From a virus, in the IMG/VR virus record IMGVR_UViG_3300022214_000011, positions 1-40,928 of that record: a stretch of 40,928 bases of DNA. One strand, given 5' to 3'. A program made the position numbers and the translations under genes. Numbering within the stretch: the stretch's first letter is position 1; every line of letters begins with the position of its first letter. The notes beneath the pieces are model-generated. The model did not search any database and was not told the DNA's origin. It saw only the letters and a list, made by a program, of their open reading frames with translations. Of the stretch, positions 1-40,928 are shown piece by piece.

Positions 1-340
1 GCCCCGTCCATCCGGTGTCATCGAACCTGAAAATAGCTACCGCAGACGCGCGTTGTGCTGCGGTGATCGGGTTCGTGACGTTATCGCCAACAGCAGCAGG
101 AACATCATCGGTGCGGAAGATAATCAACTCGAAGTCGCTGGCGGTAGTCACAACATTACCGGATGCGGGTGTCAGGTCAATCTCGGCAGCGAATATCTTA
201 CCGCTCTTGAAGCCCGCCATATTGAACGTCGGACGGACAACCGAGGCAGCAGTTGCGTGATTACTGATCTCATCACCCGCAGCATACGCGGTGACATCAG
301 CGGGGCGGGCTACCGTGCTACGAAGGCGGATGATTGACAT
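1..340 (-). CDS. Virion structural protein, N-terminal part (continues across the window ends)
   Basis: Starts at the ATG at 340 and reads off the left edge without a stop. The N-terminus reads MSIIRLRSTVARPADV, followed by Ala/Thr/Asp-rich sequence typical of phage head or tail accessory proteins; I recognise no domain. The frame leaves one base (position 1) over, which combines with 40928 and 40927 to a Pro codon and continues in phase into the minus-strand fragment ending at 40699, giving one protein of 189 residues. It lies between a 48-residue gene (347-493) and the gene at 40039-40692 in the same direction, so it is co-transcribed with the late operon. Function unknown. Confidence 0.8.
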   Translation of the reverse strand, partial: MSIIRLRSTVARPADVTAYAAGDEISNHATAASVVRPTFNMAGFKSGKIFAAEIDLTPASGNVVTTASDFELIIFRTDDVPAAVGDNVTNPITAAQRASAVAIFRFDDTGWTG

Positions 341-346
341 AATCAA

Positions 347-493
347 TCACCGCGCAGCGCGTTTGCGATAGAACGCAACAGCACCCTTCTTCTTGGTGGT
401 CGCAACAACAGGGTCATCCTGCACAGGTTCTTTCTTCTTGGTGGTCGCAACAACAAGGTCATCCTGCATAGGTTCTTTCTTATTGGTAGCCAT
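347..493 (-). CDS. Small Lys/Asp-rich protein with internal 15-residue duplication
   Basis: 48 residues, with a good ribosome site (GGAG about 7 bases before the ATG at 493). The body consists of two near-identical copies of a 15-residue unit containing EPxQDDxVVATTKKK, encoded by a 45-bp tandem repeat, followed by a basic tail ending RKRAAR. It is charged, low in complexity and probably disordered. It sits in the late operon directly upstream of the edge-spanning structural gene. It could be a small virion or nucleic-acid-binding protein, but no family is recognised. Confidence 0.65.
   Translation of the reverse strand: MATNKKEPMQDDLVVATTKKKEPVQDDPVVATTKKKGAVAFYRKRAAR
387..481. repeat. 45-bp tandem duplication inside a small gene
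   Basis: Positions 387-431 and 432-476 match at 43 of 45 bases (differences at 411/456 and 423/468), and the match runs a few bases further to 481. The unit is a multiple of three and keeps the frame of the 48-residue gene on the minus strand. Confidence 0.85.
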
Positions 494-503
494 GATTCAC
501 TCC

Positions 504-698
504 TTACGCGATTGGGCTGGTTTCGACGGTCTTGAGGTAATTTGTAATCGCCTCCAGCCCGAGAATCACTTGCAGTTTATCGGCGTAGATCGAGTCCGAC
601 ACACGCAACTCGATTGCCTCACTAGATGTTGACGACCCTTCGGTGACGAGATTATCCATCTGCTCACCGAGGATTACGGAATAGAAACGGTCTGCCAT
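504..698 (-). CDS. Small hypothetical late protein (64 aa)
   Basis: Starts at the ATG at 698 preceded by AAGGAG. The acidic N-terminal half contains the start MADRFYSVILGEQMD; the C-terminal half is predicted helical. No family recognised. Same direction and spacing as its late-operon neighbours, between the 169-residue structural protein and the repeat-containing 48-residue protein, so probably a minor virion or assembly protein. Confidence 0.7.
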   Translation of the reverse strand: MADRFYSVILGEQMDNLVTEGSSTSSEAIELRVSDSIYADKLQVILGLEAITNYLKTVETSPIA

Positions 699-718
699 GA
701 TATGTGCTCCTTAATGAG

Positions 719-738
719 CAGGGGACCGAAGCCCCCTG
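719..738 (-). other. Stable intercistronic hairpin with cUUCGg tetraloop
   Basis: Read as minus-strand RNA, this is an 8-bp stem (one G-U pair) closed by a C(UUCG)G tetraloop, placed just after the stop of the gene at 745-1254 and before the ribosome site of the gene at 504-698. No U-run follows, so it is not a classical terminator. It is more likely a pausing, processing or mRNA 3'-end stabilising element for the capsid/decoration transcript. Confidence 0.6.
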
Positions 739-744
739 AACAGG

Positions 745-1254
745 TTAGATGACGTAACGCACCTTGATGATAGTACCAACTGCCGCAGCCTGATACGTCG
801 TGCTGATTACAGCGCACACATCGTAATCACGCTTCGGATCAGATGTCAGACCCAATACTTCCCACAACGGCTTAACGCTTTCCGCTTCAGTGTACTCACC
901 CGACTCGTAGGTGATGTCGCTGTTGGCGAACGGGCCACCAGTCAGCGCCAGCGCCGAGGTGAACAGGTCGGCATCGACCACGGCACCACCGTTGTCGGCG
1001 GTCTGATACAGACCAACATTGATGTTACCGGCAGTCGTTGCGTCGCCTGTAGTCAGTAAGACTTGAGAGACGCGAGCATTCGATGGGACGCGGCAGAAGC
1101 GGAACACGCTGGTAGCGTCATCGTCAGCGGCGTTGGCGACGTAGCCACACACCTCAAACAGACGACCAGTGGAACCCTTCGTGCAATTAACAAGTACTCG
1201 CGGGACAGCCACCATGTCAGCGACGGCGGTGGAATTACGATTGGTTATAGCCAT
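745..1254 (-). CDS. Structural protein downstream of major capsid gene (decoration-like)
   Basis: 169 residues from the ATG at 1254 with a strong AAGGAGA ribosome site. The sequence is beta-rich, Ala/Thr/Val-rich and poor in Lys, as in head-decoration or head-completion proteins, and the gene lies immediately after the major capsid gene with a 24-bp gap. There is no clear motif. Position and composition support a virion protein, probably capsid-associated; the precise role is inference. Confidence 0.65.
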   Translation of the reverse strand: MAITNRNSTAVADMVAVPRVLVNCTKGSTGRLFEVCGYVANAADDDATSVFRFCRVPSNARVSQVLLTTGDATTAGNINVGLYQTADNGGAVVDADLFTSALALTGGPFANSDITYESGEYTEAESVKPLWEVLGLTSDPKRDYDVCAVISTTYQAAAVGTIIKVRYVI

Positions 1255-1278
1255 GATTGTTCTCCTTGATCTGGTTGA

Positions 1279-2172
1279 TTAAGCGCGATACGACTCGATG
1301 GCGAACACCTTATTTTCCTCCAGGCGCGTAGCACCCGCAGTCATCTTGGTGTAAATCTGCCACGGTTCACCTTGCAGGTCGTTACGCTGCGATACCGAGT
1401 TCTGGACATCGTCCCACAGACCGAGGTACATACCGGACTTGACCCACACCGGCAACGTGACCTCATTGGTGCCAGCCAGTGATGTCTCCAGTTGCTCACA
1501 GTGGATGAAGCGGAAGCCCAGGAAGGAACTGATCATCCCGCTCTGCAACACCGGCATACCACCATTGAAGTCGCTGGAGATGACCTGAATCTCGTTCAAC
1601 AGCGAGGCGTGGTCAGCAGCAGTGATGCCGATGTACGCCTCTTCGGTGTCGAAGTCGATATGCTTGGACATCATCAGTTCCTTGACGGCCTTGATCTTGG
1701 CGACGTTCAACTTCGAGTTCGCACCACCAACAGCCACATCAACCTCATTAGCAGCGGTGAAATTAGTCGAAGTACCACCCGCTTCACCAGTCTTGGCAGT
1801 GCCGATGAACGCGGCGGCGATCAATTTGTCGAACTGGCGACCGGCGGCCATGACAGCGTTCTGCACATACACACTGGATGGGTCGGTAATCAGACGCAGT
1901 TTGTCGAATGCGTCGATCAGTTGCGGTAGATCGAAGTCGGAAGGGAATACCCAACGGCGGTCGGTTGCGGCATCAACGCGGGACATGGGATTGTAGTGGC
2001 CAGTGACAGGCTGCATCTCCACGGAGCCGAATTGGTCAACCGGGGATGCTTGCTTGCCGACATGAGAGCCGGTCATAACTGCGTTACGCAGTTTGGAACC
2101 CTTTTGCTGAAGCAGCAGGGCAATGTTTGTGCTGTACTGTTGCACGAAATGGGTAGGCAGATTCACGGACAT
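1279..2172 (-). CDS. Major capsid protein
   Basis: 297 residues, starting MSVNLPTHFVQQYSTNI, with AGGAG before the ATG at 2172. The pattern is that of HK97-fold coat proteins of podoviruses: an early QQKGSKLRNAV segment, then PVDQFGSVEM and RRWVFPSDFDLPQLIDAFDK blocks, and a C-terminal domain with LPVWVKSGMYLGLWDD. It lies downstream of the scaffold gene and upstream of decoration-like genes, the usual head-cluster order. No prohead protease is visible nearby and maturation cleavage cannot be judged. Confidence rests on sequence pattern plus gene order. Confidence 0.85.
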   Translation of the reverse strand: MSVNLPTHFVQQYSTNIALLLQQKGSKLRNAVMTGSHVGKQASPVDQFGSVEMQPVTGHYNPMSRVDAATDRRWVFPSDFDLPQLIDAFDKLRLITDPSSVYVQNAVMAAGRQFDKLIAAAFIGTAKTGEAGGTSTNFTAANEVDVAVGGANSKLNVAKIKAVKELMMSKHIDFDTEEAYIGITAADHASLLNEIQVISSDFNGGMPVLQSGMISSFLGFRFIHCEQLETSLAGTNEVTLPVWVKSGMYLGLWDDVQNSVSQRNDLQGEPWQIYTKMTAGATRLEENKVFAIESYRA

Positions 2173-2262
2173 GATAAGTCTCCTGATAAGTAAAGAAAAA
2201 GTTTGCGACCTTTTAAGGCGGTGGCATTCCTTGACTTATCCTCATCAAGAGGGGTCTGCGAT

Positions 2263-2487
2263 CTATGACTTACGGGGCTTGTGTAGTGTTCCTACAATCT
2301 GCTTGTCCGATGGTTCTTCAACCGTCGGGGCTCCCTCTATCATGGAGTTGATGTGAGCGTACATGAGTTTTGAAACTTTTGCAACTTCCTTGAACCTGTC
2401 GTTTACAGACGGCCCAACGAGGGTTGTCGCAAGTTTCACACACTCGATTGCCAGTTCACGGTCGTTCATGCAAGATGTGTCGTTCAT
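2263..2487 (-). CDS. Small hypothetical head-cluster protein (74 aa)
   Basis: I place the start at the ATG at 2487, because its ATGA overlaps the stop of the 25-residue membrane ORF upstream; a start at 2496 (three residues longer) lacks this coupling. The start MNDTSCMNDRELAIECVKL is followed by amphipathic helices, with an acidic and proline-containing tail. Between scaffold and major capsid gene. No domain recognised. The 90 bp downstream to the capsid ATG contain only short inverted repeats and the capsid ribosome site. Confidence 0.6.
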   Translation of the reverse strand: MNDTSCMNDRELAIECVKLATTLVGPSVNDRFKEVAKVSKLMYAHINSMIEGAPTVEEPSDKQIVGTLHKPRKS

Positions 2488-2561
2488 GGTAACCATCCGA
2501 ATAATATCATCGCGGATATGAACCCCACCAGATACCCAATAACGACCTCCTGGGTAATCAT
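2484..2561 (-). CDS. 25-residue single-pass membrane peptide, translationally coupled
   Basis: A short ORF starting MITQEVVIGYLVGF whose ATG overlaps the scaffold stop (ATGA) and whose TGA overlaps the ATG of the next gene (ATGA). Almost all of it is one hydrophobic helix, residues 6-23. A perfect-looking AGGAGGT lies inside the ORF, so a shorter internal start is possible. The double stop/start overlap is the main evidence that it is translated. Function unknown; a membrane role during assembly or lysis is only a guess. Confidence 0.5.
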   Translation of the reverse strand: MITQEVVIGYLVGFISAMILFGWLP

Positions 2562-3433
2562 GATGGGTACGCGAAGCGCATCAGGCGCTCCATCTCCGCA
2601 CGCGCCTCGATATTACCGGACAGGTATTTGGCAGTCCATTCCTTGTCACCCTGTAACTGCTGGACGCGCGCCTTCGCTCCTGCCGGAGTCATCGCGCCAG
2701 TGTTTGAACCACCACCGCTCACGAAGGTATCCTCACCGATGCGCTTGCCGATGTTTGCCATCACCTTCATCAAGCCAGCGAAGCCGAGTGATTGTTCCAA
2801 CTTGTCGATCTCCTCCGGTTTGATACCGAGGGCGGCGGCGGCGTTCTTCGCCGAACCGATCTCTTGGTCGTAAGCCTGACCCCATTCCTTACGCAATTCG
2901 GCGTCTTGTTGAGCAACGGCCTGCTTGTATGCCTCCTGACTCTTCGCACCAGCGGTGGTCGCAAATTCATTGTTCCAGTCCACCAACGCCTTCGCTTGCT
3001 TCGCGGTCAGACCGAGTTCGTGGAACTTAATGCGTGCCGCATCAGCGTAATCGGCAGGTGTACCATCAGGCACATTGATCTCGTAACCCTTCGGGTCAGC
3101 GGGACGACCGAGCTTACCAAAAAACTGATCCAGTTCGGTCTTGTCAGCCTTGTCCCAATCGGGCAACCGTAGCAGTTTGTCTGCTGGTACACCCATGTGT
3201 TTCTCCAGATTACGATAACCTTCAATGGCATCAACAGGACTCTTCCACCCCTTGTTCTGCACGAATCCTGTGATGTCTTCCGGAGCACCTGTCAACCACT
3301 CAAGGGACGGAGTGGATGGTGCGGCGGTAGGTACAATACCGGGCGCAGCGGATGATGTGATCGGAACAGGAGTTGCACTTGGTGCGGTTGTACCTTGTCC
3401 GGCGAGAGCGGGGGCAATAGGGTCAGTCATCAT
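2558..3433 (-). CDS. Capsid scaffolding protein
   Basis: 291 residues with an AAAGG ribosome site; tandem ATGs at 3433 and 3430, the second better spaced. The N-terminal 40 residues are Ala/Pro/Thr-rich and disordered. The middle has GFVQNKGWKSPVDAIEGYRN and RLPDWDKADKTELDQFFGKL, a block typical of podovirus scaffold/capsid assembly proteins; then come long charged helices and a C-terminal helix with QLQGDKEWTAKYLSGN. It lies between the portal-side genes and the major capsid gene, as expected. The role (internal scaffold of the procapsid) is from family pattern and order. Confidence 0.78.
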   Translation of the reverse strand: MMTDPIAPALAGQGTTAPSATPVPITSSAAPGIVPTAAPSTPSLEWLTGAPEDITGFVQNKGWKSPVDAIEGYRNLEKHMGVPADKLLRLPDWDKADKTELDQFFGKLGRPADPKGYEINVPDGTPADYADAARIKFHELGLTAKQAKALVDWNNEFATTAGAKSQEAYKQAVAQQDAELRKEWGQAYDQEIGSAKNAAAALGIKPEEIDKLEQSLGFAGLMKVMANIGKRIGEDTFVSGGGSNTGAMTPAGAKARVQQLQGDKEWTAKYLSGNIEARAEMERLMRFAYPS

Positions 3434-3692
3434 TTACCTTTCGGGTGTTTGCGTAGAGTTGCATCAATTGGTCATCGGTCAGTTTGAGATGATGTTGTAT
3501 TCTCAACCACACTTCCCTTCGACCCTCCATCACAGCGTTCACTCTTTCATCAGGGTGAAAACAGGATTCATTTGCCCTGCAAAAAACAGCAAGGTCTTTA
3601 AGTACCATGTCACCGTCGACATTGGTGAACACCATTCGATAAGCATTACGGCGGCGGTGTAGTAAGTTGATGACTCTCTGAATCATTGTCAT
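3423..3692 (-). CDS. Bbp19-like phage protein
   Basis: 89 residues. The core block, with FTNVDGDMVLKDLAVFCRAN, DERVNAVMEGRREVW and a final LTDDQLMQLY, matches what I know as the Bbp19-like phage domain, found between portal and scaffold in BPP-1-type phages. The start at 3692 is chosen because its ATGA overlaps the stop of the 32-residue gene; a second ATG follows at 3686. The upstream open frame to 3830 is not part of it. The 3' end overlaps the scaffold start by 11 bases. Biochemical role unknown; presumed head assembly. Confidence 0.8.
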   Translation of the reverse strand: MTMIQRVINLLHRRRNAYRMVFTNVDGDMVLKDLAVFCRANESCFHPDERVNAVMEGRREVWLRIQHHLKLTDDQLMQLYANTRKVNDD

Positions 3693-3787
3693 GTTGGTGC
3701 GCCCACTCCCTGCTTCATCATGGACGCCATTGCGTAGGCGCGTTTGCGCTGTTGGAGGTAGCTTCTGACTTTTTGTGGTTCGGTCAT
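3689..3787 (-). CDS. 32-residue coupled ORF carrying a copy of the portal C-terminus
   Basis: Starts MTEPQKVRSYLQQRKRAYAM and ends AMASMMKQGVGAPT. The last 14 residues match the portal C-terminus (AMASMMKQGVGAPI) except the last, and the DNA is a close direct repeat. Its ATG overlaps the stop of the upstream membrane ORF (TAATG) and its TGA overlaps the ATG of the Bbp19-like gene (ATGA). It may be a decayed duplicate of the portal end, or a short adaptor sharing a binding motif with the portal. Translation is inferred from the overlaps. Confidence 0.5.
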   Translation of the reverse strand: MTEPQKVRSYLQQRKRAYAMASMMKQGVGAPT

Positions 3788-3951
3788 TATATCCAATACC
3801 CGTTTCTTCGGCGAAAGGCGATAGCATCACGTATGCAGGTGTAGATAATCCACAAAAGAAACCCGCATACGGTCAAATTGAATACCACAACTAGTGATTT
3901 AATAATATCGATCATATAGGCGCTCCAACTCCCTGTTTCATCATGGACGCC
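3702..3951. repeat. Imperfect direct repeat: portal 3' end copied into the downstream mini-gene
   Basis: About 35 bp around 3702-3733 and again around 3920-3951 share CCTGYTTCATCATGGACGCC and flanking bases with only a few differences. One copy encodes the portal C-terminus and the other the C-terminus of the 32-residue ORF, in the same reading frame. Confidence 0.75.
3787..3915 (-). CDS. 42-residue single-pass membrane protein, coupled to portal
   Basis: Starts MIDIIKSLVVVF. One hydrophobic helix spans about residues 4-26, followed by a basic tail containing RDAIAFRRRNGY, giving a predicted cytoplasmic C-terminus. Its ATG overlaps the portal stop (ATGA) and its TAA overlaps the next ATG (TAATG). 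No known family; the hydrophobic profile and both overlaps make chance unlikely. Confidence 0.55.
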   Translation of the reverse strand: MIDIIKSLVVVFNLTVCGFLLWIIYTCIRDAIAFRRRNGYWI

Positions 3952-5525
3952 ATCGCTGGTGCGGCGTCAATCAATTGTTGCGTGGCCTGCTGTTGCTTAC
4001 GCCCATCACGGATCGCGGCAACCTCCTTCGGTCCACGTATCCATGATGCGGGCATAGCTTGTGCATCAGCGAGAGCGGGGATCATTGTGTCTGTATTAAA
4101 CCAGTCCATTGCTGACGGGTCTTGTGTAGTCGCAGCGATTTCACCGGCGTACTGGAACATGCGCAGACCACCAGCGGATGCCTCGGCTTTCTGCATCCTG
4201 GACAACGGTGAATCATACTCGATCTTGTATTCGGCACCCACCTCACGCATCGCGTTGGTGATCGGCGGCAGCAACCGCTGCACCATCAATAGGTCAACCT
4301 CCCGCTCGATCATTGGTCCCAACCCCTCGGACTGCTGACGACCCATGATCGGAGCATGCAGCGCAGCCTTCTCTCGCGCGCGCTCAATCACCTCGGTCGC
4401 CGTCATCTGCGGTCCCTCTACGAGAATCTGGAACAGTGTGATCAGGAAAGCGTCGTTGATGACAATACGCTCATCCTCCATCATATCGCGTGCAATAGCG
4501 AGGCTACCTGTGGGTAGCGCGTGAACAAGTTGACGACCTTCTGCGCTGACACCACCATAATTGAGAGCACCCGGCTTCAGCGAGAACGAGTCCAATACAC
4601 CATCATCGTAGGCCAGCAATACAGGATCGACGGTACGGTGTCCTTGTTTAAGTACCGTCTTTTTCTGCTCATTCAGCGTCTTGATTGCAGGCAACACATC
4701 CATCGCAGGACTGCGACCATAGTTCTCACCCGGCAACGTGACATAACGAGACGTGATGTAAGGCATGGTCTCGTATCCGCCCTCGCTCAATATATCCTTT
4801 GTTGCAACGCAAACGTAAACAGACTCGAAGGGCATACCTTTACCGTCGATGCGGTTCGGGTCGCGGTCATTGCGCGGGTACACACAGTGAACAATCTCGT
4901 AAGGCGATTCCGGCTTATTCTCCAGATCATCCATCACCTTCTTCGGGGTGCCCTTCCCCCACTTCTGCACGATCTGGCGCGCGGTCATGCTGAAGCAGCG
5001 ATACACTGTGTCGATGACACCCTGATGGTTCTCGACGAAGAATATCTCACCGAGGAAGATGGCGCGGTAACGTAACCCTTTACCACCGTCCAACTTATCA
5101 ACGAACATGCACCCCGTGCCGAACGCACCCAGGCTGGCATACACCTCACTCTGCTGGCTGGTAAAGTTCGCACTCGGTGCATAGCGGTATCTGAACAGTG
5201 CGTCGTTCGCCTGCTCAAACCATATCTGTGTGTCGCGGTCTCGGAGTAGGAACGGGTCGGTGGCCTTGAGTCGGTGCCACGTCTGTTGTCGCGGTGTGAG
5301 GATGGATTCCATAACGGAGCGGAACCTTGTGAGCGCGATCTGCGCGGTCGAATCGAATACCTTATCGGTTTTCTTCTGACCTGGGGTGATGAGACCACGA
5401 CCGAGGAACAGGTCGGAATACGACGGCATCACATAGTCGGCGATCTCCGTCCAATGGGACTCCCACGTTCCGCGCTCACCGCGCGCAGCGTCCACCCGTT
5501 CCAGAATATCCTCAACCTTTCCCAT
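3912..5525 (-). CDS. Portal (head-to-tail connector) protein
   Basis: About 537 residues. It has the layout of the podovirus head-to-tail connecting protein family: an N-terminal block with ERVDAARGERGTWESHW and ADYVMPSY, a central FGTGCMFVD, the conserved YVTLPGENYGRSPAMDVLP stretch, and the GPQMTATEVIERAREK block typical of this family. The ring forms the DNA entry vertex and binds terminase and tail. I chose the ATG at 5525 (TGATG overlap with the preceding stop); a GTG at 5528 is the alternative. The C-terminal AMASMMKQGVGAPI is copied in a downstream mini-gene. Confidence 0.92.
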   Translation of the reverse strand: MGKVEDILERVDAARGERGTWESHWTEIADYVMPSYSDLFLGRGLITPGQKKTDKVFDSTAQIALTRFRSVMESILTPRQQTWHRLKATDPFLLRDRDTQIWFEQANDALFRYRYAPSANFTSQQSEVYASLGAFGTGCMFVDKLDGGKGLRYRAIFLGEIFFVENHQGVIDTVYRCFSMTARQIVQKWGKGTPKKVMDDLENKPESPYEIVHCVYPRNDRDPNRIDGKGMPFESVYVCVATKDILSEGGYETMPYITSRYVTLPGENYGRSPAMDVLPAIKTLNEQKKTVLKQGHRTVDPVLLAYDDGVLDSFSLKPGALNYGGVSAEGRQLVHALPTGSLAIARDMMEDERIVINDAFLITLFQILVEGPQMTATEVIERAREKAALHAPIMGRQQSEGLGPMIEREVDLLMVQRLLPPITNAMREVGAEYKIEYDSPLSRMQKAEASAGGLRMFQYAGEIAATTQDPSAMDWFNTDTMIPALADAQAMPASWIRGPKEVAAIRDGRKQQQATQQLIDAAPAMASMMKQGVGAPI

Positions 5526-5776
5526 CACGACCCCAATAGCTTCTTGCGGGCTGTTGTGGCTTCACCCACATCTTCTTCAGCCGTCAGTATGGTGCTGGCA
5601 CGACCGCCTGCTGCTGCGCGCCGTGCGCGCTCCTCCGCACCAGCCGCGCTCACACTGCGGTCGTCAATAGTCGGGACGGGTGGTGGCGGTGGTACAGCAG
5701 GCACACCAGACTTGTCAAGAACAGAACCTATGAGTCTACTAGGCATACTAAGAAGAGAACCTGCTACTCCACTCAT
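5525..5776 (-). CDS. Small proline-rich protein between terminase and portal
   Basis: 83 residues with a good GGGGG ribosome site before the ATG at 5776. A run of prolines around residues 27-35 is followed by an Ala/Arg-rich helix and a C-terminal block RASTILTAEEDVGEATTARK ending KKLLGS. Short proteins with an RASTILT...KTLLG-like end occur beside terminase or portal genes in many tailed phages; their role is not established. The stop overlaps the portal start, so expression is probably coupled. Confidence 0.72.
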   Translation of the reverse strand: MSGVAGSLLSMPSRLIGSVLDKSGVPAVPPPPPVPTIDDRSVSAAGAEERARRAAAGGRASTILTAEEDVGEATTARKKLLGS

Positions 5777-5809
5777 ATCAACATCCCCCTTGAAATTTCA
5801 CGCACCCTA

Positions 5810-7342
5810 TCACCCAAACATCGGATAGTCAACATCTCTCGCAATCGGCGCGCGCCGACCACCACGCCGCGCCAACAGTGTGTCGGTTCTGGCGACGGGG
5901 CGGGCGAACGTCTGTATCAACGCCTCAGCCATGTCTGGTGACGCCAGCTTGCGACTCTTCATATCAGCCTTACTCTCAAGCACCATCTGGTTCGTGATTG
6001 AGTGGTAGTCATATCGTGGACCGCATAAGTCCGAGATAATATCCACACTGTCAGGTATGCACCCTATCTCCAACCATTCACGGGTCAACGCCCACATCTC
6101 AACACGCTTGTCCCGATACTTATCCTTGTCCGAGGCTGACGCCCCCGCCTGCACCTCAATGACCTTCACCCTCAAGTCCTTCAACGCATCGACCACGCCA
6201 CCACCGACGCCGCCACCATCGACGAATATCGCGGCAGGGTTGTACTCGTTGACCAGCTCCACGATGGTCATCGCAAGCTGCCGGGTGTCCATCTTCCGAT
6301 ACACCCTCCATGGTATCGTCCTGGCGTCGCGCCCGCGCCTGAACGCTATCACGCTCCTATCCTCACCGAACCGCGCCACGTCCACCCCCATCAGCAGCGG
6401 TGCACCCTCATCCTTGTACACATCTCGTGTCGCGGCATCCATTACCACACCGCGAGGTATAAACTGTCGGGCGCCCGTCTGCGGAAACTGACCATACACC
6501 TCAACGCGCGCCTCATCAGAGTCCGCTCCAAACTGCGCGATGATGTTGTCGAACGATGATGTGCTGATCCCCTCCACCGTGCGCGAGTCGATCTGTCGCG
6601 TGCGCCACCTGTCCCGATTCTTATGAAAACACTCGAAGAACGCCCCGCTGTTCTGGCGCGGGTTACTGAACGTCAACCAGAACCGATCAGGGATGTTCTC
6701 AGTGAACACCCCCTCCTGTACCGTCCAGATCGACTCAGGGATGCCACTACTCTCGTCGAAGATAGCCATCTCACCATCGGCGTTGTGTGCACCAGCAAAC
6801 GCATCCGGGTTCTCCGCGCTCCACAACTGACCACTGATGTAATAATACTTCGTGCTCTTATTGAGACCGTCTTCCGACTCGATGTACTCCCTGAACCATT
6901 TGGACGGTACGATACTTGTGGCGTTGATCTCGAACATATCCTTATTGATACCCCGACTCACCCACTTGGCGATCTCAGGGAACGTCTTGGTGCGTAATTG
7001 CGGTTCCCCGTTCGCCGCTGTCCATACACTCCCACCAACACGGGTTGACATGAACCAGTGCGAGATCATCGCCACCAACGCCGACTTCCCAATACCCCGA
7101 CCACTGGCCGTCGCATCACGGTAGAAGTCAGGCAACACCCCCAACGTCTCACGCATCCCCACCGCCTCGCGCAGATACGCCTCCATCTCCAGCATGATAT
7201 CCCGCTGCCACGCGCGTGGGCCATCGAACTCACGTAAGTCACCCTCACCCCACGGGTAAGCCCACAATGCGAACTTCAACGGTGAGAAGTAAAAGTCCTC
7301 CCCCATCATACGCTTTAATATCTCGGCGTTGCCTGGCGTCAC
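5810..7342 (-). CDS. terL: Terminase large subunit
   Basis: 510 residues. The N-terminal ATPase domain has Walker A GRGIGKSA (81-88) and Walker B EMAIFDE (191-197), then FSNPRQNSGAF as the coupling region. The C-terminal RNase H-fold nuclease shows LMGVDVARFGEDRS (Asp321) and AAIFVDGGGVGGG (Asp375). It packages DNA into the prohead through the portal and cuts concatemers. It starts with GTG at 7342, overlapping the small-subunit stop by 4 bases (GTGA), which implies coupled translation. Confidence 0.95.
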   Translation of the reverse strand: MTPGNAEILKRMMGEDFYFSPLKFALWAYPWGEGDLREFDGPRAWQRDIMLEMEAYLREAVGMRETLGVLPDFYRDATASGRGIGKSALVAMISHWFMSTRVGGSVWTAANGEPQLRTKTFPEIAKWVSRGINKDMFEINATSIVPSKWFREYIESEDGLNKSTKYYYISGQLWSAENPDAFAGAHNADGEMAIFDESSGIPESIWTVQEGVFTENIPDRFWLTFSNPRQNSGAFFECFHKNRDRWRTRQIDSRTVEGISTSSFDNIIAQFGADSDEARVEVYGQFPQTGARQFIPRGVVMDAATRDVYKDEGAPLLMGVDVARFGEDRSVIAFRRGRDARTIPWRVYRKMDTRQLAMTIVELVNEYNPAAIFVDGGGVGGGVVDALKDLRVKVIEVQAGASASDKDKYRDKRVEMWALTREWLEIGCIPDSVDIISDLCGPRYDYHSITNQMVLESKADMKSRKLASPDMAEALIQTFARPVARTDTLLARRGGRRAPIARDVDYPMFG

Positions 7343-7887
7343 CTCACAACCTCACCCTCTATCGTAATTCCACGCACGCGCTTCTCACGCTCCTCCAACA
7401 ACTCATGGAGCTTAACCGTATCCGTCATAGTGACAGCCAACTGCTTGATGTCACCATACCGCTTGCGATTATGTACCTGTGCCTGCCACTTACGCACGTT
7501 GACGCGCAGCGTTGACCGCTGGATGTCCTCCGGCACCGAGTTAGGTGGTGCGTCCGTGCCATCAGCGATGTCCTTCATCTCCTCGACCACCACCTCCGCG
7601 CCGATCTCCTGCGCCTCCTCGTACCTCCTACGCCGCTCAATATCCCTCATCACCCACGACATGAACCGCCCGAACTTGATGGCACGCGGGTCACGCTCGA
7701 CAAACGACTTGGCAGACTTCCCCTCAACCACCTCATCCAGCACCAGTTCGAGTAATGACGTGAATACTGACTCCTGTAACAGTCTATCCTCCGGCGTGGT
7801 GGGGTAAACAGGAAATGAGAGCGTCGGATCGGCTGATAACCAATCCGGCATTGAGGTGGGAGCGATGTCGTATTCGAGTTGCTTCAT
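7339..7887 (-). CDS. terS: Terminase small subunit (putative)
   Basis: 182 residues, directly upstream of and overlapping terL. A helical, charged middle region is followed by a block with VPEDIQRSTLRVNVRKWQ and NRKRYGDIKQLAV, typical of small-terminase-like proteins that bind the packaging site. The ribosome site before the ATG at 7887 is weak; a later Met (MPDWL) is possible. As first gene of the minus-strand run it faces the repeat-rich control region, where its promoter should lie. Called from position and pattern. Confidence 0.75.
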   Translation of the reverse strand: MKQLEYDIAPTSMPDWLSADPTLSFPVYPTTPEDRLLQESVFTSLLELVLDEVVEGKSAKSFVERDPRAIKFGRFMSWVMRDIERRRRYEEAQEIGAEVVVEEMKDIADGTDAPPNSVPEDIQRSTLRVNVRKWQAQVHNRKRYGDIKQLAVTMTDTVKLHELLEEREKRVRGITIEGEVVR

Positions 7888-8153
7888 GGGTGCGTTGTAT
7901 CACAAGGGGGTGGGTGGCGCAAGGGATCATGTTACAACAAATACAATTATTAAATGTATCCATTATTATTTTGAAAATTTAAAAATTGGGATCCTTCTCA
8001 ATTTGAGAAATTTAAAAATTGGCACGGTGAACAGTCCCCAAGGAAACAACCGCATCAGGATTCCCGCCCCACCCCCCACCCGGCACCCCCCACCATCGCA
8101 GATCAGCGCACACGGTAAACCAGATACCTGGATCAAGGGGTGCAATGCACCAA

Positions 8154-8409
8154 TGGCACAATGGCACCTTTAAGCATTGACGCATTGCGTTGCATGTATA
8201 CATATGACGCAAGGTAGACTGACAAAAGATGCAAGTCACATTGCGTTGTATGTATATAAAGGATGCAATGTAAAATGGACAAAATTACAAAGGATACGAG
8301 GCAAAATGACGAATTGGCGCAATGGCGCCTTTCACGAAGACACTTTTTGAATATATATTAGGGGGTAATTTGAAAATTGCTACCCCCGAATCTTGGCGCC
8401 ATTGTGCCA
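8154..8409. repeat. Three-copy 15-bp repeat TGGCRCAATGGCRCC
   Basis: Copies at 8154-8168 and 8315-8329 on the plus strand and 8395-8409 inverted. The first two are also followed by the same TTT. Sites of this size and near-symmetry are typical of binding sites for a repressor or an initiator. Confidence 0.8.
8361..8387. other. 7-bp GC hairpin upstream of the early promoter
   Basis: GGGGGTA (8361-8367) pairs with TACCCCC (8381-8387) around an AT-rich loop that can pair partly itself. There is no T-run on either side, so a weak bidirectional transcription barrier or a protein site is as likely as an intrinsic terminator. Confidence 0.5.
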
Positions 8410-8453
8410 GTAATCATATGTGTATATATTTATCACTTTTATACAAATAATAC

Positions 8454-8482
8454 TTGACATTGTGAAAACATGCTGATATTAT
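8454..8482 (+). promoter_or_regulatory. Early promoter, sigma70-type
   Basis: TTGACA at 8454-8459, a 17-base spacer, and TATTAT at 8477-8482: a perfect -35 box and five of six bases of the -10 box. Transcription would start near 8489, about 40 bases before the first early gene. It is the strongest promoter-like match seen in the window and needs only host RNA polymerase. Confidence 0.8.
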
Positions 8483-8528
8483 GTGTCCACGGTGCAGGAA
8501 ACGCCGGATTAATTAAAAGGTGATTAAG

Positions 8529-8753
8529 ATGAAAACCAAGATCGTTTGGAACGGATGTGATAACTACATCGAAGTGGGCGAGGTAGAAGCAAGGGGCTAT
8601 GAATTCAATGGTGAAAAACTTTACCACGGGAGCCAAGAATTTACGGCTTTTGATGTGGAAGAAATTGACCCAGAAACCCTCCCAAAAGACGAAGACGGGA
8701 ATGCTGATCTTGATGGGATTTTCGGAACAGAATCCGGAAAGTTTTACAAATGA
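8529..8753 (+). CDS. First early gene, small acidic protein (74 aa)
   Basis: ATG at 8529 with AAGGTG seven bases upstream; an earlier GTG at 8520 lies inside that ribosome site and is rejected. Starts MKTKIVWNGCDNYIEVGEVE and has a strongly acidic C-terminal half (EEIDPETLPKDEDGNADLDG). First gene after the early promoter, a position often used for host take-over or DNA-mimic proteins. No family recognised; the acidic composition is an observation, the mimic idea is speculation. Confidence 0.75.
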   Translation: MKTKIVWNGCDNYIEVGEVEARGYEFNGEKLYHGSQEFTAFDVEEIDPETLPKDEDGNADLDGIFGTESGKFYK

Positions 8754-8814
8754 CATCAATCGAACAATAGAAAGCGTAAGAAGTATTCAATAATTAATTT
8801 AAGAGGTGAACAAA

Positions 8815-8955
8815 ATGACTAAATCATCGCAACTCGCATTACGAGCATTATCACTCCGAGCCACTTGCGGCGAATATGCCGCGCGCCGGTATGCCGAACG
8901 GCATCACGTTGCCGGACTGTATCGCCTGGCTTGCCAACTGGCCGCATCAGCATAG
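8815..8955 (+). CDS. 46-residue basic early protein
   Basis: A short ORF starting MTKSSQLALRALSLRATCGE and ending LACQLAASA, with AGAGGTGAAC before the ATG. The same leader (TTTAAGAGGTGAACAAAATG) precedes the next gene at 9047, supporting translation. Predicted mostly helical, Arg/Ala/Leu-rich. Downstream lies a hairpin (ATGCGCC at 8962-8968 with GGCGCAT at 8977-8983) and three near-copies of TTAACTTTAA up to the next ribosome site. Function unknown. Confidence 0.6.
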   Translation: MTKSSQLALRALSLRATCGEYAARRYAERHHVAGLYRLACQLAASA

Positions 8956-9046
8956 CAGCTCATGCGCCTTTAATCGGGCGCATCGGCGGCGATACTGCCG
9001 GATAACTTTAATTTAACTTTAATCTTAACTTTAAGAGGTGAACAAA

Positions 9047-9472
9047 ATGAACGAGTACGAAAAACAAGCAGAGCAGTTCCTTACCGATACCGGAACGATA
9101 TTTGACATTCGGTATTTGCGCACCGGTCCCTATTTCCGTGACGACAAAGAAAGCCGCGATATTTACCAATTTACGTTATCTAATACGCGCGGTAGTTATT
9201 CGGCACAGTTCGGCGATTCGCTGCAATCAACAATGGACCGAGCCCGATACAATGATCATAAGTCTCCAACAGCGTATGACATTCTGGCCGTAATCGGCGA
9301 TTATGTAGAACCGATATTTAACGAATGGGTTTTAGAGATGGGATACAGCGACGCGCCAATGAGGGACTATTTGAAAATCCGCGCAATTCACGACGCATGC
9401 CTGGCAGAATCAGTGGCATTGGCGCGCATGTTCACACCTGGGCAATTGGAACAATTAAGGGAGATTAATTAA
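9047..9472 (+). CDS. Conserved hypothetical phage protein (141 aa)
   Basis: ATG at 9047 with AGAGGTG upstream (a GTG at 9038 lies within it). The N-terminal pattern AEQFLTDTGT, then DDKESRDIYQFTLSN, YSAQFGDS and SPTAYDILAVI, matches a small protein family common in phages and prophages, whose function I do not know. The C-terminal part (DYLKIRAIHDACLAES) is helical. The next gene follows directly after the stop. Confidence 0.75.
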   Translation: MNEYEKQAEQFLTDTGTIFDIRYLRTGPYFRDDKESRDIYQFTLSNTRGSYSAQFGDSLQSTMDRARYNDHKSPTAYDILAVIGDYVEPIFNEWVLEMGYSDAPMRDYLKIRAIHDACLAESVALARMFTPGQLEQLREIN

Positions 9473-9673
9473 ATGATAACCTACCGCGTCACAGTGCCAC
9501 CCACCCGCGACCAGGGTAGTTACACTACAACATCCCGCAACGGTTACGGTCGAAATTATCGCGCCGACGCATTGGCAGATTACAACTCATGCCGCGCGCA
9601 TGATGGATTGCCGCCATTGCGTAGAATGCCTGCGGGAACAACATATAGGAGAATTGAACCATGCGTACAATAA
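9473..9673 (+). CDS. Small hypothetical protein (66 aa)
   Basis: ATG directly after the previous stop, with AAGGGAG ten bases upstream. Starts MITYRVTVPPTRDQGSY, rich in Arg and Tyr, with NYRADALADYNSCRAHDGLP in the middle. It overlaps the next gene by 13 bases. No family recognised. Confidence 0.65.
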   Translation: MITYRVTVPPTRDQGSYTTTSRNGYGRNYRADALADYNSCRAHDGLPPLRRMPAGTTYRRIEPCVQ

Positions 9674-10083
9674 ATACACAAACTGATGTTTATAAATGGG
9701 ATGAAAGGGGTGAAATAATGCCGTTCATATCAATAATCGACCATCGTAGACAAGTAACAAAAATCATCAGAATATTAGGTAAGACGTACCCTGCCGCGCT
9801 ACCCGTTGCACACATAACGCACGATGTGATGTATGTACATAAGGCAGTCGGACACGATGGTAACCCACTTAAGCGCGGGTGGGTTGTAACTCACGGCGCA
9901 ACTGGTCTTGCCGTCGCAAGGGGGAATACCCGCGCGGAGGCGATTAGTAATGCAACAGCTCAGTTATTGGTACTCACTCCGATTAGTTACCAGCAAGCGG
10001 TCGATATTAGCGCCCGCGCGCTGGCGGATTATCTGGAGCGAGTAAGTGAGGGGAAATCATTGACGGCAATGTTACCGGATTAA
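9661..10083 (+). CDS. Hypothetical early protein (140 aa)
   Basis: ATG at 9661 with AGGAG within the end of the preceding gene. The middle contains HKAVGHDGNPLKRGWVVTH and ATGLAVARGNTRAEAI, resembling a small beta-rich domain followed by a helical tail (AVDISARALADYLERVSEG). An internal Met at about residue 20 is a possible alternative start (with GGGGTG upstream). No known family. Confidence 0.65.
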   Translation: MRTINTQTDVYKWDERGEIMPFISIIDHRRQVTKIIRILGKTYPAALPVAHITHDVMYVHKAVGHDGNPLKRGWVVTHGATGLAVARGNTRAEAISNATAQLLVLTPISYQQAVDISARALADYLERVSEGKSLTAMLPD

Positions 10084-10100
10084 TTTAAAAGGTGAGCAAA

Positions 10101-10694
10101 ATGAAAATTGAAATCAAACATAGAGTAACTGGTGCCGTATTATTCTCCCATACTCAGGATAGTAACACTATAAGGACCACGCTTGAACTGGCTGTAAAAG
10201 CACGTACCAACCTGATAAGCGCAGACCTATCTGGTACTGACCTATCTGGTACCGACCTATCTGGAGCCAACCTGTCTGGGGCCAACCTATCACGTGCCAA
10301 CCTAACAGGTGTCAACCTATCACGTGCCAACCTATCTAATGCCAACCTATCTGGAGCCTACCTATCTGGCACCGACCTATCTGGAGCCAACCTATCTAAT
10401 GCCAACCTATCTGGTGCCTATCTATCTGGCACCGACCCATCTGGTGCTAAATACGGGGATGGAATACCTGTCGAGCGTGTGCCGTTAGTGTTGCAGGGCA
10501 TTAAGTACACCATCATCATGGACACGCACATAAAAATCGGATGCAAGCTCTACACACATGAGCAGTGGTCAGAGTTTACTGATGCAGAACTAGCAGATAT
10601 GGATTCCGATGCGCTTGAATGGTGGCATACGTGGAGAAAACACATACTTAGTCTGTCGCTAGTTCACCGGCATCATATTGTAAAAGGGGCATGA
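10101..10694 (+). CDS. Pentapeptide-repeat protein
   Basis: 197 residues. After a 33-residue leader, about 15 consecutive pentapeptides of the form A(D/N)LSx run over residues 35-112 ([20 protein letters not shown] and similar). This folds as a right-handed quadrilateral beta-helix, a shape that mimics DNA in gyrase-protecting proteins. A non-repeat C-terminal domain with [20 protein letters not shown] follows. Starts at 10101 with AAGGTGAGCAAA. The DNA repeats are nearly identical, suggesting recent expansion. Gyrase interaction is only a possibility. Confidence 0.85.
10214..10447 (+). repeat. 15-bp coding repeat array of the pentapeptide gene
   Basis: Units of the type GCCAACCTATCTGGW follow each other with little divergence, some in higher-order copies (the [20 protein letters not shown] block occurs twice). 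Such an array can expand or contract by slippage without loss of frame. Confidence 0.85.
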
Positions 10695-10695
10695 A

Positions 10696-10896
10696 ATGAT
10701 CAAGTCGGAAGTGATATTTGAAAACGGTCACTATTCCGCATGCTATATGGCGGATGGCTCACTTATCGTACAAAAGAAACGTACTGGTAAGGGATACCGA
10801 CTAATTGGTGAGAATGCCGCAGTATGGACGAATAGTATCCGAAACGCAGTCGATAAACAAGAGGCGGCACTGTTATGCCGTGTGATATGCAGTTAA
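10696..10896 (+). CDS. Small hypothetical protein (66 aa)
   Basis: ATG one base after the pentapeptide gene's stop, with AAGGGGC as ribosome site. Starts MIKSEVIFENGHYSACYMAD; two short beta segments and a helical C-terminus. Last gene before an intrinsic terminator, so the end of the first early operon. No family recognised. Confidence 0.65.
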   Translation: MIKSEVIFENGHYSACYMADGSLIVQKKRTGKGYRLIGENAAVWTNSIRNAVDKQEAALLCRVICS

Positions 10897-10944
10897 TCAA
10901 AACCGCGTGCATAGATTAACCCACCTATAAACCAATCAACCCGG

Positions 10945-10965
10945 CCCGCTTTGTGCGGGTTTTTT
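10945..10965 (+). terminator. Intrinsic terminator of the first early operon
   Basis: CCCGC (10945-10949) pairs with GCGGG (10955-10959) and is followed at once by six T. It stops plus-strand transcription before the convergent primase gene. A small palindrome CCTTACCGTAAGG at 10984-10996 follows. Confidence 0.85.
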
Positions 10966-11012
10966 GTTGCCCGCCTGTTCAATCCTTACCGTAAGGGGTA
11001 TTGCGAACAGAA

Positions 11013-13508
11013 CTACTCGTCCATGTCTGGCGTGTAACCTTTGACGAATGTTCTAGGGGTATGCGATCCGGCACGGATAACGATTGCCCGGCGTTCATCT
11101 GCCTGTCGCTGCTTGGCCTTGATTACACGGGTACGGTATTCGGAGTCCAATGTTTTGACTGTCGGATTGATTGCCCATGAGGTTGACCGCTTATTATCTT
11201 CGACCATGACAACCCACCCTTCCTTCTCCATAAGTGCCATCGTGTCGCGTATCTGCGACTCTTGCTCCATCATATTCATACCATCGGTGCGACGCTTGCT
11301 TGCGCGTTTAATGTCGCGCATGGTGAGTATGTCCTGGTCGCCCGCGATCCGTACAAGGTATTCGATCATCCAGTTATCTAACCCTTTGTCCGCGACTCCA
11401 CCGATGTCGGCATAAGTGTAGCGTAACGCTGGAATGATGTAACTCTTCGTCACCTCGCAACACTTCGCCACGGTATCTGTCGACACAATGGGATTGTAGG
11501 GGTCGCCCATGATGTGATGAATTAGTATCAGGCGACCCGTTGTGCCCTCCAGCTTACCGAACGCGGTCATGAATGTGTCTTCTGCCAGCAGGATGCGCTC
11601 GTCCTGCTTGGCGCGGTGATACCATTCTTGAAACTCGCGGAATACCTTGTAGGCACCATCATCGAGTTTGTAACAGGTGGGTGGCAGGGAGCGCACCTGC
11701 CGTATCAGTTGCTCCCATCTCGGTTTGTTCGTGAGCAGGTCGGGGACGTGGTTGGGGACAGCATCATATTCACCCGATAGTACAGCGGGAATAAACCGCT
11801 GAATCAGTCCGTCCACGGATAGCGCGGCCAGGTTGTGACGCAGCACACGGGGTTGGATGTTACCGTAGATAGACACTGCTAAATTCTCGCAGGTAATCGT
11901 GCCCGCGCCCACGCGATCCATTGTGTACCTGTTCGACTCGTAGCTGACTGTCCACGCGCTACGATCCTCTCCTGATTTGGGGTCGGATAATTTATGCACC
12001 CACGAGTTCATCTCATCCAGGTAGCATAGCAACCCTTCAGGGCGATCAGCGGCGTGATGGATGAGTTTCTGACTGGTAATGTCGGTCACAGTCAGGCGTA
12101 GGGGTACGGGCTTCGCTGGAGGGTCACAAGCGACCTGTGGTAGGTTATTGACGTTCACTTTACCACCGTCGATCATCATCTCCGGTGCCTTGGCCGCGTC
12201 GAGGTAGGCTTTCTTCGAGGATGCGTACATCGCCTCCTGCGCCTCCCATTTCAATAGGTCTTGTTTGAACCGCTGCACGTCCTCCTTTTCGAGATCACCG
12301 AGGATGGTCATCATCGGCTTGGATGCTGGCGTCTTCTTGTCTGCCGGTGCGCCGATGGTCATCAACCAGAGTACAGGGGGCACATGGTAGCCGGGCATCA
12401 GTTCGAGTCGGGAGCGTGAGTCCACGGCGGCACAGATCGCGCCGAGACCAGCCATGAGAGGTACAAGGGGGTCGCAGCCTATCTGGTACGACAACTCGGT
12501 GGCGCGCGTCGCCAGCACCTCCGGCCATAGTGTCATGTCCATGCGCGGTACAGGCGCGCGCAACCCGTCGATGATAGACAACGGGGCACTCGGTTTGACC
12601 GCGCTGAACAGGTCGGTCACGTCCGGTGCAGGGCGGCGCCATCCGTGGTCGGCGGCAAGGTGGAACAGGGTGCCGAGCTTAACCTCGCCCGGCTTGAAGC
12701 TGCGCCACTGTGTCGTGGTGTCCTGTTGCCCTTTGTACTTCTGCCCGGTGCTGCTCCACTCATCCCACAACGTTTGCGCCTGGTCGGGTTGCTCCGTGGT
12801 GATACCAGCGTGGTGCAGCGCCATGCCGATCTGCACCCACTCGTCGCGCCCGATGTCGGGTGGGACGGTGTACAGCGCGGAGCGGATGTCCGCCCATGAG
12901 GTGTCGATCTCACCCTTCTCGGTGATAACTTTGCTGTTATCACGCTCGATGATGGAGTACCACATCATCAGCAGGTCGTGGGGGATGGTGGGAAGACGTT
13001 GCCAGTTACCGCGCCCACCCCACTGGTAGGGTTGTTGCGTGACCGGATGGATCGAGGGTGGCAGTACGTCCTGCACAGTGAGTCCGTTGCTGGTGGCACA
13101 GCGCAACTCATAGGATACCTTGCGGTTGGCGCTGATCTTCTTGGAGGGTAGCGTCAGTCCGAGCGGCATCGTGTAAATCAACTTCCCGTGACCACTGACG
13201 CCGCTTTCGATGGTCACAGCGTCCGGTGCGTCCATGAGATTGACAAGGTTGATGCCGTGCTCCGACAGTAACACTTCAGCGGTGCCCCACTCGTCGATGT
13301 CCAGCGACATCGTACCACTGTACGCATGAGCGAGTCCGACACCGTAACCGTCGGGTATCGACGCGCTACTGACAAGACAGTTTTCTTTTTTATTCCATCC
13401 TGGTTGTCGTGGACCTTTGGTTCCTGTCGGGATGGGTACAAGTGCCCACCCGTGCCTAATGTATGCATCATAGCTCACAGGGAGGGCGGATACGGGTTGT
13501 GTGTTCAT
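11013..13508 (-). CDS. Primase-helicase (prim-pol / DUF3987 type)
   Basis: 831 residues. The N-terminal third resembles bifunctional primase/polymerase domains (HGWALVPIPTGTKGPRQPGW, then a GVGLAHAYSGTMSLDIDEW acidic site). A PriCT-like block follows with DEWVQIGMALHHAG. The C-terminal DUF3987-type ATPase has a degenerate P-loop GAPADKKTPASKP (near 384) and YLDEMNSW as Walker B (near 498). It should prime and unwind at the fork. Start at 13508: GGGGG ribosome site and ATGA overlap with the upstream gene; the 40 codons open further upstream are rejected. Opposite strand to the polymerase module. Confidence 0.85.
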   Translation of the reverse strand: MNTQPVSALPVSYDAYIRHGWALVPIPTGTKGPRQPGWNKKENCLVSSASIPDGYGVGLAHAYSGTMSLDIDEWGTAEVLLSEHGINLVNLMDAPDAVTIESGVSGHGKLIYTMPLGLTLPSKKISANRKVSYELRCATSNGLTVQDVLPPSIHPVTQQPYQWGGRGNWQRLPTIPHDLLMMWYSIIERDNSKVITEKGEIDTSWADIRSALYTVPPDIGRDEWVQIGMALHHAGITTEQPDQAQTLWDEWSSTGQKYKGQQDTTTQWRSFKPGEVKLGTLFHLAADHGWRRPAPDVTDLFSAVKPSAPLSIIDGLRAPVPRMDMTLWPEVLATRATELSYQIGCDPLVPLMAGLGAICAAVDSRSRLELMPGYHVPPVLWLMTIGAPADKKTPASKPMMTILGDLEKEDVQRFKQDLLKWEAQEAMYASSKKAYLDAAKAPEMMIDGGKVNVNNLPQVACDPPAKPVPLRLTVTDITSQKLIHHAADRPEGLLCYLDEMNSWVHKLSDPKSGEDRSAWTVSYESNRYTMDRVGAGTITCENLAVSIYGNIQPRVLRHNLAALSVDGLIQRFIPAVLSGEYDAVPNHVPDLLTNKPRWEQLIRQVRSLPPTCYKLDDGAYKVFREFQEWYHRAKQDERILLAEDTFMTAFGKLEGTTGRLILIHHIMGDPYNPIVSTDTVAKCCEVTKSYIIPALRYTYADIGGVADKGLDNWMIEYLVRIAGDQDILTMRDIKRASKRRTDGMNMMEQESQIRDTMALMEKEGWVVMVEDNKRSTSWAINPTVKTLDSEYRTRVIKAKQRQADERRAIVIRAGSHTPRTFVKGYTPDMDE

Positions 13509-14281
13509 AGCGACCCCCATTGATTTGCAAACGCTGATGCAATTCCCGGATACGTCCTTGACCGTTCTTTCCATCTGTTGGAGGATGGGCCGAGTTTGTT
13601 TTGACCGCTTGGGGTTTGATTTCCCCAAACTGGTTTTAGTGGTGGGTTAATTCTGGTTCCGAATAACACCCCACTGATATTTTTTATTATTACATCGTCT
13701 TCTGTTGGACCAATACATTCACAATCTGCATAATGAGTATTGCATTCCGGGCAGAATGGTTCACCGCAACACTCGCATTCTAACATATCAGCCGCCGACA
13801 TCACTTTACTCCAACCTTTCGGGGATATAACATCAGTTATATTGAACTCAAGTGTTGGTAATCCTTTTAACCACAGACATGTTTTTTTGCTGGCATTATC
13901 TCCGAAATACCACGGCTGAATAATCTGATCTGGTTTACGAATGCGACTTGAAATCACACTCACCGGATTTTCAATTGCAATGCGATCAATTGGTGCGTTC
14001 ATCAGCATGCGCACAAATTCCAGCGCATTCTCGGTCAATTGCGGGTCGCGTATCCCGCGTTTCGTCCAGTGCATTCCGCTTACACTAAGGTAAGTACAAG
14101 GTGGATGTGCGATCATTAAGTCAAAGTGGTGATTATCTATCAAGTCGAAGCAGTCACCTCGATAATGGTTCACCGCACCATCTTCGGCTGGTTCAAAATC
14201 CGCCGACCAGACATCATGTCCAAGTTGTTCAAACGCTCTCCTGGATACGCCACTGTATTCACACGCAATCAAGACTTTCAT
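13505..14281 (-). CDS. C5-cytosine DNA methyltransferase-like protein
   Basis: 258 residues. The start MKVLIACEYSGVSRRAF resembles the SAM-binding motif I. HPPCTYLSVSG (Pro60-Pro61-Cys62) fits the catalytic PC motif of C5 methylases and IENP (103-106) their ENV-type motif VI. The middle carries a Cys-rich insertion (about 165-192, nine Cys, CxCC...CxxC...CxC), possibly zinc-binding. No clear target-recognition domain. It may protect phage DNA from restriction. AGGAG precedes the ATG. Overlaps the primase start by 4 bases, so the pair is one operon. Confidence 0.7.
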   Translation of the reverse strand: MKVLIACEYSGVSRRAFEQLGHDVWSADFEPAEDGAVNHYRGDCFDLIDNHHFDLMIAHPPCTYLSVSGMHWTKRGIRDPQLTENALEFVRMLMNAPIDRIAIENPVSVISSRIRKPDQIIQPWYFGDNASKKTCLWLKGLPTLEFNITDVISPKGWSKVMSAADMLECECCGEPFCPECNTHYADCECIGPTEDDVIIKNISGVLFGTRINPPLKPVWGNQTPSGQNKLGPSSNRWKERSRTYPGIASAFANQWGSL

Positions 14282-14312
14282 TCACATTACTCCTTTTTAT
14301 TCACTAAACCGC

Positions 14313-14342
14313 TTGACAAGTGTCCCACACATCGAATACATT
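14313..14342 (+). promoter_or_regulatory. Promoter of the replication operon (shared element)
   Basis: TTGACA at 14313-14318, an 18-base spacer, TACATT at 14337-14342. The bases GCTTGACAAGTGT are identical to those at the 20.9 kb promoter, with the same spacing, so the two sites are probably co-regulated. It lies in the 90-bp divergent gap to the methylase gene. Confidence 0.65.
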
Positions 14343-14372
14343 TGCAACCGTTACATCAACTAGGAGGAAAAA

Positions 14373-14558
14373 GTGGCAATCAACAACCGAAAAGACAAAC
14401 AGCTTGTGGTACGGGTGACGCCTGCTGTGAGGTCTAGTTTCGTCAAGTCATCCCAAAAGCACGGCGGTACGTCTGCCGTATTACGTGAACTGGTCGAGGC
14501 GTTTACTCAAGACCGTGTATCCATTACCCCACCACCAATGAAGGAGATTTACAAATGA
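14373..14558 (+). CDS. Possible ribbon-helix-helix DNA-binding protein
   Basis: 61 residues starting at GTG 14373, justified by a perfect AGGAGG 6 bases upstream. Layout: basic N-terminus, a beta strand (KQLVVRVTPAVRSSF), then two helices (KSSQKHGGTSAVLRELVEAF), the pattern of Arc/MetJ-type regulators. First gene of the replication operon and close to its promoter, so autoregulation is plausible. Overlaps the next start by 4 bases. Confidence 0.65.
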   Translation: MAINNRKDKQLVVRVTPAVRSSFVKSSQKHGGTSAVLRELVEAFTQDRVSITPPPMKEIYK

Positions 14559-14977
14559 GTATCGAAAACAATCTGGCAAGTATCGCAAAGTCGCTGGAGT
14601 CCATTGCGAAGGTTATGGAGTCGCGGGAGAGTTATGCTACGCCAGTAGTTGCGGCAGCGCAACCCGCACCCGTAATACCTGCTGTCGTGGAGGTGGCTGC
14701 CCCTTTGGTGCCACCTGTTCCAGCTTCTGCGCCCCTAGCGAACCCTGCTCCATTACCGCCAGTGGTCGGTGCGCCTGCACCTGTGATGACTGGTAATACA
14801 CCATTCACTGACGCGAAAGGTCTCATTGGGTATGTGATGAACACTTACAAGGAAATGGGGCCGGAGAAGGGTGCGAAGATTCAGGATGTGCTGTCCGGGA
14901 TTGGTTATCAGAACATCAACGACGTCAAACCTGAGTCATACGGCGCACTTTATGCGGGGATCGAGGCACTAAAATGA
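14555..14977 (+). CDS. Small protein with coiled coil, Pro/Ala linker and C-terminal domain
   Basis: 140 residues: an N-terminal amphipathic helix (NNLASIAKSLESIAKVMES), a long Ala/Pro/Val linker (about 29-79), then a compact domain TPFTDAKGLIGYVMNTYKEM...GAKIQDVLSGIGYQNI. Such linker-domain proteins often sit next to DUF2800/DUF2815 genes in phages; an accessory role in replication or recombination is inferred from that. Both ends overlap neighbours (ATGA). Confidence 0.65.
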   Translation: MSIENNLASIAKSLESIAKVMESRESYATPVVAAAQPAPVIPAVVEVAAPLVPPVPASAPLANPAPLPPVVGAPAPVMTGNTPFTDAKGLIGYVMNTYKEMGPEKGAKIQDVLSGIGYQNINDVKPESYGALYAGIEALK

Positions 14978-16197
14978 CAACCCACTCGAAGCTGTCACCG
15001 TCAGCACGCCACCGTTGGGGTAAGTGCCCCGGCAGCGTGCGTGAGGGGGAGAAGTACCCTGAGCGTCCGAGTAGTGCTGCGGCAATCGACGGCACACATT
15101 CGCACACGCTACTTGAGGCTTGTCTGACCACGAACAACACCGCAGCGCACTTCATCGGTATATTGATGAATGATGACGATGGTGTATTTGAGGTGGATGC
15201 CGAGCGTGCCGAGCGGGTGCAATTCGCGCTGGACTACATCAGGAGAGGTGATCCCTTCATCATATCCGAACAGCGGGTCAATCCTGAACCGATGATAGGT
15301 ATCGCCGATCTCGATGGTAAAGTGGACGTGCAGATCATCGCTCACACTGGCATCGAGATCATCGACTACAAAGACGGGATGAACCCCGTGGACGCGAAGG
15401 ACAACCCGCAGCTTGAGCAGTATGGGTTCGGTGTCCTCGCTGAACGGGGTGTTGACTTCGCTACCGTCACGCTGACCATCATCCAACCGAAGTTGCGCCT
15501 CAAAGGTATGTCAGGTATCAGTTCGCACACTTACTTGATATCCGACTTCATCGGTAAGCGTGACCAGTTAATCGCGGAAGCAACGGCGGCACTTGCACCC
15601 GATGCACCACTGGTTCCCGGCGATATTCAGTGTAGGTATTGCCGTGCCGATGGTAAGTGTGCCGCGCAAGTCAATCATAAGATAACCTCCAGCGGTATCA
15701 CTTTCGAGAACCTGGTTGTGGCGAAGCAAGCCGCCGACAAGGATCCGGACACGATGAGTGACGACCAGATTCGTGAGATCCTGGAATCCGCGCCACTGAT
15801 CCGTCAGATGTTGGAAGGTGTGGAAGCCAAAGCGTTGATGCGCTTTGAGTCTGGCCATCCTGTCGATGGTCTCAAGGCTGTACGCGGTCGTGGTAGCAGG
15901 GCGTGGGCGTTCGATGCCGTCAAGACCGCTGAAGTGTTGAAGAAAATGGGTCTGCCGAAGGACACCATATGGTCAACGAGTGTTATTACCCCCGCACAAG
16001 CGGAGGAAGTGAGGTGGAAGAAGCGTGACGGTACTGAGAAACAATTGTCTGAACGGCAGTTGGCAACACTGCGGGGCGAGTACATCAAGAAGAGTGACGG
16101 TAAGATCATCATCGTCAGTGACTCTGATTCCCGCCCTGCTGTTACAATGAGTGTCGCCGGTATGTTTGCGCCGACGCTCCCCTCTTGGCTTTCTTAA
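14974..16197 (+). CDS. DUF2800-family PD-(D/E)XK (Cas4/RecB-like) nuclease
   Basis: 407 residues. Motifs of the RecB/Cas4-like fold: GTHSHTLLEA (40-49), DLDGKVDVQI, then IEIIDYKDGMNPVD with the catalytic Asp and Lys, and PQLEQYGFGVLAERG. A Cys cluster CRYCRADGKC (about 220-229) fits the iron-sulphur or zinc site of this group. Expected to be a 5' exonuclease acting in recombination with the adjacent single-strand-binding protein. The stretch after residue 300 (RGRGSRAWAFDAVKTAEVL) is the usual C-terminal block of the family. Confidence 0.85.
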   Translation: MTTHSKLSPSARHRWGKCPGSVREGEKYPERPSSAAAIDGTHSHTLLEACLTTNNTAAHFIGILMNDDDGVFEVDAERAERVQFALDYIRRGDPFIISEQRVNPEPMIGIADLDGKVDVQIIAHTGIEIIDYKDGMNPVDAKDNPQLEQYGFGVLAERGVDFATVTLTIIQPKLRLKGMSGISSHTYLISDFIGKRDQLIAEATAALAPDAPLVPGDIQCRYCRADGKCAAQVNHKITSSGITFENLVVAKQAADKDPDTMSDDQIREILESAPLIRQMLEGVEAKALMRFESGHPVDGLKAVRGRGSRAWAFDAVKTAEVLKKMGLPKDTIWSTSVITPAQAEEVRWKKRDGTEKQLSERQLATLRGEYIKKSDGKIIIVSDSDSRPAVTMSVAGMFAPTLPSWLS

Positions 16198-16214
16198 TTT
16201 AAGGAGTATCTGAA

Positions 16215-16844
16215 ATGTCTGAAATCATCTATCTGTCCAATGTTCGCCTGTCTTTCCCTCACCTGGTCGAACCTCACGCTGCAACCGAGGGGGGTATTAA
16301 AAAATACAGCGCCGACTTCATCATGCCTCCCGATCACCCAGGCTTCAAGCAGTTCATGCAGCAATACGCATCTCTGGTACAGACGAAGTGGGCAGAACAC
16401 GCTCAAAGCGTCATGCAGGTTATCCAGAACGATCGTAAGCTGCGCTGTTATGGTTCCGGTACCGAGAAGATCGATAAAAAGACCTTCCAACCTTACAGCA
16501 GTTACGCTGGCATGGTGTACCTCACCGCCAGCAAGGACGTGTTGCCTCAAATGATTACGGACAACGGCTCACCTGTCGATCCGGTCAATACGATGGCGTG
16601 TCAATCAATTGCTCGCAAGCTGTACGGTGGCTGCTTCGTCAACGCTGCTTTGAGTCCGTGGCTACAGGACAATAGGCACGGTCGTGGTGTCCGCTGTGAC
16701 CTGGTTGCCGTCCAGTTCTGCAAGGATGGTGAGCCGTTCGGTGAGGGTACGATTGATGTGACAGGTGTGTTCGGTGCTGTCCAGCAGCAACCCGCCGCCG
16801 CAGCACCCGCTGCATCAATGCCAATGCCGCCGTTCATGTCGTAA
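16215..16844 (+). CDS. DUF2815-family single-stranded DNA-binding protein
   Basis: 209 residues, ribosome site AAGGAG. Start MSEIIYLSNVRLSFPHLVEP is the family signature, followed by YSADFIMPPDHPGF and GMVYLTASKD; the DUF2815 family is an OB-fold ssDNA-binding group related in role to T7 gp2.5. The tail is Ala/Pro-rich and ends MPMPPFMS rather than in an acidic stretch. Paired with the DUF2800 nuclease upstream, as in many phages. The structured non-coding stretch follows. Confidence 0.85.
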   Translation: MSEIIYLSNVRLSFPHLVEPHAATEGGIKKYSADFIMPPDHPGFKQFMQQYASLVQTKWAEHAQSVMQVIQNDRKLRCYGSGTEKIDKKTFQPYSSYAGMVYLTASKDVLPQMITDNGSPVDPVNTMACQSIARKLYGGCFVNAALSPWLQDNRHGRGVRCDLVAVQFCKDGEPFGEGTIDVTGVFGAVQQQPAAAAPAASMPMPPFMS

Positions 16845-16870
16845 ACAAGGGTTACCCATAAAAGGGTGCG

Positions 16871-17067
16871 GTGATGGTGTTACGTCAGATTCGCTCGCCC
16901 CGTGTGACAACCTACCTTTAATCTGAATTCGGGTTGTCACCACATCACACCTGTCGCCGGAGCGGGAACGTAACAGTCCGGCGTTTATCGAAACGTCATC
17001 GCTGCTGTAGCAAGCGGAGTGAACCTGTAGGGGACGATGATTGAACCAGCGGTGACGTTCCGATAAA
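16871..17067 (+). ncRNA. Candidate structured RNA between ssb and polymerase genes
   Basis: No ORF covers this stretch, but it is full of pairing. Perfect stem 16904-16912 with 16932-16940 (9 bp). Perfect stem 16955-16961 with 16977-16983 (CGCCGGA/TCCGGCG, 15-base loop). The loop of the latter contains ACGTAACA (16968-16975), complementary to TGTTACGT (16878-16885), giving a possible pseudoknot. Then a 21-bp arm, 16984-17004 with 17047-17067 (19 Watson-Crick, one G-U, one A-C). The last arm ends 9 bases before the ribosome site of the next gene. It could be a leader regulating the polymerase operon, a stand-alone RNA or a DNA-level element. No known class recognised. Confidence 0.55.
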
Positions 17068-17086
17068 TAACGAAAAGGAGATGGCG

Positions 17087-17275
17087 ATGTACTACATTCA
17101 AGAAAAAGACGGTCGTGGTTTTTACAAATGGTGTATCAAGGGTTCCCCTGTGTTCTCACCCCGTCGGGTGAAGGGTATGTTCAAAACTGACGTTAAGGCA
17201 TCGGCTGAGATGGTGATGAAGCATCTATCGATACTCCTACCATATGCCAGTTTTGAGATCGTCGTGAAATTGTGA
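17087..17275 (+). CDS. Small hypothetical protein before the polymerase (62 aa)
   Basis: Two in-phase ATGs, 17081 and 17087. The GGAG ribosome site abuts the first, so the second (MYYIQEKDGRGFYKW) is the better start. Basic and aromatic, with SPRRVKGMFKTDVKASAEMV in the middle. Its stop overlaps the polymerase GTG start (GTGA), so it may set the polymerase's translation level. No family recognised. Confidence 0.65.
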   Translation: MYYIQEKDGRGFYKWCIKGSPVFSPRRVKGMFKTDVKASAEMVMKHLSILLPYASFEIVVKL

Positions 17276-19215
17276 ACATAATCTACGACATTGAAACCTA
17301 CCCCAACTGCTTCACCCTGGCCGCCGAGCACGCTGACTACCCTATCCGGTGGTCGTTCGAGATCAGTGATTACCGTGATGATTCGCGCGATCTGATTGAC
17401 TGGGTCAGGTGGATTAAGTCACAACACGGTCGGATGGTCGGGTTCAAGAACATCGAATTCGATTACCCTGTGCTGCACACACTCATGCTGATGGGTAAGG
17501 GTGACGCTGCCACGCTGTACAGTAAGGCGATGGCTATCATCGGGACACAGGACAAAGACGTCGGCCTTGGTCACCCTGTGATACACACAGTCATGCTGAT
17601 GGATAAGGTTGACGCTACCACGCTGCACAGTAAGGCGATGGTTATCGTCGGGTCACAGGACGACAATAGGTGGCAGCACAGGGTCTATCCATCAGACCGC
17701 CGGTGTGACCAACTCGATCTGTCCCTCATCCACCACTTCGACAACAAGGCACGCTTCACCGGGTTGAAGGAGGTGGAGTTCATCATGAGGATGGACAGAG
17801 TGGTTGGTCTCCCTTTCCCTGTCGGCAGCACACTCAATCGTGAGCAGATACAAATACTTAGGAAGTACAACGCTTATGATGTGACCGCGACCAAAATGTT
17901 CTATCACGAGAGTGCCGACATGATCCGGTTCAGAGAAGAACTGACCCGTAAGTACAATCGTGATTTCATGAATCATAATGACACGAAGATCGGTAAGGAT
18001 TATTTCATTATGCGGTTGGAGGAAGCCGGGGTGCAGTGTTACTACTACGGCACTAATGGTCGCACACCCAGGCAAACCCCTCGCCCGACCATCGCGCTCA
18101 AGGACGCGATCCTACCGTGGATACAGTTCGAGCAGCCGGAGTTCACACGCATCCTGAACTGGCTGAAAAGTCAGACCATTACCGAGACGAAGGGTGTGTT
18201 CAATGGTGTGGTAGCACATGTCAATGGATTCGACTTCGTGTTCGGACTCGGTGGTATTCATGGTAGCGTGACCAATGAAAACGTTGACGCGAGTGATGAG
18301 TTCGCCATCATTGACCTGGACGTGACCAGCTACTATCCATCACTGGCCATCGTCAACAGGTTCAAACCAGAACATCTGACCGACACCTTCTGCTCCATCT
18401 ATGAAACACTCAAGGAACAGCGCGTCAGCTTCAAGAAAGGTAGCGCGGAGAACGCCATGCTTAAGTTGGCATTGAATGGTGTGTACGGTGACAGCAACAA
18501 CAAGTTCAGTGTGTTCTATGACCCGCTGTTCACCATGTCCATCACGCTCAATGGTCAATTGCTGTTGTGTCTACTTGCGGAATGGTTGATGCGGGTGGAG
18601 GGTCTGCGAATATTACAGGTCAACACTGACGGTCTCACTGTGAGGGTAAAGCGTGAACACCTACCTCACGTTGAGGCAGTTCGAGAGAATTGGGAGAATC
18701 TCACTAACCTTCAACTGGAGGAGACGCGCTACACCCGCATGGTGATCGCGGATGTCAACAGTTACATCGCCGTCAAGGAAGATGGTGGTGTGAAGCGCAA
18801 GGGTCGTTACGAATATGACCTTGAATGGCATCAGAACGCCTCATCACTGGTCATCCCGAAGGTCGCGGAAAAGGTGTTACTGGATGGCGCACCCATCCGC
18901 GCAACAATTGAAGGGTGGGATGACCAGATGGATTTCATGTGTCGCGTCAAAGTGCCGCGCAGCAGCAAGCTGCTCTACGTCGAGGATGATGTTGACACCG
19001 TGATTCAGAACACCACCCGATACTATGTGGCGAAGGGTGGCGGGTCACTGTGCAAACTGATGCCTCCTCTCAAAGGTAAGACTGAGTGGCGCAGGATCGG
19101 TGTTGTGTCCGGCTGGTCAGTATGCGTGTGCAACGACATCAAGGATGCCGTGCTGCCGATTGACTACGATTATTATGTGGATGAGGTGGAGAAGTTATGC
19201 TTGAGCGTGATATAG
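17272..19215 (+). CDS. DNA polymerase, family B-like, with proofreading domain
   Basis: 647 residues from a GTG start. Exonuclease motifs: IIYDIETYP (Asp6, Glu8), GFKNIEFDYP (near 57-66), YNAYDVTAT (199-207). Polymerase motif A DLDVTSYYPSL (about 348-358), motif B as LKLALNGVYG, motif C as NTDG (451-454), a variant of the usual DTD. Residues 65-100 and 101-136 are a tandem duplication inside the exonuclease domain, not present in the relatives I remember. Last base overlaps: the nuclease gene starts 19 bases before the stop. Replicates the phage genome. Confidence 0.88.
   Translation: MNIIYDIETYPNCFTLAAEHADYPIRWSFEISDYRDDSRDLIDWVRWIKSQHGRMVGFKNIEFDYPVLHTLMLMGKGDAATLYSKAMAIIGTQDKDVGLGHPVIHTVMLMDKVDATTLHSKAMVIVGSQDDNRWQHRVYPSDRRCDQLDLSLIHHFDNKARFTGLKEVEFIMRMDRVVGLPFPVGSTLNREQIQILRKYNAYDVTATKMFYHESADMIRFREELTRKYNRDFMNHNDTKIGKDYFIMRLEEAGVQCYYYGTNGRTPRQTPRPTIALKDAILPWIQFEQPEFTRILNWLKSQTITETKGVFNGVVAHVNGFDFVFGLGGIHGSVTNENVDASDEFAIIDLDVTSYYPSLAIVNRFKPEHLTDTFCSIYETLKEQRVSFKKGSAENAMLKLALNGVYGDSNNKFSVFYDPLFTMSITLNGQLLLCLLAEWLMRVEGLRILQVNTDGLTVRVKREHLPHVEAVRENWENLTNLQLEETRYTRMVIADVNSYIAVKEDGGVKRKGRYEYDLEWHQNASSLVIPKVAEKVLLDGAPIRATIEGWDDQMDFMCRVKVPRSSKLLYVEDDVDTVIQNTTRYYVAKGGGSLCKLMPPLKGKTEWRRIGVVSGWSVCVCNDIKDAVLPIDYDYYVDEVEKLCLSVI
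17464..17679 (+). repeat. 108-bp in-frame tandem duplication in the polymerase gene
   Basis: 17464-17571 and 17572-17679 align with a 108-bp period; about 20 of the first 30 encoded residues are identical (PVxHTxMLM, SKAM, QD). The last few codons of the unit differ between copies. Confidence 0.85.
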
Positions 19216-19472
19216 AAAAGAAAGTCAAGGACTACGCAAGGTCAAAGGGTTGGTTGGCTTACAAGTTCACCAGTCCTGGTCATACATTCGTACCCGACGG
19301 CATCCTCATCTCACCACTCGGTAATGTGGTATTCGTCGAATTCAAACAACTCGGCAAGAAGCCGACACCGGGACAGCAGCGTGAACATGAGCGACTGCGT
19401 GCGCAAGGGGTGTCGGTGTTTGTGGTCGATTCGTTTGATGTGGGGAAGGGGGTTGTGGATGCATTCTTGTAA
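19197..19472 (+). CDS. VRR-NUC domain nuclease
   Basis: 91 residues, start MLERDIEKKVKDYARSKGW with GGAGAAG upstream. The VRR-NUC pattern is complete: PDGILIS (Asp34) and VVFVEFKQ (Glu48, Lys50), then KPTPGQQREHERLRAQG. Stand-alone proteins of this family are PD-(D/E)XK nucleases, often structure-specific, encoded next to the helicase in phage replication operons, as here. Likely processes branched replication or recombination DNA. Confidence 0.88.
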   Translation: MLERDIEKKVKDYARSKGWLAYKFTSPGHTFVPDGILISPLGNVVFVEFKQLGKKPTPGQQREHERLRAQGVSVFVVDSFDVGKGVVDAFL

Positions 19473-19487
19473 TGAAGTGGCGCGGGC

Positions 19488-20894
19488 ATGAGAACCCCCT
19501 CTGACCTCCACCCTTACCAGCAGAAGGCCGTCAACCATCAGTGCACCCACCAGGCGTCCGCGCTCTGGTTGGACATGGGTCTCGGTAAGACGGTCGTCAC
19601 GCTCACCAGCATCGAGTATCTTATCCGCAGTGGCTTCTTGAACGCCGTGGTGATCGTGGCACCGATCCGCGTGTGTCGGCTGGTGTGGCGACAAGAGGCT
19701 GCAAAGTGGTCACACACCAGTAGGCTGCGGTTCAATATGGTGACAGGCACACGCGACCAGCGTACCCGCGCCCTGATGCGCGAGGCTGATGTGTACCTCA
19801 TCAACTATGAGAATTTGAAGTGGTTAAGTGAAACACTACAGACCTATTACATCAGTAAGGATCGACCTCTCCCATTCAACGGTATCGTATGGGATGAAAT
19901 CAGTAAGTGTAAGAACAGCGCGACCGAGCGCGTCAAGGCCGTTAAAAAAATAATACCTCACCTGGTTTGGCGCACTGGATTGACAGGTACACCCGCATCA
20001 AACGGCTACAAGGATTTACATGGTCAGTTCCTTGTACTCGACGAAGGTCAGCGTCTCGGTACAAGCAAGACCGCGTTTAGGACACGATTCTATCGGAAAG
20101 ATGGTCCGTACAAGGAAGTCCCTTTTGATGACACTGAATCGACGATCAAGCACCTCATCGGTGACATCACCCTTGAGATGTCAGCCGAAGATTACAACCC
20201 GTTACCTGACATCATCGTGAACGATGTACCCATCGAACTCACCTCCGATCTACGCACCAAGTACGACGCAATGGAGCGCGAGTTTTTTCTGATGTTGGAC
20301 AGCGGCACGGAGGTTGAGATGTTCAACCAGGCATCACTCACTAACAAGTGCCTCCAGTTCTCCCAGGGTGCGATGTACCCCGTCGCGGGGATGCCGATGT
20401 GGGAGGCAATTCATGATCTCAAGCTCGACGCGCTTGAGGATATTCTCGAAGAGGCTGGTGGTAATCCGGTGTTGTGCAGCTACGCCTACAGGTCTGACGC
20501 TGAGAGAATAATGAAGCGGTTTGCCGACCTGAGCCCGATCAACCTGACCGAATGCAAGTCCGAGGCGTCATTGAACAACGCGATGTGGCGCTGGCAGAAC
20601 GGTGAGTGTGCTCTGATGATAGGGCATCCCGCCAGCATGGGTCATGGTGTCGATGGATTACAGAAGACGGGTAACATCATCGTATGGTTCGGGCTGACAT
20701 GGAGCCTTGACTTGTACGAACAATTCATCGCCCGTATCCGCAGGCAGGGGCAAGGTGTCCCCGTCGTGTGCCATCGCATCCTCACACTCGACACACTCGA
20801 TCAGGCTCAATCCATCGCGCTTGAGGACAAGGCCACTACGCAGACAGACCTCCGTCGCGCAATTAAATCATATCGTGAATCAAAAGGTGCTTGA
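19488..20894 (+). CDS. SNF2-like superfamily 2 helicase
   Basis: 468 residues. Motif I DMGLGKT (29-35), Ia VIVAPIRVCRLVW, motif II as VWDEIS (near 134-139), motif III LTGTPASNGY (near 164), and a C-terminal lobe with VLCSYAYRSDAERI and a motif VI-like EQFIARIRRQGQ. Compact form typical of phage replication operons. The weak ribosome site before the ATG at 19488 is unusual for this phage. The stop codon lies within the -35 box of the next promoter. Confidence 0.88.
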   Translation: MRTPSDLHPYQQKAVNHQCTHQASALWLDMGLGKTVVTLTSIEYLIRSGFLNAVVIVAPIRVCRLVWRQEAAKWSHTSRLRFNMVTGTRDQRTRALMREADVYLINYENLKWLSETLQTYYISKDRPLPFNGIVWDEISKCKNSATERVKAVKKIIPHLVWRTGLTGTPASNGYKDLHGQFLVLDEGQRLGTSKTAFRTRFYRKDGPYKEVPFDDTESTIKHLIGDITLEMSAEDYNPLPDIIVNDVPIELTSDLRTKYDAMEREFFLMLDSGTEVEMFNQASLTNKCLQFSQGAMYPVAGMPMWEAIHDLKLDALEDILEEAGGNPVLCSYAYRSDAERIMKRFADLSPINLTECKSEASLNNAMWRWQNGECALMIGHPASMGHGVDGLQKTGNIIVWFGLTWSLDLYEQFIARIRRQGQGVPVVCHRILTLDTLDQAQSIALEDKATTQTDLRRAIKSYRESKGA

Positions 20895-20920
20895 CAAGTG
20901 TGATACAGGTGAATTACAAT
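20891..20920 (+). promoter_or_regulatory. Promoter of the accessory operon (shared element)
   Basis: TTGACA at 20891-20896, 18-base spacer, TACAAT at 20915-20920 (five of six). GCTTGACAAGTGT is shared with the promoter at 14313. The roughly 90-base leader that follows can form two hairpins (GGGAAG/CTTCCC and GGCGG/CCGCC) before the methylase ribosome site. Confidence 0.7.
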
Positions 20921-21017
20921 GTGCCATCGAACATAGCTCAGGGAAGACCGACAACGAAGCTGGCGGGCTTCCCACTGGAGCGGCGGGTTGGGCACCGCCT
21001 TCAACGGAGATATAGAA

Positions 21018-21464
21018 ATGAAGAACAGGGACGGTAGCACGGCAAACGACCATTGGGTTACGCCAAAATGGCTGTATGACAAACTTGATGCGGAGTTTCA
21101 CTTCAACTTCGATCCGTGCCCACTACACGCTGGTTTTGACGGACTGGCAACGGAATGGGGGTCTTGCAATTTTGTGAACCCTCCATATAACCGCCGCGAC
21201 AAGCCGAGATTTGTGCGCAAGGCATACGAAGAATGGCTGAAAGGTAAAACGAGCGTGCTTTTAATACCGGCGGCAACGGGCACAAAAGACTTCCACGAAG
21301 TGATACTCCCGAACGCGGAGATACGATTTTTGAAAGGGCGAGTGAACTTTGCGGGGATAAACAGCAAGGGAATTTACGTCACAGATAATAAAGGGAAGCA
21401 CGACAGTATGATCGTGATATTCAGGGCGCATACTGCGGTGCCCAACTTAATGAGTGGGGAATGA
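21018..21464 (+). CDS. Phage N6-adenine DNA methyltransferase (Dam-like)
   Basis: 148 residues, ATG at 21018 with GGAG; the longer GTG start at 20988 lacks one. Matches the phage DNA N-6-adenine-methyltransferase family: DHWVTPKWLYDKLDAEF, FDPCPLHAGFDGL, catalytic NPPY (54-57), then TSVLLIPAATGTKDFHE and GRVNFAG. It methylates adenine in phage DNA, probably against host restriction. First gene after the second shared-element promoter. Confidence 0.88.
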   Translation: MKNRDGSTANDHWVTPKWLYDKLDAEFHFNFDPCPLHAGFDGLATEWGSCNFVNPPYNRRDKPRFVRKAYEEWLKGKTSVLLIPAATGTKDFHEVILPNAEIRFLKGRVNFAGINSKGIYVTDNKGKHDSMIVIFRAHTAVPNLMSGE

Positions 21465-21465
21465 A

Positions 21466-21672
21466 ATGGATGCTGTGATGACGATGGTGATGGGTAACTG
21501 GCATGTGTTGAATAAAGCACTAAACACTTTCAGTGAAGAACAGGTGAAGGATATGCTCGAATATGAGATGCTTACGAAGCGCCGTCCTGTGATTGCGAAG
21601 CGCCTGTTCGTGCGTTACAACAAGATGCGTGGGGATCGTGAACTTGGTGAACTGATGGGTAGAATGGTATGA
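21466..21672 (+). CDS. Small hypothetical protein (68 aa)
   Basis: ATG at 21466, one base after the preceding stop, GGGGA upstream. Helical: MVMGNWHVLNKALNTF, VKDMLEYEML, then a basic C-terminus (RPVIAKRLFVRYNKMRG). No family recognised. The stop overlaps the next ATG (ATGA). Confidence 0.65.
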   Translation: MDAVMTMVMGNWHVLNKALNTFSEEQVKDMLEYEMLTKRRPVIAKRLFVRYNKMRGDRELGELMGRMV

Positions 21673-21827
21673 AAGTTATAAAGCAATACAGAGTAGACGA
21701 GAACGGGAGAGTATTTAGTCACTGGCTTGACAACACTACAGTTTTGACAGGAAACGAAACGATGGTTGTGTTTTTCATACTCGGCTTGATGGTTGGCGCT
21801 GGAATCACTTTCGGGGTCATGCAGTGA
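21669..21827 (+). CDS. 52-residue tail-anchored membrane protein
   Basis: Starts MKVIKQYRVDENGRVFSHW, polar N-terminal half, then one hydrophobic helix (about 32-51, MVVFFILGLMVGAGITFG). Coupled to the upstream gene by an ATGA overlap. Predicted single-pass with the N-terminus in the cytoplasm. Function unknown. Confidence 0.6.
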   Translation: MKVIKQYRVDENGRVFSHWLDNTTVLTGNETMVVFFILGLMVGAGITFGVMQ

Positions 21828-21885
21828 TTCCAGCGGGACTATTAGACTGCCGGATTATTCCGGCGACAGCAACGGAGAAATAACA

Positions 21886-22104
21886 ATGACATTTGGCGAC
21901 TGGCTAAAACAAACAAGGGCATACCACGGGTTGACTTTGCAAGAGGTTGCCGACAAAGCCGGGATAACGAAAAGCTACGCATGGGATATTGAGCGTGGGC
22001 TACATAATCCAACGCTAAATAAAGCAAGCCAAGTAACAGCGGTGTTTGGCATGGAACTTTGGAGCGTATTAAAAAAATTAGGTGAGTCCTCTAATATGCA
22101 ATAG
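21886..22104 (+). CDS. Xre-family helix-turn-helix regulator
   Basis: 72 residues, ATG at 21886 with GGAG. Classic HTH_3 layout: FGDWLKQTRAYHGLTLQEVA, recognition helix ITKSYAWDIERG, then NPTLNKASQVTAVFGMEL. Cro/repressor-like size with no dimerisation or cleavage domain. It may regulate phage promoters, but no integrase is present to suggest lysogeny. Confidence 0.85.
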   Translation: MTFGDWLKQTRAYHGLTLQEVADKAGITKSYAWDIERGLHNPTLNKASQVTAVFGMELWSVLKKLGESSNMQ

Positions 22105-22138
22105 ACCGCCGGGTTGGGTGGTTTAACTTGGAGCGGAG

Positions 22139-22609
22139 ATGCAAAACAAAAAGATACTTGACCCGTGCTGCGGGAGTAAAATGTTCTGGTTTGACCGTGA
22201 AAATCCTGATGTACTTTTCGGGGACATACGCGACGAGGAACACACGCTTTGCGATGGGCGACAGTTGAAAATTAAGCCGGATATGCCGCTAGATTTTCGG
22301 AACATGCCATTTGAGGACGGGAAATTTAAGCTGGTGGTTTTTGACCCGCCGCACCTCAAGCACGTCGGCGAGAAAAGCTGGATGTTCAAAAAGTACGGCG
22401 GACTCTCGAAAACATGGCAAGAAGATTTGCGCGCCGGGTTCAGGGAGTGCTTTCGGGTTTTGCAAAAAGACGGCATCTTGATTTTCAAGTGGAACGAAGA
22501 TCAGATTAAGACCAGCGAGGTGCTGAAACTCGCCGAACGGAAGCCGCTCTTTGGGCATCCGTCAGGGAAAGCGGCAAAGACCCACTGGCTGTGTTTCATG
22601 AATGTATGA
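22139..22609 (+). CDS. SAM-dependent methyltransferase, DPPH type
   Basis: 156 residues. ILDPCCGSKMFWFD is a SAM-binding motif I and VVFDPPHLKH carries a DPPx catalytic motif; KWNEDQIKTSEVLKLAERKP and HWLCFM close the fold. Small enzymes of this type occur in phages and prophages; the substrate may be adenine/cytosine in DNA or another base. The third methyltransferase gene of this genome. Flanked on both sides by copies of the cassette-junction spacer. Confidence 0.78.
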   Translation: MQNKKILDPCCGSKMFWFDRENPDVLFGDIRDEEHTLCDGRQLKIKPDMPLDFRNMPFEDGKFKLVVFDPPHLKHVGEKSWMFKKYGGLSKTWQEDLRAGFRECFRVLQKDGILIFKWNEDQIKTSEVLKLAERKPLFGHPSGKAAKTHWLCFMNV

Positions 22610-22662
22610 CATGTAATAGACTGCCGGGTTGGGCGGCACGATGACCGAAGAAAGGAAAGACG

Positions 22663-22965
22663 ATGGATTTAATGACGGCAATTGGACTCCCTGATGGTGA
22701 CCAGACTTGTGCGAAGCCGTGGCAATCGAATGCGCTCTGGGAATCTGCTGCGCACCTCAATGGGTACGACGGGGTATTCGGAAATATCAGCGTTGACCGA
22801 CACGAAACAAAAAAGCGAGCCGAGGAGGTGTGTCAACAACTGGGACAAAAAGGATTCCGTGGCAGGGAGAAGAATTTCCCACTCAGGACGTGGGTTAGCG
22901 ACATTCAGAACCCTCCTCGCCTGCCACTCGAACGTAAAGTAAGGGGTGAACATGGGGCAAGCTAA
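22663..22965 (+). CDS. Small hypothetical protein (100 aa)
   Basis: ATG at 22663 with GAAAGGAAA. The C-terminal half (RHETKKRAEEVCQQLGQKGF...NFPLRTWVSDIQNPP) resembles a short domain seen in other phage hypothetical proteins, with a helix and a FPLRTWV strand. N-terminal half less clear. Ends 14 bases inside the next gene. Function unknown. Confidence 0.65.
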   Translation: MDLMTAIGLPDGDQTCAKPWQSNALWESAAHLNGYDGVFGNISVDRHETKKRAEEVCQQLGQKGFRGREKNFPLRTWVSDIQNPPRLPLERKVRGEHGAS

Positions 22966-23386
22966 ACAACGTGGGACATTTGAACAACGCAAGGCGGAGG
23001 GCGAAGCTAAACGCGCCGAAGCTGAACGTAAACGGCTAGCTGCAATATCTGCTAGAGAAGCCGCACGAACACCGCAGGAACGCGCAAGAAGTAAAAAGGC
23101 GGCAATGATGCTCGGTATGGTAGTGGCAAGTAGCAGCAGAGAAGGGTTGGACATAACTTTTAACAAGGAGACGAATGATGATAACCGCAATAGATTTGGG
23201 GTGGTGTATTGCAAGGCTGAACACGGAGAAAAACTTAATGACGATTGTATCTCCGGCGGATGCAAGCGAACATACATATCAGCCAGCGGAAAGTGTTTGC
23301 GTGTGGGGTGTGGAAAATTTGGCAAAGCTGCGGGACGCATTGAACGTGGCGTATCCGGTGATGCCCGACGTGTGATAGACAACTAA
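22952..23386 (+). CDS. MGQAKQRGTFEQR-type small protein with doubtful C-terminal half
   Basis: 144 residues from the ATG at 22952 (AAGGGGTG upstream). The N-terminal 70 residues (MGQAKQRGTFEQRKAEGEAK, Ala/Arg/Glu-rich helix, KKAAMMLGMVVASSS) look genuine and match the style of short phage proteins that end about there. The C-terminal half overlaps another well-started ORF in a different frame and has unusual Gly/Cys/Arg composition, so a lost stop or a frameshift near 23165 is possible. Confidence 0.55.
   Translation: MGQAKQRGTFEQRKAEGEAKRAEAERKRLAAISAREAARTPQERARSKKAAMMLGMVVASSSREGLDITFNKETNDDNRNRFGVVYCKAEHGEKLNDDCISGGCKRTYISASGKCLRVGCGKFGKAAGRIERGVSGDARRVIDN
23178..23375 (+). CDS. 65-residue protein nested in another frame
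   Basis: Tandem ATGs at 23175 and 23178 with a strong AAGGAG (23165-23170); the second is better spaced. Starts MITAIDLGWCIARLNTEKN and contains SVCVWGVENLAKLRDALNVA, a balanced composition typical of real proteins. It lies entirely within the C-terminal half of the 22952 ORF in another frame. I judge it the more likely product of this stretch. No family recognised. Confidence 0.6.
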   Translation: MITAIDLGWCIARLNTEKNLMTIVSPADASEHTYQPAESVCVWGVENLAKLRDALNVAYPVMPDV

Positions 23387-23520
23387 CCGTGCAACGAGAA
23401 TTAACCACAAGTAAGGAAAATAGCCGAAGGACGGAACGAAAGTTGACCGCCTATTTTACTCGCAGCGATACTCATATTCGGTGGAGCGTAGGGTGTGCGA
23501 CAACTTTCAAAAGGAGATGA

Positions 23521-23745
23521 ATGATGAAGATTTTCAGAGTAGTAACGGAGCGCGATGGTGAAACAACTGTTACCCCAGGAACAGGGATACGTTCTACAGA
23601 GATACAGCGCATGGATCACAGATACGCCGCCGAGACAATAACGGAGGTATGGGACGCGATTGAGTGGATGCGAAATGACCAAGAGCAAACTGTGATAGCG
23701 ATAATTGAAGAGCATCCAGCGATAACAATACTGGCTGCAAAATAA
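23521..23745 (+). CDS. Small hypothetical protein (74 aa)
   Basis: AAAAGGAG precedes tandem ATGs at 23521/23524. Starts MMKIFRVVTERDGETTVTPG, with a helical C-terminus (TITEVWDAIEWMRNDQEQTV). The 134 bp before it hold a spacer repeat (23445-23488) and no supported gene. Function unknown. Confidence 0.65.
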   Translation: MMKIFRVVTERDGETTVTPGTGIRSTEIQRMDHRYAAETITEVWDAIEWMRNDQEQTVIAIIEEHPAITILAAK

Positions 23746-23805
23746 GGAAAGAGAAAAGCCCGATAGCGAAAAATTAACCAGCGATGCGCAGAAAGGTAGT
23801 ATGAA

Positions 23806-24165
23806 GTGAGTAAATCACAACTAGAAAGAATCGCTGCACAACGCGCAGGCGAAGCCGGAGCGAACGACGGATTGGGTAGCGCATTCCAACAAGCGGTGCA
23901 TCATGTCTACGCGCAAACAGACGGAACATATGCATGGCCGAACAGTAGAGAGGGCGACATGCTACGAGAAGCCAATCGCGAAATTGAACGGCTGAGAATT
24001 GATGCCGCACGATACCGCTGGCTCCATGATAGCGGATCGAATTGGATATCCGCCGACGTGGAAGCAGAGGCGCGCATGAACGTCCCGGAAAACCATGACT
24101 GGTCGACCACGATTGACGCAACGGTTGATTCACTGATGAGGTTAGGCTCTGCGAAAGGTGATTGA
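23806..24165 (+). CDS. Hypothetical protein with duplicated N-terminus (119 aa)
   Basis: GTG start at 23806, supported by AAAGGTAG and by conservation of the same start in the second repeat copy. The N-terminus MSKSQLERIAAQRAGEA is shared with the gene at 24691; the rest differs: REANREIERLRIDAARYRWL is a coiled-coil/helical block known from many phage hypothetical proteins, followed by an acidic tail. Function unknown. Confidence 0.65.
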   Translation: MSKSQLERIAAQRAGEAGANDGLGSAFQQAVHHVYAQTDGTYAWPNSREGDMLREANREIERLRIDAARYRWLHDSGSNWISADVEAEARMNVPENHDWSTTIDATVDSLMRLGSAKGD

Positions 24166-24166
24166 A

Positions 24167-24325
24167 ATGGCATACCGCTACAAAGAGGTAATGAAACGGA
24201 ATATACGCACTACATTTCAAAGGCGCGATGTTAAATCTAAAATTACAGTTTTCAGGATAGTTGATCAAAAAGGATGCTGTGGGAGTTTTATCCCAAGGTA
24301 CAAAACGAAGCGAACGTGTAATTAA
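24167..24325 (+). CDS. 52-residue basic protein
   Basis: ATG one base after the previous stop, AAAGGTG upstream. Starts MAYRYKEVMKRNIRTTFQRR and is strongly basic, with a CC pair (KGCCGSF). Predicted beta-rich middle. It could bind nucleic acid; no family recognised. Confidence 0.55.
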   Translation: MAYRYKEVMKRNIRTTFQRRDVKSKITVFRIVDQKGCCGSFIPRYKTKRTCN

Positions 24326-24366
24326 CCGACGCCGTCCCACCAGAACCGAATTTTCAGGAGCAGAAC

Positions 24367-24588
24367 ATGGGAAGGGTTTTTAAGAAGAACGGAAAGTACC
24401 TGCGGTACTCCGAGTACACGACACACACAGGTACGCACCGACGCGCGGAATGGGTTGATGACTTGCAACTGGCGACGGTGTTTCACGCACTACTGCCACT
24501 GCAATTGCGACAGGACGAGCAACTGCAAGACGCCGAGCGACTGGAAGCGACAGAAACACGAACCGTCACTTTGACGCCGAATGTATAA
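24367..24588 (+). CDS. Small hypothetical protein (73 aa)
   Basis: AGGAG seven bases before the ATG at 24367. Starts MGRVFKKNGKYLRYSEYTTH, with a beta-rich first half, then a Gln/Leu-rich helix (HALLPLQLRQDEQLQDAERL). No family recognised. Confidence 0.65.
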   Translation: MGRVFKKNGKYLRYSEYTTHTGTHRRAEWVDDLQLATVFHALLPLQLRQDEQLQDAERLEATETRTVTLTPNV

Positions 24589-24634
24589 GTAAACGGCGGC
24601 GCTGCCGCTGAGGCAACGAACGGAGATAAGCAAA

Positions 24635-24694
24635 ATGGATAACCATGAAGAGGAAACAAAACACGCCGACGCGCAGAAAGGTAGTATGAAGTGA
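24635..24694 (+). CDS. 19-residue leader-like ORF
   Basis: GGAG before the ATG; encodes MDNHEEETKHADAQKGSMK, and its TGA overlaps the GTG of the next gene (GTGA). Its 3' part lies in the 61-bp repeat. Probably a short coupling or leader peptide, or the residue of a replaced gene. Confidence 0.4.
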   Translation: MDNHEEETKHADAQKGSMK

Positions 24695-24927
24695 GTAAAT
24701 CACAACTAAAAAGAATCGCTGCACAACGCGCGACAAAGCGCCGAATGACGGCTGACGAGCGCGACATTGAGACTTTGAAAACACATGAACGGGTAAGTAT
24801 TTTTTGGATAACGGAAAGTATGAGGCGAGCAAAGTTGGTAGAGCGGCTGGGAAAAACTGGAGCAATCAGCATGGATAACTCGTGCGGGTATCCGTGGTAC
24901 ACGGTGACTTATAGCGGATTAGCTTAA
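24691..24927 (+). CDS. Hypothetical protein sharing the duplicated N-terminus (78 aa)
   Basis: GTG start as in the sister gene at 23806. MSKSQLKRIAAQRATKRR comes from the repeat; the rest is unrelated, with TADERDIETLKTHERVSIFW and a C-terminal RLGKTGAISMDNSCGYPWYT. The shared start with different bodies indicates domain or cassette exchange just after the start. Function unknown. Confidence 0.6.
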   Translation: MSKSQLKRIAAQRATKRRMTADERDIETLKTHERVSIFWITESMRRAKLVERLGKTGAISMDNSCGYPWYTVTYSGLA

Positions 24928-24950
24928 ATGGCGCGATTGGAGGAAATATA

Positions 24951-25205
24951 ATGTACTGCACACCAAGCGAAATGCGGACTGCAAAAAAGGTACACCAATG
25001 CACGAACTGCGGTGAGGAAATAGTGATCGGTGAAAAATATGTGAGATGGATGAGCGTTGATGATGGGAAAGGCTTCGTAAACAAGATGCACAAGGAATGC
25101 ATTAATTCGCTGATTGATGAAAATGGGGCGGGTTTTTGGGAATACTCGCCATTTGGCGGTGAGCGGCCCAACGTAGAGTTGAGCGGGCGCGAGGAAAAAC
25201 TATGA
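24951..25205 (+). CDS. Small zinc-finger-like protein (84 aa)
   Basis: GGAGG before the ATG. CTNCGEEIVIGEKYVRWMS gives one CxxC pair (Cys17, Cys20) and HKECINS (His49, Cys52) the second half of a CxxC...HxxC site. Short phage proteins with this pattern (CxxCGxxIxxGExYxRW) are common and presumed zinc-binding. Overlaps the next gene by 4 bases. Confidence 0.7.
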   Translation: MYCTPSEMRTAKKVHQCTNCGEEIVIGEKYVRWMSVDDGKGFVNKMHKECINSLIDENGAGFWEYSPFGGERPNVELSGREEKL

Positions 25206-25411
25206 TCGAAGAAACCAAGCTGAACGCGCTCCGATTGAGTGTAAAGTTAGAGCGCGAACGCTACCAGCCAAAGGGCGTGATGTGCGCGACGTGTGTATGG
25301 ATTAATGCAGATTGCAGCCACATGGCGTTTGAAGAAATGCCAGTGATCAGCACAACGGCGGAAGGGCAATTGATTGTACGGTGTACTGCGCACTTGCGCT
25401 CTGACGTGTAA
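25202..25411 (+). CDS. Small Cys-containing protein (69 aa)
   Basis: Coupled to the preceding gene by ATGA. Starts MIEETKLNALRLSVKLERER; CATCVWINADCSHM gives closely spaced Cys/His residues and a further Cys lies in IVRCTAHLR, so metal binding is possible. Its stop lies in a copy of the cassette-junction spacer (25406-25429). Function unknown. Confidence 0.6.
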   Translation: MIEETKLNALRLSVKLERERYQPKGVMCATCVWINADCSHMAFEEMPVISTTAEGQLIVRCTAHLRSDV

Positions 25412-25483
25412 TAGGCCGCCTACTTTAACAGGGAGAAACTGAAATGAAAAAAAGAATTACCAGAAATCTGCAACGGAATAGAA

Positions 25484-25573
25484 ATGACTTGGAGCGGACG
25501 CATCTGCCTCCTGCTCATAATGTTTTCCTCCGCCACCATTATTGTTTGCACAGCGATACTCATATTCGGTTGA
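25484..25573 (+). CDS. 29-residue hydrophobic peptide gene
   Basis: Encodes MTWSGRICLLLIMFSS followed by a hydrophobic stretch ending ILIFG; one membrane helix. Its 3' end is the same sequence that recurs as a remnant at 23445-23488 and 26189-26243. A competing frame (25444-25662, 72 residues, MKKRITRNLQRNRND) has a better ribosome site but an Arg/His-rich composition typical of shadow frames. Which of the two is used is open. Confidence 0.4.
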   Translation: MTWSGRICLLLIMFSSATIIVCTAILIFG

Positions 25574-25631
25574 GCGCAGCGGAGCGAAAGTTGAACGACG
25601 GGTTATGCCCGGAGAACCTACGGAGAACAGC

Positions 25632-25835
25632 ATGGACGCAAAGACGAAGCGGAAGCACCTGAACGATTATTCGGCAGCGCACCGTGACATTGAATTGACG
25701 GAAGTGGCCATCGGCATCCTTGAGCGCGTGACCGGCGCAGCGAGCGTGGTAGCGACCCTGAAGAAAAAGCAGCACACGCACCTTCGCAGAATCGACGCTG
25801 CGGCTGAAAAGCTTGGAGCGCCCTATGGGGCATAA
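25632..25835 (+). CDS. Small helical protein (67 aa)
   Basis: GGAG before the ATG at 25632; the open frame upstream to 25542 is not used. Charged helices: MDAKTKRKHLNDYSAAHRDI, AIGILERVTGAASVVATL, LRRIDAAAEKLGAPYG. Resembles short phage hypothetical proteins with a C-terminal AAEKLGAPY. Function unknown. Confidence 0.65.
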   Translation: MDAKTKRKHLNDYSAAHRDIELTEVAIGILERVTGAASVVATLKKKQHTHLRRIDAAAEKLGAPYGA

Positions 25836-25872
25836 CGATGAGTTAGCCACCATTTTTACTACGGAGGAAAAC

Positions 25873-26187
25873 ATGACAACAGCAAGAGTTGAATATATTG
25901 CAAGAGTAAACCTTCCATCCTCAGGGGGGTTTGCCATGTGTCCAAGCGGGGATTCAGACTATGAAATCGCTTACGACGTTGCCATTAAAAATGCAACGCC
26001 TGATGGTTTTGAAGCTGACATTAAAACGCAGCATCTTTGGCCTAAAGACAGGGATGGAATGACATGGATAAGATTGGTTTGCACTGACGAATCCAAGGCG
26101 ATTGAAGCATTGAGCAAGCAAGTGCAAGAACTTACTCGACAACTGGAGCGAATGAAGGAAATCGGGAGGCAACTTGCTGGTGGCTAA
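25873..26187 (+). CDS. Hypothetical protein with C-terminal coiled coil (104 aa)
   Basis: GGAGG five bases before the ATG at 25873; upstream in-frame codons are rejected. A beta-rich N-terminal part (TTARVEYIARVNLPSSGGF) and a C-terminal heptad-like helix (EALSKQVQELTRQLERMKEI). Last plus-strand gene before the convergent lysis cassette. No family recognised. Confidence 0.65.
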   Translation: MTTARVEYIARVNLPSSGGFAMCPSGDSDYEIAYDVAIKNATPDGFEADIKTQHLWPKDRDGMTWIRLVCTDESKAIEALSKQVQELTRQLERMKEIGRQLAGG

Positions 26188-26246
26188 CATGTAATAGGCC
26201 GCCTACTTTACTCGCAGCGATACTCATATTCGGTGGAGCGGAGTGA

Positions 26247-26753
26247 TTACTTATCCTTCAGCTTTGAACCTGTTGAGCTGCCGAAGCTGAAGCCTACAAC
26301 GTCCTGGCGTTCTTTTAACAGCGAATTTACCACCATGCCGATTAAGTTAGATGCACCCGCTACAGCCGCCATGTATTCCTGCGGAGTGAATACAATTATT
26401 ACAACATTCACCGCTACCAACCCGGCAACGTACCATAAATTCCGCTGCATAATTACCATAGCCACGTTATCTTGCATCTCGTGATAGTGCTTATACATGT
26501 CCCGCGCGTTAGCACGATCTGCATATCTCATTTGTTCGTCAACGTGTTTATCAGCCATTAAAGCCTTGCGGAACTCAACTTGAAGCTCAGGGCTTCCGAC
26601 TATGGTGTCGATGCCATCTTGCCCTGATTTACCCGTCAAGGTTTCAATTATGCCGGTGGCCGCTGTTACAACTTTAGCCGTTGATTCTGATTTTAAAAAC
26701 AGCCCGACAAATTCAGGGGCGAATTGTGCGACAAGTCCTAGAATCGGTAACAT
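26247..26753 (-). CDS. Putative holin (two-helix membrane protein with amphipathic N-terminus)
   Basis: 168 residues. A hydrophobic N-terminus (MLPILGLVAQFAPEFVGLFL), a long charged middle with QMRYADRANARDMYKHYHEM, then helices 106-123 (LWYVAGLVAVNVVIIVF) and 128-146. This layout resembles the 3TM holin group found with phage and gene-transfer-agent lysis genes. Directly downstream of, and coupled (TAATG) to, the endolysin. Last gene of the minus-strand run. Function by context and topology. Confidence 0.65.
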   Translation of the reverse strand: MLPILGLVAQFAPEFVGLFLKSESTAKVVTAATGIIETLTGKSGQDGIDTIVGSPELQVEFRKALMADKHVDEQMRYADRANARDMYKHYHEMQDNVAMVIMQRNLWYVAGLVAVNVVIIVFTPQEYMAAVAGASNLIGMVVNSLLKERQDVVGFSFGSSTGSKLKDK

Positions 26754-27187
26754 TACAATCCTTCCGTGTAAGTGGTTTTCCTGCCAGCGTTAAAGTGCGC
26801 AGTCAATATTTCACGCCGCATAGCAGGATGAAATGAAATATGTGTCCACGACCCTTCGTAGATCAACTGGTCGAACTTGATACCTGACTCAACAATTGCA
26901 TTACACACTTGTTTCGGAGTGCCGAACGCAGGGCAAATGAAGTCGATACACCACCCGCTGGAATGACCTCGTGGTGAGTTTGACCCGCCGATGAGGTTAT
27001 TCAACGCGCTTGACCTGTACCAAGAATCTATATGCACCGGATGCCCGAGTAACGCTCGAACTTGCTCCATGCACTCCATAGCTTCGATGATATTCATCGT
27101 CTGCACCTCGTCAGGTTTGTTGTCGACGCCAGCCCGAACAGCGCGGGATGAAAACGTAGCTTCATGTAGTGTGAAATGTGCGCTCAT
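26753..27187 (-). CDS. Endolysin, M15-family peptidase
   Basis: 144 residues. Peptidase M15 pattern with zinc ligands His75 and Asp82 (RGHSSGWCIDF) and His116 (WTHISFH), plus DSWYRSSALNNLIGGS before them. Members act as D-Ala-D-Ala carboxypeptidases or L-Ala-D-Glu endopeptidases on peptidoglycan. There is no signal peptide, so release depends on the holin. Followed immediately by the holin-like gene. Confidence 0.88.
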   Translation of the reverse strand: MSAHFTLHEATFSSRAVRAGVDNKPDEVQTMNIIEAMECMEQVRALLGHPVHIDSWYRSSALNNLIGGSNSPRGHSSGWCIDFICPAFGTPKQVCNAIVESGIKFDQLIYEGSWTHISFHPAMRREILTAHFNAGRKTTYTEGL

Positions 27188-27213
27188 GATTGTTTCAGAA
27201 TTAAACTACCGTC

Positions 27214-27465
27214 TTATTTCCACCCCTTTACACTAAAACCAGCTATTACTATTAAACCAACTATTACCAAACCTAAAAATATTTTGATAAATGCATTCGC
27301 TGCACGATCATATGCATCCAACAACTTGTCCAAACGTTTGTGCGCATTGTAATGAATCTCTTCCTCAATGTGAAATGCTTGCCGTGTTTTCTTTGCAACG
27401 GCATCAGCAATGCGATCAACATCATCATTGGTAAGTGGCTGCCTACGCTCTTCTTTGTCATCCAT
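27214..27465 (-). CDS. Small tail-anchored membrane protein of the lysis region
   Basis: 83 residues, GAGG before the ATG. A charged, helical N-terminal part (NDDVDRIADAVAKKTRQAF, KRLDKLLDAYDRAANAF) and one C-terminal transmembrane helix (about 62-80). This layout occurs in phage holin accessories and other lysis-region membrane proteins. No lipobox, so not an outer spanin. Exact role unknown. Confidence 0.6.
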   Translation of the reverse strand: MDDKEERRQPLTNDDVDRIADAVAKKTRQAFHIEEEIHYNAHKRLDKLLDAYDRAANAFIKIFLGLVIVGLIVIAGFSVKGWK

Positions 27466-27469
27466 AAAT

Positions 27470-27736
27470 CTAGCCTCTTTTAGGTATGGCCAGTTTCATT
27501 GCCCTTACTGCTTCACGCCATGGAGCAAGGTCAGCAACAGTGCCATCATACTCCGCCTCGTTTTCAATTCTGGCTTTCATAGCATCGAGAAGTATGTATT
27601 CATTTCGACGTGTAGCAACCCACGCTGGTTCACGTGATGATTCTAATGCTGCGGCTTCCTGTGCAGTCAGTTCAGTATCACCAACCCGCTTTTGTCCAGT
27701 GTAAATATCACCCTGCGGAGTTTTAAATAATTTCAT
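27470..27736 (-). CDS. Possible tail-fibre assembly protein (88 aa)
   Basis: Directly downstream of the tail-fibre gene. Starts MKLFKTPQGDIYTGQKRVGD; the C-terminal part RRNEYILLDAMKARIENEAE...LAPWREAVRAMKLAIP follows the pattern of fibre-assembly proteins (R-x-x-x-L-L...W-R-x-x-x-R). Function inferred from that pattern and gene order. Confidence 0.55.
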   Translation of the reverse strand: MKLFKTPQGDIYTGQKRVGDTELTAQEAAALESSREPAWVATRRNEYILLDAMKARIENEAEYDGTVADLAPWREAVRAMKLAIPKRG

Positions 27737-27737
27737 T

Positions 27738-29540
27738 TTACATTCTCCTCCTTGTTACTACACACCCATATTTCCATTTTGTGGCAGTTGGGTTTGTTTG
27801 CGCGCCTCCGGTTTTTGGCATCATGATAAATGCAGCAGCACTACATGTCTGGAATCCAGCAGTTAATCTATCCCAGTTGGGGGATGGGGGCGCTGCCCAA
27901 GTACCATTACCTGACGCCCAGATCGTGACCCTATCACCAACTGCATAACTGAGGTCTGTAGAAATACATTCTAGATAGGGTATAACAGTTACGAACTTTG
28001 TACCTACATTATGATTAAAAGAGACTGACGTGCTTAATCCAGGCAATGTGGCTACCAGTCCTGAGTCGTAATCCCCTTGATATGCGTAGGTTGTAACGCT
28101 CGTGACGGCAACACCACTCGTAACAGCCTCCCCAACAAATACTGCAATTACTTGAGGTGCGGTCGTACCATTCCCAAGGTAACCCTTTTTTTCCAGCCAG
28201 TTATATGTGTACTGACCATTTGTAACTGCTGGCGTACCACTTGCTTGATATATAGGAGCAAGTGTTGTGGATGCCCATGATGTACCCAAAATACGATAGA
28301 TGTACGATGTGTTACTTGCTGGTAAAGTAACGATTCCAGTAGCGTCCGCACTAATAACCTCAAGTTGATTTACTTCCCCAGAAACATTAAAACCATTCGC
28401 TCCGTTCATTATTAACGGAGTAGCTGTAGCGGCTAGATTAACTGCTAATCCTGTACCAATCACCAATGCAGCAGGTATTCCGGTGGTGGACAGACCACTA
28501 AGCACGGTTTGACTAACTGGCATTAGACTACCACCTGTTACCACCGCCGTCCCATCCTTCTTTGTCACATTGGCAAACAGTGTTGTACCATCATAAAAGA
28601 AGTCAATCGTGTCACCCGCTGTACATGTATAGCTGACTCCCCCATTTACGCGCAGATTGGTTGCATGGTAAGTAAGCGGCCAAGCAGCATCGGCAATACA
28701 TCGCATCCATTGTCCTGATGCCATCGTCACACCAGTTGTCGGAGTTGTTCCGGTGATGTGTGTCAAGTTTCCAGTGGCGGTAGTTAGGTCAACAGTGGTT
28801 GCGGAGGCGATGTTCGCACCTGTTTTCCATACTTGCAGGCCGGTGAAAGTGTTGGCGGCAAGTGCGGCACCGCCCAGCGTAGCCAGCATCGCGGCTACAG
28901 TCGTATCATCGAGGACAGTCCTCGCCGCTGCGGTCAGCGGGGTTTCCGCCCACGTGTCTACGCCAGTGGTGTAGGCGATCTTGTCTCCCGCCGTGCCGAG
29001 GGCGGAGAGTGAGGTTAGGGTGGCATCTATGGGTTGCAAGGTTGACAGGTCAGCGGCACTGATGGACACGAGGGTTTTGTTCTCAAGGGCTGTACCCGCA
29101 GCATTCCACCCGATTACATCGGTAGCGGATGGCTCGGGGAACGTGATGTCTTCGCTAGTCGAGGTGATTGCGAACGCTGGTGTGCGGTCGATCTGTTCTT
29201 GCTGCTGTTGAACGATCATTGTCAACTTGTCGAGCGCATCTTCATGCGTCTTAGCATGAAACGGGTCGTTCTCAACATAGTCCGTTTCCTGTGTCATCGG
29301 CACACTGCGCACCATCACCACATTCGCTATCCCCACTGGTGGTGGTGTAACAAACACGACGCTGCCGCCACCGCTATCACCTACACCGGTCACCGTGTAG
29401 TGAGTGGTGATAGTCTTGATCGCACCATCAACGTACACGGCGATATGGTCTTCATCCAGGATGCGGAAGGTGTACGCGAAGGTATCGGTCGTTCCGTTAC
29501 CATTGAACTCATTGCGTGACGTCTGGCTCGATACTGTCAT
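27738..29540 (-). CDS. Tail fibre protein (T7-type N-terminus)
   Basis: 600 residues. RNEFNGNGTTDTFAYTFRIL and HIAVYVDGAIKT form the T7 tail-fibre N-terminal domain that attaches to the virion; HAKTHEDALDKLTMIVQQQQ is the following helical link. The rest is a Thr/Ala/Gly-rich beta-structured shaft, and the C-terminal tip (from about 480) should determine host binding. Between the large internal protein and the assembly-like gene. Confidence 0.88.
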   Translation of the reverse strand: MTVSSQTSRNEFNGNGTTDTFAYTFRILDEDHIAVYVDGAIKTITTHYTVTGVGDSGGGSVVFVTPPPVGIANVVMVRSVPMTQETDYVENDPFHAKTHEDALDKLTMIVQQQQEQIDRTPAFAITSTSEDITFPEPSATDVIGWNAAGTALENKTLVSISAADLSTLQPIDATLTSLSALGTAGDKIAYTTGVDTWAETPLTAAARTVLDDTTVAAMLATLGGAALAANTFTGLQVWKTGANIASATTVDLTTATGNLTHITGTTPTTGVTMASGQWMRCIADAAWPLTYHATNLRVNGGVSYTCTAGDTIDFFYDGTTLFANVTKKDGTAVVTGGSLMPVSQTVLSGLSTTGIPAALVIGTGLAVNLAATATPLIMNGANGFNVSGEVNQLEVISADATGIVTLPASNTSYIYRILGTSWASTTLAPIYQASGTPAVTNGQYTYNWLEKKGYLGNGTTAPQVIAVFVGEAVTSGVAVTSVTTYAYQGDYDSGLVATLPGLSTSVSFNHNVGTKFVTVIPYLECISTDLSYAVGDRVTIWASGNGTWAAPPSPNWDRLTAGFQTCSAAAFIMMPKTGGAQTNPTATKWKYGCVVTRRRM

Positions 29541-29550
29541 GTCGTACTCC

Positions 29551-32500
29551 TTATTGTCCTGATATGTTGCTCAAGTCCGGCGGTCTTGTTTCCTCATCCA
29601 TACCCATCCAGTATCCCGTTCCGTAGTTCTTCTCCGCACGCTGCCTGGCGCGTTCGGTGTACCCGGGATTCGCTGTTTCTTGCAGGTCTTTCAGCATTAC
29701 GTTATGCAGGAAGCCTTTGAGGAACCATAAGTTCTGACCGGGTGTTACACCGCGCACCGAATCATATGCATTCTTGGTGAAGTCTTCAAGGTCTTTATCA
29801 TCTCCGGTGTACATCGCCTTCAACCCTGTACCCATTGTCGGGACAACAGTGCCTACGGTGAACCCTAGCGCAGGGCCGAGAACGGATGTCTTGGTTTGGT
29901 AAGGGTTCTCCACGCTACCGTAACCAAGTTCCAATATGTCACCCATCACCGGAAGACCGCCACCTTTCAGCATCGCCTGCATTGCGAACTTTTTGGTCTT
30001 CTCCGGGTCATCACCGAACACTTCACGCGGGTCTTTACCTGACGCGAGATCGTTGAGTATCAGCGCAGCACCGCCGAGTATCGTGCTCGTCACCAGTAGC
30101 CTCGCACGGTATGCTGTTGGGTTATATCCGGCAGCTTTGAAGTTGGCGCGGTCGATGAAATGTTGCCGGAACAATGCCCACGGGAACGACTTGAACTGGA
30201 GTATCAGCGCACCGATCTCACCGACCACCGTGCCGCGCGCGTAGTCGAAGCCCTGCAACTCACTCGGTTGGAGCACGGCCATGTGTGTCTCTTCGACCAT
30301 CATAGCTTGCAATTTCAATGCTGCGTCACGGCGCGCATCGAATGCAGCTTGACTTATACGATCTCCGATTTTCGATTCCCAGTCCTTGACTATCTCCGCA
30401 CGATTCTCTGCGCGCTTCATCATCGATTCGTTGAATTCCGTAAGGTCTTTCAACTTCACATCGACGCGCTTTTCAAATTCGGCAGCCTTCGCGAATATCT
30501 CCTTGTCGGCGGCAGTGCGATACTTATCCACCTTCCGTGATGCCTTATTGATCGCTCCCCTCGTAAATGCCCTCACTCTACCGAGATCGACCCCCGTCGT
30601 TGATCCTGAACTCACCCCCCTGACAGCCTGCATCTCAACACCAGTCAGTTTGACATCACCTATGTCTGGAATAGCTTGCGCCCCAATGACGAGTTCTTTA
30701 ATCGCGTCGGAGTTCTTCATTGATGCGATTGTCGTACTCTGAAAGTGACTCACGTTTGCATCTTCTTGCAGTGCGGTGAGGTATTCGATGTAATCAGCGG
30801 CTTGTTGTGCTGCTTCCCCCTCGCGTTTATCTCTGACCGACTCATATTCACCAATCATCTTTTGAATCTTGGTGTGATAGTCGGATAACTTCTGTGCGCG
30901 TGACGCGACCCACTCCGCCTCTTTGATGTTCTGTGCGGTCATACGCGCGGATAAGTCTGCGCTCTGGTCATGTATCGCCTTCACGCGGTCTGGTATCACC
31001 TTGGTAATATCTTCAAGCGACACGTCCTCCAGCGACCGCGCGCTCAACAGCTTCGACCCTTTATAGTCGTCCGGTTTCGCCATACGCCATATCGCCCAAT
31101 CGGTGTCATCGACACCCTTTGACTCAAGGAGTGCCCTGTCACGTTCGTGCAACTTCGACATGTCTGTGTAGCGCGACACCATCCCGCCGTACTTCGCCTC
31201 CATCATCGCACTAAAGACTTGACGCAATCCTCTCGTCCAGACGTGGGCGCCCTGTATCGTCGTGACAGCAGTTGCCGCCTTACCGTAGAACCCCGATGAA
31301 CTGGAGTCATCTGCGAATCGGGCGACGTTATTGGTCGCGATCTCTACACCATGACCATGCGCTCCCAGATTTTCGCGCAGATGTGGGTCGGTGATGATTA
31401 CCGTGTGCCACTTCAATATCTCACTCTTCGGGATGTTCATCGCGCGCGCCGTGGCTTCGAGTGTTGCAGTATCGGCAAGCTGTGCAAACAACATCATACC
31501 TAACTTATTCGCCACCATTGAGCTTCGGGTGGTCTTGCCGATCTCTGCGATCCTCACGTTGGACACTGTGCGCTGGCCACTGAACCGCTCAAACGACGCC
31601 CTCAACCCTCCTGGTGAATTGAACAACGATCTAGCTTCCTTACTGGTCATCTCCAACGTGGCACGATTGAACTCCTTGTTGAACTCATTGATCGCATTGG
31701 GGCCGAACTTCTCCACCAGTGCGATGTCGCGCGCCATCGCCTCAAACGAACTGCGTGTCTGATCGAAGGGGTTGCCTGCCCCGTACTTCTCCATCGCAAA
31801 CAGATAGGCTTCCGGCGACTTGTAGTGTATCTGCCGGTGCGCTCTCATGCGGTTGGCTACCGCACTCGCACCACCACCGCCTTCCGACATCGGCTTATTG
31901 GCGCCATCGGTTGACACAGTAACGAACGCCTCATGCAGGAAGTTTCGTAACTGACCGTCCGTCATGGGCGACCCGTCAGGGTTGTTGTATTCCGACTTGT
32001 CAACCAGCTTCATGTGATCGTCAACGAAGGTCTTACCGCCGTCACCACCTCTGGTTATCACACGGTATGCGTCAAGGCCTTGAGGGTTACGGTAGTTCGT
32101 CAACTTCGCAACATCACCGCCCACCCTGTTGAAGTCGTCAATCATCTGATTGCGCGCAGCATCCACCTCCTGCCATGCCCGCTTCGCCAGCGGGTTGCCG
32201 CTGTCGATGCCATAGGACTCCTTCAGGTAGTCCAACATTCCCTGCTTGTTCGTCACCAGCCCACCAATGCTTCCCTGATTCTCAAGGTCACGCAGTGCTT
32301 GGATTTTACCGAGATACGAGTGTGTGATAGCCTTCGAGTGTGACTCCATGCTCATCACACCACCTTTACCGTCGGCCTTGAAGAACGTGTAGTGGCGCAG
32401 CGCGTCCATCCTTGTCATCCCGCTGGCGATCATCTTACCGAAGGTCTGCTCACGTTTCTGTTGCGACAAGATAGTGAGGTTCGCACGGGCGCGTTTCTTG

Positions 32501-32715
32501 ATGGCGTCGTGGATGGCGTCCTGCACCACCGACTCACCAGCTTTGGTGAGTTGTTCCTTGCGCGACATTGCGCGCCACGCGGCGATGTCCTGTTTGGCGA
32601 GTATCTTCTGCTTCTGGTACATCTTCGCGTCGATACCCTGGATGTCAGCAAGCGTCAGTTGTTTACCGATTGCCTCCGCCGCCGCCCGAACTGCCGCGAT
32701 ACATTCTGCTCTCAT
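29551..32715 (-). CDS. Large internal virion (ejection) protein
   Basis: 1054 residues. ATG at 32715 overlaps the upstream stop (ATGA) and is preceded by GGGG; seven more upstream codons are rejected. Mostly long helices. A C-terminal block GALILQFKSFPWALFRQHFI, then RARLLVTSTILGGAALILND with a hydrophobic helix, recurs in giant internal proteins of podoviruses that enter the host with the DNA. Position after the other core proteins fits T7 gp16, but without a transglycosylase motif, which sits instead in the 833-residue protein. Confidence 0.78.
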   Translation of the reverse strand: MRAECIAAVRAAAEAIGKQLTLADIQGIDAKMYQKQKILAKQDIAAWRAMSRKEQLTKAGESVVQDAIHDAIKKRARANLTILSQQKREQTFGKMIASGMTRMDALRHYTFFKADGKGGVMSMESHSKAITHSYLGKIQALRDLENQGSIGGLVTNKQGMLDYLKESYGIDSGNPLAKRAWQEVDAARNQMIDDFNRVGGDVAKLTNYRNPQGLDAYRVITRGGDGGKTFVDDHMKLVDKSEYNNPDGSPMTDGQLRNFLHEAFVTVSTDGANKPMSEGGGGASAVANRMRAHRQIHYKSPEAYLFAMEKYGAGNPFDQTRSSFEAMARDIALVEKFGPNAINEFNKEFNRATLEMTSKEARSLFNSPGGLRASFERFSGQRTVSNVRIAEIGKTTRSSMVANKLGMMLFAQLADTATLEATARAMNIPKSEILKWHTVIITDPHLRENLGAHGHGVEIATNNVARFADDSSSSGFYGKAATAVTTIQGAHVWTRGLRQVFSAMMEAKYGGMVSRYTDMSKLHERDRALLESKGVDDTDWAIWRMAKPDDYKGSKLLSARSLEDVSLEDITKVIPDRVKAIHDQSADLSARMTAQNIKEAEWVASRAQKLSDYHTKIQKMIGEYESVRDKREGEAAQQAADYIEYLTALQEDANVSHFQSTTIASMKNSDAIKELVIGAQAIPDIGDVKLTGVEMQAVRGVSSGSTTGVDLGRVRAFTRGAINKASRKVDKYRTAADKEIFAKAAEFEKRVDVKLKDLTEFNESMMKRAENRAEIVKDWESKIGDRISQAAFDARRDAALKLQAMMVEETHMAVLQPSELQGFDYARGTVVGEIGALILQFKSFPWALFRQHFIDRANFKAAGYNPTAYRARLLVTSTILGGAALILNDLASGKDPREVFGDDPEKTKKFAMQAMLKGGGLPVMGDILELGYGSVENPYQTKTSVLGPALGFTVGTVVPTMGTGLKAMYTGDDKDLEDFTKNAYDSVRGVTPGQNLWFLKGFLHNVMLKDLQETANPGYTERARQRAEKNYGTGYWMGMDEETRPPDLSNISGQ

Positions 32716-34028
32716 TCTCCGACCCCTAATGCGCAAGCCACTGCCACCTTGTAGAGTGACGCTTCCCGCTTCGCTTGAGTGAATTCTACATCGGCTTTGT
32801 CAGCCAACTCCCTTACCGACACAGTATTACCTTCATCGTTCACCACCTTCATGTCGGGGTTGCTGTCGGCTACCTGTCGCGCGGCGTCGTTGTTGAAGTC
32901 TTCCGGTGCGATCTCTCTTTCCGGTTGCCTAGCTGCGGGTGCGACTGGTTCATCACTATCGTTGAAGATCTTTGCGATGGTTGAGATGTCATCATCCAAG
33001 TCCAGCGCCCTGATACCCATCTCCTGATACGTCAGGTCATCGTGCGCGCGCACCATCTCCGAGGTGACACGCGCTACCTCTGGATTCGGTATAGTGTTCT
33101 CCACCGCCTCACGCGGTATATCCAGGTCTGCAATAGAACGACCCTCGACTATAATCTGACGGGACACCTCCTGTTCGGCGGCAAGTCTGGCATCCAACCC
33201 CTCGATGGTGGTCTGGAGAATCGGGTCGCGCGTGCGTTCCGCGATACCTTCATTGCCGGTCATTGCGAGGTCGATGTCGGCGGTAGTTGGCTCCCCCATC
33301 GGGGCACGGCGCATCATGCGCGCACCGAGCGGGAACACCGCGCCGAGCACAGCGTCAATCGCTACCGATGTACCGTCGAGCATCTTGTAGTGCGATGCCA
33401 TCTCATCGTACCCACCCGACTCAAGTATTTTCGCTGTACCTCCGCGCTCAACGAACCCAAGTCCCACGTTGATGCCGACACCGGACGCGATCTGCCGGGC
33501 GATAGTGCTACCAAGGAAGGGTGGTAATGCCGCACCAACCCCCATCACAACACCCGTGAGTCCTGCCGCCTTACGTGCGGTATCCTTGTCCACGCCAGCA
33601 TCGACGAGTTCTGCGTATTTGTCGTAAGCTGACAACGACCCGATGTTGGCGGCAGCACCGAACACACCGAGAGGGGCGACCATCGCGCCTTCTGTAATCA
33701 CTGTACCGAGAGCATGCCCTATCTGTGCCAGCGTCCCCATCGTGCGCGGATCGGCACGGGTATCCTTCATTGACTGATACGCGATTTCGCGTTGGTCTCT
33801 GAACCAGTTGGACACACCCTCTGGAGTGTTGTCCTCAATGAACGGGCTGACCGTCTCAGCCAGTGCCGATGCCGCCACATCCATACCGTGTTTGACACCG
33901 ATAACAGGCGCACCGAGAGCGCCAGTGAAAAACCCAGGCTCCTCTGATGGTAGCGCGAATTGCCCACTGTAGAACGACAACGCATCGCGCTGCTGCTGGT
34001 CAGTCAGTGTCAGTAGGCCGACGGTCAT
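32712..34028 (-). CDS. Internal virion protein (438 aa)
   Basis: Helical and Ala-rich, with hydrophobic glycine-rich stretches (TGVVMGVGAALPPFLGSTIA, GVGINVGLGFVE) that could span or disturb membranes, and an acidic C-terminal half. ATGA overlap with the upstream gene and with the large internal protein. By order and composition an ejection/core protein. No catalytic motif seen. Confidence 0.65.
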   Translation of the reverse strand: MTVGLLTLTDQQQRDALSFYSGQFALPSEEPGFFTGALGAPVIGVKHGMDVAASALAETVSPFIEDNTPEGVSNWFRDQREIAYQSMKDTRADPRTMGTLAQIGHALGTVITEGAMVAPLGVFGAAANIGSLSAYDKYAELVDAGVDKDTARKAAGLTGVVMGVGAALPPFLGSTIARQIASGVGINVGLGFVERGGTAKILESGGYDEMASHYKMLDGTSVAIDAVLGAVFPLGARMMRRAPMGEPTTADIDLAMTGNEGIAERTRDPILQTTIEGLDARLAAEQEVSRQIIVEGRSIADLDIPREAVENTIPNPEVARVTSEMVRAHDDLTYQEMGIRALDLDDDISTIAKIFNDSDEPVAPAARQPEREIAPEDFNNDAARQVADSNPDMKVVNDEGNTVSVRELADKADVEFTQAKREASLYKVAVACALGVGE

Positions 34029-36526
34029 CTCTTTATCACTCCTTCGGACACTTGTGGACTTGGTAAGGGTTTGTCCATGTCGATGAAGATCGGCTTCGCC
34101 ACACCACCCTCAACCACCTGATATACATTACCTGGGTTATTGGCTACGGGGATCAGGCCGGACACACGACCCGGTGCGACGGCGCGATAACGTGCGTTCA
34201 CCCCGTCAATAAACGCATCCTCTCGCATACCCCACGGTGTCATCACCTTCGTTGACCCAATCGCCACGGGCTTGCCGAGCACGGTTAGCACGGATGCCTC
34301 GAATGCTTTGACGTTCTTGTAGGTATTGGGGCCGGATAAATCAAAGCTCCGCGACTCACCGCGTGCGGTCTGTTTACCAACGTAGTGAGCCATGACTGTC
34401 TCAAGTTGGTTGTTGATGGACATCTGGAAGAACGGTGACATCTCTTCTTGGAACGCACTCATGTTCGCAAGCACTTTCAACGCATCGGATGACGATGGCA
34501 TCCCCGCACGCTGCACACCCTTCTCGGTAGTCGCACCCTTACCTTCGATTGGTCGCATCACCTTCATCCCTTGCAGGATGAATCCCATTGTGGTGTTTCT
34601 CAATTCACCATTCTGCGCTGCGCTTTCCGGCAACAGTGACAACGTGCTCACCGCAGCCACGCCGGAGTTACCGGGTGCTACTTGACTGAAGAACCCGGTG
34701 ATAGTTTTATGGTCACCCTTGAACCGTTCCGATAGTTGTTGGATCAACGCGGTCTGCTGACCGACTGGCATCTGGTCGAACACCTGACCCATACCTCTTG
34801 CTTCCGCTTTCGTCAACGCGATGGTGGTACTGTGACCGAGCTTCAGTGTGTCGTTGACCGCCCTACCCTGTGGGACGCGGACTGTCAGTTCCTCAACCCA
34901 TTTCGACGGGTCGCCAACACTCATATCGGTGATAGGACTTTGCCCGACACTGAACCGCGAGTTCTTCGCTGCACCAATCGGGTCTTCGGTGATGTTATTC
35001 CATCTGTCATTAAACAGCTTCACCGCTTCCCCATACTCCCGCGCTTTCGGTGCGAATGCCGCGTCAGTGCTCTCGATTGATGTCGGCTTCAACTTGTCGA
35101 TCATCGCAATACCCTCACTCAGCGGTAATTTCGTCGCAGCGGACACCACATCGGTAGCCTTCTGACGGGCGAGTTCAGTCTCCCACCCGCGCACATCATC
35201 CTTAAAGTCTACCTGCTTCAACGGCTTTGGTGGGTTTGTGCCGTACAGCGCGCGATGCGCATCATGGTCAGCAATGGTCTGGTTCAATGATGCCTTCGCG
35301 GTCGCATTATCCTGTCGCTCCGCAGCCTTGAGATGATTCATCACGGCGATCTGCTGCGCATCGGACAGGTCGTTGTAAGCCTCCGGCATCATTGACTTAT
35401 CAACCACCACCTCGACGCTGACATTCGACACTTCTCTACGCAGGTCGGCTATCCGGTTCATCCACCCCTTCTCAGACGGCGCGTACTTCGGGTCGGTGGC
35501 GAGTCTCTTTAGGTGCTGCTCGTGCGCGTCGATGAGTTTGTTCGCGTCACCGCCGGACTCCGAGATGAGGCGCTTCGCCGTACCCACTCCTGATAGCACA
35601 GCGGTGTTCATCGCAGCCAGCGCCATCGCGGGTGACAGATTATCCCCACCGATTGCGTTCCAGTAGTCGTTCTTGTAAATCTGTACCGCGCCCGCCTTGG
35701 TGAGATTCTTCACATCGACATTGGGGTTTGCGGCCTGATTGATGCCGAACTTCGCAGGTGCTCCACTCGCACCATCGGACGCGACGTAGGCGCTACCCTC
35801 ATGCTTCAGGATGAACTTGGAAACGCTATTGAAGTCTCCACCCGACGGTGTGATTGCTGCGCCGAACTGCGCACGGTACGCAGGCTTCTCGATCATACTC
35901 ATCGTAGCAGCCCATGCGAGTTGTTGCGTCTTCTCGCGGATCAACTCCTCACGACGGGGACTATTCTGGATGGCTGCGTATGAACCGACACCGTTCTCCA
36001 CATCGAACCGTAGAGACTTCGCCAGCATGCTGTATTGCGACGGGTCGGCCAGTGATGTCTTCGCGTCCAGCACCACTCTGTTTTCGAGATCGGATATTGT
36101 CTTCTTGACAGACTCTTCACGCTGGAACACCAGCGCGCGCCCGAAGAACTCACCTGTCATCACAGTACCGTGCGCGTCGATGTACTTCTTCGCTGCGGTC
36201 GATGAGTACGAATCACGCAGGTCGTTGAGTGATGTTGTCACATCATCCCTGACACCCTCCGCAAAGGTCGGGTCGCCGGGGGAGTGTTGAGACTGGCGTT
36301 GTATGTACTCCTCGGTCTTCTGGTTGCGCATACGCGCCATGTCCAGTTGAGCGTTGTCCACCTCGCGCCGATCTGTTTCCGCTCTGATGTAACTCGCCGT
36401 ATCGGACATCGTGTTACCGAATGCTGTGACAGCACCACCGAACCCCAAGTCCTCTGCGGTTGCACGTCGCCCTCCGAGTTCTCCCCCGACACTGACTTGC
36501 TGCTCATAATCACGAATGCGTGGCAT
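34025..36526 (-). CDS. Internal virion protein with muramidase-like domain
   Basis: 833 residues. After a helical N-terminal region, residues about 235-365 form a glycoside-hydrolase-108-like peptidoglycan domain: FILKHEGSAYVASDGASGAP with the likely catalytic Glu243, FGINQAANPNVDVKNLT, AVQIYKNDYWNAI and MALAAMNTAVLSGVGTAKRL. The rest is long helices. It probably opens the cell wall locally during DNA ejection. Coupled at both ends (TAATG before, ATGA after). Confidence 0.8.
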   Translation of the reverse strand: MPRIRDYEQQVSVGGELGGRRATAEDLGFGGAVTAFGNTMSDTASYIRAETDRREVDNAQLDMARMRNQKTEEYIQRQSQHSPGDPTFAEGVRDDVTTSLNDLRDSYSSTAAKKYIDAHGTVMTGEFFGRALVFQREESVKKTISDLENRVVLDAKTSLADPSQYSMLAKSLRFDVENGVGSYAAIQNSPRREELIREKTQQLAWAATMSMIEKPAYRAQFGAAITPSGGDFNSVSKFILKHEGSAYVASDGASGAPAKFGINQAANPNVDVKNLTKAGAVQIYKNDYWNAIGGDNLSPAMALAAMNTAVLSGVGTAKRLISESGGDANKLIDAHEQHLKRLATDPKYAPSEKGWMNRIADLRREVSNVSVEVVVDKSMMPEAYNDLSDAQQIAVMNHLKAAERQDNATAKASLNQTIADHDAHRALYGTNPPKPLKQVDFKDDVRGWETELARQKATDVVSAATKLPLSEGIAMIDKLKPTSIESTDAAFAPKAREYGEAVKLFNDRWNNITEDPIGAAKNSRFSVGQSPITDMSVGDPSKWVEELTVRVPQGRAVNDTLKLGHSTTIALTKAEARGMGQVFDQMPVGQQTALIQQLSERFKGDHKTITGFFSQVAPGNSGVAAVSTLSLLPESAAQNGELRNTTMGFILQGMKVMRPIEGKGATTEKGVQRAGMPSSSDALKVLANMSAFQEEMSPFFQMSINNQLETVMAHYVGKQTARGESRSFDLSGPNTYKNVKAFEASVLTVLGKPVAIGSTKVMTPWGMREDAFIDGVNARYRAVAPGRVSGLIPVANNPGNVYQVVEGGVAKPIFIDMDKPLPSPQVSEGVIKR

Positions 36527-37008
36527 TATTCAGTCCTTGTGAGTTTGCCCGTGGGCACAGGTGGGTTCTCACCCCAGATCTTCGCACCGCCCGATAGCAG
36601 CGCACTCCCTGCACCGAAGTAGCTGCTGGTCACAGCGTTCTCACCCCGCATGAGTTCCAGACCAGCGGTACTCTCGTATCCTTGCGACTTGATCGCACCA
36701 CCATACAGGATGTTCTGACGATCTAGTTCTGCCATGGATGCTGAACTCTCGATCACGTCCATCGGTGAACCTTCGAGGCTGATACCCGACGCGCCGTAAC
36801 CAGCACGCATTGCGCCGATCTGTAACCGCGCCTTGCGTTCTTGCGATGCCGCGTTCGCGGCAGCTTGTTGTCGCGATGCTGCGGCGTTGTTCCGCGCGAC
36901 TGCGGCGTTATAACCCGCTGCTGCGCTGACCTGCTGACCTTGCTGGAGCGTGCCGATTACCGCCATCGCTGTGCCAGCAATTTGAAGGAACGGTACAACT
37001 GCTTCCAT
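36526..37008 (-). CDS. Internal virion protein, gp14-like (160 aa)
   Basis: An N-terminal hydrophobic helix (PFLQIAGTAMAVIGTLQQGQ) followed by an Ala/Gln-rich helix (AAVARNNAAASRQQAAANAA) and GAMRAGYGASGISLEGSPMD, a block frequent in small podovirus internal core proteins. Just upstream of the muramidase-containing protein, as expected for T7 gp14 analogues. Called by pattern and order. Confidence 0.7.
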   Translation of the reverse strand: MEAVVPFLQIAGTAMAVIGTLQQGQQVSAAAGYNAAVARNNAAASRQQAAANAASQERKARLQIGAMRAGYGASGISLEGSPMDVIESSASMAELDRQNILYGGAIKSQGYESTAGLELMRGENAVTSSYFGAGSALLSGGAKIWGENPPVPTGKLTRTE

Positions 37009-37011
37009 GAC

Positions 37012-37434
37012 TCACCTCACCATCGCATAAAGAGCACAATCGCGCCCATCTGGAGTGAACGACCTGCGGCGATCACATTCCATCTCGAACCCCAACATCA
37101 CCGCCCATCTGTGCGCTTGTCTGAATTCGCAATCCACATCCATCTCGATTCTACGGTACGTTGTCATTTTCAAGAATCTCCTTACCGCCTTTGTCACCGT
37201 CGTCAATCTGCTACCGACATCCTCCGATAAGTACGCCCATGCTACGGCACGACCAGGTGCCATTTCAATAGCGCCTGCACAAGCCAGCACCTCATCACCA
37301 TCCATCGCGGTGTAAGATTGCATCCCTTCCAGTGCTGCACACACATCATCGGTCAGCAAATGAACCAATCCCTTCTGTCGTTGCTGGATCACCATGTCGA
37401 TCAGGTGTTTCCGGTCAAACGGTACGACTGTCAT
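37012..37434 (-). CDS. GNAT-like protein in tail/core cluster
   Basis: 140 residues. The layout resembles small acetyltransferase-fold proteins such as T7 gp13: MTVVPFDRKHLIDMVIQQRQ, GDEVLACAGAIEMAPGRAVAWAYL in pieces, TTVTKAVRRFLKMT, and a C-terminal HRWAVMLGFEMECDRRR. The acetyl-CoA loop is not clearly conserved, so it may be a structural or assembly protein only. Confidence 0.65.
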   Translation of the reverse strand: MTVVPFDRKHLIDMVIQQRQKGLVHLLTDDVCAALEGMQSYTAMDGDEVLACAGAIEMAPGRAVAWAYLSEDVGSRLTTVTKAVRRFLKMTTYRRIEMDVDCEFRQAHRWAVMLGFEMECDRRRSFTPDGRDCALYAMVR

Positions 37435-39456
37435 TTATCTGTCCTGTGTGACAAGTTGCGGGAATATACCGAGCAGTGTGAACGGTAACGGTTGATCCTG
37501 TCTGAAGTATATCAGTCCTTCTGTATCATAACCATTATTCCACTCAATACTCCTGTCACCCGTGAACAGTGCCGGAGGGGAACCCATCGCATCAGCAGAG
37601 GTTCTGAACGGGAGAATATCGAGGTTGTCAGCGTCGGGGCCGAACTTCATACCGAGGGTACGGTACAGCCGGACATTGACGCGATGGATGCGCTTGGTCT
37701 TCCCTTGCGCTGTACCATCGGCGGCACCGGCCTCTATCTTGAGTGTCTGGACATTTGACTCATAAGTGAATCCGAAGTGAGCAACAGAAGTGCTGCGGGT
37801 CAATGTCACGCTCCCGCTGATCACTGTCACATCGGGATGAGTTGCACCATCCGCCAACACCGCAAGGGCTTCACCTTCAAGGTGGTCAAGTCCTGTCACG
37901 GTGGTGGTCGCCGCACCGTCGTAAGTCAGCCCACAATCCACGAAGAAAGCATCAGTGGTGACGTCAGCATCGAACTTCGGTGTCATGTACTCAACGTACC
38001 GAACTGTCCCACCGTTGATGGTGCGCTTTACAATCAACCACACCTCGTCCGCGTCACCCGATGGGGTGGGGATAACCGCCAGTGACTCAACCACCGCGTC
38101 ACCACTACCGAACGAGCCACCGATAATGTGGCGATGCCATCCGATCACATCCTGATCACGCTCATAAGTCATCCCAATCAGTTGACCGTCGGCGCGCACG
38201 AACCATACGATTGAGTACGGCTCCTGCTGGTATGCGAATTGGACAACCCCACCCGTCAGCATGTGACTGGACAATACGTTCATGTCGGGCGACCTGAACC
38301 CGTCAACCTCATACACATACGCGAGTTCGCGCACCTTGACTCCCGCGCGCTGCACATACACGGACGCCTTACCTGTGCGGATTGCCTGCAAGTTCGCGCT
38401 ACCGAATGCGGTGGATCGCTTGGCGGCGATGTTGGTGGGGGTCAGTGCCTCCTGAAGCGACGAGGGGCGTACAAGCCATTCTCCCGATACTGTACCGATC
38501 AGCAGCCCCTTCTCATCGTCGGTCATCCACCGGATCACGTTCACGTCGTTTGCGTTCAGTGACACCGAGATGGCGTTGTCGTCAGCCACTACACCGTCAC
38601 TAGCGGTCGGTGCGAAGTTCTCGTAGTCACCAGTCACGCTCCCGTCCAGTCGGTGTGGTTGCAGCGCGTTACCGGCGAAGGTTAACCTGTCCTCGAAGAA
38701 CGTCACACACGACGGGTATCCTGTCGTTGCACTCCATAATCCAAGTCGCCAGTTCGTTGATGCTGTTGCGGCGGCAGGACTGCGTTGCACCGTCGCCGTG
38801 ACAACGGTGGTGCTGGTGTAAGCGGTAATGGTCAGCCACCCCCATGTTGAACCGGTGGACTTGAACCGGATAAGTCGACCTACATCGGTTGACGCGAACA
38901 GTGCAGCACTTGCCGTCACCGTCACACTACCACTGGTGCCGGATAGTGTCAGCGTCGTAGCGCCGGAGTTTGTCGGCAGATATGGACCATCAAGGAAGCT
39001 GATGGTCGAGAGCGTCCATGATGTGTGACCCGTGCGCGACAACTTGCGTGGTGCGTAGTCGGGGTGTGTAATGTATAAGATGTCGGCTGATTGTGTGAAC
39101 TTCAACTCAAACAAATCAGCCTCAAGGTACGGGGTGATAACCTCATAAGGTGTGCTCGGCGCAGACTCGATGATGCCGCGATCCTTGTAGAACCTGACGA
39201 GTAGATCGCTGAACTCGATGACATAAGCCTGCGTCACCGAAAACTCAAACGGTACGAGCCTAGTTGACTTCGCGCTGTTCTTCACTTCACTGACGAACAT
39301 CGTCCCGGTGCGACGTGTCGTACCACCTTGTGTCAATGGGATCATGTTCTCGGATAGCTTGCAGGCGTTCTTGTACTTCTCGAACCGGACGCGCGCTGCA
39401 ACGAGGTCGGAAAACTCTCCGGCGTTGAATGAATCCTGTATAGGGGACGCTTTCAC
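37435..39456 (-). CDS. Tail tubular protein B-like (nozzle) protein
   Basis: 673 residues from GTG 39456, three bases beyond the previous stop. N-terminal KASPIQDSFNAGEFSDLVAA and LSENMIPLTQGGTTRRTGTM are typical of the gp12-type nozzle family of podoviruses; then beta-rich repeats with FFEDRLTFAGNALQPHR and GLLIGTVSGEWLV. Forms the distal tail tube. Follows tubular protein A as in T7. Confidence 0.85.
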   Translation of the reverse strand: MKASPIQDSFNAGEFSDLVAARVRFEKYKNACKLSENMIPLTQGGTTRRTGTMFVSEVKNSAKSTRLVPFEFSVTQAYVIEFSDLLVRFYKDRGIIESAPSTPYEVITPYLEADLFELKFTQSADILYITHPDYAPRKLSRTGHTSWTLSTISFLDGPYLPTNSGATTLTLSGTSGSVTVTASAALFASTDVGRLIRFKSTGSTWGWLTITAYTSTTVVTATVQRSPAAATASTNWRLGLWSATTGYPSCVTFFEDRLTFAGNALQPHRLDGSVTGDYENFAPTASDGVVADDNAISVSLNANDVNVIRWMTDDEKGLLIGTVSGEWLVRPSSLQEALTPTNIAAKRSTAFGSANLQAIRTGKASVYVQRAGVKVRELAYVYEVDGFRSPDMNVLSSHMLTGGVVQFAYQQEPYSIVWFVRADGQLIGMTYERDQDVIGWHRHIIGGSFGSGDAVVESLAVIPTPSGDADEVWLIVKRTINGGTVRYVEYMTPKFDADVTTDAFFVDCGLTYDGAATTTVTGLDHLEGEALAVLADGATHPDVTVISGSVTLTRSTSVAHFGFTYESNVQTLKIEAGAADGTAQGKTKRIHRVNVRLYRTLGMKFGPDADNLDILPFRTSADAMGSPPALFTGDRSIEWNNGYDTEGLIYFRQDQPLPFTLLGIFPQLVTQDR

Positions 39457-40029
39457 TTACAACCTTCCCGTGATCCACGAATCGGTTGCTTGCTCTGCGG
39501 GTGGTTGCTCGAATGCATTGATCTTCCGCGCCTCACGCATTGTCTGTTTGTAGTCCTCGGCGGCGAGTTGGCGCTTGGTGTTGCTCTGAGTCAACTCCTC
39601 ACACATCTCCATCGCCAACCGACTCGCCAGCGCCTCGACGAACAGACCGTCGTATTGGGTGGTATCGGTGACGCGCGCGACATACCGTATCTCCAGCGGG
39701 GCATCCTCATTGGTGAGTATCTTACGACCCTCCACCTTCCAGTCCGCCGTGTACACACCCTCGGTATGATCGTTAGGCAACAATCGCAAGCAGTCCGAAG
39801 GGAGCGTGAATGCGTTGTCGTACCCGTACAATGGGGCGGTCGCGTCAGCGGCAAGCTGCGCGCGCTTGACCGCAAAGTTCCACGAGTGTGCGCGCAGTTC
39901 AGCGTCACGCACCGATTCGTATGCAAGGTTGCACGCCCTGGCGCTGACGCTATCCTGTGTCAACGAGATGATGCGAGAGGCTCCGAGTTTCTGGAGTGCG
40001 CGATTGCAGATGTCAACTGTGGATGCCAT
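39457..40029 (-). CDS. Tail tubular protein A-like (gp11-type) protein
   Basis: 190 residues. VDICNRALQKLGASRIISL, RACNLAYESVRDAELRAHSW and FTLPSDCLRLL are the signature of the podovirus tubular protein A family, which forms the adaptor ring below the portal; IRYVARVTDTTQYDGLFVEA and LASRLAMEMCEEL complete it. Directly before the nozzle gene. Confidence 0.88.
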   Translation of the reverse strand: MASTVDICNRALQKLGASRIISLTQDSVSARACNLAYESVRDAELRAHSWNFAVKRAQLAADATAPLYGYDNAFTLPSDCLRLLPNDHTEGVYTADWKVEGRKILTNEDAPLEIRYVARVTDTTQYDGLFVEALASRLAMEMCEELTQSNTKRQLAAEDYKQTMREARKINAFEQPPAEQATDSWITGRL

Positions 40030-40038
40030 TATATTCCT

Positions 40039-40692
40039 TTACAATTCATACCATTCTGCAACATACCCGACACTCGCAGTTAGACCACTGTTATTTGTAA
40101 CTCTCGATAAATACTTAGCGCCCTGCTTCAATACCCATTCCGTACCACTTGTTTGACCCGCACCACCGTTCTGCTTTGATCCTGTTACTTGCGCGGTGTG
40201 AATTATGGTTCCCGTACCTGTAACAGTAGGTGTGTGATATATACCAAGTGTTGCGTTGGGTAACGTCCTGTTGAAGTTAAGACCAGTTATAACCGTTCCA
40301 TTATTACTGACGGTGGTATCCTCATACAGTTGATGCAGGATTGGCGCATTCGTACTATCGAACAAAAATAACCGGAGGTGAATGGATTTTCCACCAACGT
40401 CTGGAGTGATTATCAGATGGTCGTAAGACGCACCACTCAATACAGAAACTACACCAGAGTGTGAGAAATACCTACCAAGATGAATCGCAGCGTGAGCTAT
40501 GTCAATCTGTGCAATCGCTCCTGTGTACGCATCCTTCCAGATAGTTTCTGTTGCACCCGATAATGGATTAATTCCTTGTATACTGGCGTCGGTTCGCTGA
40601 CGATATATCGCAGTATTACCCTCTCCGGTAACAGAGTGATCTTGTCTCCGACCTACCGTCGAATGAGAAATGCCGATGTAACCATCGCCCAT
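40039..40692 (-). CDS. Putative virion protein (217 aa)
   Basis: Starts MGDGYIGISHSTVGRRQDHS. The central and C-terminal parts are beta-rich (SVLSGASYDHLIITPDVGG, then VTGTGTIIHTAQVTGSKQ). It sits between the edge-spanning structural gene and tubular protein A. Composition suggests a head or tail surface protein with a jelly-roll-type domain; no family is recognised. The ribosome site (GGAA, about 10 bases) is weak. Confidence 0.65.
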   Translation of the reverse strand: MGDGYIGISHSTVGRRQDHSVTGEGNTAIYRQRTDASIQGINPLSGATETIWKDAYTGAIAQIDIAHAAIHLGRYFSHSGVVSVLSGASYDHLIITPDVGGKSIHLRLFLFDSTNAPILHQLYEDTTVSNNGTVITGLNFNRTLPNATLGIYHTPTVTGTGTIIHTAQVTGSKQNGGAGQTSGTEWVLKQGAKYLSRVTNNSGLTASVGYVAEWYEL

Positions 40693-40698
40693 GATTAC

Positions 40699-40928
40699 TT
40701 ATTCCGCTTCGATGTCCAGCGTGATACCTATGGTGTTGATCACTGCACCCGGCGTCCATGCTGCCAGCGCGCGCAGTACCGCAGTGAACGTGTTAGTGGA
40801 CTTTCCTGTGAAGTCGAAGAACAAACCAACAGGCCACACCGCTTGCAGCACATTGGTTGCCAGCGGTTGCACCAAGTGCGCACCGACAGCTTGATGCTGC
40901 GACGTACCTGCCGCAACTGTACCGAGCG
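40699..40928 (-). CDS. Virion structural protein, C-terminal part (continues from 1-340)
   Basis: Open from the right edge to the TAA at 40699. Ends with VWPVGLFFDFTGKSTNTFTA, then LRALAAWTPGAVINTIGITL and DIEAE. Its first codon is completed by position 1, and the preceding residues at the left edge (DDTGWTG) run smoothly into PLGTVAAGTSQHQ. One 189-residue protein of the late operon, function unknown. Confidence 0.8.
   Translation of the reverse strand, partial: LGTVAAGTSQHQAVGAHLVQPLATNVLQAVWPVGLFFDFTGKSTNTFTAVLRALAAWTPGAVINTIGITLDIEAE

Follow-up and report, generated by a model that had tools for sequence, protein, structure and literature searches.

The window analysed here is a stretch of 40,928 nucleotides, positions 1 to 40,928 of the virus record IMGVR_UViG_3300022214_000011, in which a structured region lies between the gene for a single-stranded DNA-binding protein (ssb) and the gene for DNA polymerase. 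The features of this region are listed by position; L039 denotes a second virus record, IMGVR_UViG_3300007363_000751.

16215–16844, + strand: ssb gene, Enc34-type ssDNA-binding protein / Gp2.5-like (DUF2815-like) (Pfam PF10991, 9.6e-22; PHROG 112, 8.8e-32)
about 16868–16983, + strand: module 1, double-pseudoknot RNA common to the window and L039
16868–16881, + strand: alternative-pairing strand, partner 16992–17005 (14 bp including 4 G-U)
16878–16885, + strand: 5′ strand of pseudoknot 1, TGTTACGT, partner 16968–16975
16885–16891, + strand: 5′ strand of pseudoknot 2, TCAGATT, with one base common to pseudoknot 1
16904–16940, + strand: hairpin 1, stem 16904–16913/16931–16940, nine Watson-Crick pairs and one G-U
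16920–16926, + strand: 3′ strand of pseudoknot 2 within the loop of hairpin 1, AATCTGA, pairing with 16885–16891
16955–16983, + strand: hairpin 2, stem 16955–16961/16977–16983, seven pairs, loop GCGGGAACGTAACAG
16968–16975, + strand: 3′ strand of pseudoknot 1 within the loop of hairpin 2, eight perfect pairs with 16878–16885
16984–17067, + strand: module 2, long imperfect hairpin with arms 16984–17004 and 17047–17067, no relative found
17075–17080, + strand: Shine-Dalgarno AAGGAG of the small ORF, read directly from the sequence, outside the long arm
17087–17275, + strand: small ORF, function unassigned, alternative ATG at 17081, stop overlapping the polymerase GTG start
17272–19215, + strand: DNA polymerase gene, downstream of the RNA element (PHROG 1252, 7.8e-178)

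The gap of 236 nt between ssb and the small ORF is long relative to the rest of the operon. The ssb–polymerase interval has no match among phage records, and for the small ORF neither the IMG/VR scan nor phage records nor Pfam gave a homologue. Since its stop overlaps the polymerase start codon, this ORF is likely to be translationally coupled to the polymerase. No promoter better than chance was seen near the interval, no intrinsic terminator (a GC-rich stem followed by a T-tract) occurs within 16600–17500, and the interval holds no homing gene. Inside the polymerase gene, positions 17445–17660 form a 108-bp tandem duplication of 36 codons with copies 82% identical, where the L039 polymerase, compared by eye, has a single copy.

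Two RNA modules in the window

In module 1 a single upstream strand (16878–16891) pairs with the loops of both hairpins. The original prediction, made from the letters of the window, had described two perfect stems of 9 and 7 bp and an 8-base complementarity between the second loop and upstream bases. Both stems and the complementarity are found where it had placed them, hairpin 1 having gained a G-U pair, and pseudoknot 2 is additional to the pairings that it listed. When the genome was scanned for two consecutive hairpins whose loops each pair upstream, the layout turned up once in 4,080 genome windows and never in 3,000 dinucleotide shuffles, so that the two-hairpin, two-pseudoknot architecture is not a product of chance. 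Folding energy by itself is only moderately unusual, with z = −2.1 for the + strand of the interval (6 of 200 shuffles equally good) and z = −0.85 for the − strand. The RNA resembles the riboswitches, ribozymes and group I introns of Rfam 15 in being compact and pseudoknotted, and the window matches no family there at its gathering threshold, in line with the earlier statement that no known riboswitch, ribozyme or intron core is recognisable. We regard it as well supported that the interval encodes a structured RNA, the function of which we infer.

Module 2 corresponds to the 21-bp arm of the original prediction, whose coordinates were right and whose pairing is imperfect, with 19 Watson-Crick pairs, one G-U and one A-C mismatch. 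It ends, as had been described, just ahead of a ribosome site, 7 nt before the Shine-Dalgarno sequence. It matches nothing in any other ssb–polymerase interval, and since L039 carries the conserved RNA without it, the long arm is a second module outside that RNA; the stretch, at first taken as a single object, is better read as two modules. The suggestion of a new phage leader RNA therefore holds for a structured and unclassified RNA, given the absence of an Rfam match, the compensatory changes in L039 and the covarying RNAs in the same interval of relatives, and suits the stretch as one object less well. A pairing absent from the first list, 16868–16881 with 16992–17005, would compete with the long arm and is a possible switch. 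Masking of the ribosome site by the long arm was considered and rejected, since AAGGAG is not part of the arm and stays unpaired when module 2 is folded; in the minimum free energy fold of the whole interval the last bases of AAGGAG take part in weak terminal pairing.

A second member and the slot in related phages

Among the relatives fetched, only L039 has the RNA of the window, and there too it lies between ssb and polymerase. A local alignment of the two intervals was equalled in 1 of 1,000 shuffles. As MAFFT misaligned hairpin 1, the two sequences were aligned by hand on their stems, and in this alignment seven pairs have changed on both sides and remain paired: three in pseudoknot 1 (of 7 aligned pairs), two in hairpin 1 and two in hairpin 2. 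In hairpin 2, L039 has lost one outer pair and keeps the C/GGGG-AAC of the loop. Pseudoknot 2 is formed there by a different 6-bp pairing of loop and upstream strand at the same topological place, the order of helices is identical, and the polymerase gene follows the RNA directly. The window and L039 thus carry the same RNA, an assignment made on homology and compensatory changes and not on the layout count, since the double-pseudoknot layout of L039 alone is expected in 4% of shuffles at a looser threshold. Three degenerate DNA patterns were also scanned over IMG/VR; among the matches listed only L039 belonged to the class, the other hits examined being unrelated, and the class of the window is represented by these two sequences. 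The original prediction had made its case depend on covariation and on a structured counterpart in relatives, and L039 supplies both, though most relatives carry a different class at this place.

Relatives were gathered through polymerase, ssb and helicase searches, and redundant IMG/VR contigs were merged only where the intervals, or interval and protein, were identical. This gave about 140 distinct ssb–polymerase intervals from related, mostly uncultured and largely aquatic phages, the nearest named one being phage DSL-LC05 of Dishui Lake, for which a family 'Luchaoviridae' has been proposed (PMC10611076). Among the 142 intervals with an identified ssb, a run of G begins exactly 7 nt past the ssb stop in 90 and 5–7 nt past it in 110, and in 54 short intervals a C-run with CACC ends 15–16 nt before the polymerase. 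The closing stem is usually GGGG/CCCC, the interiors fall into at least 12 unrelated classes, and within the fetched loci the GGGG...CCCCACC frame occurs essentially only at this junction. Tandem pairs of cassettes are present in L108, L151, L174, L212 and L254. Some relatives have simple hairpins of the GGGGCTTCGGCCCC type in the slot, in keeping with a stable fold as the shared requirement. The window and L039, which have neither the GGGG/CCCC stem 7 nt past the ssb stop nor the CACC, form a class without this frame, and in the window, too, the space from ssb to the following operon gene is taken by a structured RNA. What is shared is therefore the slot and not one RNA family. At gathering thresholds, Rfam gave no match in 34 related loci save a tRNA-Thr in L003. 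A stem of GC bases followed by T5 was seen in just 1 of the 142 related intervals and none in the window, and so these are not ordinary terminators. Folding energies of the intervals show a modest excess over shuffles (mean z −1.4), and because such scores separate the intervals poorly from coding controls, the argument rests on covariation.

The cassettes and their flanks show several further peculiarities. tRNA-like arms lie inside cassettes of the GAAAGC...GCGAGTA class (L121:2673-2770, L254:1444-1541, L071:3387-3488), and the conserved GAA/AGTA internal loop of this class resembles the sarcin-ricin motif, as judged by eye. In the intervals of L061 and L045/L048 there is a tRNA-like sequence that has a T-arm, for which ARAGORN makes no tRNA call. 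A methyltransferase or HNH/AP2 endonuclease gene lies downstream of the cassette in some relatives. At L042:2220-2645, L084:4807-5256 and roughly a dozen further loci, an insert between the cassette and the polymerase gene encodes a protein of about 141–149 aa from one related family; this family has an HNH/AP2-type homing look by eye and no Pfam match, and L240 has a clear HNH_3 protein at that place. The polymerase match in L082, L084–L086 and L095 is about 400 bases longer than expected, suggesting an insert in the gene. In L396:380-766, a polymerase relative on a contig binned to Marmoricola, the interval keeps the frame with different closing pairs, GAGCCCC/GGGGCTC followed by ACC.

Covariation and exchange of the cassettes

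Covariation was tested in two sister classes, separate from the class of the window. In the first, a pseudoknotted class of 16 sequences, 99.5% of cells are paired and 11 pairs have changed on both sides, where shuffles give 4.6 (none of 500 as high), and the pairing collapses when the columns are slid by one. The named structure was counted directly, as RNAalifold has no notation for the pseudoknot and leaves out the covarying hairpin. Most of the covariation lies in the outer stem and the hairpin; the pseudoknot helix has one double-changed pair (14/52) and is otherwise invariant, as are many unpaired bases. The simpler class, with 19 sequences, is 99.7% paired and has 4 double-changed pairs, a count reached in 4 of 500 shuffles. 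Two of the at least 12 classes in the slot thus covary strongly, one of them including a pseudoknot. On the + strand, the helices of both classes contain 41 G-U wobbles and 2 A-C mismatches, an asymmetry that indicates selection on the coding-strand RNA and not on DNA.

The classes were mapped on a tree of 153 polymerases, where they require at least 67 changes, the minimum possible being 13; the figure of 67 is approximate, as labels came from self-written motif patterns (regular expressions) and the tree, built by a quick method, has weak support at many forks. The pseudoknotted class takes 12 changes for 14 members (13.6 with shuffled labels), and the starred branches alone force 10 of them. 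Judged from these branches, cassette classes move between lineages, i.e., they are exchangeable. At the level of sequence comparison, then, structure, sense strand, fixed position and class swapping can be taken as established.

Possible roles of the junction RNA

With moderate confidence we propose that the element acts in cis as an intercistronic RNA and keeps the expression of ssb separate from that of polymerase. The interval would be transcribed along with the replication operon and would fold as sense-strand RNA, and the junction would accommodate structured RNA cassettes that are interchangeable, one or at times two of them. Such a cassette may shield the 3′ end of an abundant ssb message from exonucleases, and may also, or instead, pause or process the transcript, by which the output of ssb and polymerase would be held at different levels. 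What we infer is that the interval is transcribed, that it folds in vivo and that it affects expression. That a structured RNA is required, that its identity is free and that its spacing is tight fits a cis boundary between a gene expected to be needed in bulk and one needed at a low level. Terminator-like hairpins in distant cultured relatives lend this reading support: stems followed by T5 stand upstream of the polymerase gene in Proteus phage 2207-N35 and Edwardsiella phage PEi21, Salmonella phage Sasha has a hairpin at that place with a terminator annotation, and the gene before the polymerase in these phages is taken, by its position, as the ssb counterpart. In the group studied here the T-tract is missing, so termination is unlikely and protection of the mRNA, pausing or processing is more likely. 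The slot RNAs share with known ratio-setting intercistronic hairpins (terminators or attenuators, REP-type 3′ stabilisers) a fixed place between ssb, presumably a high-need gene, and a lower-need gene; they differ in lacking the T-tract, in being pseudoknotted, in their many exchangeable classes and in their class-specific conserved bases. Double pseudoknots are not needed for a mere barrier and count against the cis boundary, and the invariant unpaired bases of the pseudoknotted class likewise suggest something beyond a stable fold.

The junction is possibly, and we say so tentatively, a hypervariable RNA locus at which recombination exchanges functional RNAs of unrelated kinds, several of which are pseudoknotted and none of which is in Rfam; it would be the RNA counterpart of variable anti-defence loci, and each class would have its own host target or its own mode of action. 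It seems rather unlikely that the cassettes are trans-acting small RNAs (host-defence decoys, tRNA mimics or regulators) processed from the operon transcript, their turnover reflecting an arms race. The scattered distribution of at least 12 unrelated classes, the conserved unpaired bases inside one class, the tRNA-like arms in L061, L045, L071, L121 and L254 and the real tRNA in L003 would all suit such RNAs, but the fixed spacing to both neighbouring genes suggests action in cis, plain hairpins fill the slot in some relatives, and the window has no better-than-chance promoter.

In phage T4 the ssb protein gp32 and the polymerase gp43 each repress translation of their own message through a leader RNA, which is a pseudoknot in gene 32 and a hairpin in gene 43 (PMC3014915, PMC535899), and by analogy the polymerase or ssb protein might bind the present RNA and repress polymerase translation. 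The position in a polymerase leader and the pseudoknot recall this control (PMC3014915, PMC535899), yet unrelated RNA classes precede polymerases about 60–70% identical and change repeatedly on the tree, which makes one recognising protein implausible; moreover, the Shine-Dalgarno sequence of the window is outside the long arm and the small ORF, not the polymerase, comes next. We hold such an operator to be quite unlikely. The gene 32 leader of T4, T2 and RB69 is likewise a pseudoknot in a phage replication-gene mRNA beside ssb, but it is about 28 nt long, lies upstream of ssb and has a UUAAA-rich tail (PMC3014915, PMC535899), whereas the RNA of the window lies downstream of ssb, has two hairpins and two pseudoknots and lacks that tail; identity with the gene 32 operator was rejected on position. 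The gene 43 operator of T4 and RB69 is likewise a structured RNA in a phage DNA polymerase leader, in T4 a single short polymerase-bound hairpin near the start codon (PMC3014915); the fold described here exceeds it in size, stops short of a small ORF and gives way to unrelated folds in relatives. A UAAC-type loop near the start was not found, the polymerase beginning at 17272, about 200 nt past the last hairpin; the loop of hairpin 2 does contain UAAC, which belongs to pseudoknot 1 and has not been preserved in L039. A self-cleaving ribozyme or a processing site (including RNase P or RNase III) that cuts the ssb–polymerase transcript is improbable: the double-pseudoknot fold is compact, and in most relatives the GGGGC...GCCCC-ACC frame looks like the acceptor end of a tRNA with ACC after it, but no Rfam ribozyme matches, the ACC is missing from the modules of the window and no conserved cleavage-core sequence was recognised. 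The original prediction had also allowed a replication element. A DNA element, whether a replication origin or primosome site acting as folded ssDNA or a by-product of mobile or homing genes, would suit the position between replication genes and the endonuclease or methyltransferase genes beside some cassettes; it is nevertheless highly improbable, as the 41:2 ratio in the related classes points to selection on + strand RNA, no GC-skew switch occurs near 17 kb and no homing gene lies in the interval of the window.

To our knowledge, RNAs that control phage replication operons are known mainly from T4-like phages, and the present findings suggest an unrecognised RNA control point in such an operon. 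Across about 140 intervals, one fixed position is occupied by a dozen or more RNA structures of unrelated kinds, which raises the testable question of why a single junction needs a structured RNA yet tolerates so many kinds, and several new RNA classes become available for structure work and anti-defence screens.
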